Origin: Pseudomonadota bacterium
Lineage (GTDB): Bacteria > Pseudomonadota > Gammaproteobacteria > Burkholderiales > Sulfuriferulaceae
Direction of reading: 5' to 3'
Length of the DNA: 47,918 nucleotides
NCBI GenBank assembly: GCA_021790515.1
Contig: JAJYHV010000065.1
Location: 77,981 to 125,898 of the forward strand
The translations under genes and the position numbers were made by a program. Of the stretch, positions 1-47,918 are shown in pieces. The notes below the pieces were generated by a model. It searched no databases. It worked only from the letters and a program-made list of their open reading frames with translations, and was not told the origin of the DNA. The stretch's first letter is position 1, and each line of letters opens with the position of its first letter.

Positions 1-1
1 C

Positions 2-298
<297 letters not shown>

Positions 299-300
299 AT

Positions 301-334
301 TCTCAACGGGTATGATACCTCATACCCGTTGAGA
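301..334 (+). other. Inverted repeat (hairpin 1) between atpD and atpC
   Basis: A perfect 15-base inverted repeat (301-315 pairs with 320-334) with a 4-base loop lies just after the atpD stop. No run of T follows, so it does not look like an intrinsic terminator. It may stabilise the upstream atp mRNA or reduce read-through into atpC. Confidence 0.75.
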
Positions 335-367
335 GAACGATGGTTGTCTATCTGGCAACCATCGTTC
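335..367 (+). other. Inverted repeat (hairpin 2) before atpC
   Basis: A second perfect inverted repeat (335-346 pairs with 356-367, 9-base loop) directly follows the first hairpin. It ends 6 bases before the GAAGGAG ribosome binding site of atpC (374-380). Again there is no T-run. Its position suggests an effect on atpC translation or mRNA processing. Confidence 0.7.
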
Positions 368-388
368 AGTGATGAAGGAGGCCATAAC

Positions 389-811
389 ATGTCCATGACG
401 ATCCATGTCGATATAGTCAGCCATGAAGCCGCTCTGTTTTCGGGTGTGGCAGAGTATGTGATTGTACCGGCGGAGATGGGGGAATTGGGGATTTACCCTC
501 GCCATACCCAATTGTTGACCCGATTGAAGCCGGGTTCGGTGCGCATCAAAAAACCGGATTCCAGCGAAGAAGAGCTGATTTATGTGTCGGGTGGCATGCT
601 GGAAGTGCAACCGCACGTGATCACAGTATTGTCGGACTCGGCGATTCGAGGTGCGGAACTCGATCAGGCCAAGGCTGAAGAAGCCAAGCGTCGTGCTGAA
701 GAGGCCATGAGAAATCGCAGTTCGGAAATGGAATACGCCCAAGCGCAGGCCGAATTGGCGCAGGCTATTGCGCAGATTGCGGCCATTAGCAAGCTGAAGA
801 AATCTCACTGA
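389..811 (+). CDS. atpC: F1F0 ATP synthase subunit epsilon
   Basis: A 140-residue protein, normal length for the epsilon subunit, which joins the central rotor stalk and can inhibit ATP hydrolysis. The N-terminal beta-sandwich shows typical segments ([14 protein letters not shown] near residues 26-39; [14 protein letters not shown] near 69-82). The C-terminal part is the charged, alanine-rich two-helix region. I chose the ATG at 389 because GAAGGAG lies 8 bases upstream and the protein then begins [11 protein letters not shown] like its homologues; an in-frame ATG at 329 lies inside the upstream hairpin. It is followed by a strong terminator and is the last atp gene. Confidence 0.97.
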
Positions 812-839
812 TTTGTTTTTTGCGGCGCGCAAACAGACG

Positions 840-874
840 ACACCGCCACGCGAAATGCGTGGCGGTGTTTTTTT
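840..874 (+). terminator. Rho-independent terminator of the atp operon
   Basis: A perfect 12-base GC-rich stem (840-851 with 857-868), a GAAAT loop and a run of seven T (868-874). It sits 28 bases after the atpC stop, between the convergent atpC and the DUF3426 gene. Confidence 0.93.
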
Positions 875-891
875 ATCGTGTTTGGTGCCAT

Positions 892-1779
892 TTAGTGATG
901 ATGTTCGGGATAGTATAACTTGACGCTATAATCACTGACATTGCTGGATATGGAGTTGAGTTTCAGCAAGATGGTGGTGGATTGTTGTGCAGGCAGTTCT
1001 TGAGTCAGCGCTGTCTGATGCGGGGTCGGCAGATATTCTTTGGGCGACAGATTTTTGCTGGAGACCAAGTCACCGTTTTCCTGTTTCAAACGGATGGATA
1101 TGTTGGGATACGCGACGGGCGTTACTGCCATGTTGGTGATGGACATGGACAGTAACAGATAGCGATTGTCAGGGGTGGCGCGTAGTTCCGATTCGGTGAT
1201 TTTGAGTGCGGACAGATTGTTTGGCGGTAAATCCGGTTCGCCCGCCCATGTCAGCCAGGTTTGCCGTGCGCGGTAAAGGATGGGTGATTGACCGAGGAGA
1301 TCGGTTTGACGAAACACGCCATATTGGACCAGTATCAGAATGAACAGCAGGGTATTGATGGCGATCCATTTCCCTTGGTGCCGGGGCGTCGCGGCCTTGA
1401 ATTGTATGGATGGCACTGCTGCTGTGTCTGAAGAAATGGCGACGTCGGCCGAGGTCAAGACTGCGTCGGCAGGCTCAATGGCGAGGGTGGGCTCTTGCTC
1501 TGGCAAGACAGATTCAACGGGCATTGTTGCCGTCGTGATGTCAGGGAAAACGGGCGGCTCCAGCAGCATCAAATCCAGAGGAAGGTCGGTCGACGGATGG
1601 GATGGTTCGGTCGTTTTGTTCGTGTCGCTCTGGTTGGAAAATTCGGGCAGATGATGGGCAATGGCATCAAAAACCATGCCGCATACACCGCATTTTGCCT
1701 GTCCCAGAGAGTCGGATAAATCTCTGGCGTCAAGACGAAAAACCGTGTGACAAATCGGGCAGCGGGTGTGAATGCTCAC
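892..1779 (-). CDS. Zinc-ribbon (MJ0042-type) and DUF3426 membrane protein
   Basis: About 295 residues. The N-terminus has a zinc ribbon with two Cys pairs (CPICHTVF and CGVCGMVF), as in the MJ0042/zinc_ribbon_5 family. A variable acidic/proline-rich linker follows, then one membrane helix (around WIAINTLLFILILVQYGVF) and a C-terminal DUF3426-like domain, probably periplasmic. I placed the start at a GTG (1779-1777) that overlaps the prmA TGA as GTGA, because homologues begin just before the zinc ribbon; an ATG 10 codons upstream also exists. The overlap suggests translational coupling to prmA. The family often follows prmA in Betaproteobacteria; its function is not known. Confidence 0.82.
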   Translation of the reverse strand: MSIHTRCPICHTVFRLDARDLSDSLGQAKCGVCGMVFDAIAHHLPEFSNQSDTNKTTEPSHPSTDLPLDLMLLEPPVFPDITTATMPVESVLPEQEPTLAIEPADAVLTSADVAISSDTAAVPSIQFKAATPRHQGKWIAINTLLFILILVQYGVFRQTDLLGQSPILYRARQTWLTWAGEPDLPPNNLSALKITESELRATPDNRYLLLSMSITNMAVTPVAYPNISIRLKQENGDLVSSKNLSPKEYLPTPHQTALTQELPAQQSTTILLKLNSISSNVSDYSVKLYYPEHHH

Positions 1780-2672
1780 GATCGCCGTACGCCTGTCAGG
1801 CAAGCCCATCCTTCCCGTGTACTGGTGATTTCCAGATCAAACCAGTCTCGATAGGCTTGCTGAATAAGGGAAACCTGCTGATCCAGAATGCCGGATAGCA
1901 GCAGAACAGAACCTGCGTGACAACGTGAGGCAAGCAGCGGAGCAAGTGTGCGCAGCGGATTGGTCAGTATGTTGGCGATGACCAGATCGTAGGTCGCCTC
2001 TTTGTCTTGATCGGGCAAAGCAAAGTGTATTTTTGGGCAAAGATTGTTTTTGGCGTTGGCGACGGCGGTATCTATGGCAATTGGGTCAATGTCGATGCCG
2101 ACGATCAGTCGCGCGCCAAGTTTACATGCCGCAATTGCCAGAATACCGGATCCACAGCCGTAATCCAGCACTCGGGTCGAAGATGTCGGGGGATGTGCAG
2201 CAAGCCACTCCAGACACAGGCGAGTGGTGGGATGAGAACCGGTGCCGAAGGCCAGACCAGGATCCAGTTGAATGCAAACAGCCGCCGGGTTGGGTGCCAA
2301 GTGCCACGAGGGAACAATCCAAAAGCTTGACGTAATCTCGATGGGCGTAAATTCGGCTTGCGAGACGCGTACCCAGTCTTGCTCGGCGATGAAATCAATG
2401 TGGTAAACCGGCAGAGGGAAATCAATGGCGGCTGACAATTGATCAATGATTGGCAGCAGGTCGGTATCGTCCGCGAAGAGTGCATTGACACGACAAGTGG
2501 GCCACAAGGCGTGTGTCTCCGCTCCAGGTTCCCCGAACACCGGGGTTTCGGTCAACGTGTTTTGATGGGCGTCTTCGATACTGGCAGACAGCGCGCCACA
2601 GTCCATCAGGGCATCCGATAGGGCTTCGGATTGCTCAGCAGAAGTGGAAAACTGCAACGAGCGCCAGGCCAT
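1776..2672 (-). CDS. prmA: Ribosomal protein L11 methyltransferase
   Basis: A 298-residue class I SAM-dependent methyltransferase; PrmA trimethylates ribosomal protein L11. The N-terminal substrate-recognition domain is followed by the SAM motif VLDYGCGSGILAIAA (motif I), GIDIDPIAIDTAVANA (acidic motif II) and the VIANILTNPL segment that is distinctive for PrmA. The FGTGSHPTTRLCLEWL segment just before motif I is also typical. It starts 2 bases after the accC stop in the same strand order aroQ-accB-accC-prmA, a common betaproteobacterial arrangement, and overlaps the downstream zinc-ribbon gene by four bases. Length and motifs are normal. Confidence 0.97.
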   Translation of the reverse strand: MAWRSLQFSTSAEQSEALSDALMDCGALSASIEDAHQNTLTETPVFGEPGAETHALWPTCRVNALFADDTDLLPIIDQLSAAIDFPLPVYHIDFIAEQDWVRVSQAEFTPIEITSSFWIVPSWHLAPNPAAVCIQLDPGLAFGTGSHPTTRLCLEWLAAHPPTSSTRVLDYGCGSGILAIAACKLGARLIVGIDIDPIAIDTAVANAKNNLCPKIHFALPDQDKEATYDLVIANILTNPLRTLAPLLASRCHAGSVLLLSGILDQQVSLIQQAYRDWFDLEITSTREGWACLTGVRRS

Positions 2673-2674
2673 GG

Positions 2675-4027
2675 TCAGTTTCCGCCGCCCAGCGCCAGTT
2701 TCTGTTCCAGATAATGAATGCTGGTACCGCCCTGTAATACATTCTGATCGTTCATTAAATCCTGATGTAACAGAATGTTGGTATTGACACCTTCCACGAC
2801 GATTTCCAGCAAAGCGGTACGCATGCGTGCGATGGCTTGCTCACGGGTCGCACCGTGCGCGAGCAGTTTTCCAATCATGGAGTCGTAATAGGGCGGGATG
2901 ACGTAATTTTGGTAGACATGGGAATCGACGCGAATGCCAGGGCCTCCGGGTGCATGATAGGCAGAAATGCGACCCGGCGAGGGCATGAATGTATATGGGT
3001 GTTCGGCGTTGATGCGACATTCGATGGCATGTCCGCGAAAGATGATGTCTTGTTGCGTAAAGGGTAACGGTTCTCCGGCGGCGATTCGTATCTGCTGTTG
3101 TACGATATCAATGCCGGTAATCAGTTCGGTGACCGGATGTTCAACCTGCACCCGGGTATTCATCTCGATGAAGAAAAACTCGCCGTTTTCGTACAGAAAT
3201 TCAAACGTACCGGCGCCGCGATAGCCAATCTGGCGACAGGCTTCTGCGCAGCGCTCGCCAATGGCGTCACGCAGCGCGCGGTCAAGGCCAGGCGCTGGCG
3301 CTTCTTCCAGGATTTTCTGGTGCCGTCGTTGCATGGAACAGTCGCGCTCGCCAAGATGTACTGCGTGACCATGTTGATCTGCGAGTACTTGAATTTCGAT
3401 GTGGCGCGGGGTTTGCAGGTAGCGTTCCATATAAACGGTCGGGTTGCCGAAGGCGGATTGTGCCTCGGCTTGCGTCATGGCAACCGCGTTGAGGAGAGCC
3501 CCTTCCGAATGCACGACACGCATGCCGCGTCCGCCGCCACCACCCGATGCTTTGATGATGATCGGGTATCCAGTGGCCTGTGCCATTTGGCGGATAGCTT
3601 CCGGATCGTCAGGCAACGCTCCGTCCGAACCGGGCACGCAAGGCACATTGGCGGCGCGCATCGCGGCCTTGGCTGATACCTTGTCCCCCATCAACCGGAT
3701 GGTTTCCGGTCGTGGGCCAATGAACACAAAGCCGGAGCTCTCGATGCGTTCGGCAAAGTCTGCATTTTCGGATAAAAAACCGTAACCCGGGTGAATGGCT
3801 TCGGCATCAGTCAGTTCTGCGGCGCTAATGATGGCCGGTACATTCAGGTAACTTAAGGCGGAGACAGCAGGGCCAATACAAACGGATTCATCGGCCAGCT
3901 TGACATATTTGGCGTCGGCGTCAGCTTCTGAATGGACGGCGACGGTACGAATACCCATTTCGCGGCAGGCACGCTGGATACGTAGCGCAATTTCGCCACG
4001 GTTGGCAATCAGAATTTTTTCAAACAT
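2675..4027 (-). CDS. accC: Acetyl-CoA carboxylase, biotin carboxylase subunit
   Basis: A 450-residue ATP-grasp enzyme that carboxylates biotin on AccB, the first half-reaction of malonyl-CoA synthesis. It begins with the family motif [14 protein letters not shown]. It has the glycine-rich ATP loop [12 protein letters not shown], the catalytic core [14 protein letters not shown] and ECRINAEHP. Length matches E. coli AccC (449). It lies 13 bases downstream of accB, so the pair is co-transcribed and made in matched amounts. Confidence 0.98.
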
Positions 4028-4040
4028 TTGGCTGTCCGGA

Positions 4041-4484
4041 TCAGGCGATAATGAACAGGGGTTCGCCGTATTCTACCGGCTGGCCATTTTCAACCAGGAT
4101 GGCTTTGATGATACCCGTGTGGTCGGACTCAATTTCATTTAGTAGCTTCATGGCCTCGATAATGCACAGTGTGTCGCCTGAAGAGACGTTTTGCCCGATT
4201 TCGACGAAGGATTTTGCCTCCGGGTTGGGCGCGCGATAAAACGTACCGACCATGGGAGATTTGACGACGTGACCCTCAGGAATGTTGCTGGACTCAACAT
4301 TTGCGGTGAGGATTGCTGGCGCAGCGAGGGGTTGGTGCGTTGGCGCAACGGCTTGCGTTTGCCAGACCGGAGCTGTTGTCTGGCGGGAAATACGTACCCG
4401 ATCTTCCCCGTCATTGATTTCCAGTTCACTGATGGTAGAAGCCTCTACCAGATCAATCAGCTTTTTGAGTTTTCTCAGATCCAT
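4041..4484 (-). CDS. accB: Biotin carboxyl carrier protein of acetyl-CoA carboxylase
   Basis: A 147-residue protein. The N-terminal helical region ([20 protein letters not shown]) is followed by a linker rich in Ala, Pro, Thr and Gln, then the C-terminal biotinyl domain. The biotin-accepting lysine is in [12 protein letters not shown], about residue 113. It carries biotin between AccC and the AccAD carboxyltransferase. It sits 3 bases after the aroQ stop and 13 bases before accC. Confidence 0.97.
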
Positions 4485-4487
4485 GAT

Positions 4488-4937
4488 TTAAACCTTTTGG
4501 GAAATATGAAGAAGCGCGTAGTCCAATGCCAGGAAATATCCTTGTTCTCCCAATCCGCTGATGACGCCGACGGCAATATCACTAAAAAAGGATTGGTGAC
4601 GAAAGGGTTCCCGCGCATGAACGTTGGATAAGTGAATTTCAATGAACGGAATGGCAACTGCCAGCAAGGCGTCGCGTAAGGCAATGCTGGTATGGGTAAA
4701 AGCCGCGGGGTTGAACAGGATGAAATCGATTTGACCGTGAGCCTGATGAAGGGCATCGATCAGGACGGACTCGGCATTGCTTTGTACGCAGCGCAACGAA
4801 GCGCTGGCGCGTTGCGCCCGGTCTTCCAGTCCGGCGCAGATGCTTGCCAGCGTGGCATGGCCATACAGCGACGGCTCACGTACGCCCAACATGTTCAGGT
4901 TGGGACCGTTCAGTACCAGTATGTGAGCAGCAGGCAT
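4488..4937 (-). CDS. aroQ: Type II 3-dehydroquinate dehydratase
   Basis: About 149 residues; converts 3-dehydroquinate to 3-dehydroshikimate in aromatic amino acid synthesis. It shows the type II hallmarks: [18 protein letters not shown] with the catalytic tyrosine, [17 protein letters not shown], and the [13 protein letters not shown] active-site histidine segment. I used the ATG at 4937 ([15 protein letters not shown]) because homologues start right before this motif; an in-frame ATG 18 codons further upstream would add an untypical tail. It is the first gene of the aroQ-accB-accC-prmA-DUF3426 set, so a promoter should lie in 4938-5055, where I see no clear consensus. Confidence 0.95.
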
Positions 4938-5055
4938 GGGAGATTGGGTATAGTTGGTTTCATGGGCGCAAGTGTGCCGAAAATGATGCAAAATGTCCAG
5001 TATTTGTCAGCAAAGTTGTTGTCCGGAAGGGCGCATCAAAACCGCATTGGATCGT

Positions 5056-5568
5056 TCAAGGGGTTTGCCCCTGTTGGACAAAGGTTGTCAGTTGTTGCGT
5101 CGTTGGCGTACCGATAAAAGTGCGGCTGATCTGTCCATCCGGACGAACGAGCATGGTAAATGGTAACTGTGTTTGTGGGTCGCCATAACGATGCAATAGC
5201 GCCAGTGTTTCCAGGTCACCCAGCAGGACTGGGAAATGTATGGAATACGGCGCGATGACAGGAGCGACTTGTTGCTGATCGGCCAGCGCGATCAACAGGA
5301 TTTGTGCGTTCGGTTGTGCTGGCAGGGCAACCAGTGCGGCGAGAGACTGGCGACAGGGAAGGCACCAGGGTGCCCAGAATTGAACCAGTAATGTACGATG
5401 TTGCCATTGCTTGATGGGTTGGCGCACGCCGGTCATGTCATACAGTTGTGCGCGAAACAACGCTGCGGCAGAGCCTTTTTTGTCCGTGGCGCCATTTAGC
5501 CAAACCATCAACAGGATGGCAAGACCCGCCAAGGCGGACAGCAAGAGCAGGAAGCGCTTATTGTTCAT
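5056..5568 (-). CDS. TlpA/ResA-like membrane-anchored thioredoxin
   Basis: A 170-residue protein with an N-terminal membrane anchor or signal (about residues 5-25) and a periplasmic thioredoxin fold. The redox motif is APWCLPCRQ near residue 70, and the cis-proline loop is visible as LPFTMLVRPDG. Such proteins reduce periplasmic disulfides, for example during cytochrome c maturation. Its ATG overlaps the dsbD stop as ATGA, so it is translationally coupled to dsbD, which probably supplies its electrons. Its exact substrate cannot be told from sequence. Confidence 0.88.
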   Translation of the reverse strand: MNNKRFLLLLSALAGLAILLMVWLNGATDKKGSAAALFRAQLYDMTGVRQPIKQWQHRTLLVQFWAPWCLPCRQSLAALVALPAQPNAQILLIALADQQQVAPVIAPYSIHFPVLLGDLETLALLHRYGDPQTQLPFTMLVRPDGQISRTFIGTPTTQQLTTFVQQGQTP

Positions 5569-7301
5569 GGACGGACGAGCAGGTTGTGCAACGCTGTCGA
5601 CAGGCTCGCCACAGATTGTAATCCGATGAGTGGCGAGGAGAACTCTTGCCCGTGACGGTCAAACAGAACGATGGCGGGAGGGCCAAAGAGGCCAAATCGT
5701 TGCCGCAGGGCATCGTCGTCGGCATTGTTGGCAGTAATGTCGGCACGTAATAGCACGACAGACGCCAATTGTTGCCGGATAGATGCGTTTTGTAGCGTGG
5801 TGGCATCCATTTCACGACAGGAAACGCACCAGTCCGCATAAAAATCCAGCATGACCGGACGGCCTTTGGCTTGAGTCAGGGCGTCATTCAATTCGGCGAT
5901 GCTGCGCACGGTTGTAAAGGAGGGGTCAGTCGTGGCGACTGGTATTGCTGCGTTGGCTTGATGTTGTAGTGGTTGCCACAGGTTTTGTGCTCCGGACAGC
6001 GCGCCAATCAGTTCTGCCAGTCCGCTGGCCAGTAGCAGAATGGCCAAGCCTTTGCTGAGGCGTCGCAAGGCGCCGGCGTGTTCCGGTAGTGGGTCGAGCG
6101 CACGCCAGAACACGGCCGAGACGATAAACAGGATCGCCCACAACAGCATTTGTATCGGGACGGGAAGCAGAGGGCTGATAATCCAGATGGCAACACCCAG
6201 CATGGTAACGCCAAAAAATCGTTTGACGCCATCCATCCAGGCCCCGGCTCGCGGCAACAGACTGCCTGCGCCCAGGCCAAGCAGCAGCAAAGGCGCGCCC
6301 ATGCCGAGCGCCAAGGAAAACAGCGCCAGTCCGCCGGTCAATAGATTGCCGGTGCGTGCAATCCAGGTAAGCGCTGCGGCCAGTGGTGGTGCGACACAAG
6401 GGCCGATAATCAGCGCGGATAACGACCCCATGACGAAGGTGCCCAACAGACGCCCATTGTGAAACCGATTGCTAAAGCCGGCAAACCGGCTTTGCCAGCT
6501 CGACGGCAGTTGTAGTTCGTACAGGCCGAACATGGACAGGGCGAGAACGGAAAACAGCGCGGCAGCGCTACCCAGCGCCCAAGGGTTTTGCAGCGCGTTG
6601 GAAAGCAGCGACCCGGATAGCGCAGCGGCGATGCCGGCCAAGGCGTAGGTGAGCGCCATACCGAGTACGTAGGCTAGCGATAACAAAAAAGCGGTGTAGC
6701 GAGAGGTGGCGTTTTGCTGAACGATGATGCCCGACAGAATGGGAATCATCGGAAAGACGCAAGGGGTAAGGGAAAGCAATAAACCGGCGCCAAAAAAAGC
6801 GGCCAAAATACTGAATAATCCACGCTGATGCGCATTTTGTGTCGAGGGTTGTGCCAACGCTCGCGGCGCGACATTGCCCGTCAGGGTAAGTTGCGCGTGC
6901 TGGTGGACGGGCGAATAACATACGCCGGCATCGGCGCAGCCCTGTGCGGTGCTGTCGAGCTGCAACGATGTCGCATTAGGCCGGGAAAAAGGCAGGATGA
7001 TGGTGACTTGATGGCGATAAATGGTTTCCAGGCCAAAATTGGGGTCATTTTTGGTTTCTCCTGCGGGAAACTGGGGCGTGCCGAGGCGCGCACCTTGTAA
7101 CTGGAAGTGGAATTTGTCGCGGTAAAGATAGCAGCCGGGGGCAATTTGGTACTGCACGGCGATGTGTTGGCTGTCGAGTAGCCGGGCAGAGAAAGCGAAA
7201 GCGTGTTCCGGATCGGGAATGTCATCCGCGCGAACGGCGGTTGTCATCCATACAAACAGGATGAGCAGGAGGGTGAGCAGGTGCAGCAGATGGCGGGGCA
7301 T
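5565..7301 (-). CDS. dsbD: Thiol:disulfide interchange protein DsbD
   Basis: About 578 residues, normal for DsbD, which passes electrons from cytoplasmic thioredoxin through the inner membrane to periplasmic thiol proteins. A signal peptide is followed by the alpha domain with its Cys pair (GCADAGVCYSP). The eight-helix beta domain has the paired motifs TPCVFPMIP and GPCVAPPLA. The C-terminal gamma thioredoxin domain has ADWCVSCREM. I chose the ATG at 7301 because the longer reading starts inside or upstream of the predicted promoter and the signal peptide begins here. It is followed by a coupled TlpA-like partner. Confidence 0.95.
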   Translation of the reverse strand: MPRHLLHLLTLLLILFVWMTTAVRADDIPDPEHAFAFSARLLDSQHIAVQYQIAPGCYLYRDKFHFQLQGARLGTPQFPAGETKNDPNFGLETIYRHQVTIILPFSRPNATSLQLDSTAQGCADAGVCYSPVHQHAQLTLTGNVAPRALAQPSTQNAHQRGLFSILAAFFGAGLLLSLTPCVFPMIPILSGIIVQQNATSRYTAFLLSLAYVLGMALTYALAGIAAALSGSLLSNALQNPWALGSAAALFSVLALSMFGLYELQLPSSWQSRFAGFSNRFHNGRLLGTFVMGSLSALIIGPCVAPPLAAALTWIARTGNLLTGGLALFSLALGMGAPLLLLGLGAGSLLPRAGAWMDGVKRFFGVTMLGVAIWIISPLLPVPIQMLLWAILFIVSAVFWRALDPLPEHAGALRRLSKGLAILLLASGLAELIGALSGAQNLWQPLQHQANAAIPVATTDPSFTTVRSIAELNDALTQAKGRPVMLDFYADWCVSCREMDATTLQNASIRQQLASVVLLRADITANNADDDALRQRFGLFGPPAIVLFDRHGQEFSSPLIGLQSVASLSTALHNLLVRP

Positions 7302-7344
7302 AGGCAAATCAGCGTAACTGACCGAACAGGACAAACAGGACGCC

Positions 7345-7350
7345 ATTATA
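7345..7350 (-). promoter_or_regulatory. Candidate -10 element for dsbD
   Basis: A perfect TATAAT on the minus strand, 44 bases upstream of the chosen dsbD start. No good -35 box is seen at normal spacing, so this is only a candidate. Confidence 0.45.
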
Positions 7351-7391
7351 AGCCAAAATCAGCGATAAACATTGTTGTTTTGCGCGAATCA

Positions 7392-7420
7392 TTGGTCAGA
7401 ACAAGGCGAGAGGCTATAAT
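7392..7420 (+). promoter_or_regulatory. Sigma-70 promoter for glmU-glmS-queD
   Basis: TTGGTC (7392-7397), a 17-base spacer and a perfect TATAAT (7415-7420), 32 bases before the glmU start. It lies back to back with the dsbD promoter region. Confidence 0.75.
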
Positions 7421-7452
7421 GCTGCCATTGGCAATAAGGCGAAAGATATGGC

Positions 7453-8838
7453 GTGCAGGCAGATTTGCAACAGGATTTGAATGTGGTGGTTCTGGCAGCG
7501 GGGCGTGGTACGCGCATGCGTTCGCAATTACCCAAGGTGTTGCAACCGTTGGCCGGGCGACCTTTGTTGGCGCACGGACTGGCAACGGCACGAGCTTTGG
7601 CGCCTCGTTCGTTGTGCGTGGTGTATGGTTATGCCGGGGATATGGTGAAACAGAGATTGTCCATGCCAGAGGTGACTTGGGTTGAACAGGCCGAACAGCT
7701 GGGTACCGGACATGCTTTGCAGCAGGCGTTGCCGTGCCTGGGGAATGGCAGCGTGACATTGGTGCTGTATGGCGATGTCCCGCTGGCGCAAGAATCGACT
7801 TTGCGCCAGTTGGTGGCGTTGGCATCAACCGGTGCGTTGGCGTTATTGACCATCGAATTGGCGCAACCAACGGGTTATGGTCGCATCGTGCGCAACGCAT
7901 CGGGCACCATCGAGCGCATCGTGGAAGAACGCGATGCGGATGAAATGACGCGCAGTCTTCGGGAAATCAATACCGGTTTGATGGCGATACCGAGTTGTTA
8001 TCTGGCCGACTGGCTGGGACGTTTGCGCAACCATAACCAGCAGGGCGAATATTATTTGACCGATATCGTGGCGCTGGCCGTCGCAGACGGGGTGACGGTA
8101 ACGGCTTGTCAGCCTGCGCATGAATGGGAAATCATGGGCGTGAATGACAAGGCGCAACTGGCGGCGCTGGAGCGCCAGTATCAGCGCAATATCGCCAGCC
8201 GATTGTTGGTCCAGGGGGTGACGCTGCTTGATCCGGCGCGACTGGATGTGCGAGGCAGCCTGCGTTGCGGATGTGACGTGACGATCGATGTCGGCTGCGT
8301 TTTTTCTGGCACGGTTGTGCTGGGCGATGGTGTAACAGTGGGCGCTCACTGCGTGCTTGAAGACGTCGAGGTCGGGGCGGGGAGTCAGATAGCGCCTTTT
8401 TCTCATTTGCAGCAATGTCTGGTGGGGACGGATAATCGCATCGGGCCGTTTGCCCGGTTGCGACCCGGAGCCGTGCTGAATACGGCGGTGCATGTCGGTA
8501 ATTTTGTGGAAATCAAGAACAGCGTGATTGGTGACGAGAGCAAAGTCAACCATCTGTCTTACGTTGGCGATAGCGCCGTGGGCAAACGGGTCAACGTGGG
8601 GGCGGGGACGATTACCTGTAATTATGATGGGGCGAATAAACATCGCACAGTCATCGAGGACGACGTGTTTGTCGGGTCGGGTACCGAGCTGGTTGCCCCG
8701 GTTACGGTGAAAGCAGGCGCGACAATTGGTGCGGGGTCTACCATTACCCGTGAGGCGCCTGCTGGAGAGTTGACGTTGGCGCGAGAACGGCAGAAAACCA
8801 TTTTGGGCTGGAAGCGGCCTCAAAAACGGGGAAAATAA
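7453..8838 (+). CDS. glmU: Bifunctional GlmU: glucosamine-1-phosphate acetyltransferase / GlcNAc-1-phosphate uridyltransferase
   Basis: A 461-residue two-domain enzyme making UDP-GlcNAc for peptidoglycan and LPS. The N-terminal uridyltransferase has [17 protein letters not shown] (residues ~13-29) and YGDVPL. The C-terminal left-handed beta-helix is seen as hexapeptide repeats, with [14 protein letters not shown] and [17 protein letters not shown] of the acetyltransferase site. Start is a GTG (7453) with AAGGCG upstream; the nearby ATG at 7448 is out of frame. glmS follows after 2 bases, so two steps of amino-sugar synthesis are co-transcribed. Confidence 0.97.
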
Positions 8839-8840
8839 AT

Positions 8841-10685
8841 ATGTGTGGTGTTGTGGGCGCTGTGGCGCAACGGAATGTCGTGCCGATTTTGCTGGAAGGC
8901 TTGCGCCGGCTCGAATACCGCGGTTATGATTCGGCCGGACTCGCCGTGGTGCAGCATGATGCGGCACAGCGAGGTTTGCAGCGCGTGCGCAGCGTTGGCC
9001 GGGTCGGTGTGCTGGCCGAACTGGTCGCGCAGCAGCAGGTGCAGGGAGATTGGGGGATTGCGCATACCCGTTGGGCCACGCATGGAGCGCCGAGCAAGGA
9101 CAATGCCCATCCGCATGCCAGCCACGATTGTATTGCTATCGTACATAATGGCATCATCGAAAATCATGAGGTGTTACGCGCAGGATTGCGGGCGCAAGGC
9201 GAGGTGTTTACCTCCGAAACGGATAGCGAGGTCATTGCGCATCTCGTGTATCGCCAGTATCAGGTGACCAGCGATCTGTTGCGGGCGGTACAGGATACCG
9301 TGGCACTGTTGCAAGGCAGCTTTGCGATTCTGGTCATGGCAACGGATGCGCCCGGTCGTCTGGTGTGCGCCCGTCGCGGCAGCCCGTTGCTGATTGGCGT
9401 AGGGATTGAAGAGCATTTTGTGGCGTCCGATGTGTCGGCACTGTTGCCGGTGACGCAACGGGTCGTGTATCTGGAAGAAGGTGACGTCGCCGACATTGGC
9501 CTGTTGTCGTATCGGGTGTTCGATGCTGCGGGCAACCTGGTCATGCGTCCGGTGAATGTGTCCGAGCAATCGGCGGAAATGAGCGATCTGGGCGCCTACC
9601 GGCATTTCATGCAGAAGGAAATCCATGAGCAACCGCGGGCGTTGGCAGATACCTTGCATGATGTGTTAATGAGCGACCATTTGCCGGCGCAAGCGTTTGG
9701 TCATGACGCGGAGGCGGTTTTTGCCCGGGTCGATGCTGTACGTTTTCTGGCTTGCGGCACCAGTTACCATGCTGCCCTGATCGGCGCGCAGTGGATAGAA
9801 GCGCTGGCCGGCCTGCCGTGTCAGGCGGAAGTGGCCAGCGAGTACCGGTACCGGGATAGTGTGGCCAATCCTCGTGCGCTGGTGGTGACTTTGTCGCAAT
9901 CCGGCGAGACAGCCGATACGTTGGCGGCGCTGAAACATGCGCAGCATCTGGGGCACAACGAGACCTTGAGCATCTGTAATGTCCCGGAATCTTCCCTGGT
10001 GCGCGCATCGGCTTTGCGTTTTTTGACGCGCGCCGGGCCGGAAATCGGGGTGGCATCGACCAAGGCATTTACGGCGCAGTTGGCCGCGTTGTTTCTGTTG
10101 GCGTTGTTGCTGGCGCGCAGTCGTGGCCGTTTGTCGCCGGAGCAGGAGCACGCGCATATTCACGCGTTGCGTGCTTTGCCGAGCGCCGTGGGGCGGGTGT
10201 TGGCGCTGGAGCACGAGGTGGCAGCCTGGGCGCAACGGCTTGCCGATAAGCGTCACGCGCTGTTTCTGGGGCGCGGCATCCATTTTCCGATTGCGCTGGA
10301 AGGGGCGCTGAAACTGAAGGAAATTTCGTATATTCATGCTGAAGCGTATCCGGCCGGGGAATTGAAACACGGGCCGCTGGCGCTGGTTGACCACGACATG
10401 CCAGTGGTGGCGATTGCGCCGGATGATGCGTTGCTCGACAAGTTGCGTTCCAACCTGCAGGAAGTTGCCGCGCGCGGTGGCGAGTTGTACGTGCTGACAG
10501 ACACACAAACCAGCATTTTGTCAGGCAGCCCTGTGCACCACATCCGGATGGATGAACATGCAGGCTGGCTCTCGCCCATTCTGCACGTCATCCCGTTGCA
10601 GATGCTGGCGTATCACGCCGCCTTGCAAAAGGGAACGGACGTTGACAAGCCACGCAACCTGGCCAAATCGGTGACCGTAGAATGA
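8841..10685 (+). CDS. glmS: Glutamine--fructose-6-phosphate aminotransferase (isomerizing)
   Basis: A 614-residue enzyme forming glucosamine-6-phosphate from fructose-6-phosphate and glutamine. Cys2 (MCGVVGAV) is the N-terminal glutaminase nucleophile after Met removal. [12 protein letters not shown] and HTRWATHG belong to the glutaminase domain; two SIS sugar-isomerase domains follow ([18 protein letters not shown]). The C-terminus ends [13 protein letters not shown], the usual sealing tail. The 2-base spacing after glmU leaves no room for a glmS ribozyme. The stop overlaps queD as ATGA. Confidence 0.98.
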
Positions 10686-11122
10686 GCATCGATATGCGTG
10701 CGGTGACGGTGAGCGCCACGCGTTACCACGACATCAGTTGCGGGCACGTCGTGTTCGGTCACGAAAGCAAGTGCCAGCATTTGCACGGACACAATTATCG
10801 GGTGCATTTTGAGGTCACGGGTGAGCGTGACGCCATCGGGCGGGTGCTGGATTTCGGCGTCATCAAGCACAGATTGTGTCTCTGGCTGGAAGCAGAATGG
10901 GACCACCGCTTTCTGGTCTGGCAGAAACATCCGCTGGCGGCAGGCTTGCAGGCGATTGACCCGGCGGGTGTGCTGCTCTTGCCGTTCAATCCCACGGCGG
11001 AAAACATGGCGCGCTATCTGCTGGAAATCGTGGGGCCCGCGCAGCTTGCCGGTTTGTCGGTGACCTTGGCTCGGGTCGTCGTGGAGGAAACGGCCAAGTG
11101 TTCGGCTGAAGCGCGGCTCTAA
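10682..11122 (+). CDS. queD: 6-carboxy-5,6,7,8-tetrahydropterin synthase / PTPS family protein
   Basis: A 146-residue member of the 6-pyruvoyl-tetrahydropterin synthase family. The zinc-binding histidines and catalytic cysteine are visible in [20 protein letters not shown], which contains the CxxxHGH motif of QueD. WDHRFL and the C-terminal VVEET (glutamate) are also family features. QueD makes CPH4, an early intermediate of queuosine and other deazapurines. The start overlaps the glmS stop as ATGA, so it is translated from the glm transcript, an unusual partner. No other queuosine gene is in the window, so a related pterin role cannot be excluded. Confidence 0.85.
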
Positions 11123-11410
11123 GGAAGCGCTGATTTAACCGGTTGGCATTTCTTTGGCGCCAGGTCCATGGAAACGCCGACGCGCTATGGTGCGCCCAGA
11201 ACAGCGCCGTCGTTCGGCGTGACCGAGACATCTTCGATAAAACAGGCTGGATCGGTTTCGCCGATTTTTGCGCAATCCGGTCGCCTTGCCGGTTGACGCG
11301 CATGCGGGCAACATCGGACATATCCACTTCTTGAACTTTTCCCGATCGACCAAACCCATCGGTCTCGAAGCCGGACGCATCAATACTCCCCCTTAAGGAA
11401 ACGCTGATTT
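11121..11410. repeat. Pair of direct copies of a 17-base motif bracketing about 273 bases
   Basis: AAGGAAGCGCTGATTTA occurs right at the queD stop (from 11121) and AAGGAAACGCTGATTTA recurs in the same orientation from about 11394, one mismatch apart. The motif resembles insertion-sequence ends, but I see no inverted partner and no transposase. The DNA between them has short overlapping minus-strand reading frames that I cannot assign. It may be a decayed element at the left edge of the secretion block. Confidence 0.5.
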
Positions 11411-11473
11411 ATCCCGCCATGAGGAGCAAAGCGGATTAAAGCGGGCGCATCGCGCCAACACATCAAGTTTCTG

Positions 11474-11502
11474 TTGATACTAATTGACAACGGTGATAAT
11501 AT
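11474..11502 (+). promoter_or_regulatory. Candidate promoter of the type IV secretion block
   Basis: TTGATA (11474-11479), a 17-base spacer and TAATAT (11497-11502), in an AT-rich stretch about 190 bases before the first secretion gene. Apart from the repeat above, the rest of 11123-11694 holds no gene that I can support. Confidence 0.45.
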
Positions 11503-11694
11503 GCCGCAAGCATCGTTAATTAATAATCGAAATGATGACGTTTTTCAGTAAAAAATTTATTGATATCATGATTTTTTCAAGTCATTTGAAACAGTTTTCA
11601 CGCCTGTCGGCGAAAGTGGCGGGTGATGGTGGCGTTGTTTTGTTTTGGATGCTGCGGGTTTGGTGGCGTGAAAATCGCAAAGCGAGATCATCAC

Positions 11695-12138
11695 ATGACG
11701 GGCAAAATGATAGGGTTGATCGTGGTGGTGTGGTTATGGTTCGTGCCGCAGGTCAAAGCCGATTGCTGGGGCGAGGCGGAAGCGCATTACGGGGTATCAC
11801 GGTTTTTATTGTTGGCGATGGCGCGACATGAATCGGGGCTCAATCCGGGCGCAATCAATCGCAACAACGATGGTTCGTGGGATGTGGGCTTGATGCAGAT
11901 TAACACCAGTTGGTTGCCGGTATTGAAAACGTACGGTGTTGGATTGGCCGATTTGCGCGATCCTTGTGTGAATTTGCAGGTTGGTGCGTGGATACTGGCC
12001 AACAATTTTCGCCGGTATGGCAAAAACTGGCGCGCTGTAGGGGCGTATAACGCCAGAACGGAATGGAAGCGGCAGCATTATGCCCGGCAGGTGTCGGTAC
12101 AGTTCAGGCGCATTGCGCAGGAGTATGGCATTGAATGA
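11695..12138 (+). CDS. VirB1/IagB-like lytic transglycosylase
   Basis: A 147-residue protein with a signal peptide (cleavage likely after VKA near residue 22) and a soluble lytic transglycosylase (SLT) domain. The catalytic glutamate is in MARHESGLNPGAIN; the family motif GLMQINTSWLP and YNAR near the end are clear. Such enzymes open peptidoglycan for the assembly of type III or IV secretion machines or pili. I chose the ATG at 11695 because it begins the signal peptide; a longer reading from 11623 adds an unlikely N-terminus. It is the first gene of the secretion block and overlaps trbB. Confidence 0.88.
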   Translation: MTGKMIGLIVVVWLWFVPQVKADCWGEAEAHYGVSRFLLLAMARHESGLNPGAINRNNDGSWDVGLMQINTSWLPVLKTYGVGLADLRDPCVNLQVGAWILANNFRRYGKNWRAVGAYNARTEWKRQHYARQVSVQFRRIAQEYGIE

Positions 12139-13195
12139 TGATCGACCGGAACAGGACGGCAAAGGGAAAAAGGCGCTCGATGTGCTCCGCGGCGCCATGC
12201 GTCCAATCCTGCCCTATCTGGATGATGAGAGCGTGCAGGAAATCATGATTAATCAACCGGATGACATCTGGATCGAATCGCGTGGCAGCATGCGCCGGGT
12301 AACCGAAACCCTGCAGCCGATCGCCGTGGAAATGGCCATTCGTGCGCTCGCGTCGAGCAATGATAAAAAACAGACGCCCATCATGGACGCTCGCCTGCCG
12401 GGGGTTCGGGTAGCAGCAGTCATGTATCCGATAGCCATTCATGGTCACGCCATGAGCATCCGCAAACATGCGGCACGCCAACTGACGCTGGATGATTACG
12501 TCCAGTCCGGTGCATTTTCAGTCATGGATGTCGCCGAACAACAGGCATGGCTGGCACCCCAGGAACGGCGCCCGAATGCTGACCTTGTCCGGCAGGGCGC
12601 CGATGGTTTGCGCGAGTTCCTGTTGTGGGCGGTATCCAGTCGGCAAAATCTGCTGATTTCCGGTGGCACCAGTTCCGGCAAAACCACATTCACCAATGCC
12701 TTGCTGGCAGTCATGCCGGCGACACATCGTGTCATCACGATAGAAGATACGGCCGAATTGAAGCTCAGCGCGCCCAACCGGGTATCGTTCGAGGCCAACC
12801 GGGAGCTGGATGTCGATATCCGTGCGCTGGTTCGGGTGTGCTTGCGTTTTCGACCTGATCGCATCGTGGTGGGCGAGATTCGAGGCGCCGAGGCATACGA
12901 CCTGGTGGATTCGCTCAACACCGGACATTCCGGCGGGGTCACGACCATTCACGCCGATACGGCAGAATCGGCGCTCGATCGATTGGAAAACCTGATGCGC
13001 ATGTCGCCGGAGGCGGCCAATTTCCCGCAGGCGGCGATGGCGCGCCAGATAGCACAGACGTTTCGTTTCGTCATTCAGGCCGCCAACCTGAGGGGCAAGC
13101 GTGGCCCGGTCCGGGTGGTGGAAGTTCTGGGATATGAAGCAGGGCGGTATCAGTTTCGGGAAGTGTTTTCCCGATTGCCGGGCATGCCGGCGTAG
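12125..13195 (+). CDS. trbB: TrbB/VirB11-type secretion ATPase
   Basis: About 356 residues; a hexameric cytoplasmic ATPase that drives type IV secretion or pilus assembly. It shows Walker A GGTSSGKTT (about residues 180-188), the Asp box ITIEDTAEL, Walker B IVVGEIRG and the His box GHSGGVTTIHA. The start is uncertain: the ATG at 12125 is only 1 base from AGGAG (12119-12123), while a TTG at 12131 is ideally spaced. It overlaps the transglycosylase gene. Length and motifs are intact, so the gene looks functional. Confidence 0.92.
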   Translation: MALNDDRPEQDGKGKKALDVLRGAMRPILPYLDDESVQEIMINQPDDIWIESRGSMRRVTETLQPIAVEMAIRALASSNDKKQTPIMDARLPGVRVAAVMYPIAIHGHAMSIRKHAARQLTLDDYVQSGAFSVMDVAEQQAWLAPQERRPNADLVRQGADGLREFLLWAVSSRQNLLISGGTSSGKTTFTNALLAVMPATHRVITIEDTAELKLSAPNRVSFEANRELDVDIRALVRVCLRFRPDRIVVGEIRGAEAYDLVDSLNTGHSGGVTTIHADTAESALDRLENLMRMSPEAANFPQAAMARQIAQTFRFVIQAANLRGKRGPVRVVEVLGYEAGRYQFREVFSRLPGMPA

Positions 13196-13271
13196 GCGCA
13201 CCAGCAGCAGGCGCATTCGGTATATGAATTTGCTGTGAAACTCGAAAAATCTTGAAGGAAAGGTATGAATT

Positions 13272-13544
13272 ATGGGTACTGGCGCTGTCACTAACATGCT
13301 GTTTCAACCATTTTGTTACATATTGCAAACGTTTTTTGTCAGTCCGCAAATGATCGGCCTCATCGTGGCCATTACGTTGGCAGTCGGGGTGATTGCCTGG
13401 CTGACCGATCTGGGTGGGCGCGGGTTTCCGGTCATGACCTTCCTGGTCATCGCCATCGGTGCCGGCATGCTGCTTGGCATCCCGGCCATCATGTCCGGCA
13501 TGGGTGTTGCCCTGCCGGCCGGCTGCCTTCCTGCCGGCGCGTGA
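13272..13544 (+). CDS. trbC: TrbC/VirB2-like pilin subunit
   Basis: A 90-residue hydrophobic protein with two predicted membrane helices (about residues 27-44 and 53-74) joined by the short LTDLGGRGFP loop, the plan of VirB2/TrbC pilins. It lies between trbB and trbD, where a pilin gene is expected. A classical cleavable signal peptide is not obvious, although the first 20 residues are fairly hydrophobic. AAGGAAAGG lies 8 bases upstream. Identity rests on size, topology and position. Confidence 0.7.
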   Translation: MGTGAVTNMLFQPFCYILQTFFVSPQMIGLIVAITLAVGVIAWLTDLGGRGFPVMTFLVIAIGAGMLLGIPAIMSGMGVALPAGCLPAGA

Positions 13545-13562
13545 TTGCCGCGTTGATCGGCG

Positions 13563-13886
13563 ATGGCGCGCCTTGCCGTACGCAGCACCCGGGTGGCGAC
13601 ACGATTGTCGGAAACCAAAATACTGGCGGGTGGCGAGTTCAAGCTCGTCATCGCTAATGCCGTGTTCGGGTTTCTGGCCATTGCGTTGCTGCACATCTGG
13701 CAGTACCTTGTCGTGGTGGTGATCTTGCACCTGTTGTTGGTTCTGGTAGCCAAAGCCGACCCGAAGGCGCGCGAGATTTATCTCGAATACGCCAAGCAGG
13801 GCGATTGTTATACCCCTTGGCCGCAAACCCGTCGTCAATCATTCAACCGTCGCCCGTTGGGCTTTGGCCGCGACCAGGAGATATGA
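13563..13886 (+). CDS. trbD: TrbD/VirB3-like inner-membrane protein
   Basis: A 107-residue protein with a hydrophobic pair of helices (about residues 27-62) followed by a conserved-looking tail ADPKAREIYLEYAKQGDCYTPWP, matching the VirB3/TrbD plan. VirB3 proteins work with the VirB4 ATPase in the inner-membrane complex. It starts 18 bases after trbC and ends just before trbE. Confidence 0.78.
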   Translation: MARLAVRSTRVATRLSETKILAGGEFKLVIANAVFGFLAIALLHIWQYLVVVVILHLLLVLVAKADPKAREIYLEYAKQGDCYTPWPQTRRQSFNRRPLGFGRDQEI

Positions 13887-13887
13887 C

Positions 13888-16347
13888 ATGAGCGAGCCGT
13901 CCTGGCGCGGGTTTTCCGAGTTGCTACCCTGGATGTTTACCTTTGGTCAAGATGACGTGGTGGTCAACAAGGACGGCGGCCTGTCTGCGGTGTTTGAACT
14001 GAATGGCATTGATGTCGATGGCGCGGTGTCTGCCGAAGTGGGTTATTGTTTGCAGGCATTGGACAATGCTTATGAACTATTCAAGGATAGTCCGTGTATT
14101 TTTACCTGGCTGGTACATCGGCGGCGGGTGACTTATTATCCGGAAGGGCGGTTTCCCGATCCATGGTCGGCCAGAATTGACGAGGAGCGGCGCAGGCAGT
14201 TTGCTTCCGGTCGCCATTACATCAACCGGCATTATCTGGCAGTAACATTGGTGGCGGACAAAGGCCTGGGTAACGTGTCCTCCCGCATGGCGTTCTATCT
14301 TGGACAAGGACTGGGTGTACTGCCCGCGTTATTGCGTACAGGATTGTCCTATTTGCGCGGTAGTGATGCCTTTGTATATTCGGCGCAGGAATTGACCGCC
14401 AGAACAGACATTTTCCAGACGCTGCTGACGCGTTTTGTCGAACGATTGGCGGGCATCGGACTGTACCGGGTGGAGGGTGACGCATTGCGCGGATTTTTGC
14501 GCCGTTGCGTCAATCCGCAGTCAACACAGGAAGAGTTGGTGGCCATGCCCTTTCTGGACACCCATGTGCCGGATGTTGAACTGGTGGTGGAGCAAGACCG
14601 GTTACGTTTTGGTGAAAATTGCGTGGTGACCGGCATGTCATTGAAAGAACCGCCACGGGTGACCAGACAGGGGTTGTTCGAGCACATGCTGGCCCTTGAT
14701 GGCGAGCTGGTGTTTTCGCAGAATTTTCGTTTTGCCGCCAAGAAGGAAGTCATGCAGTATTTGGTGAGCGTGCGGCAGTACAACGATTTGCTCAAATACT
14801 CGCCCATGACCTGGGTGTACCTGTCGATGAACAAAAACGCCGACGCTCGCGCGAATGATGCCCGGCTGGAAGCGGCGGAGTCAGCCCATGTCGAGAGCAA
14901 TCGTGTTGAAATGAACAGCGCCTATTATGGCTGGTATGGCGCACAGGTGATGGCAATCGGGCAGACAGAAGCGGAGGCAGAGCGGGTGCTGGCAGCCATG
15001 GCCGGCGCACTGGAAGTCAATAATTTCACCACGATTCGTGAGCGCTTGCATCTGTTGTCAGCCTTTGCCGGCGGGATTCCCGGCATGGTCAGCATGCAGA
15101 AACGCTGGTTCATGCTGGAACTGGCGTCGTTATCCGATTTGTCGCCTGTCCGTACGATTGACCCCGGTCGCCTGGTCAATGACTATCTTTCCGAACAGCG
15201 TGGCGTGGTGACGCCGGCACTGATGTTGTTCGATACGGAATACAACACCCCGTATTATTTCAATTTGCATGTCGGTGATCTGGGGCATGCGTTGGTGGTC
15301 GGTCCTTCGCGTTCCGGCAAATCGACCGGTATGAATATCCTGATTGCCCAATTCAGAAAATACCAACCGTGCCGGATCATCATTTTTGACAAAGATCGCT
15401 CTTGCCGGATTGCGACCTTGATGATGGGCGGCGAGCACATCGATATTGCTGACCGGACACGCAGCCGCTGGAACCCGTTGAGCCTGCTCGGCGATGCTTC
15501 TGCGCTGGAATGGCTGGCTTCATGGATAGAGGGACTCATTTCTTACCGGGGATACCGTTATGGTGCCGACGATGTAAAGGATGTGTGGCGCGCCTTGCAG
15601 GGGTTGGCTGCGCAGGACGCTGCGCATTGGACCTTGGGGCATCTGCACGCCATCTTGTCGCCGGCGCTGCAAAACGAGCTTGACGCCTGGGTCGGCAATG
15701 GCGCGTTGGCACATTATTTCGATAACCGCGAAGATACTTTTTCCATCTCCGATTTCAGCTGTATCGAAATGGGAGAGATTTTGCAAAAACAGCACGTAGC
15801 TCGCGCATTTATGGACTATGCATTTTTTCGCATCTATAAATTGTTGCGCAATAACAGTCGTGGCGTGGTGCCGACACTGATTTATATCGAAGAGTGTTGG
15901 TTCATGCTGGAAAACCCGTACTTTGAACAGAAAATTCGTGACTGGACCAAAACCTTCGCCAAACTGGTGGCGCAACTGGTGATGGCAACCCAGTCACTGG
16001 AAGACATTGCCGAATCGCGCGTGTTTTCCAGTTTGCGTGACAACATCCAGACCCGGATTTATTTGCCGAACAGCAACGCGGCTTCGCCATTGATGTTGCC
16101 CTTGTATACCGAGCAGTTCGGCCTGCATGCGGATCAGGTGGCACAGATTGCCAATGGAACGCCCAAACAGGATTATTTCATCCAGCAGCCAGACATATTT
16201 CGTCGCGCCATCATGCGCATTGACCCGTTGAGCCTCGCCGTGGTGCGTTCGGATTCGTTGGCACAGGCCGTGTTTCAGCGTCATTACACGTCTGGCGCTG
16301 AAAACTGGCGGGAAAACTACGTGCAGGAATTGTTGCGACCACATTGA
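13888..16347 (+). CDS. trbE: TrbE/VirB4-type secretion ATPase
   Basis: About 819 residues, normal for CagE/TrbE/VirB4 ATPases, the largest energy component of type IV secretion. Walker A is GPSRSGKST (about residues 472-480), Walker B is the LIYIEECWF region (~664), and KLVAQLVMATQSLEDI is the typical motif after it. The N-terminal half is the VirB4 domain that contacts VirB3 and the membrane. I used the ATG at 13888 because CAGGAG sits 7 bases upstream. The gene is full length with no frameshift, so the block is not simply decayed. Confidence 0.94.
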   Translation: MSEPSWRGFSELLPWMFTFGQDDVVVNKDGGLSAVFELNGIDVDGAVSAEVGYCLQALDNAYELFKDSPCIFTWLVHRRRVTYYPEGRFPDPWSARIDEERRRQFASGRHYINRHYLAVTLVADKGLGNVSSRMAFYLGQGLGVLPALLRTGLSYLRGSDAFVYSAQELTARTDIFQTLLTRFVERLAGIGLYRVEGDALRGFLRRCVNPQSTQEELVAMPFLDTHVPDVELVVEQDRLRFGENCVVTGMSLKEPPRVTRQGLFEHMLALDGELVFSQNFRFAAKKEVMQYLVSVRQYNDLLKYSPMTWVYLSMNKNADARANDARLEAAESAHVESNRVEMNSAYYGWYGAQVMAIGQTEAEAERVLAAMAGALEVNNFTTIRERLHLLSAFAGGIPGMVSMQKRWFMLELASLSDLSPVRTIDPGRLVNDYLSEQRGVVTPALMLFDTEYNTPYYFNLHVGDLGHALVVGPSRSGKSTGMNILIAQFRKYQPCRIIIFDKDRSCRIATLMMGGEHIDIADRTRSRWNPLSLLGDASALEWLASWIEGLISYRGYRYGADDVKDVWRALQGLAAQDAAHWTLGHLHAILSPALQNELDAWVGNGALAHYFDNREDTFSISDFSCIEMGEILQKQHVARAFMDYAFFRIYKLLRNNSRGVVPTLIYIEECWFMLENPYFEQKIRDWTKTFAKLVAQLVMATQSLEDIAESRVFSSLRDNIQTRIYLPNSNAASPLMLPLYTEQFGLHADQVAQIANGTPKQDYFIQQPDIFRRAIMRIDPLSLAVVRSDSLAQAVFQRHYTSGAENWRENYVQELLRPH

Positions 16348-16364
16348 GCACAAGGAGATTGAGC

Positions 16365-17255
16365 ATGGACATGAGCAGGATACCGCCACGGCACAGCAAG
16401 CCGTTCGTCGTGCTGAATGGCGGAACACAAAAGCCGGCCCGCCGTCGGAAAAGCCTGGCACGCCTGGTCGGAATGGCCGGATTGCTGAGCCTGATCTGGG
16501 CGCCGGCCAGCCGTGCTGATTTTTGGGGCGACTTTTGGACGTACATGAATTATCTGGAGTTGGTTACCAGTTACGTGCAGGAGGCTGAAACTGCAGTCAA
16601 TACCCAAATGGCGCAGGCGCAGGGTTATGTCTACCAGTTACAGAACCTGCAGAATGCGCCGGCGGCTGATCTGGCGCAGGTCATCGCGCCCTATCAGCAG
16701 GCCATCAGCAATTACGGGCAGTTCCTGTCGGCCGCACAGAGCCTGCAGGCGGTGATCGGCCAGAACGAACAAATGCTGACCCAGCGTGGTGCGGAAATAC
16801 AGACCCTGACCAATGGCGATGCGACCCAGTACTGGCAGATGGAGGCGCAACTGGCGCAGCAGCAAGGAGGCATTCATCAGGCGGCCTTGCAGCGGGATCA
16901 GGCTTCTCTGCAGGACCTTGCCAGCAAGGCGAACGCCTTGCAGAATGCTGCGAATAATTTGCCCAGTACCGGCACAGTGGCCGGTCTGGACAAGCTGAAC
17001 ACCACGCTGACGACGGTGGCTGAGGAAGCGCTTAACCTGAACCGTCAGATGGCTCAGGCTGATCTGGATCGCAATGCTGCTGCGACCTTGACCCAGCAAT
17101 CCCTGCAAAACCAGGCGCAGGCGAACAATGCCGTGTCAGCGCAGGATGCTCTGGATGCTACGGCGGCCATCCAGAGCCTGCAGGAACAGATCAACACGCC
17201 ATCCGGATATAACCAGCAACAGATCGAACAGAACGCATGGGCAACCGGTCCGTGA
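16365..17255 (+). CDS. trbJ: TrbJ-like (VirB5-type) periplasmic protein
   Basis: About 296 residues: a long N-terminal basic stretch, a signal or anchor helix near residues 37-54, then a mature region very rich in Gln, Ala and Asn with long predicted helices. FWTYMNYLELVTSYVQEAETAVN resembles the start of mature TrbJ proteins. TrbJ/VirB5 proteins are thought to be minor pilus components. AAGGAGA (16353-16359) precedes the ATG at 16365. Its place between trbE and trbL supports the call. Confidence 0.75.
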   Translation: MDMSRIPPRHSKPFVVLNGGTQKPARRRKSLARLVGMAGLLSLIWAPASRADFWGDFWTYMNYLELVTSYVQEAETAVNTQMAQAQGYVYQLQNLQNAPAADLAQVIAPYQQAISNYGQFLSAAQSLQAVIGQNEQMLTQRGAEIQTLTNGDATQYWQMEAQLAQQQGGIHQAALQRDQASLQDLASKANALQNAANNLPSTGTVAGLDKLNTTLTTVAEEALNLNRQMAQADLDRNAAATLTQQSLQNQAQANNAVSAQDALDATAAIQSLQEQINTPSGYNQQQIEQNAWATGP

Positions 17256-17407
17256 TCGGTGGACGTGCGTGCAGGCTTGCAAAAAACATCGATGAATACT
17301 TGTCGGCGCGACAAGAAGGGCGAGGAAAGGTGAACCCTAAAAAAGGCTTGAAAAAAGGCATGCCGTTATGCCATTCCGTTGGAGAGACGCATGAGGCGGG
17401 AAATTCC

Positions 17408-17497
17408 ATGAAAACCCTGCAACAGGAGGCGAGCATCCCGCCGAGTCATGATTGGCGGCAGATTGGGCGGCAGAAGGTCTGGGAGGGGCACCGCTGA
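17408..17497 (+). CDS. Very small ORF at the trbK position
   Basis: A possible 29-residue peptide starting MKTLQQEASIPPSHDW, preceded by GAGGCGGG and overlapping the next start as TGATG. In trb clusters the small trbK gene lies at this place, but this ORF has no lipobox and no recognised family. The rest of the 17256-17496 gap shows nothing I can name. Confidence 0.3.
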   Translation: MKTLQQEASIPPSHDWRQIGRQKVWEGHR

Positions 17498-17757
17498 TGT
17501 TGATGGTATTGCCTTTGGCGCTCTGGTGGGCGGCGGATGAAGACCGGTTTTGCCTGTTGCGGCAATTGGTAAGTTATCGAAATCTGGATGAGGAACAAAG
17601 GCCGCATTACCGCGTACCGCGCAAGCTGAGGCGCCGCCTGCGCTCCCGGTTGGCGCTGGCGTTGGTCATGGCGGCGATCGACAAGCCGGCGCAGTTTTTC
17701 TGGCTGATGTTGAGCGGGTTCTGGTTGTTGATTGTTTTTCTGAGTCGGATTCGCTGA
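17497..17757 (+). CDS. Small membrane protein between trbJ and trbL
   Basis: An 86-residue protein not assigned to a family. It has a hydrophobic N-terminus (MLMVLPLALWWAA), a basic middle (HYRVPRKLRRRLRSRL) and a strongly hydrophobic C-terminal helix. Start is the ATG overlapping the upstream stop, with GGGAGGGG 8 bases before it. By position it may replace TrbK (entry exclusion), but its topology differs from the TrbK lipoproteins, so this is only a guess. Confidence 0.6.
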   Translation: MLMVLPLALWWAADEDRFCLLRQLVSYRNLDEEQRPHYRVPRKLRRRLRSRLALALVMAAIDKPAQFFWLMLSGFWLLIVFLSRIR

Positions 17758-17771
17758 AAGGCAGGTGCGCC

Positions 17772-19196
17772 ATGAGATTCTGGATCATTGCATTGTTGCT
17801 GGCATCGCTGTGCGGAATCGCTCCGGACAGTTTGGCCGCGCCTGCGCCCGGTCCGGCAGCGACGACCATTCCGACCATTTCGAATCCGGCGTTCAAACAG
17901 GCGGTGGTCGCCGCGTTGAATGGCCTGCATACGGCGGGTTACGCCTTGCGAGGCAAACTGGTCCAGACGGGCGAAGAGTTGCTGGCGGTATTCCTGGCCC
18001 TGTCACTGGGTTGGTCGATCTTTAATGGATTGATGGCGCAACGACTGGATGCGATGTTTAAAGACATCATCAATGAACTTATCATTGCCTTGATCGCGCT
18101 GGTGTTATTGTGGACATGGACCGGGCCGGGTCAGGTGGGCAGCATGAGCATGTCGAATTTTCTGACCCAGGGGTTAAATGGACTGGTGGCGCCATTCATT
18201 TCGCCTGTCGCAGCGGGACCAAACCAGGCGGTGACGACGCAAGTGGCCGAAATGCAGATCATCGATGATTGCTTTGCGGCTGCGGGCAACATATTGAGCG
18301 TTATTCCGAAGATATGGCAGGGCACGACGGTGGGTGGGACCATCGTGAATATGGCCGAGAACGCGTTGCAAGGCATTTTTATCGGCGAGACGACGGGTCC
18401 CGGGTTTGCCATCGCCTACATCATGCTGGTAATCGTCATTTCATTTATTTGCGCCCTGACAGTCTTGACCGTCATGCTGTTTGGCCTGTTATACATCAAT
18501 CTGGGTGATTTCATCATTTATGTTGGTCTTGCCATTGGCCCGGTGTTTGTGGCGACGCTGGCATTGCCACCCATTCGGCAAATGTTTACCCGCTGGCTGG
18601 ATTTCGTGCTGACAGGGGTTTTTTATAAAGTGATCGCGGTTGTCGTGGCGGCTTTCCTGCCAACATTATTTGCAGTCATCAGCACGAATTCGACCACGGT
18701 GGTCGCGCTGAATAGCGCCTGGATCTGGGATATCGCAAAAAACATACTCGGGTTTCTGCTCTACGGCGCAATCATGTTGTTCTGGAGCGGATTTACCCTG
18801 TTTTTGATCAAACAGGTGCCAACTTTGGCGCACTCGCTGATTGGCGGCACAAACCTGCATGTTACCCATCTTGGCGCCGTCATGCCTCCGCTTGCCAAGA
18901 AGGCGGTCTCGGTTGTCAAAAGTGTTGCAATGGCCGGGTTGGGGGCTGCGGGTGGTGTGGCGGGCGAAGCAAGTGTGACAGCGGGTGGGGCGAGTGTGGC
19001 GGCGGGTGGGGCTGACGCGAAGACGGAATATCGGGAAATGACCAAGCAGGATTTGGCCGAAAACCGGCACAAAACAGGCGCTGCACAGGAGTTTCGTGAT
19101 CGCATGCACAAGATCAAGCGCAGGAAGGCGCTGGCTTCGATGAAAGGCGGGCTCACTGACGACGAGGGGGACAACGAGGAGGAAAACGAGGAATGA
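17772..19196 (+). CDS. trbL: TrbL/VirB6-type polytopic membrane protein
   Basis: A 474-residue protein with a signal peptide (ends near SLAA, residues ~21-24), several membrane helices between about residues 60 and 350, and a soluble C-terminus rich in Gly/Ala, then Lys/Arg and finally Glu (last residues NEEENEE). This is the TrbL/VirB6 plan, the inner-membrane channel component of type IV secretion. It is the last secretion gene here; in the Ti-plasmid and Tn4371-like order trbF, trbG and trbI would follow, but the next gene is a lipid acyltransferase. Confidence 0.87.
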   Translation: MRFWIIALLLASLCGIAPDSLAAPAPGPAATTIPTISNPAFKQAVVAALNGLHTAGYALRGKLVQTGEELLAVFLALSLGWSIFNGLMAQRLDAMFKDIINELIIALIALVLLWTWTGPGQVGSMSMSNFLTQGLNGLVAPFISPVAAGPNQAVTTQVAEMQIIDDCFAAAGNILSVIPKIWQGTTVGGTIVNMAENALQGIFIGETTGPGFAIAYIMLVIVISFICALTVLTVMLFGLLYINLGDFIIYVGLAIGPVFVATLALPPIRQMFTRWLDFVLTGVFYKVIAVVVAAFLPTLFAVISTNSTTVVALNSAWIWDIAKNILGFLLYGAIMLFWSGFTLFLIKQVPTLAHSLIGGTNLHVTHLGAVMPPLAKKAVSVVKSVAMAGLGAAGGVAGEASVTAGGASVAAGGADAKTEYREMTKQDLAENRHKTGAAQEFRDRMHKIKRRKALASMKGGLTDDEGDNEEENEE

Positions 19197-19315
19197 AGCG
19201 ATGATGGCTGCGACGGATTAATGGTGGATTGTCTTCAATTTGTCATTGATTTTTCATTGTCTCGTCATCTGTTTTGATTATTGTAATGACTCATCAGGTT
19301 TTGTTATGGGGAGTC

Positions 19316-20110
19316 ATGATGATGGAGCACACGCAGGTTTCATTTCCGGGTTCGTTATCTCGGGTTGAGAAGGCATCACGCGCGCGCAGTAACGCGTTGT
19401 CTGTTGCACTGGCACGTAATATGGAAGAAGTGCGCGAGGCTCAGCGCTTGCGCTTTCAGGTTTTTGCCGAGGAAATGGGGGCGCAATTGGTGTCTGCTTC
19501 CAGCGGGCTGGATCAGGATGAGTTTGATTCGGTGTGTGATCACCTGCTGGTGCGAAATACCGGCAGTGGTGAAGTGGTGGGGACTTATCGTATTTTGTCC
19601 CCGGAGCAGGCGGCCAGAATCGGCGGTTATTATTCGGAACAGGAATTTGATTTGGGGCGACTGACCCCCTTGCGTTCAGGCATGGTGGAAATCGGTCGCT
19701 CCTGTGTGCATCCGGATTATCGCGGTGGCGCTGTGATTACGCTGTTGTGGTCCGGGTTGGCCGATTATTTGCGCCGTCACGACTATAACTATTTGATGGG
19801 TTGTGCCAGCGTGGACATGGCCGATGGCGGACATACGGCGGCAAATCTGTATCATAAATTACACGCGGAAGTTTTGAGTCCGGTGGAATGGCGGGTGTTT
19901 CCTCGCGTGCCATTGCCGCTGTTCCGGTTGGGGAACGACGCCAAGGTAAGTACGCCGCCCTTGATTAAGGGTTATTTGCGCGTGGGCGCCTATATTTGTG
20001 GCGAGCCAAGCTGGGATTCGGAGTTCAATTGTGCGGACTTCATGATGTTGTTGTCAGTCAAACAGATGAACGAGCAGTATGCGCGTCATTTCATGAACAA
20101 GGCCGCTTGA
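19316..20110 (+). CDS. olsB: OlsB-like ornithine N-acyltransferase
   Basis: About 264 residues; a GNAT-fold acyltransferase of the OlsB/hemolysin-like family that transfers a 3-hydroxyacyl chain from ACP to ornithine, giving lyso-ornithine lipid. Recognisable parts are LRFQVFAEEMGA, the FDSVCDHLLVRN segment, GTYRIL, EIGRSCVHPDYRGG (acyl-donor site) and YLMGCASVDM. Three tandem ATGs (19316, 19319, 19322) follow GGGGAG; I used the first. The downstream gene is a PlsC/OlsA-type acyltransferase starting at the stop codon, which supports an ornithine-lipid pathway rather than an unrelated hemolysin. Confidence 0.85.
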   Translation: MMMEHTQVSFPGSLSRVEKASRARSNALSVALARNMEEVREAQRLRFQVFAEEMGAQLVSASSGLDQDEFDSVCDHLLVRNTGSGEVVGTYRILSPEQAARIGGYYSEQEFDLGRLTPLRSGMVEIGRSCVHPDYRGGAVITLLWSGLADYLRRHDYNYLMGCASVDMADGGHTAANLYHKLHAEVLSPVEWRVFPRVPLPLFRLGNDAKVSTPPLIKGYLRVGAYICGEPSWDSEFNCADFMMLLSVKQMNEQYARHFMNKAA

Positions 20111-20947
20111 TTGTTTTCGCGGGCAGACGACGTATTTTCCGTTAGAATCCCCCTGTTTGGTGCGTTGGGGACGGGTGTGTCGGGTTTATATGGCAGCGTG
20201 GCGCGGCTTGTGCGTCTGGTTTTTCTGGCTGGCTGGCTGGCGCAGGGATTGCTGATATTGGCGCTATGTTTTCCCTGGCTGACAGCCCCCGCACGCGGGA
20301 TGGTGACGCGCTTCTGGTCGCGAGGCATGTTGCGGATATTGGGCGTGCATTGTCGTGTTGATGGAGCCTTGCAGCAGGCAGGGGGGCTTTTGGTGGCGAA
20401 TCATGTGTCGTGGCTGGACCCGTTCGTACTGTTGTCCATGCAACCGATGCATTTCGTTGCCAAAAGCGAAATCCGGCGTTGGCCCGTGTTTGGTTGGCTG
20501 GCGGATCATGCGGGGACGGTGTTTATCGAGCGGGAGCGGGTACGCGATGTGCATCGCGTCGCGGAGGTATTTGCCGGGCATGTTGGACAGGGCGAAATCG
20601 TTGCCATGTTTCCGGAGGCGACAACCAGTGACGGAACGTTTGTGCGCCCATTCAAGACCGCATTGTTCCAGGTGGCGGTGACACAAAATGTACTTTGTCT
20701 GCCGGTTGCGCTGTCTTACGCGCAGGCGCAGGCTGCATGGATTGACGACATGGGTTTTGTGCAGTCGGTGTGGCGGATTTCCGCCCTGCGGCGACTGGAT
20801 GTGCGCGTCGTTGTTTGTGATGCTTTGTCACCGGCGGGACTTGGCCGGCGCGAGTTGGCGCGACGGGGTGAATCCGCTATTGCAGATGCCTTGTCCCTGC
20901 CAGTCCGGCGCAATCAATCTGAAACAAGCGATGATCGTCCAGTCTGA
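20111..20947 (+). CDS. 1-acyl-sn-glycerol-3-phosphate acyltransferase / OlsA-like
   Basis: About 278 residues; PlsC-type acyltransferase with the catalytic NHVSWLDP (HX4D) motif, the FIERER block and the FPEATTS motif. One N-terminal hydrophobic segment anchors it. Directly after olsB it most likely adds the second acyl chain of ornithine lipid (OlsA), though phosphatidic acid synthesis is possible. The start is a TTG right after the olsB TGA with AAGG 8 bases upstream; later starts exist. The last 71 bases overlap the convergent apaH gene, so its C-terminus is constrained by the opposite strand. Confidence 0.85.
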   Translation: MFSRADDVFSVRIPLFGALGTGVSGLYGSVARLVRLVFLAGWLAQGLLILALCFPWLTAPARGMVTRFWSRGMLRILGVHCRVDGALQQAGGLLVANHVSWLDPFVLLSMQPMHFVAKSEIRRWPVFGWLADHAGTVFIERERVRDVHRVAEVFAGHVGQGEIVAMFPEATTSDGTFVRPFKTALFQVAVTQNVLCLPVALSYAQAQAAWIDDMGFVQSVWRISALRRLDVRVVVCDALSPAGLGRRELARRGESAIADALSLPVRRNQSETSDDRPV

Positions 20948-21698
20948 GCGCGCTCAGTTTTCCTCCCCATAAGCAACCCGTGTCCAGCGCGATGCAGTCG
21001 CTGTGAATGGATAACCCCAATGCGGACCAGTGCCCGAATACAATTGTGGTTCCCGCGCTACGGCGGCCAGGTACCTGAAACCACGGTATCAAACCGGCTG
21101 GCGCTTCTTGTGGTTTGCCTTTGGCGCGAAAATCCATTTGTCCGTCGGCGTGACAGAAACGCAAACGGGTCATGGCATTGGTGATGACCCGCAAACGATC
21201 GTAGCCGGTCAGGTTGTCGTTCCAGCGATCCGGCAGATTGCCATATATCGTTTGTAAAAACGTTCGATAATTTTTGCCGCGCAGGGCGCTTTCAACCTCA
21301 GCGGCCAGCGATAGCGCCTGATCGACGTGCCATTGCGGTAACAATCCGGCATGAACCAGCAAATGTCGTTCGGTGTGGTACAGCAAAGGTTGTTGACGTA
21401 ACCAGAACATCAAGTCCGAGAGATCGGGCGCGTCCAGAATGGCGTGCAGCGTGTCATCGGTGCGGCTGGTGGCAATGCCGGCGGCGACGGATAGTAAATG
21501 CAGGTCATGGTTGCCCAGAATGGCACCAATACCATTATCGCGCGCCCAGCGAAGCACCGACAACGAATCTTCGCCACGATTGACCAGATCGCCGAGCAGG
21601 ATGATGCGATCTTTCGCGGGAGAGAAATCCAGCAAGGCCAGCAAACCTTTCAGGGCGGTAAAACAGCCCTGTACATCGCCAATGACATACGTACTCAT
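20877..21698 (-). CDS. apaH: Symmetrical bis(5'-nucleosyl)-tetraphosphatase
   Basis: About 273 residues; cleaves diadenosine tetraphosphate into two ADP and removes Np4A caps from RNA. Metallophosphatase motifs are clear: GDVQGC (metal site), GDLVNRG and GNHDLHLL. The start at 21698 (MSTYVIGDVQGC) fits homologues better than the ATG six codons upstream. Its 3' end overlaps the convergent acyltransferase by 71 bases. It is divergent from rep. Confidence 0.96.
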   Translation of the reverse strand: MSTYVIGDVQGCFTALKGLLALLDFSPAKDRIILLGDLVNRGEDSLSVLRWARDNGIGAILGNHDLHLLSVAAGIATSRTDDTLHAILDAPDLSDLMFWLRQQPLLYHTERHLLVHAGLLPQWHVDQALSLAAEVESALRGKNYRTFLQTIYGNLPDRWNDNLTGYDRLRVITNAMTRLRFCHADGQMDFRAKGKPQEAPAGLIPWFQVPGRRSAGTTIVFGHWSALGLSIHSDCIALDTGCLWGGKLSALRLDDHRLFQIDCAGLAGTRHLQ

Positions 21699-21756
21699 GG
21701 GGGCGTTGGAATACAAATGAAATTGCCGTCTATTTTACGGTAGAATTGTGAAATTT

Positions 21757-23760
21757 ATGCATGACGGATTAAATTCGGCACAGCGAGAAGCGGTGCATCA
21801 TCTGGACGGGCCTTTACTGGTGCTGGCAGGGGCAGGTTCGGGTAAGACGCGGGTGATTACGCACAAGATTGCCTGGTTGATTGAAAGCGGGGCTTATGCG
21901 TCGCAGCATATTGCCGCCATCACGTTCACCAACAAGGCTGCGGAAGAAATGCGGCAGAGGCTTGGCGCGCATTTGTCGGGAAAAAACATCAAAGGGCTGA
22001 CGGTTGCGACTTTTCATGCGCTGGGTTTGCAGATTTTGCGCCGCGAAGCGCCTTTGCTGGGTTACAAATCGAAATTTTCCGTGCTGGATGCGGCCGATGC
22101 GCAACATGTCCTGACGGATATCCTTAAAACAACGGATAAGGCCGTGCTGCGGCGGGTGCAGTCGCGCATCAGCCACTGGAAAAACGCGCTGCAATCGCCG
22201 GAGAAAGCGCTGGCTGACGCCCAGATGCCGCTTGATGTGCAAGATGCCAGCGCCTATCAATCCTATCAAAAAGCGCTCAAAGCGTATCAAGCGATGGATT
22301 TTGACGATCTGATTCGTTTGCCGACCGAATTGCTTCAAGGCAACGAGACGGTGTTGACCCATTGGCGCAAAGCCTTGCGCTATGTATTGGTGGATGAATA
22401 TCAGGACACCAATGCCTGTCAGTATGCCATGATTCGCTTGCTATGCGGGGTGTCCGGAGCATTGACCGCCGTGGGCGATGATGATCAGGCGATTTATGGC
22501 TGGCGTGGGGCAGAAGTGGGGAACCTGCGTCAGTTGCATACGGATTTTCCGCGACTGAGAGTGGTGCAGTTGACACAAAATTACCGTTCGACGACGCATA
22601 TCCTGCAAGCCGCCAACAGCGTTATTGCGCACAATGAACGGTTGTATGACAAAAAATTGTGGAGCGAAGCCGGTAGCGGCGATACAGTGACGGTGTTATG
22701 CGCGCGCGATGACAGTGAAGAAGCGCGTCAGGTGGTGATGCGTCTGTCCGCGCACAGGTTCGAGCGCCGTGCGCGTTATGGCGATTATGCCATTTTGTAT
22801 CGGGGAAACCATCAGTCACGTTTGCTGGAGCAAATGTTACGCGAGGAGAAGATTCCTTACATCATTTCTGGCGGCGTATCTTTTTTTGAGCGAACGGAAA
22901 TCAAGGACATCCTGGCTTATCTGCGACTCGTCAGCAATGAGGATGACGATCCGGCTTTTATTCGGGCGTTGACTACGCCACGTCGCGGGGTGGGGGCACA
23001 AACGCTGGAAAAACTGGGTGAATACGCGGGAAAACGCCAGATCAGCCTTTTTGCAGCGGTGTTCGAGGCTGGTTTGCAGGCAAAACTGGAACCGGCACAG
23101 CATGGTCCATTATTGATGTTCTGCCAATATATCAACCGCTTGCAATCCAACGTGTTGCGTTTGCCCGCAGGCGAATTGTTGGCGGAATTGTTGCGAGATA
23201 TTCAATACGAGGCGTGGTTGTTTGATCATGATGAGGTCAGAGCAGCACAGTCACGCTGGGAACGGGTGCAGGAATTTGTGGGTTGGCTGACGCGAAAAGG
23301 CGAGAATGACAAGAAAAATCTGCTGGAACTGGTGCAGACCATTGCGTTGATGAGTTTGCTCGAAGGCCAGGGGGGGGATGAGGTGGATGCGGTGCGCTTA
23401 TCCACGATTCATGCCGCAAAGGGATTGGAATTTGGCCATGTTTTTCTGGTTGGCCTGGAGGACGGTATTCTGCCACATCGTGAAGCGGTAGAGAATGGCA
23501 GTCTGGAAGAAGAGCGACGCTTGATGTATGTGGCAATCACCCGCGCGCAACGATCCCTTACCTTGAGTTATTGCCAACGGCGTAAGCGTGGCGGGGAATG
23601 GCAAGTGTGCGAGCCTTCCCGTTTCCTGGCCGAGATCGATCCGGCTACGGTCAAACGCACCGACCAGAACCCGACAGACCCGGCACAGGCGCGTCAACAG
23701 GGGGCGGCACGATTGGCGCAACTGAAGGCCATGTTGCGAACGAATGAAGTCAAGGAGTAA
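21757..23760 (+). CDS. rep: ATP-dependent DNA helicase Rep
   Basis: About 667 residues; superfamily 1A helicase of the UvrD/Rep group that clears protein roadblocks ahead of replication forks. Motifs: LAGAGSGKTRVITHKI (Walker A), TFTNKAAEEM (Ia), DEYQDTN (II), GDDDQAIYGWRG (III), LTQNYRS (IV), LSTIHAAKGLEF (V) and EEERRLMYVAITRA (VI). Length and the short C-terminus fit Rep better than UvrD or PcrA. I used the ATG at 21757; a GTG three codons upstream is also possible. Confidence 0.94.
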   Translation: MHDGLNSAQREAVHHLDGPLLVLAGAGSGKTRVITHKIAWLIESGAYASQHIAAITFTNKAAEEMRQRLGAHLSGKNIKGLTVATFHALGLQILRREAPLLGYKSKFSVLDAADAQHVLTDILKTTDKAVLRRVQSRISHWKNALQSPEKALADAQMPLDVQDASAYQSYQKALKAYQAMDFDDLIRLPTELLQGNETVLTHWRKALRYVLVDEYQDTNACQYAMIRLLCGVSGALTAVGDDDQAIYGWRGAEVGNLRQLHTDFPRLRVVQLTQNYRSTTHILQAANSVIAHNERLYDKKLWSEAGSGDTVTVLCARDDSEEARQVVMRLSAHRFERRARYGDYAILYRGNHQSRLLEQMLREEKIPYIISGGVSFFERTEIKDILAYLRLVSNEDDDPAFIRALTTPRRGVGAQTLEKLGEYAGKRQISLFAAVFEAGLQAKLEPAQHGPLLMFCQYINRLQSNVLRLPAGELLAELLRDIQYEAWLFDHDEVRAAQSRWERVQEFVGWLTRKGENDKKNLLELVQTIALMSLLEGQGGDEVDAVRLSTIHAAKGLEFGHVFLVGLEDGILPHREAVENGSLEEERRLMYVAITRAQRSLTLSYCQRRKRGGEWQVCEPSRFLAEIDPATVKRTDQNPTDPAQARQQGAARLAQLKAMLRTNEVKE

Positions 23761-23819
23761 ATCCGGGGCGCTGCAACTTTTGGCGGAATCCCGGATGCTG
23801 GTGCTTCTGTTCGGGTGGC

Positions 23820-23920
23820 GATACATTTTGATACACTTGGTAACATTTGGTAATGGTTGACCGTCAACGATTTTTCTGCTGGTTCGTTATTCGCTCTGTA
23901 TCGTGATGATACGACTTTTA
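23820..23920 (+). promoter_or_regulatory. Repeat-rich upstream region of the small periplasmic protein gene
   Basis: Between rep and the next gene there are short direct repeats (GATACATTTT/GATACACTTG and TTGGTAACAT/TTGGTAATGG), an inverted repeat GTTGAC-C-GTCAAC and another GTATC-GTGAT-GATAC. Such spacing is typical of regulator binding sites, but I cannot name a regulator and see no clean sigma-70 pair. Confidence 0.35.
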
Positions 23921-23942
23921 CCCAACCTGCACGGAGAGAAAA

Positions 23943-24278
23943 ATGAAAAACATGAAAACTACCACGCTGCTGTTTGTGATGCTGGCCTCGATTGCGGCGA
24001 CGTCTACCCAGGCCATGGCCGATACACAATGGCAACAAACCCATCCTGCCCGCGAACAGGTGAATCAGCGTTTGAACAACCAGAACCAGCGCGTTCACAA
24101 TGAAGTCAAGCAAGGAGACATGAGCAAGCGCAAAGCCGCACGGATTCATCATGAAGATCACCGCATCCGCCAGGAAGAGCGCCGGATGGCAAGTCATCAT
24201 AACGGACATATCACCAAACAGGACCAACACATCATCAACAATCAGGAAAATCGCGTCAGCAACCAGATTGGGCAATAA
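23943..24278 (+). CDS. Small periplasmic protein, HPxRxQVNxRLxNQ type
   Basis: A 111-residue protein with a clear signal peptide (cleavage likely after AMA near residue 26). The mature part is hydrophilic, His-, Gln- and Asn-rich and probably all helical. It carries HPAREQVNQRLNNQNQRV, a QGDMSK segment, IHHEDHRIRQEERRMA and HITKQDQHIINNQENRVSNQIG. I recall similar uncharacterised proteins in many Beta- and Gammaproteobacteria; function is unknown. GGAGAG lies just upstream. It is monocistronic, followed by a perfect inverted repeat. Confidence 0.8.
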   Translation: MKNMKTTTLLFVMLASIAATSTQAMADTQWQQTHPAREQVNQRLNNQNQRVHNEVKQGDMSKRKAARIHHEDHRIRQEERRMASHHNGHITKQDQHIINNQENRVSNQIGQ

Positions 24279-24286
24279 CCGTGCCG

Positions 24287-24320
24287 GTTCCCTTCACCAT
24301 GCTTGTGCGGTGAAGGGAAC
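24287..24320 (+). terminator. Hairpin after the small periplasmic protein gene
   Basis: A perfect 12-base inverted repeat (24287-24298 with 24309-24320) with a 10-base loop, 9 bases after the stop. Only a weak TTTT follows at a distance, so it is a probable 3'-end hairpin rather than a textbook intrinsic terminator. Confidence 0.55.
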
Positions 24321-24388
24321 AACCCGCGTTTTGTGAGGAGCAATACGCGCCATAATTTCGTATCTTGTTGATAAAAAAATAGTTTTTT

Positions 24389-24405
24389 ATGTCTGGCGCA
24401 GACAT
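24389..24405. other. Short perfect inverted repeat in AT-rich DNA
   Basis: ATGTCTG-GCG-CAGACAT, flanked on the left by A- and T-runs, lies downstream of the minus-strand hypothetical gene. On the minus strand it could serve as a weak terminator for that gene. The rest of 24321-24507 shows nothing further that I can name. Confidence 0.35.
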
Positions 24406-24507
24406 GATTACATCCCGCTGTTTTGAAACTTTCCTGTCAGGCAATATGCCGCACGATCATGGTGTGAATTTATATGAAATTCAGGCCAAATCATTATTCT
24501 TCGCCAG

Positions 24508-24837
24508 TCAAAAATTTTCGATTCGCGCCTCATACCGATAGACAATCAGGCGGTATAATTGCTCACCTATCTGGATGTGCGAAGATTCACGCCGGGCAAG
24601 GTCGATGGTATCACCACCTTGAGCCGACAGGGTACGAAAGCCAAAGAGCTGGTTTTCTATCAGAGCGTCGAGAATATCACGACAATCCTGCTCTGGCAGA
24701 TGGCGACCAGTGTTGTCGATGAGACAGCAGCTTTTACCTTGTGGTGTATTGGCCAGATACCGTACGGCGGCAGGGTGCAAAGGGTTTTCCTGATCAAAAC
24801 TGATGTTTGGGTCGGGCAATGGCAGAGATGATTCCAT
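24508..24837 (-). CDS. Hypothetical protein divergent from the zapB-like gene
   Basis: A 109-residue soluble protein that I do not recognise. Visible features are an N-terminal acidic/proline part (MESSLPLPDPNISFDQENP), a central NTPQGKSCCLIDNTG segment with a Cys pair, and a C-terminal IQIGEQLYRLIVYRYEARI strand-like part. I chose the ATG at 24837 because a minus-strand TATAAT (24873-24878) sits about 36 bases upstream; the ATG at 24873 would overlap that box. It is head to head with the ZapB-like gene. Confidence 0.55.
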   Translation of the reverse strand: MESSLPLPDPNISFDQENPLHPAAVRYLANTPQGKSCCLIDNTGRHLPEQDCRDILDALIENQLFGFRTLSAQGGDTIDLARRESSHIQIGEQLYRLIVYRYEARIENF

Positions 24838-24853
24838 AATGGCGGTGTCTTGG

Positions 24854-25105
24854 ATGGAAACGAAACAGGTCAATTATAATCCAAAGCTGGATGCGCAGTT
24901 AAGTTCGCTGGAAGGAAAGTTGGCACAGTTGTTGTCTGTGCATCGGACTTTGCGCGATGAGAACTTGCGCCTGCGGCAGCAATTGGCGGCGGCGTCCGAC
25001 CAGGGAAAACAGTTGCAGGAACAGAATCAGCAGTTGATGGATAGAATGGCTGAGGCGTCCAGTCGTCTTGATGCGTTGTTGGCTAAAATACCTGAGGTGG
25101 AGTGA
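24854..25105 (+). CDS. ZapB-like coiled-coil protein (TIGR02449-like)
   Basis: A small protein of about 83 residues, almost entirely coiled coil (KLDAQLSSLEGKLAQLLSVH, then RTLRDENLRLRQQLAA). It resembles the TIGR02449 family, usually encoded directly before zapA, and is ZapB-like in size and shape. A role in Z-ring organisation with ZapA is inferred from position. The start is uncertain: ATG at 24854 or 24839, the latter only 1 base from the divergent start. The stop overlaps the zapA start as TGATG. Confidence 0.75.
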   Translation: METKQVNYNPKLDAQLSSLEGKLAQLLSVHRTLRDENLRLRQQLAAASDQGKQLQEQNQQLMDRMAEASSRLDALLAKIPEVE

Positions 25106-25413
25106 TGGCGCGAGATAGCAAGGCGCTCGATATTTATATCATGGGGCGTGAGTACCGGTTGGCGTGTGAAGAGGCTGAACAGGAGGCGTTGATTCAGGCA
25201 TCACAGTATCTGGATCTGAAAATGCGCGAAATTCGCGAACAGGGCAAGGTCATTGGTATTGAACGCATCGCCGTGATGGCGGCGCTCAACATGGCGTTCG
25301 AGTTTTTGCATAAAGCGCCGCCGACTGTTGACACGCATGAAGTGCAGCGTAGAATGGAGACCATGGAAGCGGCGCTCGATGAGGCACTCAAGGCACAGTC
25401 GGTACTCTTCTGA
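25105..25413 (+). CDS. zapA: Cell division protein ZapA
   Basis: A 102-residue protein. The N-terminal ZapA globular domain (LDIYIMGREYRLACEEAEQEAL) is followed by a long helix that forms the tetrameric coiled coil. ZapA binds and bundles FtsZ at the division site. RIAVMAALNMAFEFL is a typical segment. The ATG overlaps the upstream stop (TGATG). The order zapA, 6S RNA, 5-formyl-THF cyclo-ligase is the same as in E. coli. Confidence 0.92.
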   Translation: MARDSKALDIYIMGREYRLACEEAEQEALIQASQYLDLKMREIREQGKVIGIERIAVMAALNMAFEFLHKAPPTVDTHEVQRRMETMEAALDEALKAQSVLF

Positions 25414-25483
25414 AAGAGGGGTTTTCCGGGTGGTTGTGTTGTTGAGCGGGGTTTTGTCAGAAGTGCGTTTTCATGTTTTCTGT

Positions 25484-25662
25484 GCGCCTGCGGTGTTCGT
25501 CAGGATTGCAAGTGCTTTGAACCAATAGCTTTATGCCGGTTGCGGTAAGTGTTCAGTACTGGTGTGTGCGTTATGTCGTGTAATGTGCCTGAAGTGCTGC
25601 CGCTGCGACCACTTGAACCCCAGGTTCAAGATCAGCAGTTCAACGGCATCTGCGGGGGCTCC
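25484..25662 (+). ncRNA. ssrS: 6S RNA
   Basis: About 179 bases between zapA and the 5-formyl-THF cyclo-ligase gene, the conserved ssrS location. The 3' half has CACTTGAACC and GGTTCAAG, the GTTCAACGGCATCTGCGGGG region and strong similarity to the matching part of E. coli 6S RNA as I remember it. The 5' part GCCTGCGGTGTTCGTCAGG can pair with the 3' end (CCTGCGG with CTGCGGG), giving the closing stem around a central bubble. 6S RNA mimics an open promoter and sequesters sigma-70 RNA polymerase in stationary phase. The ends are approximate. Confidence 0.82.
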
Positions 25663-25663
25663 C

Positions 25664-26323
25664 ATGCTTTCTTCTGAATTTTCTCTTCTGCAAGAGGACA
25701 AGTCGCGCTTGCGCCGTCGCATGCGGCGTTGTCGTCGAGATTTATCCGTATTCAATCGACGTTTGGCCGCGCGCGCGATTGTCCGACATGTGTTGCATGA
25801 AGGCATGATCTGGCGATCTCGGCGCTTTGGCCTGTTTGTGTCGCATGGGGCGGAAATTGACGTGTTGCCGCTTATCAATCGCTTGTTTGCCATGGGAAAG
25901 TCTGTATATCTGCCGGTATTGCCTCGGGGTTTGCGTCAAAAACGGTTGTGGTTTACTCGACTGGAAACGGATACTCGCTGGGTCGACAATCGGTTTGGCA
26001 TTCCGGAAATTGCCGCAGGCCAGGGCGTGCGCGCGCGCGATTTGGACGTGCTGTGCGTGCCATTGCTGGCTTATGATTCGCATGGGCATCGATTGGGCAT
26101 GGGAGGTGGATTTTTTGATGCCACGTTGGCTTTTTTGCGCCAGCGTCGGCATTGGCGCCGTCCTTTTTTACTGGGCGTGGCGTATGCCTGTCAGCGTTAC
26201 GACGAAAGATTGCCCTGCGATCCGTGGGATATGGCGCTGGATGCTGTGCTGACTGAAAAGGGGGTGGAATATTTTCCGAATTTTCGGCGCTTTCGGTGCG
26301 TCAATCGGTTGACAAGCCGATAA
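25664..26323 (+). CDS. 5-formyltetrahydrofolate cyclo-ligase
   Basis: About 219 residues; converts 5-formyl-THF to 5,10-methenyl-THF using ATP. The C-terminal signature GMGGGFFDATLAFL and DVLCVPLLAYDSHGHRLGMG are clear, and SHGAEIDVLPL lies in the substrate region; KSRLRRRMRRCRRDL is a typical N-terminus. I chose the ATG at 25664 because the longer in-frame reading runs back through the 6S RNA. This is the E. coli ygfA/fau position. The C-terminus is close to the family norm. Confidence 0.9.
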   Translation: MLSSEFSLLQEDKSRLRRRMRRCRRDLSVFNRRLAARAIVRHVLHEGMIWRSRRFGLFVSHGAEIDVLPLINRLFAMGKSVYLPVLPRGLRQKRLWFTRLETDTRWVDNRFGIPEIAAGQGVRARDLDVLCVPLLAYDSHGHRLGMGGGFFDATLAFLRQRRHWRRPFLLGVAYACQRYDERLPCDPWDMALDAVLTEKGVEYFPNFRRFRCVNRLTSR

Positions 26324-26648
26324 TTGCTCCGTTTTTTCCGGATTTGCGCACAAAAACAAAGGCGGGACGTTCTTGGCCAGACGGGGGTCGGTTATCGTGG
26401 CATAAAAAACATAACATATTGTTTTTTATTGATTTAATTTGTTGCAAAAATTTTAGGCGCTTTAATAAAATGCTTGCCCGGCATTGAGTTAGCGCGTGTG
26501 CGGCAAGGTTGTGCACAAAGTTATCCACAGCTTGTGTGGGTAAGTAAAAATCATGCGATAACAGAATGGGTTGGTGAATATTGCTCATTTTTCACACGAA
26601 ATAATGCAGCTAATTTCTTTTGTCGATAATATTGAGATAACGGATTCG
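26324..26648. other. AT-rich intergenic region without genes
   Basis: This 325-base gap separates two convergent gene groups. The left half has long A/T runs (around 26400-26475). The right half has the DnaA-box cluster described separately. No ORF with a ribosome binding site, no tRNA and no clear terminator is seen. Confidence 0.7.
26509..26596. promoter_or_regulatory. Cluster of DnaA boxes
   Basis: Four sites match or nearly match the DnaA consensus TTWTNCACA within 88 bases. TTATCCACA (26521-26529) is perfect, and TTTTTCACA (26588-26596) fits the relaxed consensus. TTACCCACA lies on the minus strand (26535-26543, one mismatch). The palindromic TTGTGCACAA (26509-26518) is one mismatch away in both directions. 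Confidence 0.6.
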
Positions 26649-27299
26649 TCAAGATTTAGATGGGGAGGTTGCGTTGTTTTTTGACGTATTGTCGAGCCAG
26701 ACAGAGAGGTCGTCCAGAAGTTGCCCGGTTGCCTGATTGAAGGCCTTTGCCGCTCCTGCAGCGTTAAATCGGGATACTGGTCGGGTCACGGAAAATGTGT
26801 GACGTGCAATCAGACGGTGAGTGTGCAAGTCATAGAGTTCTGCGCTGACGCGAACAACGACCTGCCCGGGCGGTGTTGCGGCATCGTGATAAAAATCCAG
26901 CAATTCAGTGGTCAGGTTGCGATCGGCATTGGCGTTGCTACGTGCATCGATGGTGGTGCAATCGATACGGTCGGCGAGCAACCGGGTGAACAGCAACTGG
27001 TTGAAACGGACGTCCGGCAGGGCGCTCCATTGCGCGTAGCGGTAATGTCCGCGGGTGTCGGGTTGACGACTGTAGACCAGATCGCTGCGGTCATCGAAAC
27101 TCGTTGACCATGTGTTGGCGACCCGCAGTACGTCGGCACGGCAGGTATGCGGGGGCAAGACTTGTTGAGCCGGCGCCTGCAGTACATAAATCTGGTGTGG
27201 GTGCTCGATGCTGCTGAAATCGATGCAACCGGCAAGGAGCATGGAGACGGTCAGGCTTGGCAGCCAACGAGACAGCATGGAACGTAAGGCGTCGTGCAT
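26649..27299 (-). CDS. ABC-type transport auxiliary lipoprotein (PqiC-like)
   Basis: About 216 residues; a lipoprotein with the lipobox LLAGC near residue 23, followed by the ABC_trans_aux fold seen in PqiC-type proteins (HQIYVLQAP, RYAQWSALPDVRFNQLLFTRL). It probably links the MCE complex to the outer membrane and helps move phospholipids across the periplasm. I used the ATG at 27299, which begins the signal; the longer reading adds 26 residues before it. It is the last gene of the mla set, 4 bases after the MCE gene. There is no mlaC here, so this lipoprotein may take its place. Confidence 0.85.
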   Translation of the reverse strand: MHDALRSMLSRWLPSLTVSMLLAGCIDFSSIEHPHQIYVLQAPAQQVLPPHTCRADVLRVANTWSTSFDDRSDLVYSRQPDTRGHYRYAQWSALPDVRFNQLLFTRLLADRIDCTTIDARSNANADRNLTTELLDFYHDAATPPGQVVVRVSAELYDLHTHRLIARHTFSVTRPVSRFNAAGAAKAFNQATGQLLDDLSVWLDNTSKNNATSPSKS

Positions 27300-27303
27300 G
27301 GCA

Positions 27304-28236
27304 TCATTCTCCTGGCGCACGGTTTTTGGCGCTGTTGTTGAAAAAGATTTGTCCCGGATTAGCCAGTTTGCGGCCAACTTCCTGTATGGAGAGGCTGTCT
27401 TGATGAATGTCGTTGCCGATCTGGTTCAATCGGGCGCTGCCCGTATCAGCCAGTTGTTGCGCGTCCTGCGACAGGATAACGGACTGTTGTTGCAATTGTA
27501 ATAAGGTTTGTGTGGCCTGTTGCAGTGAGGCGTCGGTGTGTTGTGTCAGCAGGACGAGGTCGTTATCTGCGTGGTCGGAGAGGGTGCTGACGTGTCGGGC
27601 AGCATCGGTCAACGCCGTAGCGGCATTGTTGAGATGGTCGATGCTGCTGCTGAGTTGCTGCCCGTGCGCGACCAGCAGAGCCGAGAATTGTTGCAGATTG
27701 TTCAGTGTGCTGGCGATGCGACGCTGGTTGTCGGCGTCAAGCAACTGGTTGATATTGGTGAGCGTTTGCGCCGCTCTGTTGCTGATTTCGCCCAGCGTGG
27801 TGGCGACCTTGTCAAAATCGGATCGACCTTCGGCAATGACTGGCCAGGGACGGGATTTGGTGCCGGGCATGAGCGGGCTGCGGGTATGCGGATTCGAAAT
27901 GTCAATGCTGGCCAATCCGGTGACGATGTTGCGGTCGACGGTAGCAATACTGTCGACGTGAATCGGTGTGTTGGGGATAACCTTGATATGCACTTTTACC
28001 GCTTCACTGTCGTCATTGGTAAAGGCATAATCGCTGACCTCGCCAATTTTGATTCCATGCAACTTGACCGGGCTGCTGATATCCAGTCCGTTCATGGATT
28101 GATGGCGAAAGTAAATGGTGTAGTCATTATCGTTTTGCTGTCCGGCACCAGACAGCCAGATGATACCGGCCACCAACAGCAGACTGACAGCAATCAGGAT
28201 GCTGCCGACCAGAATATAGCGGGCTTCACTGTCCAT
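27304..28236 (-). CDS. MCE-domain protein of a lipid ABC transporter (MlaD-like)
   Basis: A 310-residue protein with an N-terminal membrane helix (residues ~7-29) and a single MCE domain (FRHQSMNGLDISSPVKLHG, then GIKIGEVSDYAF). A long C-terminal helical region rich in Gln and Leu follows, longer than in E. coli MlaD (183 residues). MCE proteins form hexameric rings with a lipid tunnel. The long helices suggest a needle-like extension, as in PqiB or YebT-type proteins. Start overlaps the ATPase gene by 11 bases. Confidence 0.9.
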   Translation of the reverse strand: MDSEARYILVGSILIAVSLLLVAGIIWLSGAGQQNDNDYTIYFRHQSMNGLDISSPVKLHGIKIGEVSDYAFTNDDSEAVKVHIKVIPNTPIHVDSIATVDRNIVTGLASIDISNPHTRSPLMPGTKSRPWPVIAEGRSDFDKVATTLGEISNRAAQTLTNINQLLDADNQRRIASTLNNLQQFSALLVAHGQQLSSSIDHLNNAATALTDAARHVSTLSDHADNDLVLLTQHTDASLQQATQTLLQLQQQSVILSQDAQQLADTGSARLNQIGNDIHQDSLSIQEVGRKLANPGQIFFNNSAKNRAPGE

Positions 28237-29041
28237 GCGTATCCTCAGGAGTTGATGTGGGTGGTGTGTGACTGGCAGGATGGCTGGAAAAATAAGCTTT
28301 CAGCCAAGGGTCTTGCAATTGCTGGATTTCGGGCAAAGTACCGCTACCCAACACCTTGCCTTGCGCCAGAACGATGACTTGATCGGCCAGCGCCAGAAGT
28401 GAATCCAGATCGTGGGTAATCAGCAAGACGGTCAAGCCCAGGTTGTCACGCAGCGTGCGCAACAGTTGGTCGAAACTGCGGGCAGAGACCGGATCCAATC
28501 CAGAGGTGGGCTCATCCAGAAACAAAAGTTCCGGATCCAGCGCCAAGGCCCGAGCCAGCGCGGCACGTTTGCGCATGCCGCCGGAGAGTTCGTCCGGCAT
28601 TTTGCGTGCGGCAGAGGCTTCCAGTCCTACCATGGATAACTTCAGGCGCGCCAGACGCAGGCAGGCAGCGGTGGAAAGTCGGGTATGTTCACGCAATGGA
28701 GCGGCGATGTTCTGTTCGACGGTCAACGATGAAAATAGCGCACCATCCTGAAACAGCATGCCAAAACGTTGCCGTACCATTTGGCGCGTTTCACTGTCGG
28801 TGACCCAGATATCCGTATCAAACAGGCGTGCCGAGCCGTCGGCAGGGCGTAACAATCCGCACAGCACTTTCAGCAGGACAGATTTTCCGGTACCGCTACC
28901 GCCAATCAGCGCGGCGATTTCGCCTTGTCGCACGGAAAGGCTCACGCCTTGATGAATGGTTTGCTTGCCCAGCCGGGTGACAATATGGCGGGTTTCAACG
29001 ACGATGGGGCGGGCGGCAGTGACGGTGTCTGTGGCCGGCAT
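28226..29041 (-). CDS. MlaF-like ABC transporter ATP-binding protein
   Basis: About 271 residues. It has Walker A GGSGTGKS, Q-loop FGMLFQDGALFSSLTV, signature LSGGMRKR, Walker B LLFLDEPTSGLDP and H-loop LLITHD. Together with the MlaE-type permease and MCE protein it powers lipid movement between the membranes. The FQDGALFSSLTVEQN region is characteristic of MlaF/Ttg2A. I used the ATG at 29041, 1 base after the permease stop; the longer reading would lie inside the permease gene. Confidence 0.93.
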   Translation of the reverse strand: MPATDTVTAARPIVVETRHIVTRLGKQTIHQGVSLSVRQGEIAALIGGSGTGKSVLLKVLCGLLRPADGSARLFDTDIWVTDSETRQMVRQRFGMLFQDGALFSSLTVEQNIAAPLREHTRLSTAACLRLARLKLSMVGLEASAARKMPDELSGGMRKRAALARALALDPELLFLDEPTSGLDPVSARSFDQLLRTLRDNLGLTVLLITHDLDSLLALADQVIVLAQGKVLGSGTLPEIQQLQDPWLKAYFSSHPASHTPPTSTPEDTHGQ

Positions 29042-29042
29042 G

Positions 29043-30161
29043 TCAGATATCCAGACGAACCAGGGTAATGGCGATAAGGGCATTGATGCCGATGACGGCG
29101 ACAATGCTGCGTACGACGGTTACCGTGGTGCTGGCACCAATGCTGCGGGCACTGTGTTCGACGTGTAATCCTCCTTCCGAGGCAATCAGGCCGATGAACA
29201 GGGCAAATATGGGTGCTTTGGACAGCCCGATGATGACGGTGGGCAGATCAAGCTCGCTCATCATGCGGGTAATGAATTCGGCGGGCTGGATGCCCAATTG
29301 ACGGGAAGCCACCAGCATGCTGCCCAGAATGCCGGTAATGTCGCCGACGAAGACCAGCAGGGGCAGGGTGCATACCAGTGCCAATATGCGAGGAATGATG
29401 AGCACTTGATAGGGAGACAGACCCATCACGCGCAGGGCATCCAGCTCTTCGTCAAATTTCATGGTGCCAATTTGCGCGGTAATGGCAGAGCCCGAACGGC
29501 CGGCGACCAAAATGGCGACCAGCACAGGCGATAATTCGCGGCAGACGGCGAGAGTCGTTCCGTCGACAACAAAAATATTGGCGCCATATTGTATCGCCTG
29601 ATGACCGAGCAGGTAAGCAAAAACAATGCCGAGCAGAAACATCATCAAGGCGATGAGCGGAATGGCGCTGACGAAAACAGCCTCAATCTGATTGGTGAAT
29701 TCGCGGTAACGAAACCGCCCCGGATGGCGTAGCAGTTGGGCGGTTTCCGTACCCAGCACGCCAATCAGGCGCACGCTCTCCAGCATGAAGCGTTCGACCT
29801 GTTGCAACCGGCGCAACAGGGCGCGCCCTCGTTGCCAGAGCGGGGTTTCATTTTGGCGCAGGCTGGCGGGGTAATGTTCACGCACCAGGTCGAAGATGGC
29901 CTGATGCTGTGATGAAAAGCCGGCGGTCTGTACTGCTTCTGGCGCGATGCCCCGTGCCGCCAGACGGGAAATGAGGCAGTATGCCCCGCTGGGATCCAGA
30001 TTGTCGATCTGGCCGCCATCAAGAACAACCGGTGAAGAAGGGTTTGCCTCGGTAGCGTTTGGAGCGGCAGTTTCGATTTTGTCCAGTTGAATGAGGCGCC
30101 AACTGCCACTGGCTGTGGCAAGCTTGTTGTCCAGATCGAGGTGCAGTTGTGCCGGGGTCAT
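29043..30161 (-). CDS. MlaE-like permease with N-terminal STAS-like domain
   Basis: A 372-residue protein. The C-terminal ~250 residues are the MlaE permease fold with five or six helices and the GRSGSAITAQIGTMKFDEELDALRVMG loop. The N-terminal ~110 residues (VVLDGGQIDNLDPSGAYCLI) look like a STAS domain fused in front, doing in cis what separate MlaB does in E. coli. This fused type is known in PqiA-unrelated MCE systems. It overlaps metW by 4 bases. Confidence 0.9.
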   Translation of the reverse strand: MTPAQLHLDLDNKLATASGSWRLIQLDKIETAAPNATEANPSSPVVLDGGQIDNLDPSGAYCLISRLAARGIAPEAVQTAGFSSQHQAIFDLVREHYPASLRQNETPLWQRGRALLRRLQQVERFMLESVRLIGVLGTETAQLLRHPGRFRYREFTNQIEAVFVSAIPLIALMMFLLGIVFAYLLGHQAIQYGANIFVVDGTTLAVCRELSPVLVAILVAGRSGSAITAQIGTMKFDEELDALRVMGLSPYQVLIIPRILALVCTLPLLVFVGDITGILGSMLVASRQLGIQPAEFITRMMSELDLPTVIIGLSKAPIFALFIGLIASEGGLHVEHSARSIGASTTVTVVRSIVAVIGINALIAITLVRLDI

Positions 30162-30742
30162 GTCAGCCGTTCGATGCGGTACATGGCAAGGCTGCCGCTA
30201 AAATTGCGCAGCCAATGGATGCGTTTGCCGCGCGTCATGACGGCGCATTCGCGGATGCGAATGTTCAGGCGCACGCAAAGTTGTTCAAAATCATGCATGG
30301 TGCACAGGTGGACATTCGGGGTGTCATACCACTGATAAGGCAGGTCTTCGGAGACGGGCATGCGTCCACGCAGAATCTGCCAGCGATTTTTCCAGTAGCC
30401 AAAGTTAGGGAAGGCAACGATACCGGTTTTTCCCACACGCAGGATTTCTTGCAGGATGGCCTCGGTCTGGTGTACGGCTTGCAAGGTCTGCGACAGCACG
30501 ACATAGTCGAAACTGTGATTGGTAAATTCTGCCAACCCGGCTTCCAGATCGCGCTGGATGACGTTGATTCCTTGTTTCACGCAAGCGAGCACGCGGTCGT
30601 CAGCAATTTCAACGCCATAACCATGAATTTGTTGTGCCTGTTGCAGATGGCGTAACAGGTCGCCGTTGCCGCACCCCAGATCCAGTACGCGCGACTGCGG
30701 TGCAATCCATTGGGCGATAATTTCGAAATCTTGCCGGGTCAT
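30158..30742 (-). CDS. metW: Methionine biosynthesis protein MetW
   Basis: A 194-residue methyltransferase-like protein with the SAM motif [35 protein letters not shown] and the family segment [13 protein letters not shown]. MetW is encoded with MetX in many Proteobacteria and is needed for full MetX activity in those studied. It overlaps metX by 4 bases and the permease gene by 4 bases. Length is normal. Confidence 0.95.
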
Positions 30743-31863
30743 AGGTTTATTCTGTCCATGTAAGCGCGTATCAGTGCATGATAATGGGCATGCGGCATCA
30801 GAAAAGCATCGTGACCATGGGTAGACTCGATTTCCGCATAGCTGACATCCCGGCCGTTATCGAGCAGTGCACGCACAATTTCGCGCGAGCGTTCGGGGGC
30901 AAAGCGCCAGTCGGTGGTAAACGAGATGACCAGAAAGCTGGCGCGGGCCGGGCCGAGGGCGGCAGCAAGGCTTTCGGCATGTTGTGCCGGGTCAAAGTAA
31001 TCCAGCGCTTTGGTCATCAGTAGATAGGTATTGGCGTCAAAAGTTTCAGCAAATTTGTCGCCTTGATAGCGCAGATAGGATTCGATTTCAAATTCGACTT
31101 CATGATGGTAAGCAAAGCTGCCATGACGTAAAACACGGCCAAATTTGCTGCCCATGGCGTCGTCGGATAAATAAGTGATGTGTCCTAGCATGCGGGCCAG
31201 GCGCAATCCGCGCCGCGGGGTGCTGCCAAACGCGTAATAATTGCCGTCATGAAAGTCGGGGTCGGTCAGGATGGCCTGCCGTGCAACGTCGTTGAATGCG
31301 ATGTTCTGTGCGGTGAGGTAAGGTGCAGCAGCGATGACCAGGCAGTGGCGCAGGCGATCCGGATAGGTGATACTCCATTGTAGCGCCTGCATTCCACCCA
31401 GCGAGCCACCGATGATGGCGGCAAATTGACGGATACCGAGCCGGTCGGCGAGTTGAGCCTGTGCGTGTGTCCAGTCGATGACCGTCACCATGGGGAATTG
31501 TGCTCCCCATGCCTTACCGGTGGCGGGATTAATCGACGACGGGCCGGTTGAGCCGTGGCAACCACCCAGATTGTTGACGCCGACGACAAAAAATTTTCGG
31601 GTGTCGATGGGTTTCCCCACGCCAATCATGTTGTCCCACCAGCCAGGTTTTTTGTCTTGCGGGTGATGGTAGCCGGCAATATGGTGGTTGCCGGACAGGG
31701 CGTGACAGACGAGAATGGCATTGCTGGCATCGGCATTCAGTGTGCCATGGGTTTCGTATACCAGATCCCAGTCTGGCAGTGTGCCGCCCGATTGCAATTC
31801 AAGCGGTGCGCTAAAGTGGGCAGTCTGTGGACAGACAAGATTGTCTGGTGTGGCGTGGCTCAT
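30739..31863 (-). CDS. metX: Homoserine O-acyltransferase MetX
   Basis: About 374 residues, an alpha/beta hydrolase enzyme that activates homoserine in methionine synthesis. The nucleophile is in [12 protein letters not shown], the oxyanion region in CHALSGNHH, the catalytic Asp in [11 protein letters not shown] and the His in [12 protein letters not shown]. Its partnership with metW suggests that it uses succinyl-CoA, as found for proteobacterial MetX enzymes linked to MetW; sequence alone does not prove this. I used the ATG at 31863, which overlaps the cyaY stop as ATGA. Confidence 0.94.
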
Positions 31864-32180
31864 GGGTGTTGGTTGGGCAGGGTGACCTGGCATTGTTGTT
31901 TCAGTATCGCAGCCAGACTCGATAACAGTTCGCTGCCGTCACGGGTGTTGCGCCACGCATTTTCCTGCCAGCGGTAATGAAAGCCGCCCGAGCGAGCGGC
32001 AACCCAGATTTCGTGTAGCGCAGGCTGACGATTGATGACGATTTTGCTGTCGGCACATTCGATTTCCAGCACATTGCCTGCGGCCAGCTCAAAATCCACC
32101 TCGCCGTCAGCGGCTTCCAGCAGATTTTCGATGGTTTGAAACAGCGTGTCGCTTAACTGGTTGAATTCCGATTCTGTCAT
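31860..32180 (-). CDS. cyaY: Frataxin-like iron-binding protein CyaY
   Basis: A 106-residue frataxin homologue. The acidic first helix ([21 protein letters not shown], split by DGEVDFEL), the strand block [25 protein letters not shown] and GGFHYRW are typical. CyaY binds iron and regulates IscS in Fe-S cluster assembly. It is divergent from lptM-lysA, as in many Beta- and Gammaproteobacteria. It is the first gene of a long minus-strand set reaching 26649. Confidence 0.95.
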
Positions 32181-32221
32181 GTTAGACTGCGCCTTGTGTG
32201 TTTGTGATAAGGTTGTGTGGC

Positions 32222-32380
32222 ATGTGGTTCTTGCGAATGTCGATGTTGCTGTTGCTGTTATCTGCGTGTGGCACCAAGGGTGCGCTCTACCTGCCTAAAA
32301 AGCTTCCTCAAAAACCGCCGTCAGCGCAAGCGGTACCGGTTCAAACCGGGGCGTCGGCAACAAGCGGGAGCCAGCCATGA
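32222..32380 (+). CDS. lptM: LPS translocon-associated lipoprotein LptM (YifL)
   Basis: A 52-residue lipoprotein: signal sequence with lipobox LLSACG (Cys at about residue 16) followed by GTKGALYLPKK, the family core. LptM helps LptD mature at the outer membrane. The ATG at 32222 is preferred; an upstream GTG adds eight residues. The stop overlaps lysA as ATGA. The position between cyaY and lysA is conserved. Confidence 0.87.
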   Translation: MWFLRMSMLLLLLSACGTKGALYLPKKLPQKPPSAQAVPVQTGASATSGSQP

Positions 32381-33609
32381 ACGCAGCGCTTCTGCCTTTT
32401 GACGCCGCTACCCTTGTCATGATTGCCGATCAGTATGGTACACCTTGTTATGTATATGATGCTGAAACGCTGGCTCGCAATTATCGGGCATTCGACGATG
32501 CTTTGCACGGCAAACCGCACCAAATATGCTACGCCGTGAAGGCTAACCCGTCGTTGGCTATTTTACAACTGTTTGCCGGTTTTGGTGCAGGGTTTGACAT
32601 CGTTTCGATGGGTGAATTGCAACGCGTGCTGGCCGCAGGAGGCAAAGCGTCCCAAATCGTTTTTTCTGGCGTCGGTAAACGGGAAGACGAAATCGTTTTT
32701 GCCTTGCAACAGGGTATTGGTTGCTTCAACGTGGAATCCGAGCCGGAATTGTATCGCATCAATCGTCTGGCTGCCGATCTGGGTCTGCGCGCACCGATTT
32801 CGCTGCGCGTGAATCCCGATGTGGATGCTGGCACGCATCCGTATATTTCTACCGGCCTGAAAGAAAACAAGTTTGGCATTCCGCATGAAGACGCGCTGCG
32901 TTTGTATCGTCTGGCTGCCAGCCTGCCGTCGCTGGAAACCATCGGCATCGATTGCCATATCGGATCACAGTTGACAGAGATCACTCCATTCGTCGATGCG
33001 CTGGATCGCATACTTCGTCTGGTCGATGCGCTGGCAGACGAAGGGATTGTTTTGCGTCACCTGGATTTGGGGGGCGGGTTGGGCATTCGTTATCACGAAG
33101 AAACGCCTCCTCCGGTGGTGAATTATGTTGCGGCAATACAACAGAAATTGGGCCAGCGGTCGTTGACGTTATTGTTGGAGCCTGGTCGTGCGCTGGTGGG
33201 GAATGCGGGCATATTGCTGACCCGGGTGGAATATCTGAAACCGGGGCTGGAGAAAAACTTTGCCATTGTCGACGCCGCGATGAACGATTTGATGCGCCCG
33301 GCATTATATGAAGCATGGCATGCCATTGTGCCGGTGCATCCACGTGACGCCGTGCCGGTTGTCTGGCAGGTAGTGGGGCCGGTGTGCGAAACGGGCGATT
33401 TTCTGGGGCATGACCGCCAACTCGCATTGGCGGAAGGCGACCTGCTGGCGATAAAATCTGCTGGTGCTTACGGCATGTCGATGAGTTCAAACTACAATTC
33501 ACGGCCACGCGCAGCCGAAGTCATGTTGCGCGACGGTGAGGTTGTTCCGATTCGGCAGCGTGAGCAGATACATGCGTTGTGGCGTGACGAAAGACTGTTG
33601 CCGGATTAG
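32377..33609 (+). CDS. lysA: Diaminopimelate decarboxylase
   Basis: A 410-residue PLP enzyme of the alanine racemase/ornithine decarboxylase fold; makes lysine from meso-diaminopimelate. The PLP lysine is in CYAVKANPSLAIL, with HIGSQLTEI, GGGLGIRY, LEPGRALVGNAG (phosphate site) and CETGDF of the partner active-site loop. It is translationally coupled to lptM. Length is normal. Confidence 0.97.
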   Translation: MNAALLPFDAATLVMIADQYGTPCYVYDAETLARNYRAFDDALHGKPHQICYAVKANPSLAILQLFAGFGAGFDIVSMGELQRVLAAGGKASQIVFSGVGKREDEIVFALQQGIGCFNVESEPELYRINRLAADLGLRAPISLRVNPDVDAGTHPYISTGLKENKFGIPHEDALRLYRLAASLPSLETIGIDCHIGSQLTEITPFVDALDRILRLVDALADEGIVLRHLDLGGGLGIRYHEETPPPVVNYVAAIQQKLGQRSLTLLLEPGRALVGNAGILLTRVEYLKPGLEKNFAIVDAAMNDLMRPALYEAWHAIVPVHPRDAVPVVWQVVGPVCETGDFLGHDRQLALAEGDLLAIKSAGAYGMSMSSNYNSRPRAAEVMLRDGEVVPIRQREQIHALWRDERLLPD

Positions 33610-33855
33610 CTGGCCGTTTTTGGCATCTCTTGATAGCAACAATTCGTCAGATTGTCAAACGAAAAATTTCGCTCGCTGTTGTTAAAAAGATATATTAATA
33701 TCTTATTACATTCGCTTATACTAAGGTCAGTTTCGGGGTTGCCCCGGGTAGGGTGCGCATCGCTGGAAGACGGTGTTTCTCTTTGTGGTTGTGCGTCAGG
33801 ATGATACCGGCAGTTTTCGGCGGTTCGGGAAGTTGTTATTTTGGGAGAAAAAGAC
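33610..33855 (+). promoter_or_regulatory. Upstream region of the cytochrome pair
   Basis: This 246-base leader has an AT-rich inverted repeat AAGATAT-ATTA-ATATCTT (33687-33704). A possible -10 box TATACT (33717-33722) follows, but no good -35 is seen. GGGAGA (33844-33849) is the ribosome binding site of the Cyc2-like gene. The palindrome just upstream of the -10 could be an operator. Confidence 0.45.
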
Positions 33856-35214
33856 ATGAAATATCGCATATCCTCTGGCATGCGCGCGATGGTGCGTCAT
33901 CTGCAATGGGTTTTGCCAACCGCGTTGGCCGTCACGACGACGGCAGTTTCGTTGCAGGCGTCCGCCACGCCGATTTTTGCGCGCCAGACCGGACAAAATT
34001 GCCAGGCGTGTCACGTGGGTGGGCAATTCCCGGAACTGACACCGTATGGCCGGATGTTCAAACTGACGGGTTACACCTTGGGACAGCGCACCAAGCTGCC
34101 GCTGGCGGTGATGGCGGTGTTTACGGGAACAGAGCAAAAAAATGTGGGGGCAGCGCCGCCAAACAGTGCCTTTTCGTTCAATACCGCCAGTTTGTTTGCC
34201 GGCGGCAAGATTACTGACAACATCGGTTTCCTGGCGCAGTACACGTATAATTCTCCTTCGACCGGCACGGGCCCGTTCATTGGTCCGTTCAGCGGTCAGG
34301 CCGGTTCGGACAATACCGACTTCAGATACGCCAACCGGATTGTCAATGATTCGACTGACTTGATCTATGGCGTGACCTTCAACAACAATCCTTCCGTGGA
34401 AGACGTATGGAACAGTTCTCCTGCCTGGGGTTATGGCTACGTTCCCGGATCCACCAATGGTGCCGGACCGGGATTTCTTGCCCCCATTCTGGACGGAGGG
34501 TTGGCACAACAAGCGGTGGGTGCTGGTGCATATGTATACTGGAACAAGACAATCTATGCGGAAATATCGGGGTACAGGACCGGTAACGGCGTGTTTTCGT
34601 TCCTGACGCAACCGCAGAATCCCCCAGGTGCGAGCCAGACATATATTGCCGGCACGAACCCTTATCTGCGTTTGGCCTTGACCCATGATTGGGGTGACAG
34701 CAACGCGATGGTGGGTTATACCTATTTTGATGTCAATCAGTATGAAAACGGTTCTTCCGGTTTGACAGATGAATACCGTGACAACATGGTGGATTTTCAG
34801 TATCAGTACATACTGGATCCAAATACGGTGACGGTTGAAGTGTCAGATATCAATGAAACCGTCAATTATGGCAGCGCCGGGTCCGTGTCGGATACCAACT
34901 CGCTGTTTCGTGCCAAGGCATCGTATACCTACGAGGCGAAATACGGTGGTTCGCTGGCATTTTTTTCCGGAACGAACAGCTTGAACAATTACGGGCCTTC
35001 CATGTTTGGTAATGGAACCTCTGGCTGGACGCCGGAAATATTCTGGATACCGGTCCAGAATGTGCGCATAGGGTATCAGTACACCTTTTATAACTCGGTC
35101 GGCGCGCTCGATTTGACCGGCACGCCAAATTATTATGACACAGCGCAAACCTTGCCGATTACGAAACCCGGCGACTACAACACGTCGTTCCTGTATGTCT
35201 GGGCTGCTTTCTGA
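33856..35214 (+). CDS. Cyc2-like fused cytochrome c and outer-membrane beta-barrel
   Basis: About 452 residues. A signal peptide (cleavage likely after ASA, residue ~37) is followed by one c-type haem site, C49-x-x-C52-H53, inside FARQTGQNCQACH, then FPELTPYGRMFKLTGYTLG. This start is characteristic of Cyc2-type proteins. The remaining ~380 residues are rich in alternating and aromatic residues and end in FLYVWAAF; a terminal aromatic residue is the usual outer-membrane barrel signal. Cyc2 proteins carry electrons from Fe(II) outside the cell through the outer membrane. I infer, but cannot prove, iron oxidation; other Cyc2-like members have no known donor. The start has GGGAGA 6 bases upstream. 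Confidence 0.78.
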   Translation: MKYRISSGMRAMVRHLQWVLPTALAVTTTAVSLQASATPIFARQTGQNCQACHVGGQFPELTPYGRMFKLTGYTLGQRTKLPLAVMAVFTGTEQKNVGAAPPNSAFSFNTASLFAGGKITDNIGFLAQYTYNSPSTGTGPFIGPFSGQAGSDNTDFRYANRIVNDSTDLIYGVTFNNNPSVEDVWNSSPAWGYGYVPGSTNGAGPGFLAPILDGGLAQQAVGAGAYVYWNKTIYAEISGYRTGNGVFSFLTQPQNPPGASQTYIAGTNPYLRLALTHDWGDSNAMVGYTYFDVNQYENGSSGLTDEYRDNMVDFQYQYILDPNTVTVEVSDINETVNYGSAGSVSDTNSLFRAKASYTYEAKYGGSLAFFSGTNSLNNYGPSMFGNGTSGWTPEIFWIPVQNVRIGYQYTFYNSVGALDLTGTPNYYDTAQTLPITKPGDYNTSFLYVWAAF

Positions 35215-35269
35215 CGCGAGCGATCAGTTGGCGAGATGACATATTGAACCCGAATTTAGGAGAATGATG

Positions 35270-35905
35270 ATGAAGAAATTGATGACAGTTGTGGTGTTGG
35301 GGGGTGTTGCGCTGGTCGCAGGTTGTTCTGATATCCAGAGCTCGCGAGATTTGGCCAACCCGAATTTGTCGGGTAAGCAGTTGGCCGAACAGGTGTGTTC
35401 GTTCTGTCACGGCGCACAAGGCAATTCGATTGACGCACAGTTTCCGCGCCTGGCGGGACAGCAACCGCAATATTTGACCGAACAGTTGAAGGCATTTCGT
35501 TCGCATGGCCGCAGCGACCCGAAAGCGACGCAATACATGTGGGGAATTGCACGTAGTCTGACCGATAACCAGATTGCCGAGCTGGCGAGTTATTATTATG
35601 GCCAGATTCCCACGCATGGCGCGCCGACCAATACGACGTTGGTTGCGGAAGGGGATAAAATATTCCACAACGGCATTCCGGCAACCAATGTGCCTCCGTG
35701 TTTTGCCTGTCATGGTGCGGATGGGCACGGGCATGACAATTTCCCGCGTATCGCATCGCAGCATGCGAATTACATCATCAAGCAGTTGCACGTGATCAAA
35801 TATACCGACGAGCGTCCGCAGGCGGCAATCATGAAAGGCGTGGCGCACGGCCTTGATGATGAGCAGATTCGTGCCGTGGCAACTTATCTGTCGGGGCAGT
35901 CCTGA
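35270..35905 (+). CDS. Dihaem c4-type cytochrome, lipoprotein
   Basis: A protein of about 211 residues with a lipoprotein signal (lipobox VAGC, Cys19) and two cytochrome c domains. Haem sites are C43-x-x-C46-H47 (VCSFCHGAQGN) and C144-x-x-C147-H148 (PCFACHGADGHG). FPRLAGQQPQYLTEQLKAF and FPRIASQHANYIIKQL are the matching c4/c553 motifs of the two halves, and methionines near residue 90 and in MKGVAHGL are likely axial ligands. I chose the third of three ATGs because AGGAGA ends 6 bases before it. Lying 55 bases after the Cyc2-like gene, it probably accepts electrons from it in the periplasm. Confidence 0.88.
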   Translation: MKKLMTVVVLGGVALVAGCSDIQSSRDLANPNLSGKQLAEQVCSFCHGAQGNSIDAQFPRLAGQQPQYLTEQLKAFRSHGRSDPKATQYMWGIARSLTDNQIAELASYYYGQIPTHGAPTNTTLVAEGDKIFHNGIPATNVPPCFACHGADGHGHDNFPRIASQHANYIIKQLHVIKYTDERPQAAIMKGVAHGLDDEQIRAVATYLSGQS

Positions 35906-35930
35906 TCGGGAACAACGACCATGTCGTGTT

Positions 35931-35962
35931 AAAAATGGGCGCCAGCAGGCGCCCATTTTTTT
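35931..35962 (+). terminator. Strong terminator after the cytochrome pair
   Basis: AAAAATGGGCGCC and GGCGCCCATTTTT pair perfectly around an AGCA loop, with T continuing to 35962. The A-run on the left makes it bidirectional in form. It separates the cytochromes from the triple-HTH gene. Confidence 0.95.
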
Positions 35963-36089
35963 GAAGCCGGTTATCTGTGGCGCTCCTGAAAAAAATATAA
36001 TTATTTTAAAAAAATCAATACGTGAGACTACTCATTCGATGTGATCTGCGCTATACTCCAATACTTCACAATGCGAAAGACGAAAGTGT

Positions 36090-36830
36090 ATGGATAAGCA
36101 GATATTGGAGCAAGTGTCCTCAACACAGGTGGTCGGTCGACCGGTGTCGGCAAACAAATTGGCGCAAGATAATCTCAAGGCGTTGAAAAACAGCTTAAAT
36201 TTGTCTGACGAGGCCATGGCGACGGCTGTCGGCGTTCCTCTGTCACGAATGGTGGTCATGCTCTATGGCGAGCCTTCGCGCATTCCTAGCAAGATTGCAG
36301 AAAAAATTAAAGTGTTGGAAGCAATCAGTGAAGCGCGCAAAAATGAGCCGACAAGTGGTTCTGGCAGACCTCGGCGCGTACGCGGTCAGGTTGAACAAGT
36401 GCTGCGCGATGATCAGAAGGAGTTGTTGGACCTGCAAAAATCGATGGGTTTGACACATGATGATCTGGCGCGTATCGCCGGTATTCCGCGTTCGCGCATG
36501 ATGACCTACGTGTATGGGCGCACACGGCAGATCCCCGTTGCCGTGCTGGAAGCCATTCGTAACGTTCGCGATGGTCGGCAGACGGATGAAACCCCCTATC
36601 TGTTTGATGCAGTGCAAGAGATGCAGCACAGCCTGCCGGAATTCATTGCCCGCTGGCAACAACGTTTGGGGATTGCCGCTGACGATATGATGGAAACCGC
36701 ACAAGCGTTGGGTGTGTCGAAATCGACGCTGACCCGTTGGCTGGACGGAACGTCCGGTACCCGGCCATCGTTCGTGCGCAAGTGCCTGGAATCATTGCAC
36801 GCGTACGAGCAGGCCAGAAAAACCACTTGA
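36090..36830 (+). CDS. Protein with three helix-turn-helix-like repeats
   Basis: A 246-residue protein that I cannot assign to a named family. Three related segments are visible: residues ~29-79 (GVPLSRMVVMLYGEPSRIP), ~109-159 (GIPRSRMMTYVYGRTRQIP) and ~185-239 (GVSKSTLTRWLDGTSG). Each has the spacing of an XRE-like HTH: a first helix, then DE/DD-A or -L, G(V/I)P/S, a recognition helix and a basic or glycine turn. A basic linker (GSGRPRRVRGQ) joins repeats 1 and 2. There is no sensor domain. It is likely a DNA-binding or nucleoid-type protein; a role in regulating the neighbouring cytochromes is only a guess. TATACT (36053-36058) is a possible -10. Confidence 0.75.
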   Translation: MDKQILEQVSSTQVVGRPVSANKLAQDNLKALKNSLNLSDEAMATAVGVPLSRMVVMLYGEPSRIPSKIAEKIKVLEAISEARKNEPTSGSGRPRRVRGQVEQVLRDDQKELLDLQKSMGLTHDDLARIAGIPRSRMMTYVYGRTRQIPVAVLEAIRNVRDGRQTDETPYLFDAVQEMQHSLPEFIARWQQRLGIAADDMMETAQALGVSKSTLTRWLDGTSGTRPSFVRKCLESLHAYEQARKTT

Positions 36831-36885
36831 TTCGTCGATGCAGGGATTTTCCGGTGCGTTTTTCGTAGGCACCGTGAACACACCG

Positions 36886-37791
36886 TCAGAACACATTGAG
36901 TTCGTGTGCGAGCCTGCCCAGGGCGATGGATGCCAGCCGGGTCTGCAGACCATCGGCACGTGAGGTCAGCACGACTGGCACGCTTGCCCCCAGCACAATG
37001 CCGGCAAAGCGGGCATCGGCCAGATATTCCATGGCTTTGTACAGAATGTTGCCGCTGGCCAGGTCGGGCATGAGCAAAATGTCGGCGTCACCTGCTACGT
37101 CGCTGTGAATACCCTTGATACGAACGGCTTCGGGCGAGATGGCATTATCCAGCGCGAGAGGGCCATCAATCTGCAAGTGCGCAAGGAGTTGACCACGATC
37201 AGACATTTTGGCGAGACAGGCCGCGTCGATGGTGGAAGGAATAGCGGTATTCACATCTTCAATGGCGGACAAAGCTGCCACTTTTGGACGCTCGATGCCT
37301 AGCGCATTGGCCAGCTTTGCCGCATTGTTCAGAATGTCCACCTTGGCGGCGAGATCCGGAGCGATATTGATGACCGCATCGGTGATGAATAACAGTTTGG
37401 GGTAATGGCTCAACTGCCCGATAAATACGTGTGACAGACGTTGCGTGTGACGCAGGTGTTTCAGGATGGGGTGCAGAAATTCAGCTGTATGCAGATGCCC
37501 TTTGATGAGCATTTGTGCGCGGCCTTGCCGGACTTCTTCTACACCGGCCATCGCGGCCTCTTCGGCTGAATGGGTTTCAACCACGGCAAACTGACAGCCA
37601 TGCAGTGAGCACAGGTTTTGAATGGCGCTTTTTTCACCGATGAGAATGGGAATGATCAACCCGTTTTTGGCAGCCAGCAAGGCTGCTTCCAGCACGTGTT
37701 CTTCTGTGGCCACGACGGCTGCCGTGATGGGTTGATGCAGGGCTTCTGCCTGTTGCAGCACAGTATCGAGGGATGTCATGGTGTCAGGCAT
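36886..37791 (-). CDS. Phosphate acetyl/butyryltransferase family protein
   Basis: A 301-residue protein of the Pta/Ptb family, which transfers acyl groups between CoA and phosphate. Visible parts are LKHLRHTQRLSHVF, FITDAVINIAPDLAAKVDI, GIERPKVAALSAIEDVN, GDADILLMPDLASGNILYKAM and VVLTSRADG. It matches the short phosphotransacylase type often annotated as phosphate butyryltransferase or the C-terminal half of enoyl-CoA hydratase/Pta fusions. No kinase partner (ackA or buk) is adjacent. The start may be 37791 or the ATG four codons later (37779). Confidence 0.85.
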   Translation of the reverse strand: MPDTMTSLDTVLQQAEALHQPITAAVVATEEHVLEAALLAAKNGLIIPILIGEKSAIQNLCSLHGCQFAVVETHSAEEAAMAGVEEVRQGRAQMLIKGHLHTAEFLHPILKHLRHTQRLSHVFIGQLSHYPKLLFITDAVINIAPDLAAKVDILNNAAKLANALGIERPKVAALSAIEDVNTAIPSTIDAACLAKMSDRGQLLAHLQIDGPLALDNAISPEAVRIKGIHSDVAGDADILLMPDLASGNILYKAMEYLADARFAGIVLGASVPVVLTSRADGLQTRLASIALGRLAHELNVF

Positions 37792-37966
37792 GGGGCAGGT
37801 TTGCGTAATGTTTCATGCCGGTATGGGTGGAAACTCGTCCGGAGCGCGCCGGGGAACCACTCCGCCATGCATCCGACTGCCGTAAAGGCAGCGGTTTCCG
37901 AGGAAAACTCACTGCGCAGGGGTTTAGCAGTTGCTGGATTTCAGGCGGTGTGTCGGTCATGGACAT
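37784..37966 (-). CDS. Possible 60-residue ORF before the phosphate acyltransferase
   Basis: An ORF beginning MSMTDTPPEIQQLL with AAAGGTGAA well placed upstream; its stop overlaps the next start (ATGCCTGA). The second half (SFPRKPLPLRQSDAW and after) looks unlike a folded protein and lies over inverted repeats. It may be a real short coupled peptide or a chance reading over structured RNA. Confidence 0.3.
   Translation of the reverse strand: MSMTDTPPEIQQLLNPCAVSFPRKPLPLRQSDAWRSGSPARSGRVSTHTGMKHYANLPHA
37829..37899. ncRNA. Candidate structured element with a three-way junction
   Basis: Three inverted repeats nest as a junction: 37829-37834 with 37894-37899 (GGAAAC/GTTTCC), 37840-37844 with 37860-37864 (CGGAG/CTCCG) and 37877-37881 with 37887-37891 (CTGCC/GGCAG). 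On the minus strand it would be in the leader of the phosphate acyltransferase gene. I could not match it to a known riboswitch. Confidence 0.3.
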
Positions 37967-38003
37967 AAGCTTCACCTTTCGGGTTGATGCTCTGGTTGGC
38001 GTA

Positions 38004-38049
38004 CATGGTAACACCGCACCATGACGGACAGGTGACACATGACACCTGT
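38004..38049 (-). terminator. Two short hairpins downstream of metK
   Basis: CATGGT/ACCATG (38004-38009 with 38018-38023) and ACAGGTG/CACCTGT (38028-38034 with 38043-38049) lie 22-67 bases after the metK stop on the minus strand. There is no T-run, so they may protect the metK 3' end rather than terminate strongly. Confidence 0.4.
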
Positions 38050-38070
38050 TACGGCGCCATGTGCATTCGG

Positions 38071-39234
<1,164 letters not shown>

Positions 39235-39301
39235 TGTATTGCGCTTTCATGACTGGTTTATTGACAATTTTGTATCCTATCACAACTGGCGTCAGGCGGT
39301 G

Positions 39302-40189
39302 ATGAATTTGGCCAGGCCGTTGTTACCATTTTTGTTGCGTTTGTTGGCGCGGCTACCGTTGTTGTTCTGGCATGGACTGGGGGCTTGGGGTGGCGTGTTG
39401 CTGTTGCGCTTCAATGCCCGCTATGCGTCGCGACTGACAGAAAATCTGCGCCACAGCGGTTTGGCCACATCGCCGGATTCTCTTGCCGCGCTGGTGCGCG
39501 TGAGTGCCGGACAGTTGGGTCGTGGTGCGGCCGAAGTCGTGCCGATCTGGTTTCGTCCCTATCCGCAGGTGTTGCGGCTGGTACAAGCGTGCGTGGGTTG
39601 GGAGCATGTCGAGGCAGCGGTGCGGAGCGGGCGCGGGATTTTGGCGATGACACCACATCTGGGCTGTTTCGAAATTGTCAGCTTGTATTATGCTTCCCGT
39701 TATCCGATGACCGTGATGTATCGTCCCCCGCGCCAGCGTTGGGCAGAGGCGCTGATGTGCGCTGGACGTGCGCGTGGCAAAATAACGCTCGCTACGGCAG
39801 ACATGCGAGGCGTTCGCCTGTTGTTGGCGGCGTTGAAACGGGGTGAAGCTGTGGGTATTTTACCGGATCAAGTGGCGAGCAAAGGGGAGGGCGTGTGGGC
39901 GGATTTTTTTGGCCGTCCGGCGTATACCCCCACATTGCCGGCACGCCTGGCCGAGAGCACGGGTGCCGTGGTGTTGATGATGTTCGGCGAACGCTTGCCG
40001 CATGGACAAGGTTATCGCGTGCATATTCAACCTATGCCGGAAGGCGCGTTGTCGGGTGACAAGCAGGTGGCAACACGCACGCTGAATGCCACATTGGAAA
40101 GATTGATTATGCAGTATCCGGATCAATATTTGTGGAGCTATAACCGTTATAAACAACCTGGTGGGGTTGCACCACCCGATGCCGGATGA
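39302..40189 (+). CDS. Lipid A biosynthesis acyltransferase (LpxL/HtrB family), first copy
   Basis: About 295 residues with an N-terminal membrane helix and the catalytic HX4E motif in TPHLGCFE; YRPPRQRWAEALM and VGILPDQVASKGEGVWADFFGRPAYT are family segments. It adds a secondary acyl chain to the lipid A precursor. I used the ATG at 39302, where the helical anchor begins; a TTG at 39239 would put the start 4 bases from metK. The next gene is a second member of the family, overlapping as ATGA, so the two may add the two secondary chains. Confidence 0.9.
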   Translation: MNLARPLLPFLLRLLARLPLLFWHGLGAWGGVLLLRFNARYASRLTENLRHSGLATSPDSLAALVRVSAGQLGRGAAEVVPIWFRPYPQVLRLVQACVGWEHVEAAVRSGRGILAMTPHLGCFEIVSLYYASRYPMTVMYRPPRQRWAEALMCAGRARGKITLATADMRGVRLLLAALKRGEAVGILPDQVASKGEGVWADFFGRPAYTPTLPARLAESTGAVVLMMFGERLPHGQGYRVHIQPMPEGALSGDKQVATRTLNATLERLIMQYPDQYLWSYNRYKQPGGVAPPDAG

Positions 40190-41064
40190 TGTCGCGACTG
40201 GGCATTTTTGTGTTGTGGTTGCTGCATGGGCTGCCGCTTGCTGCGCAGGCAATGCTGGGTAATGCGCTGGGCTGGTTGGCGTATCATGTTGCCCGTTCAC
40301 GACGTCTGGTGGGGGAGATTAATCTTGGCCTGTGTTTTCCGGAATGGTCGGTACAGGAACGTGACAAGGTGCTGCGCGAGCATTTTCAGTGTGTGGCGCG
40401 AGCGGCGCTGGAACACGGCATGTTGTGGTGGTCACCGGCTGCGCGCATCAATCGTCTGGTGCGTATCGAGGGGCTGGAGCATTTTGAGGCTGTTTACGGC
40501 AAACCACTCATTTTGCTGGCACCCCATTTCGTCGGTCTGGATATGGGCGGTATCCGCATCAGCACCGAATATCATCCGCTGGTATCGATGTACAGTCGAC
40601 TGAGAAATCCGCGTTTTGACCGCCTGATGTTGCATGCGCGTACCCGTTTCGGGCAATCGCGACTGTTTTCGCGTCACGAGGGAGTCAGGCCGATGATCGC
40701 GGAAATTCGGCGTGGGTTGCCGTTATATTATTTACCGGACCAGGATTTTGGCGCCAGGGATGCCGTATTCGTTCCGTTCTTTGGTGTGCCGGCAGCGACA
40801 GTGAATGCTTTGCCACGGCTTGCCAAGGTGACCGGCGCCGTGGTGTTGCCGGCGGTAACCCGGCAACTAGGCGGGGGAGCGGGCTATGTGGTACGATTCT
40901 ATCCTGCCTGGCAGGATTTTCCGACCAGCAGCGTGGAAGACGATGTGGCGCGGATGAACCGGTTTATCGAAGAACGCGTCAGGGAAATGCCGGCGCAATA
41001 CTTCTGGCTGCATAAACGTTTCAAGACCCGGCCCGCAGGTGAGGCCGGTTTTTATACCCGATAG
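40186..41064 (+). CDS. Lipid A biosynthesis acyltransferase (LpxL/HtrB family), second copy
   Basis: A 292-residue paralogue of the preceding gene with HX4D in APHFVGLD, a hydrophobic N-terminus, [25 protein letters not shown] and the C-terminal [12 protein letters not shown], which is typical of LpxL/LpxM. Two ATGs (40186 and 40189) overlap the upstream stop. The catalytic acid differs from copy one (Asp versus Glu), so the two probably use different acyl donors or positions. Confidence 0.93.
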
Positions 41065-41087
41065 GTGTCGAGTCGCAAGGGATGGAG

Positions 41088-41948
41088 ATGACAGCACTTT
41101 CTTTTACGAAAATGCATGGGGCGGGCAATGATTTCGTCGTGCTGGACGCTATCCGGCAGACGGTCGTGCTGTCGCCGGACATGATACGGCGTATCGCCGA
41201 CCGTCATGTGGGCGTTGGTTGCGATCAACTGTTGCTGGTTGAGCGCCCGACACGGGCGGATGCCGATTTTCGTTACCGCATTTTTAATGCGGATGGTGGC
41301 GAAGTGGCGCAATGCGGCAATGGCGCGCGTTGCTTTGCCCGCTTTGTGCACCACCATGGATTGACATCGGCTCGGGAAATCCGTGTTGAGACGGCGTCCG
41401 GCATTATCGTGCCGCGACTGGAGGACGGAGGGCGGGTGACGGTAAATATGGGTGCGCCGAGATTTGCGCCGGCTGAAGTGCCTTTTGTGGCAGATGCCGA
41501 GACCAGCCAGTATGCGCTGGACGTCGAAGGCGAAACCTGGCTGGCGAGTGTATTGTCAATGGGAAACCCGCATGCCGTGTTATTTGTAGATACCGTTGAG
41601 GATGCACCGGTGACTAGCCTCGGCATCACATTGGAATCACATCCTCGTTTCCCGCAGCGGGTCAATGTTGGATTTGCCCAGGTGGTGGACGCGCATCATT
41701 TGCGGTTACGCGTGTTCGAACGAGGTGCCGGTGAAACCTTGTCTTGTGGTACGGGTGCGTGTGCGGCGGTTGTAGCCGGTATCCGGTCCGGTGATGTCAC
41801 CTCACCGGTCGAAGTGAGCACCCGTGGTGGTGTATTGCAGATTGCGTGGAGCGGTCATGCAAATGATCCGGTCTGGCTGACCGGTCCGACCGCAATCAGT
41901 TTTGAGGGTGTTTTACCCGTCACATTATTGGAAGCACATGAATCCTGA
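41088..41948 (+). CDS. dapF: Diaminopimelate epimerase
   Basis: About 286 residues; interconverts LL- and meso-diaminopimelate for lysine and peptidoglycan. The two catalytic cysteines are in QCGNGARC and LSCGTGACA; the N-terminal [15 protein letters not shown] is diagnostic. I used the ATG at 41088, since AAGGGA fits it better than the ATG at 41082. It overlaps the DUF484 gene by 11 bases. lysA lies in this window too but is not adjacent. Confidence 0.97.
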
Positions 41949-42606
41949 AGATATTGCTCGTTATCTGGCAACCCACCCGGAATTTTTTGATCAGTATCCG
42001 CATCTGTTGACGGATGTGCGGGTGACGCATCCATTTGACGGGCGGGCCATTTCGATTGCGGAACGGCAGATTCTCAATTTACGGGAAAAGATTTCCTTGT
42101 TGGAAAACAGACTGGCCGAGTTTGTGCGGTTTGGCGAAGAAAATGACGCGACGGCGCAAAAAATGCATGTGTTGGCGTTGGATTTGATTGCCGCCAAAGA
42201 TTTGCCAGCGCTGCTTGCTGCGCTGTATTATCATCTGCGGTTGCAGTTTTCTTTGCCTTGCACTGTAGCCAGATTGTGGGGTGGCAGATATGATGGATAT
42301 GACGGATTGAGTGAATGTCAACCGTGCGAAGCCAGCGTGATGGATTGGGTGAGCACCATGCAGCAACCGCAATGCGGGGCTTGGTTGCATCCGGATGTCA
42401 TTGTCTGGCTGGGTGGCGTGGAGACGCGCTCGTACGCTGCAATTCCCTTGCGTGGCGCTCGCGATTATGGGGTGTTGATTCTGGCTTCCGAAGAAGCGGG
42501 GCGCTTTTTTCCTGAGATGGGCACGCTGTATCTGGAGCGGTTGGGGCAGCTTGCGGCTGCTGCTTTGGAGCGGCTGTCAATATTGGTGGAACATGTTGGG
42601 CAATGA
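41938..42606 (+). CDS. DUF484 family protein
   Basis: About 222 residues. It begins [24 protein letters not shown], the family opening, followed by a coiled segment ([25 protein letters not shown]) and a GAF-like domain ([21 protein letters not shown]). It sits between dapF and xerC, as in many Beta- and Gammaproteobacteria. Function is unknown. The start overlaps dapF and the end overlaps xerC. Confidence 0.92.
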
Positions 42607-43585
42607 GTCGAATACGAAAACGGGCATAAAACCGGATATCGCGCCGGACAGCGGGCACGATGACGGGTCTGACCGTTGTCGTGACCACCACGGTGATCGC
42701 TATTACGGCGATCACCATGACCAGATAGCGGCATGGCTGGATTATCTGGCTGCCGAACGTGGCTTATCCGCGTTGACCATCGCGCAATATGCCCGTGATA
42801 TCCGCTTGTTGCCTGTTCCGGCTGGCATGGCGTTGACGGGTCTGGAAACCACGGATATTCAGCGGGCGTTGTCGCGTTTGCATGGACAGGGTTTGTCTGG
42901 CCGCAGTCTGGCGCGGATTTTGTCCGCCTGGCGCGGGTTTTACCGTTATCTGGCACGGCGGCAGGGCGTGATACGTCAGCCGTGCGATGGTGTTCGCGCA
43001 CCAAGAACCGCATCGCCGTTGCCGCACACATTGTCGGTTGAACAGACGCAAGCCCTGCTTGATACAGCATGGGAAGATTCGGCGCTGGCGTTGCGTGACA
43101 AGGCAATGTGCGAGCTGTTTTATTCTTCCGGCTTGCGTTTGAGCGAGCTCGCGCAATTGCAACGAAGGGATGTTGACGCACAGCAGGCCGAAATCCGGGT
43201 GTTGGGCAAAGGCAGCAAAACGCGCATCGTGCCGATTGGCCGGCAGGCATTACAGGCATTGCAGGCGTGGTTGAGTCAGTGTTCTATATCCAGTGCGTTT
43301 GTCTTCCCCGGACGTCATCCGTCACGGCATTTGAGTCAACGGGCGATTGCCTTGCGTCTGGCGCGCCGGGCAAAGGGAGTCAACCTGGGCGAGTCTTTGC
43401 ATCCACACATGCTGCGACATGCATTTGCCAGTCATTTGTTGCAATCTTCAGGCGATTTGCGCGCGGTACAGGAATTGTTGGGACACAGTCATATTCGCTC
43501 GACACAGGTGTATACCCGGCTGGACTTTCAGCATCTGGCCAAGGTTTATGACATGGCGCACCCGCGAGCGCGGAAGAAAGACTGA
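42593..43585 (+). CDS. xerC: Tyrosine recombinase XerC with extended N-terminus
   Basis: About 330 residues; with XerD it resolves chromosome dimers at dif. Catalytic residues are visible: Arg in SSGLRLSELAQL, Lys in GKGSKTRIVP, His-x-x-Arg in HMLRHAFASHLLQ, His in LGHSHIRST and the nucleophile Tyr in QVYTRLDF. The first ~45 residues form an unusual Asp/His/Gly-rich stretch before the normal start (DQIAAWLDYLAAERGLS), longer than in E. coli XerC (298). No later usual start codon is available in frame before the SAM-like domain, so the extension is probably translated. It overlaps the DUF484 gene by 14 bases. Confidence 0.92.
   Translation: MLGNESNTKTGIKPDIAPDSGHDDGSDRCRDHHGDRYYGDHHDQIAAWLDYLAAERGLSALTIAQYARDIRLLPVPAGMALTGLETTDIQRALSRLHGQGLSGRSLARILSAWRGFYRYLARRQGVIRQPCDGVRAPRTASPLPHTLSVEQTQALLDTAWEDSALALRDKAMCELFYSSGLRLSELAQLQRRDVDAQQAEIRVLGKGSKTRIVPIGRQALQALQAWLSQCSISSAFVFPGRHPSRHLSQRAIALRLARRAKGVNLGESLHPHMLRHAFASHLLQSSGDLRAVQELLGHSHIRSTQVYTRLDFQHLAKVYDMAHPRARKKD
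42692..42716. repeat. Inverted repeat inside the xerC N-terminal extension
   Basis: GGTGATCGC (42692-42700) and GCGATCACC (42708-42716) form a perfect 9-base stem with a 7-base loop, within the codons of the Asp/His-rich extension. Confidence 0.5.
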
Positions 43586-43602
43586 CGAGGGGAATTCGGT
43601 TT

Positions 43603-43630
43603 GACTGAGGATGTTCGGACATCCTCAGTC
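43603..43630. terminator. Hairpin between convergent xerC and rplI
   Basis: A perfect 12-base inverted repeat (43603-43614 with 43619-43630) with a TCGG loop lies midway between the two stops. There is no T-run on either strand, so it is a probable 3'-end structure for both transcripts rather than a classical terminator. Confidence 0.6.
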
Positions 43631-43638
43631 GGACAGGG

Positions 43639-44088
43639 TCAGGTTTGTGGTTCGATCATGACCATGATTTCGGTAACGACGTCGGTATGCAGGGCAATGT
43701 TGACGGGAAATTCTCCGATTGCCTTGAGCGGACCGTCAGGCAGGCGAACCTGGCTTTTGTGGATTTCGATGCCTTGTGAAGTCAGTGCAGCTGCAATATC
43801 GATGTGCGTCACCGAACCAAACAGGCGACCGTCTACGCCGGCTTTCTGACGCAGGACCAGAGACAGTTCGGTCAATTGGGCAGCACGGGCCTGGGCGGCG
43901 GCCAGCGCTTCGGCATGCAGTTTTTCCAGTTCTGTGCGGCGTTCTTCGAACTGGCGCAGGTTTGTTTCCGTGGCACGTTTGGCTTTGCCTTGCGGGATCA
44001 GATAATTGCGTGCGTAGCCATCTTTGACTTTGACAACATCACCCAATGCACCGAGGTTGACGACTTTTTCCATCAGAATTACTTGCAT
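43639..44088 (-). CDS. rplI: Large-subunit ribosomal protein bL9
   Basis: A 149-residue ribosomal protein with the N-terminal rRNA-binding domain ([34 protein letters not shown]), a long central helix and the C-terminal domain ([12 protein letters not shown]). Last gene of the rpsF-priB-rpsR-rplI operon. Length is normal. Confidence 0.98.
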
Positions 44089-44098
44089 GGTGTTCTCC

Positions 44099-44365
44099 TC
44101 AATGCAAATCGGTGTAAGGCATTAGCGCGAGAAAGCGTGCGCGTTCGATGGCGGTGGACAGCTGGCGCTGAAAACGGGCTTTGGTGCCGGTGATGCGCGC
44201 TGGAATAATCTTGCCATTTTCTGCCACGAAATCTTTTAGCAGTTCGACGTCTTTGTAGTCGACCCAAGTGATTTTTTCAACCGTGAAACGGCAGAATTTG
44301 CGACGTTTAAACAATTGGCGCGAACTGTCGCGCCGTTTGGTGTTGGTGTTGGTAGGGCGAGCCAT
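44099..44365 (-). CDS. rpsR: Small-subunit ribosomal protein bS18
   Basis: An 88-residue protein. The core is typical: [40 protein letters not shown] and [14 protein letters not shown]. It forms a heterodimer with S6 on the 30S platform. The basic N-terminus is slightly longer than in E. coli (75 residues). Order rpsF-priB-rpsR-rplI is conserved. Confidence 0.98.
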
Positions 44366-44370
44366 ACGTG

Positions 44371-44679
44371 TTACTCCTGAAAGGCTTGGATGCTGCTGAT
44401 ATGCAGTACCAATTGATGGTTATGTAAACTTTTTTTGTTCAAAAATCCGCTGATGCAGCAAGTATCGCCAATCGCCAGTTTTTCAAGTTGTTGCACGGTA
44501 TCGCCTGCTGCCATGGCCGCTATCTCTAACGTTACCTGTCGCTGGTGTCCGGCTTCGACCTGTGCTGACTGGTGTGCCAGACGCAGTTCCCGGATGGGGA
44601 TGCCAGCGGGGGTATAGCGCACGGCAGACATGTCCAGCAGCGTGCCGCACAATCTTGTCTGGTTGGCAGGCGAATTCAA
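44371..44679 (-). CDS. priB: Primosomal replication protein PriB
   Basis: A 102-residue single-stranded-DNA-binding OB-fold protein: [24 protein letters not shown] is a typical start, and [20 protein letters not shown] a typical end. It works with PriA in replication restart. It overlaps rpsF by 4 bases and is separated from rpsR by 5 bases. Confidence 0.95.
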
Positions 44680-45041
44680 GCAGCGACAGCTTCTGCGGCA
44701 CCTGATAACAGCGAACGGGATTTTTCTTCCTTCATCATGACGGAAGGCGCGTTGACCGCTGCATCCATACGGATACTCAGGTGGCGCAGAACGGCGTCAT
44801 TGAACTTGAAGCCATGCTCGAGTTCTTCCAGCGTTTTCTGGTCGCATTCGATGTTCATCAACACATAATGGGCTTTGTGAATTTTCTGGATGGGGTATGC
44901 CAGTTGGCGGCGCCCCCAGTCTTCCAGGCGGTGAATGATGCCGCCGTGGCCGGTAATCAGGGTGCGGTAGCGTTCGACCATGGCCGGAACCTGTTCGCTC
45001 TGGTCCGGGTGAACGATAAAAACGATTTCATAATGACGCAT
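44676..45041 (-). CDS. rpsF: Small-subunit ribosomal protein bS6
   Basis: A 121-residue protein beginning [20 protein letters not shown], with [26 protein letters not shown] as the family core and a variable C-terminal tail. AAAGGAG precedes the start by 6 bases. It is the first gene of the operon and is probably autoregulated with S18 through the leader described separately. Confidence 0.98.
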
Positions 45042-45124
45042 ATGCGCTCCTTTGTGCAGACCTCATGTGTGGACTCTGGTTGAGCCAACCTTGTTGGTCA
45101 GGATGTTGCCTTCTGGATGAAAAA

Positions 45125-45149
45125 CCCTCCCGTGCGCTAACGGTGAGGG
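45125..45149 (-). promoter_or_regulatory. Probable S6:S18-binding leader hairpin
   Basis: On the minus strand, CCCTC and GAGGG pair around ACCG and CACGG segments, followed by TTTTT, between the promoter and rpsF. A CCG-containing bulged hairpin here matches the known S6:S18 leader motif by which the two proteins repress their own mRNA. The T-run also leaves an attenuator possible. Confidence 0.5.
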
Positions 45150-45163
45150 AAGGGAAACCGCGA

Positions 45164-45192
45164 ATTATAGATGATATTTTCGAATGGTGCAA
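45164..45192 (-). promoter_or_regulatory. Promoter of the rpsF-priB-rpsR-rplI operon
   Basis: On the minus strand: TTGCAC (45192-45187), 17-base spacer, perfect TATAAT (45169-45164). It gives a leader of about 115 bases with the S6:S18-type hairpin near its start. Confidence 0.75.
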
Positions 45193-45212
45193 CGCGCTTG
45201 TGTGCGCATCAA

Positions 45213-45255
45213 GTGCATCAACATCAATAAGTGCATCAACAATACGTGCATCAAC
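45213..45255. repeat. Three copies of GTGCATCAAC
   Basis: Perfect copies at 45213-45222, 45231-45240 and 45246-45255, spaced 18 and 15 bases apart, in the gap between rpsF and rpmE. They lie just upstream of the rpsF -35 box. Too few and too short for CRISPR. Confidence 0.6.
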
Positions 45256-45292
45256 GCGCCTTGCTCAAGGCACGTCACCATTGATGGCGCGT

Positions 45293-45324
45293 CATGGAAC
45301 TGTTCGTGCATGGAACTGTTCGTG
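45293..45324. repeat. Perfect 16-base tandem duplication
   Basis: CATGGAACTGTTCGTG occurs twice without spacing (45293-45308, 45309-45324). It lies in the gene-free stretch 45193-45432, where I see no other feature besides the repeats just upstream. Confidence 0.7.
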
Positions 45325-45432
45325 GCGGTGTCGTGATTTATTTGTGGAGAATGGTTTGAATGGATCATAATGCCTCATGGTGATTCTCAAGGCGGCATGC
45401 TCATGGCAATATGTCGGGCTGACACTTTTTTC

Positions 45433-45461
45433 TTGCCAATTTCCAAAACAGAGTGGATAAT
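45433..45461 (+). promoter_or_regulatory. Promoter of rpmE
   Basis: TTGCCA (45433-45438), 17-base spacer, GATAAT (45456-45461), 95 bases before the rpmE start. AAAGGAA (45542-45548) is the ribosome binding site. Confidence 0.65.
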
Positions 45462-45556
45462 ACCCGGCTTTCCGCGTACTCGCCGCGGTATGTATGGCCA
45501 CATCTATAGCCGTGTCGCGGCTGGCTGTCGCCTGAAAGCCCAAAAGGAATCTTGAT

Positions 45557-45760
45557 ATGAAAACCGATATCCATCCCAGCTATAATGAAATTCAGGTTAC
45601 CTGCAGTTGTGGCAACCAGTTTACCACCCGTTCGACCATGAACAAGAATCTGCATGTGGAAGTCTGTTCTGCCTGTCATCCGTTTTATACCGGCAAGCAA
45701 AAGATTGTCGATACGGCAGGGCGTGTCGAGAAATTCCGCCAAAAATACGGCATGAAATAA
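45557..45760 (+). CDS. rpmE: Large-subunit ribosomal protein bL31
   Basis: A 67-residue protein of the zinc-binding (C+) type: [12 protein letters not shown] and [14 protein letters not shown] supply the cysteines. The rest ([28 protein letters not shown]) is typical. Monocistronic, with a clear promoter and terminator. Confidence 0.97.
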
Positions 45761-45824
45761 ATATTGGCCAAAGTGGGCTGGTTGTAAAATCAGCCAGATT
45801 AATCGAGTGCTAATTTGTAAATTT

Positions 45825-45853
45825 AAGACAGGGCGTGGCCTTGTCTTTTTTTT
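45825..45853 (+). terminator. Rho-independent terminator after rpmE
   Basis: AAGACAGGGC pairs with GCCTTGTCTT (one mismatch), followed by a run of T to 45853, 65 bases after the rpmE stop. Confidence 0.85.
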
Positions 45854-45916
45854 CGGCTACGGTTTTTGCAGAAGATTGCAGTAGAATGGCACCATCCTTA
45901 TGTTACGGGCTTGCGC

Positions 45917-47542
45917 GTGTACCGATCTTCTGCTGATTCTCGTGTTGCACCATTTGCGCTGACACTGTTGTTGTGTCTGGCCTGGTTGTTGCCTGGCCTG
46001 GTGGGACATGCCCCCTGGAAAGGGAGTGAGGCGCAAACCATGGGGTTGGTGCACAGCATTCTGTCCGGCGCGCCGGTCTGGCTACCGACTTTGGGTGGCG
46101 AACCCTGGGCGCACGCCGCACCACCCTTGTATCCTCTGGTTGCCGCGTTGTTTGCGCAATTGCTTTCTCCCTGGTTGCCCGTGCACGATGGTGCGCGGCT
46201 GGCCGCGGGCATGTTCATTCTGTTGGTGATGCTGTTTTCTGCCTGGACCGGGCGGGAATTGTACGGCCATCGTCACGGTCGCCTGGTGGTGTTGACGCTG
46301 GTGGGCAGCATCGGTTTGTGGGTGGCGGCGCACGAGTCGATTCCGCAGTCGGCAGAATTGTGTGGCGTGGCGTTGTTCGGATACGGCATGGCGTTGATGT
46401 TGCGGCGGACATGGTTGGGCAGCATTTTGGCCGGAACGGGAATTGGTATCTGTTTCATGGCGTCGGGTGTGCTGGAAACATTGGCGTTGCTCCTGACTTT
46501 GCTGGTGTTGCCTGTGGCCGGTTCGGCATGGCGAACCCGACGGTTCTGGCTGGCATTGTCGCTGATTGTGCTTGCCGCCTCGCCGTGGCTGATCTGGTGG
46601 CCGTGGCAGGCATGGCATGCCGCGCCGGACTGGTTCGCGCATTGGTGGCGGTTGCAGCGGCAGCAACTGGTATTCTGGGCTGCTGCTCCCGTGTACCCAT
46701 CCGGCTATTATTTTGGATTCCTGCCCTGGTTTGCCTGGCCGGCCTGGCCGTTGGCATTGTGGACTTTATGGCAGTCCAGACGAAATTGGGGGGTGCCTGG
46801 CGTCATATTTCCGCTGGTGATGTGGTTGTGCAATACGCTGGTGTTGAGCTGTGATGTCAAACCCGACCCGGTGTCCGGTTTGCCCTTGTTGCTACCGCTT
46901 GCCTGGCTGGCTGCTGGCGGTTCGGCCAGCTTGCGGCGAGGAGCCGCCAACGCTTTGTACTGGTTTGCCATGATGACCTTTGGTGTGCTGGCGTTGGCTG
47001 TCTGGGTTTACTGGAGCGCGTTGGATTTGGGTTATCCCGTCGATTTGGCGCGTCATTTACATGCGTTGCAACCGTTGTATCAAGGACACTTTCATTTGCA
47101 GTCCGCGTTGCTGGCGATATTGTACTGTGTGGCCTGGCTGGCGATGCTCACGCGTATGAAACGCGCCATTCATCGCCCGTTGCTGGTATGGGCTGCAGGG
47201 ATGACGCTCGCTTGGGGTTTGGCGGCGTTTTTGTTTGTGCGCCCTATTGATGCGCGACTGAGTTATGCGCCGATGATGTCGGATCTGAATCATTATTTGC
47301 CGCAAAATTCCTGTGTGGCGAGTCGCGGGTTGGGCGCTGGCGTGCGGGGAATGCTCGATTATTATCTGGGTTTGCAGACGTTGCGGGAAACATCGGTTGG
47401 CGAACGAACCTGTCGATTCATGCTGGTCGAATACGGCGACGATGAGGCAGACATTCCTGCAGTGAATGGCTGGTCTGCTGTCTGGCACGGGCAACGTATG
47501 GGCAATCATGTCGAGCGCTATGTTTTATATCGGCGCGATTAG
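45917..47542 (+). CDS. ArnT/PMT-like membrane glycosyltransferase
   Basis: A protein of about 541 residues with some eleven hydrophobic helices and a soluble C-terminal tail; it resembles the GT39/GT83 family (dolichyl-phosphate mannosyltransferase, ArnT, PF13231-like). The first periplasmic loop has PWKGSEAQTMGLVHSIL in place of the usual DE/EA catalytic motif, with Glu following Ser; GEPWAHAAPPLYPLVAALF matches the 'KPPL-W' block of these enzymes. Substrate is probably a polyprenyl-linked sugar and lipid A or another envelope glycan; not provable here. The start is uncertain: GTG 45917 or TTG 45866. I prefer GTG because TAGAAT (45881-45886) looks like a -10 box within the longer reading. 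Confidence 0.82.
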   Translation: MYRSSADSRVAPFALTLLLCLAWLLPGLVGHAPWKGSEAQTMGLVHSILSGAPVWLPTLGGEPWAHAAPPLYPLVAALFAQLLSPWLPVHDGARLAAGMFILLVMLFSAWTGRELYGHRHGRLVVLTLVGSIGLWVAAHESIPQSAELCGVALFGYGMALMLRRTWLGSILAGTGIGICFMASGVLETLALLLTLLVLPVAGSAWRTRRFWLALSLIVLAASPWLIWWPWQAWHAAPDWFAHWWRLQRQQLVFWAAAPVYPSGYYFGFLPWFAWPAWPLALWTLWQSRRNWGVPGVIFPLVMWLCNTLVLSCDVKPDPVSGLPLLLPLAWLAAGGSASLRRGAANALYWFAMMTFGVLALAVWVYWSALDLGYPVDLARHLHALQPLYQGHFHLQSALLAILYCVAWLAMLTRMKRAIHRPLLVWAAGMTLAWGLAAFLFVRPIDARLSYAPMMSDLNHYLPQNSCVASRGLGAGVRGMLDYYLGLQTLRETSVGERTCRFMLVEYGDDEADIPAVNGWSAVWHGQRMGNHVERYVLYRRD

Positions 47543-47688
47543 CGGGGTGGGTCGGTTGTGATGGAACCGGCTATCGAACAACGAGATTAAGGTGAGTCAT
47601 TCGGTCACCGGCCTTCAAGCCAAAAAGAAACAGGATGACCGGGAATGGGATAAGCAATTCGCATGATTGATGCGAAGATGAAATTTTT
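47543..47688. other. Gene-free stretch with inverted repeats
   Basis: It contains GGTGA/TCACC (about 47592-47610) and TTCGCAT-GATTG-ATGCGAA (47658-47676). These may end the glycosyltransferase transcript or act as operator sites for the next gene. No T-run and no ORF with a good ribosome binding site are seen. Confidence 0.4.
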
Positions 47689-47717
47689 TTGACAGCATTT
47701 CCTATTATTAATAATAG
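47689..47717 (+). promoter_or_regulatory. Promoter with overlapping palindrome
   Basis: Perfect TTGACA (47689-47694), 17-base spacer and TAATAG (47712-47717). A perfect 14-base palindrome TATTATTAATAATA (47703-47716) overlaps the spacer and -10, so a bound repressor could block it. Confidence 0.6.
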
Positions 47718-47840
47718 CGTATGATGTGTTCTGGTTTTGCGGATTTTCTCAACTTGAATGGTTTTTTATTTTGGTTCAGGTGATTTTCCGGGTTGCAGGA
47801 ATACGGGTTCTGAACTATAACCAGAACGAGGTGATAGATG

Positions 47841-47918
47841 ATGCTTTTAGATTTTGGAAACCTGAACATACCCGGTGCGAATCGACAGCAAGCAAAAATG
47901 GCGAATAGAGATATTAGG
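47841..47918 (+). CDS. Start of an unknown gene, cut by the window end
   Basis: An open frame of 26 codons, MLLDFGNLNIPGANRQQ and on, running off the window. GAGGTGAT (47829-47836) is an excellent ribosome binding site; ATG 47841 is better spaced than ATG 47838. Together with the upstream promoter this is very likely a real gene. Too little is present to name a function. Base composition is more AT-rich than the neighbours. Confidence 0.5.
   Translation, partial: MLLDFGNLNIPGANRQQAKMANRDIR

Follow-up and report, generated by a model that had tools for sequence, protein, structure and literature searches.

The window, by which we mean the whole 47,918-nucleotide stretch of DNA analysed here, contains at 11623-19196 a block of type IV secretion system (T4SS) genes (locus 1), followed by olsB. 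In order, the features are:

11623..12138, plus strand: VirB1-like lytic transglycosylase (SLT; PF01464, 9e-23)
12080..13195, plus strand: VirB11/TrbB ATPase (PF00437, 2.5e-38; TIGR02788 above cut-off)
13272..13544, plus strand: putative VirB2/TrbC-like pilin, two hydrophobic segments, leaderless (position between VirB11 and VirB3; hydropathy)
13563..13886, plus strand: VirB3/TrbD (PF05101, 2.4e-8; TrbD model 4.1e-6, under cut-off)
13864..16347, plus strand: VirB4/TrbE ATPase (PF19044, 1.8e-8; PF03135 sub-threshold in one search, over cut-off in another)
16344..17255, plus strand: putative VirB5/TrbJ-like protein (named from position); N terminus judged by eye to resemble a signal peptide
17452..17757, plus strand: small ORF (orfX) between TrbJ and TrbL (profile match in related loci)
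17772..19196, plus strand: VirB6/TrbL (PF04610, 1.7e-4, 21.9 bits, under the cut-off of 25.9)
19274..20110, plus strand: OlsB-type acyltransferase/acetyltransferase, flanking and outside the machine (PF13444, 1.4e-37; synteny)

An earlier note on this DNA described a block of seven genes with intact ATPase motifs, with olsB as the next gene after TrbL. Models and position together support the assignments to VirB1, 11, 2, 3, 4, 5 and 6 and their order, both Walker A motifs read by eye are intact (GGTSSGKTT and GPSRSGKST), and the gene at 19274 does encode an OlsB-type acetyltransferase, which likewise lies downstream of the block in G005, G006, G010 and L126 (G and L numbers being our designations for genomes and loci). 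The genes named in the note are present, but its list passed over the small ORF at 17452-17757, for which a Pfam search gave no match. From start context, VirB11 probably begins at 12125, with AGGAG upstream, and VirB4 at the ATG at 13888. VirB11 clears the cut-off of the NCBIfam VirB11 model TIGR02788 (253.5 bits against 249.95) and not that of the TrbB model TIGR02782 (228.7 against 304.55), and the best NCBIfam model for VirB4 was TrbE PRK13873 (352 bits, 5.8e-105), under its cut-off. The Ti-type order runs trbB-C-D-E-J-(K)-L and then F-G-(H)-I; locus 1 matches the first part, and the counterpart of the second is on another contig. Since the order VirB11-(2)-3-4-5-6 was found again in most of 51 loci from other genomes, it is not due to chance, while VirB1 heads the block only in nine same-clade loci (the window and L077-L084) among those read that far. 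VirB1 is 58-66% alike in G004, G005, G006, G008 and G010 and 84% in G015; for VirB6 the first five give 32-36% over about 340 aa.

The names given to two of the genes are weaker, as no Pfam or NCBIfam model matched either 13272-13544 or 16344-17255. The putative VirB2 is named from where it lies, from two peaks in its hydropathy profile and from a 14-28% alignment with annotated TrbC/VirB2 of plasmids; it is 80-85% alike among relatives (84-85% over 75 aa in G008 and G004), and a leader peptide is absent from it in all nine same-clade loci and present in 42 of 43 others (one unread). The putative VirB5/TrbJ takes its name from its position and from a sub-threshold DUF4141 match of its G025 counterpart; profile comparison with the Azonexus counterpart gave no match, and a PDB sequence search returned 0 matches. 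It is the least alike of the proteins, at 34-40%, with 36-40% to G004, G005, G006 and G008 and 87% to G015.

The note regarded the outer-membrane core as lacking and listed half of a split system among its possibilities. The core is absent from the block, but VirB8, VirB9 and VirB10, all over the Pfam cut-off, are encoded in the same genome outside the window, on contig C26 (locus 2, C26:17571-34001), which bears out the split. They are followed by VirB9b (our label for a second protein, which combines a VirB9 C-terminal domain with LysM), a TcpQ-like protein, a secretin and PilO/PilP-like proteins, and by further pilus genes for an extension-type ATPase, a platform protein, prepilins and a PilT/PilU-family ATPase (C26:31458-32543; 348.3 against an NCBIfam cut-off of 319.1, and 336 in G010). 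As tested, the type IVb (R64-like) set of secretin, TcpQ/PilL, PilO, extension ATPase, platform protein and prepilin is complete, with TcpQ of the window's genome slightly under the Pfam cut-off (25.1 against 27) and its PilO without a model match, both being over the cut-off in G008. The closest known pilus systems are thin pili of the R64 type; R64 itself combines its pilus with I-type transfer. Secretin, PilO, T2SSE ATPase and T2SSF are shared, to which G008 adds PilS, PilM and a shufflon-type PilV and the window's genome the PilT/PilU-family ATPase. For the minimal VirB set of a T4SS, VirB4 is supplied by the window, and VirB9 and VirB10, with VirB8, by C26. No VirB7 was recognised; VirB9 of the window's genome has a possible lipobox by eye (LSGC), not seen in seven other carriers. 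In G025 and G005 the VirB9 C-terminal domain is fused to TcpQ (CagX over, TcpQ under the Pfam cut-off), and such fusions would connect the T4SS core with the secretin.

VirB4 orthologues occur in nine of 18 same-genus genomes and VirB10 orthologues in eight of those nine carriers, the sole exception being G015, whose assembly is 77% complete. In G010 the two loci lie 165 kb apart on one contig. Contamination as the source of locus 2 is ruled out by that contig and by the co-occurrence of VirB4 and VirB10. Together the two loci make up a single hybrid of T4SS and type IVb pilus. In G025 both blocks share a contig about 8.6 kb apart, with Na/H exchanger, Nramp and DsbB genes in the gap, which is apparently an intermediate form. 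In a comparison of four genomes, G005 and G010 are mutually nearest in seven of eight proteins, OlsB and ApaH included (VirB11 by a narrow margin, PilR the exception). The pilus genes adjoining the core in G008 and G004 are of another R64-like type, with no PilT-type ATPase among those scanned beside the core, so the pilus part is exchangeable. Nor is the pilus link universal, since in eight of nine Ferrovum-type or similar genomes examined VirB8-9-10 stand alone as a trio, with no pilus genes recognised beside them.

The statement that relaxase and coupling protein are missing holds as far as tested: in the window's genome (96% complete, 80 contigs) there was no match to PF07514, PF12696, PF02534 or PF03432 at E 0.001, and a TraD profile gave nothing beyond one short match (E 0.007). 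Conjugation calls for both a relaxase (PF03432, PF07514) and a VirD4/TraD coupling protein, and neither was found here. The relaxase search comprised these two families, and a coupling protein may lie in a gap of the incomplete assembly. The genome-wide search for trbF-G-I and a relaxase that the note had proposed recovered VirB8-9-10, one of the two finds that by the note's account would together refute it, and no relaxase. Across the genus, the TraI_2 relaxase PF07514 was matched in none of the nine carriers, and PF12696 had no match in six, including the window's genome and G010 (99% complete). In those six the TraD profile produced short matches (about 35-50 positions, E 0.001-0.01) in long frames, which are probably FtsK-like.

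The closest gene arrangements are those of Betaproteobacteria plasmids. Azonexus hydrophilus unnamed1 (NZ_CP151407) and Paraburkholderia aromaticivorans pBN2 carry VirB11-2-3-4-5-6, VirB8-9-10-VirB9b-TcpQ and pilus genes in a single run, and in Cupriavidus necator pBB2 the same two gene groups adjoin each other as divergent runs. The gene order of one plasmid relative is FlhC-MobH-TraD-DUF4400-VirB11..6-AAA-VirB8-9-10-VirB9b-TcpQ-PilN-O-P, a second being similar, and TraI_2 and TraD-like Pfam matches were obtained in L118 and L109. All three plasmids have a MobH or TraI-domain gene, TraD and DUF4400, with FlhC in the Azonexus plasmid and pBN2, and one ATPase of the Azonexus plasmid is 36% alike to the PilT-type ATPase of C26. 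In contrast to the plasmids, where VirB2 has a leader and the set occupies one region, VirB2 here is leaderless and the set occupies two distant chromosomal loci, with the transfer module not found. Although MOB-suite types all three plasmids as 'non-mobilizable' in PLSDB, their gene content suggests that these relatives conjugate.

dN/dS is low, which points to selection. Between G008 and G004 it was 0.05-0.18 for seven locus-1 genes; six genes of locus 2 (VirB8 left out) gave 0.04-0.51, with VirB9b at the top, and between G000 and G015 it was 0.043 for VirB4 and 0.064 for GlmS. The note had asked whether the seven-gene block recurs elsewhere without the core, and the same core-less block is indeed present in related species; this recurrence, with dN/dS of 0.04-0.35 for the block genes compared, gives no support to its suggestion of a recently truncated element.

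We put at roughly 55% the reading that this is a domesticated T4SS that lacks VirD4, does not conjugate and is linked to a retractile pilus, with surface or cell contact as its probable role; a conjugation machine has probably been turned to another use. A conjugative element of the plasmid-relative family would have settled in the chromosome and lost its transfer module, the remainder being kept by selection. An inner-membrane complex of VirB3-4-6-8-11 with the VirB9/VirB10 outer-membrane core may be tied to the pilus secretin via VirB9b, presumably peptidoglycan-binding, and the TcpQ-like protein, while the two pilus ATPases would extend and retract the pilus. Because there is no VirD4, no cytoplasmic substrate would be recruited. 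The note's suggestion of a machine for a pilus or the envelope that works with no core for DNA transfer fails as to the core, which exists, and stands as to the DNA-recruiting parts, which were not found. Precedent is offered by Bartonella Trw, which gave up its coupling protein and turned into an adhesion device. Excerpts of PMC2883598 describe Trw as a T4SS of conjugative origin with no coupling protein and a rapidly changing VirB5 (TrwJ), three features that it has in common with the present system as we read it. Trw differs in its amplified VirB2/VirB5 genes in one locus and in infecting mammals (same excerpts, which make no mention of a type IV pilus operon). In the present system VirB5 might face the target, although VirB6 evolves as quickly.

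DNA uptake is the main alternative as to role, and we consider it possible with the odds clearly against it: the VirD4-less T4SS and retractile pilus would bring double-stranded DNA to the periplasm and ComEC would pass one strand into the cell. It fits the coupling protein not being found and the PilT/PilU-family ATPase within the operon, and there is a precedent in Helicobacter pylori, whose ComB is a T4SS that lacks VirD4 and acts together with ComEC (PMC12857230, in part). ComEC (PF03772) is matched in all nine carriers, two partially, but this amounts to no association, as seven of the nine non-carriers of the genus have it as well and the remaining two are 75-80% complete. The system also occurs without a ComEC match in G064 and in G025, the latter 100% complete. 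As described in PMC12857230, ComB also lacks VirB5 and VirB11, whereas both are retained here. The architecture proposed above is compatible with DNA uptake.

An elaboration that we think unlikely when its parts are taken jointly would make core and type IVb pilus one machine with a common exit. VirB9b would join the secretion-core ring by its VirB9 C-terminal domain and hold the pilus secretin via its peptidoglycan-binding domain and TcpQ; the retractile pilus would have replaced the T4SS pilus, the machine pulling in DNA or surfaces and not exporting DNA; and VirB2 would be a leaderless two-helix membrane subunit, perhaps inserted like ATP-synthase subunit c.

Working conjugation, with relaxase and coupling protein elsewhere or with small elements borrowing the machine through their own coupling protein, appears improbable. 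PF12696 coupling proteins are encoded in G005, G008 and G015 (583-606 aa, a common gene group), with an integrase gene (Pfam) nearby in G008, a same-looking ORF in G015 and a short contig in G005, and at 21% to the plasmid family's TraD (alignment A2) they are evidently a different coupling-protein type. PF12696 is also matched in eight of the ten genomes of split type from other lineages (G061-G070), one match in each of G064-G070 being in a TraD-like gene near metG and dcd (read by eye, Pfam-tested in G065 only). Against this stand the six same-genus carriers with only short TraD-profile matches and the carriers' lack of PF07514. Protein export independent of VirD4, with substrates entering the periplasm otherwise and leaving via the core, is more doubtful still: VirB1-6 and 8-11 are present without a coupling protein, as befits the precedents Bordetella Ptl and Brucella VirB (excerpts of PMC12857230), but no effector gene was recognised in the ORF lists beside either locus. 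A decaying remnant, for all its descent from a mobile family and the transfer module not found, is refuted in the main by dN/dS below 0.6 in all 19 comparisons, with the listed genes open here and the set recurring in several species.

A 2025 review gives separate attention to T4SSs that lack VirD4 and raises the question of whether extending and retracting pili are made by Ptl, ComB and Trw (PMC12857230, in part). Here are environmental bacteria with a chromosomally fixed VirD4-less system adjoining its own PilT-type ATPase, one-region plasmid relatives for comparison, and, in the VirB9-TcpQ fusions, a physical connection that can be tested, joining the outer-membrane core of a T4SS to the secretin of a type IV pilus. 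Reading T4SSs locus by locus, or equating T4SS genes with conjugation, can mislead. Our literature search found VirD4-less Ferrovum T4SS genes in print and nothing on the genus of the window's genome. PMC4725956 and PMC4886054 report three VirB/D4 T4SS loci in Ferrovum strain JA12 and a lack of VirD4 in F. myxofaciens; their authors read the system as a trace of conjugation. Ferrovum-titled records hold VirB4 of the same family (33-38%), but the Ferrovum T4SS has no VirB1 and its core trio no recognised pilus genes. The P3G genome (G067) gave three PF12696 matches, contrary to the published 'lacks D4'.

Our results indicate that the secretion genes of the window form one of two separate loci, which jointly constitute a VirB1-6/8-11 secretion system with a type IVb pilus. 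The earlier note had described a block with a Trb-type gene set that ends at TrbL/VirB6 and is followed by olsB, and gene reading across 11623-19196 confirmed this. Its further claim, that the outer-membrane core is lacking, was overturned by a genome-wide search of the parent genome (G000, an assembly of 1,995,863 bases in 80 contigs, 96% complete, in which the window forms the end of contig C18). This search placed matches to the CagX/VirB9 and TrbI/VirB10 families on contig C26, next to VirB8. These matches rule out a genome with no core anywhere. Contamination as the source of C26 is ruled out too, since another genome of the genus (G010) carries both loci on a single contig, 165 kb apart.

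Genes of the two loci, locus 1 in the window and locus 2 on contig C26 of the same genome
11623-19196, (+), all in one direction: SLT/VirB1, VirB11, VirB2-like, VirB3, VirB4, VirB5/TrbJ-like, a small ORF and VirB6/TrbL; olsB is next
C26:17571-18221: VirB8, from ORF reading and family scan
C26:18218-19096: VirB9, from ORF reading and the CagX/VirB9 family match
C26:19084-20703: VirB10, from ORF reading and the TrbI/VirB10 family match
C26:20700-21608 (6701-7609 of the extracted locus L006): VirB9b, a second protein with a VirB9 C-terminal domain, here joined to LysM, each scoring over cut-off
C26:21615-22301: TcpQ-like protein, slightly under the Pfam cut-off
C26:22285-23961: secretin, from gene reading and scan
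C26, between the secretin and the extension-type ATPase: PilO-like and PilP-like proteins, from position and likeness to relatives
C26:25710-28049: extension-type ATPase, from gene reading and scan
C26:28033-29250: platform protein, from gene reading and scan; prepilins are next
C26:31458-32543: PilT/PilU-family ATPase, over the NCBIfam cut-off
C26:32540-33532: a further prepilin-like protein, last in order

Among NCBIfam models, the ATPase of locus 1 lies above the VirB11 cut-off and below that of TrbB, while the best models for VirB4 and VirB3 are TrbE and TrbD, both below cut-off. The names VirB2 and VirB5 in the window rest on position and context; a sequence search of the VirB5 alignment against the PDB gave no hits, and hhalign of VirB5 against its counterpart on an Azonexus plasmid gained no match.

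The two loci occur together across the genus. Of 18 genomes of the genus, G000 among them, nine have a VirB4 orthologue (at least 60%), and eight of these nine carriers also have a VirB10 orthologue (at least 50%), the exception being a 77% complete assembly (G015). Pilus genes follow locus 2 in seven of the eight, the contig of G009 stopping in VirB9b; that of G002 stops in the secretin. The olsB-plsC-apaH genes adjoin locus 1 in the window, in G005, G006 and G010, and in a further locus (L126); in G008 and G004 locus 1 lies at another site. G008 has another type of pilus operon next to the core, which is R64-like and encodes TcpQ, PilO, PilS, PilM and a shufflon-type protein. The latter is encoded by a shufflon-type PilV gene (L063:6346-7698) in a chromosomal operon that adjoins VirB8-10.

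Both loci are under selection. By the Nei-Gojobori method (our own script), dN/dS between G008 and G004 ranged from 0.05 to 0.18 across seven genes of locus 1 and from 0.04 to 0.51 across six of locus 2, where VirB9b, whose called ORF overlaps virB10, had the highest value. Between the window's genome and G015 it was 0.043 for VirB4, 0.218 for VirB5, 0.221 for part of VirB6 and 0.347 for VirB1, with GlmS at 0.064. When G000, G005, G006 and G010 were compared, G005 and G010 were mutually nearest for seven of eight proteins (VirB4, OlsB, ApaH, VirB8, VirB9, PilQ and, narrowly, VirB11), with PilR breaking the pairing; this is the pattern that vertical descent would give.

The earlier note had also found neither a relaxase nor a coupling protein, and this was borne out for the families searched: PF02534, PF03432, PF07514 and PF12696 gave no match in G000 at E 0.001. 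PF07514, the TraI_2 (MobH-type) relaxase family, matched none of the nine same-genus carriers and one of ten split-type genomes of other lineages (G061-G070; the match, in G063, is partial), and it did match G025 and each of the six one-region genomes tested (G071-G076). In L118 and L109, both one-region loci, a TraI_2 relaxase gene occurs together with a TraD-like gene, and a third (L124) has a TraI_2 match. Sixteen genomes were also searched with a profile made from TraD proteins of the family itself. Its full-length match lay in G001, which lacks this VirB4 orthologue, and is likely to belong to a separate mobile element; an FlhC-like ORF, read by eye, lies near this TraD-family coupling protein (L188, G001:C1:405000-424000). 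In the nine carriers, G005, G008 and G015 excepted, the profile matched only short stretches, at E 0.001-0.01, of long frames that were taken for FtsK. In those three it touches a coupling protein gene of a different type (E 1e-13 to 1e-15), in a gene group that might use the resident secretion system. The group common to G008 (L142), G015 (L141) and G005 (L140) has an HTH gene beside the coupling protein gene; an integrase gene lies nearby in G008 and, by likeness, in G015.

Seven split-type genomes of other lineages (G064-G070; L143-L149) have a further part of the system at a third chromosomal locus, where a TraD-like gene stands close to what were read as metG and dcd; the Pfam test of the neighbouring FlhC and FlhD covered G065 alone. 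This Ferrovum-type layout was not found in G000 by the corresponding profile (A3). The protein of 291-310 aa beside TraD in the Ferrovum type resembles MobH at E 5e-4 over 64 residues in one copy and 0.02 in another and has no Pfam hit; we do not claim it as a decayed MobH relaxase. In the published Ferrovum accounts, VirB/D4 genes are reported and read as signs of conjugation, with three loci in strain JA12 and no VirD4 in F. myxofaciens (PMC4725956, PMC4886054); in contrast, the F. myxofaciens P3G genome (G067) gave three PF12696 matches. Precedents for systems without VirD4 are Trw (PMC2883598) and Ptl, Brucella VirB and ComB (PMC12857230). A search on Sulfuriferula and type IV systems returned none on such a system, judged by titles and abstract openings.

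Without VirD4, recruitment of cytoplasmic substrates would be unlikely, and the retention of pilus and tip parts points to contact or uptake. DNA uptake is possible but not favoured, because ComEC, present in all nine carriers (two partial), is also found in seven of nine non-carriers, so it was rejected as a mark of carriers, and because no ComEC match was obtained in G025 and G064. VirB9b would tie the secretion core to the cell wall and the secretin. This is supported by fusions of the VirB9 C-terminal domain to TcpQ in G025 (374 aa) and in G005 (311 aa), the TcpQ part being below cut-off in both but backed in G005 by 42% likeness to the TcpQ-like protein of C26, by LysM in VirB9b of G000 and G006, and by a sub-threshold OmpA match in that of L109; that of L118 has weak NCBIfam ones. 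VirB9b-type proteins at L057:9636-10757 and L070:11360-12295 have the VirB9 C-terminal domain, and the partner, LysM or a below-cut-off TcpQ-like or OmpA-like part, varies by species. VirB9 as a lipoprotein in place of VirB7 was rejected, a lipobox being present in just one of eight species.

VirB2 has no leader in any of the nine same-clade loci (window 13272-13544; L077-L084), where it starts 6-15 residues before the PFC motif. No leader can be hidden there, as a stop closes the reading frame 0-11 codons before the start. Outside the clade, 42 of 43 distinct loci have 23 or more additional N-terminal residues ahead of the matching point, and this extension ends, by eye, in a hydrophobic stretch. 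A first reading was clear in 29 of 53 loci (nine same-clade and 20 others, among which L058 and L090 are a single place); of the remaining 24, 21 were read by the PWE/PWD motif, L088 by eye and L193 from the alignment, so that the 42 comprise 19 from the first reading, 21 by motif, L193 and L088, with L085 not readable. VirB2 is 80-85% alike to its counterparts in G004 and G008, and VirB5 34-40%. A literature search on VirB2, signal peptides and YidC gave nothing on a leaderless VirB2, judged by titles.

Scanning named genomes with the VirB4 alignment gave 51 loci, 49 of which entered the gene-order count (the ORF filter dropped VirB4 in L112 and L121); they were read with profiles built from those loci themselves. 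VirB6 is present in 44 of the 49 and missing from five. VirB8-10 (VirB9-10 in L097) starts 0.3-3.0 kb past VirB6 in eight of the 44 and does not follow it in 36, at least 3.6 kb of sequence being available there in 28. Cultured environmental relatives include Methylophilus sp. QUAN with the one-region form and Ferrovum myxofaciens with a split form. In a quick VirB4 tree of 53 rows (the window, L077-L124 and four others, L125-L127 left out), the one-region label requires four changes, two of them forced by starred branches; the "split" label also covers loci on short contigs, and long branches meet in the tree, which makes the number of splits uncertain. G025 looks like an intermediate between the one-region and split layouts: its two blocks are separated by about 8.6 kb that hold Na/H exchanger, Nramp and DsbB genes, and its TraI_2/TraD/DUF4400-like group is on a separate contig. 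In eight of nine genomes of other lineages (VirB9 site, G061-G069) the VirB8-9-10 trio has no recognised pilus genes beside it, the contig of G062 stopping in VirB10, and only in G063 do they adjoin. Three plasmids, Azonexus hydrophilus unnamed1, Paraburkholderia aromaticivorans pBN2 and Cupriavidus necator pBB2, have the same layout as the one-region loci, with mobH and traD annotated in two and a TraI-domain gene and traD in pBB2; PLSDB types all three as non-mobilizable. On pBB2 (L193) the halves that G000 has at separate loci stand side by side as two divergent runs, a layout that could ease splitting.
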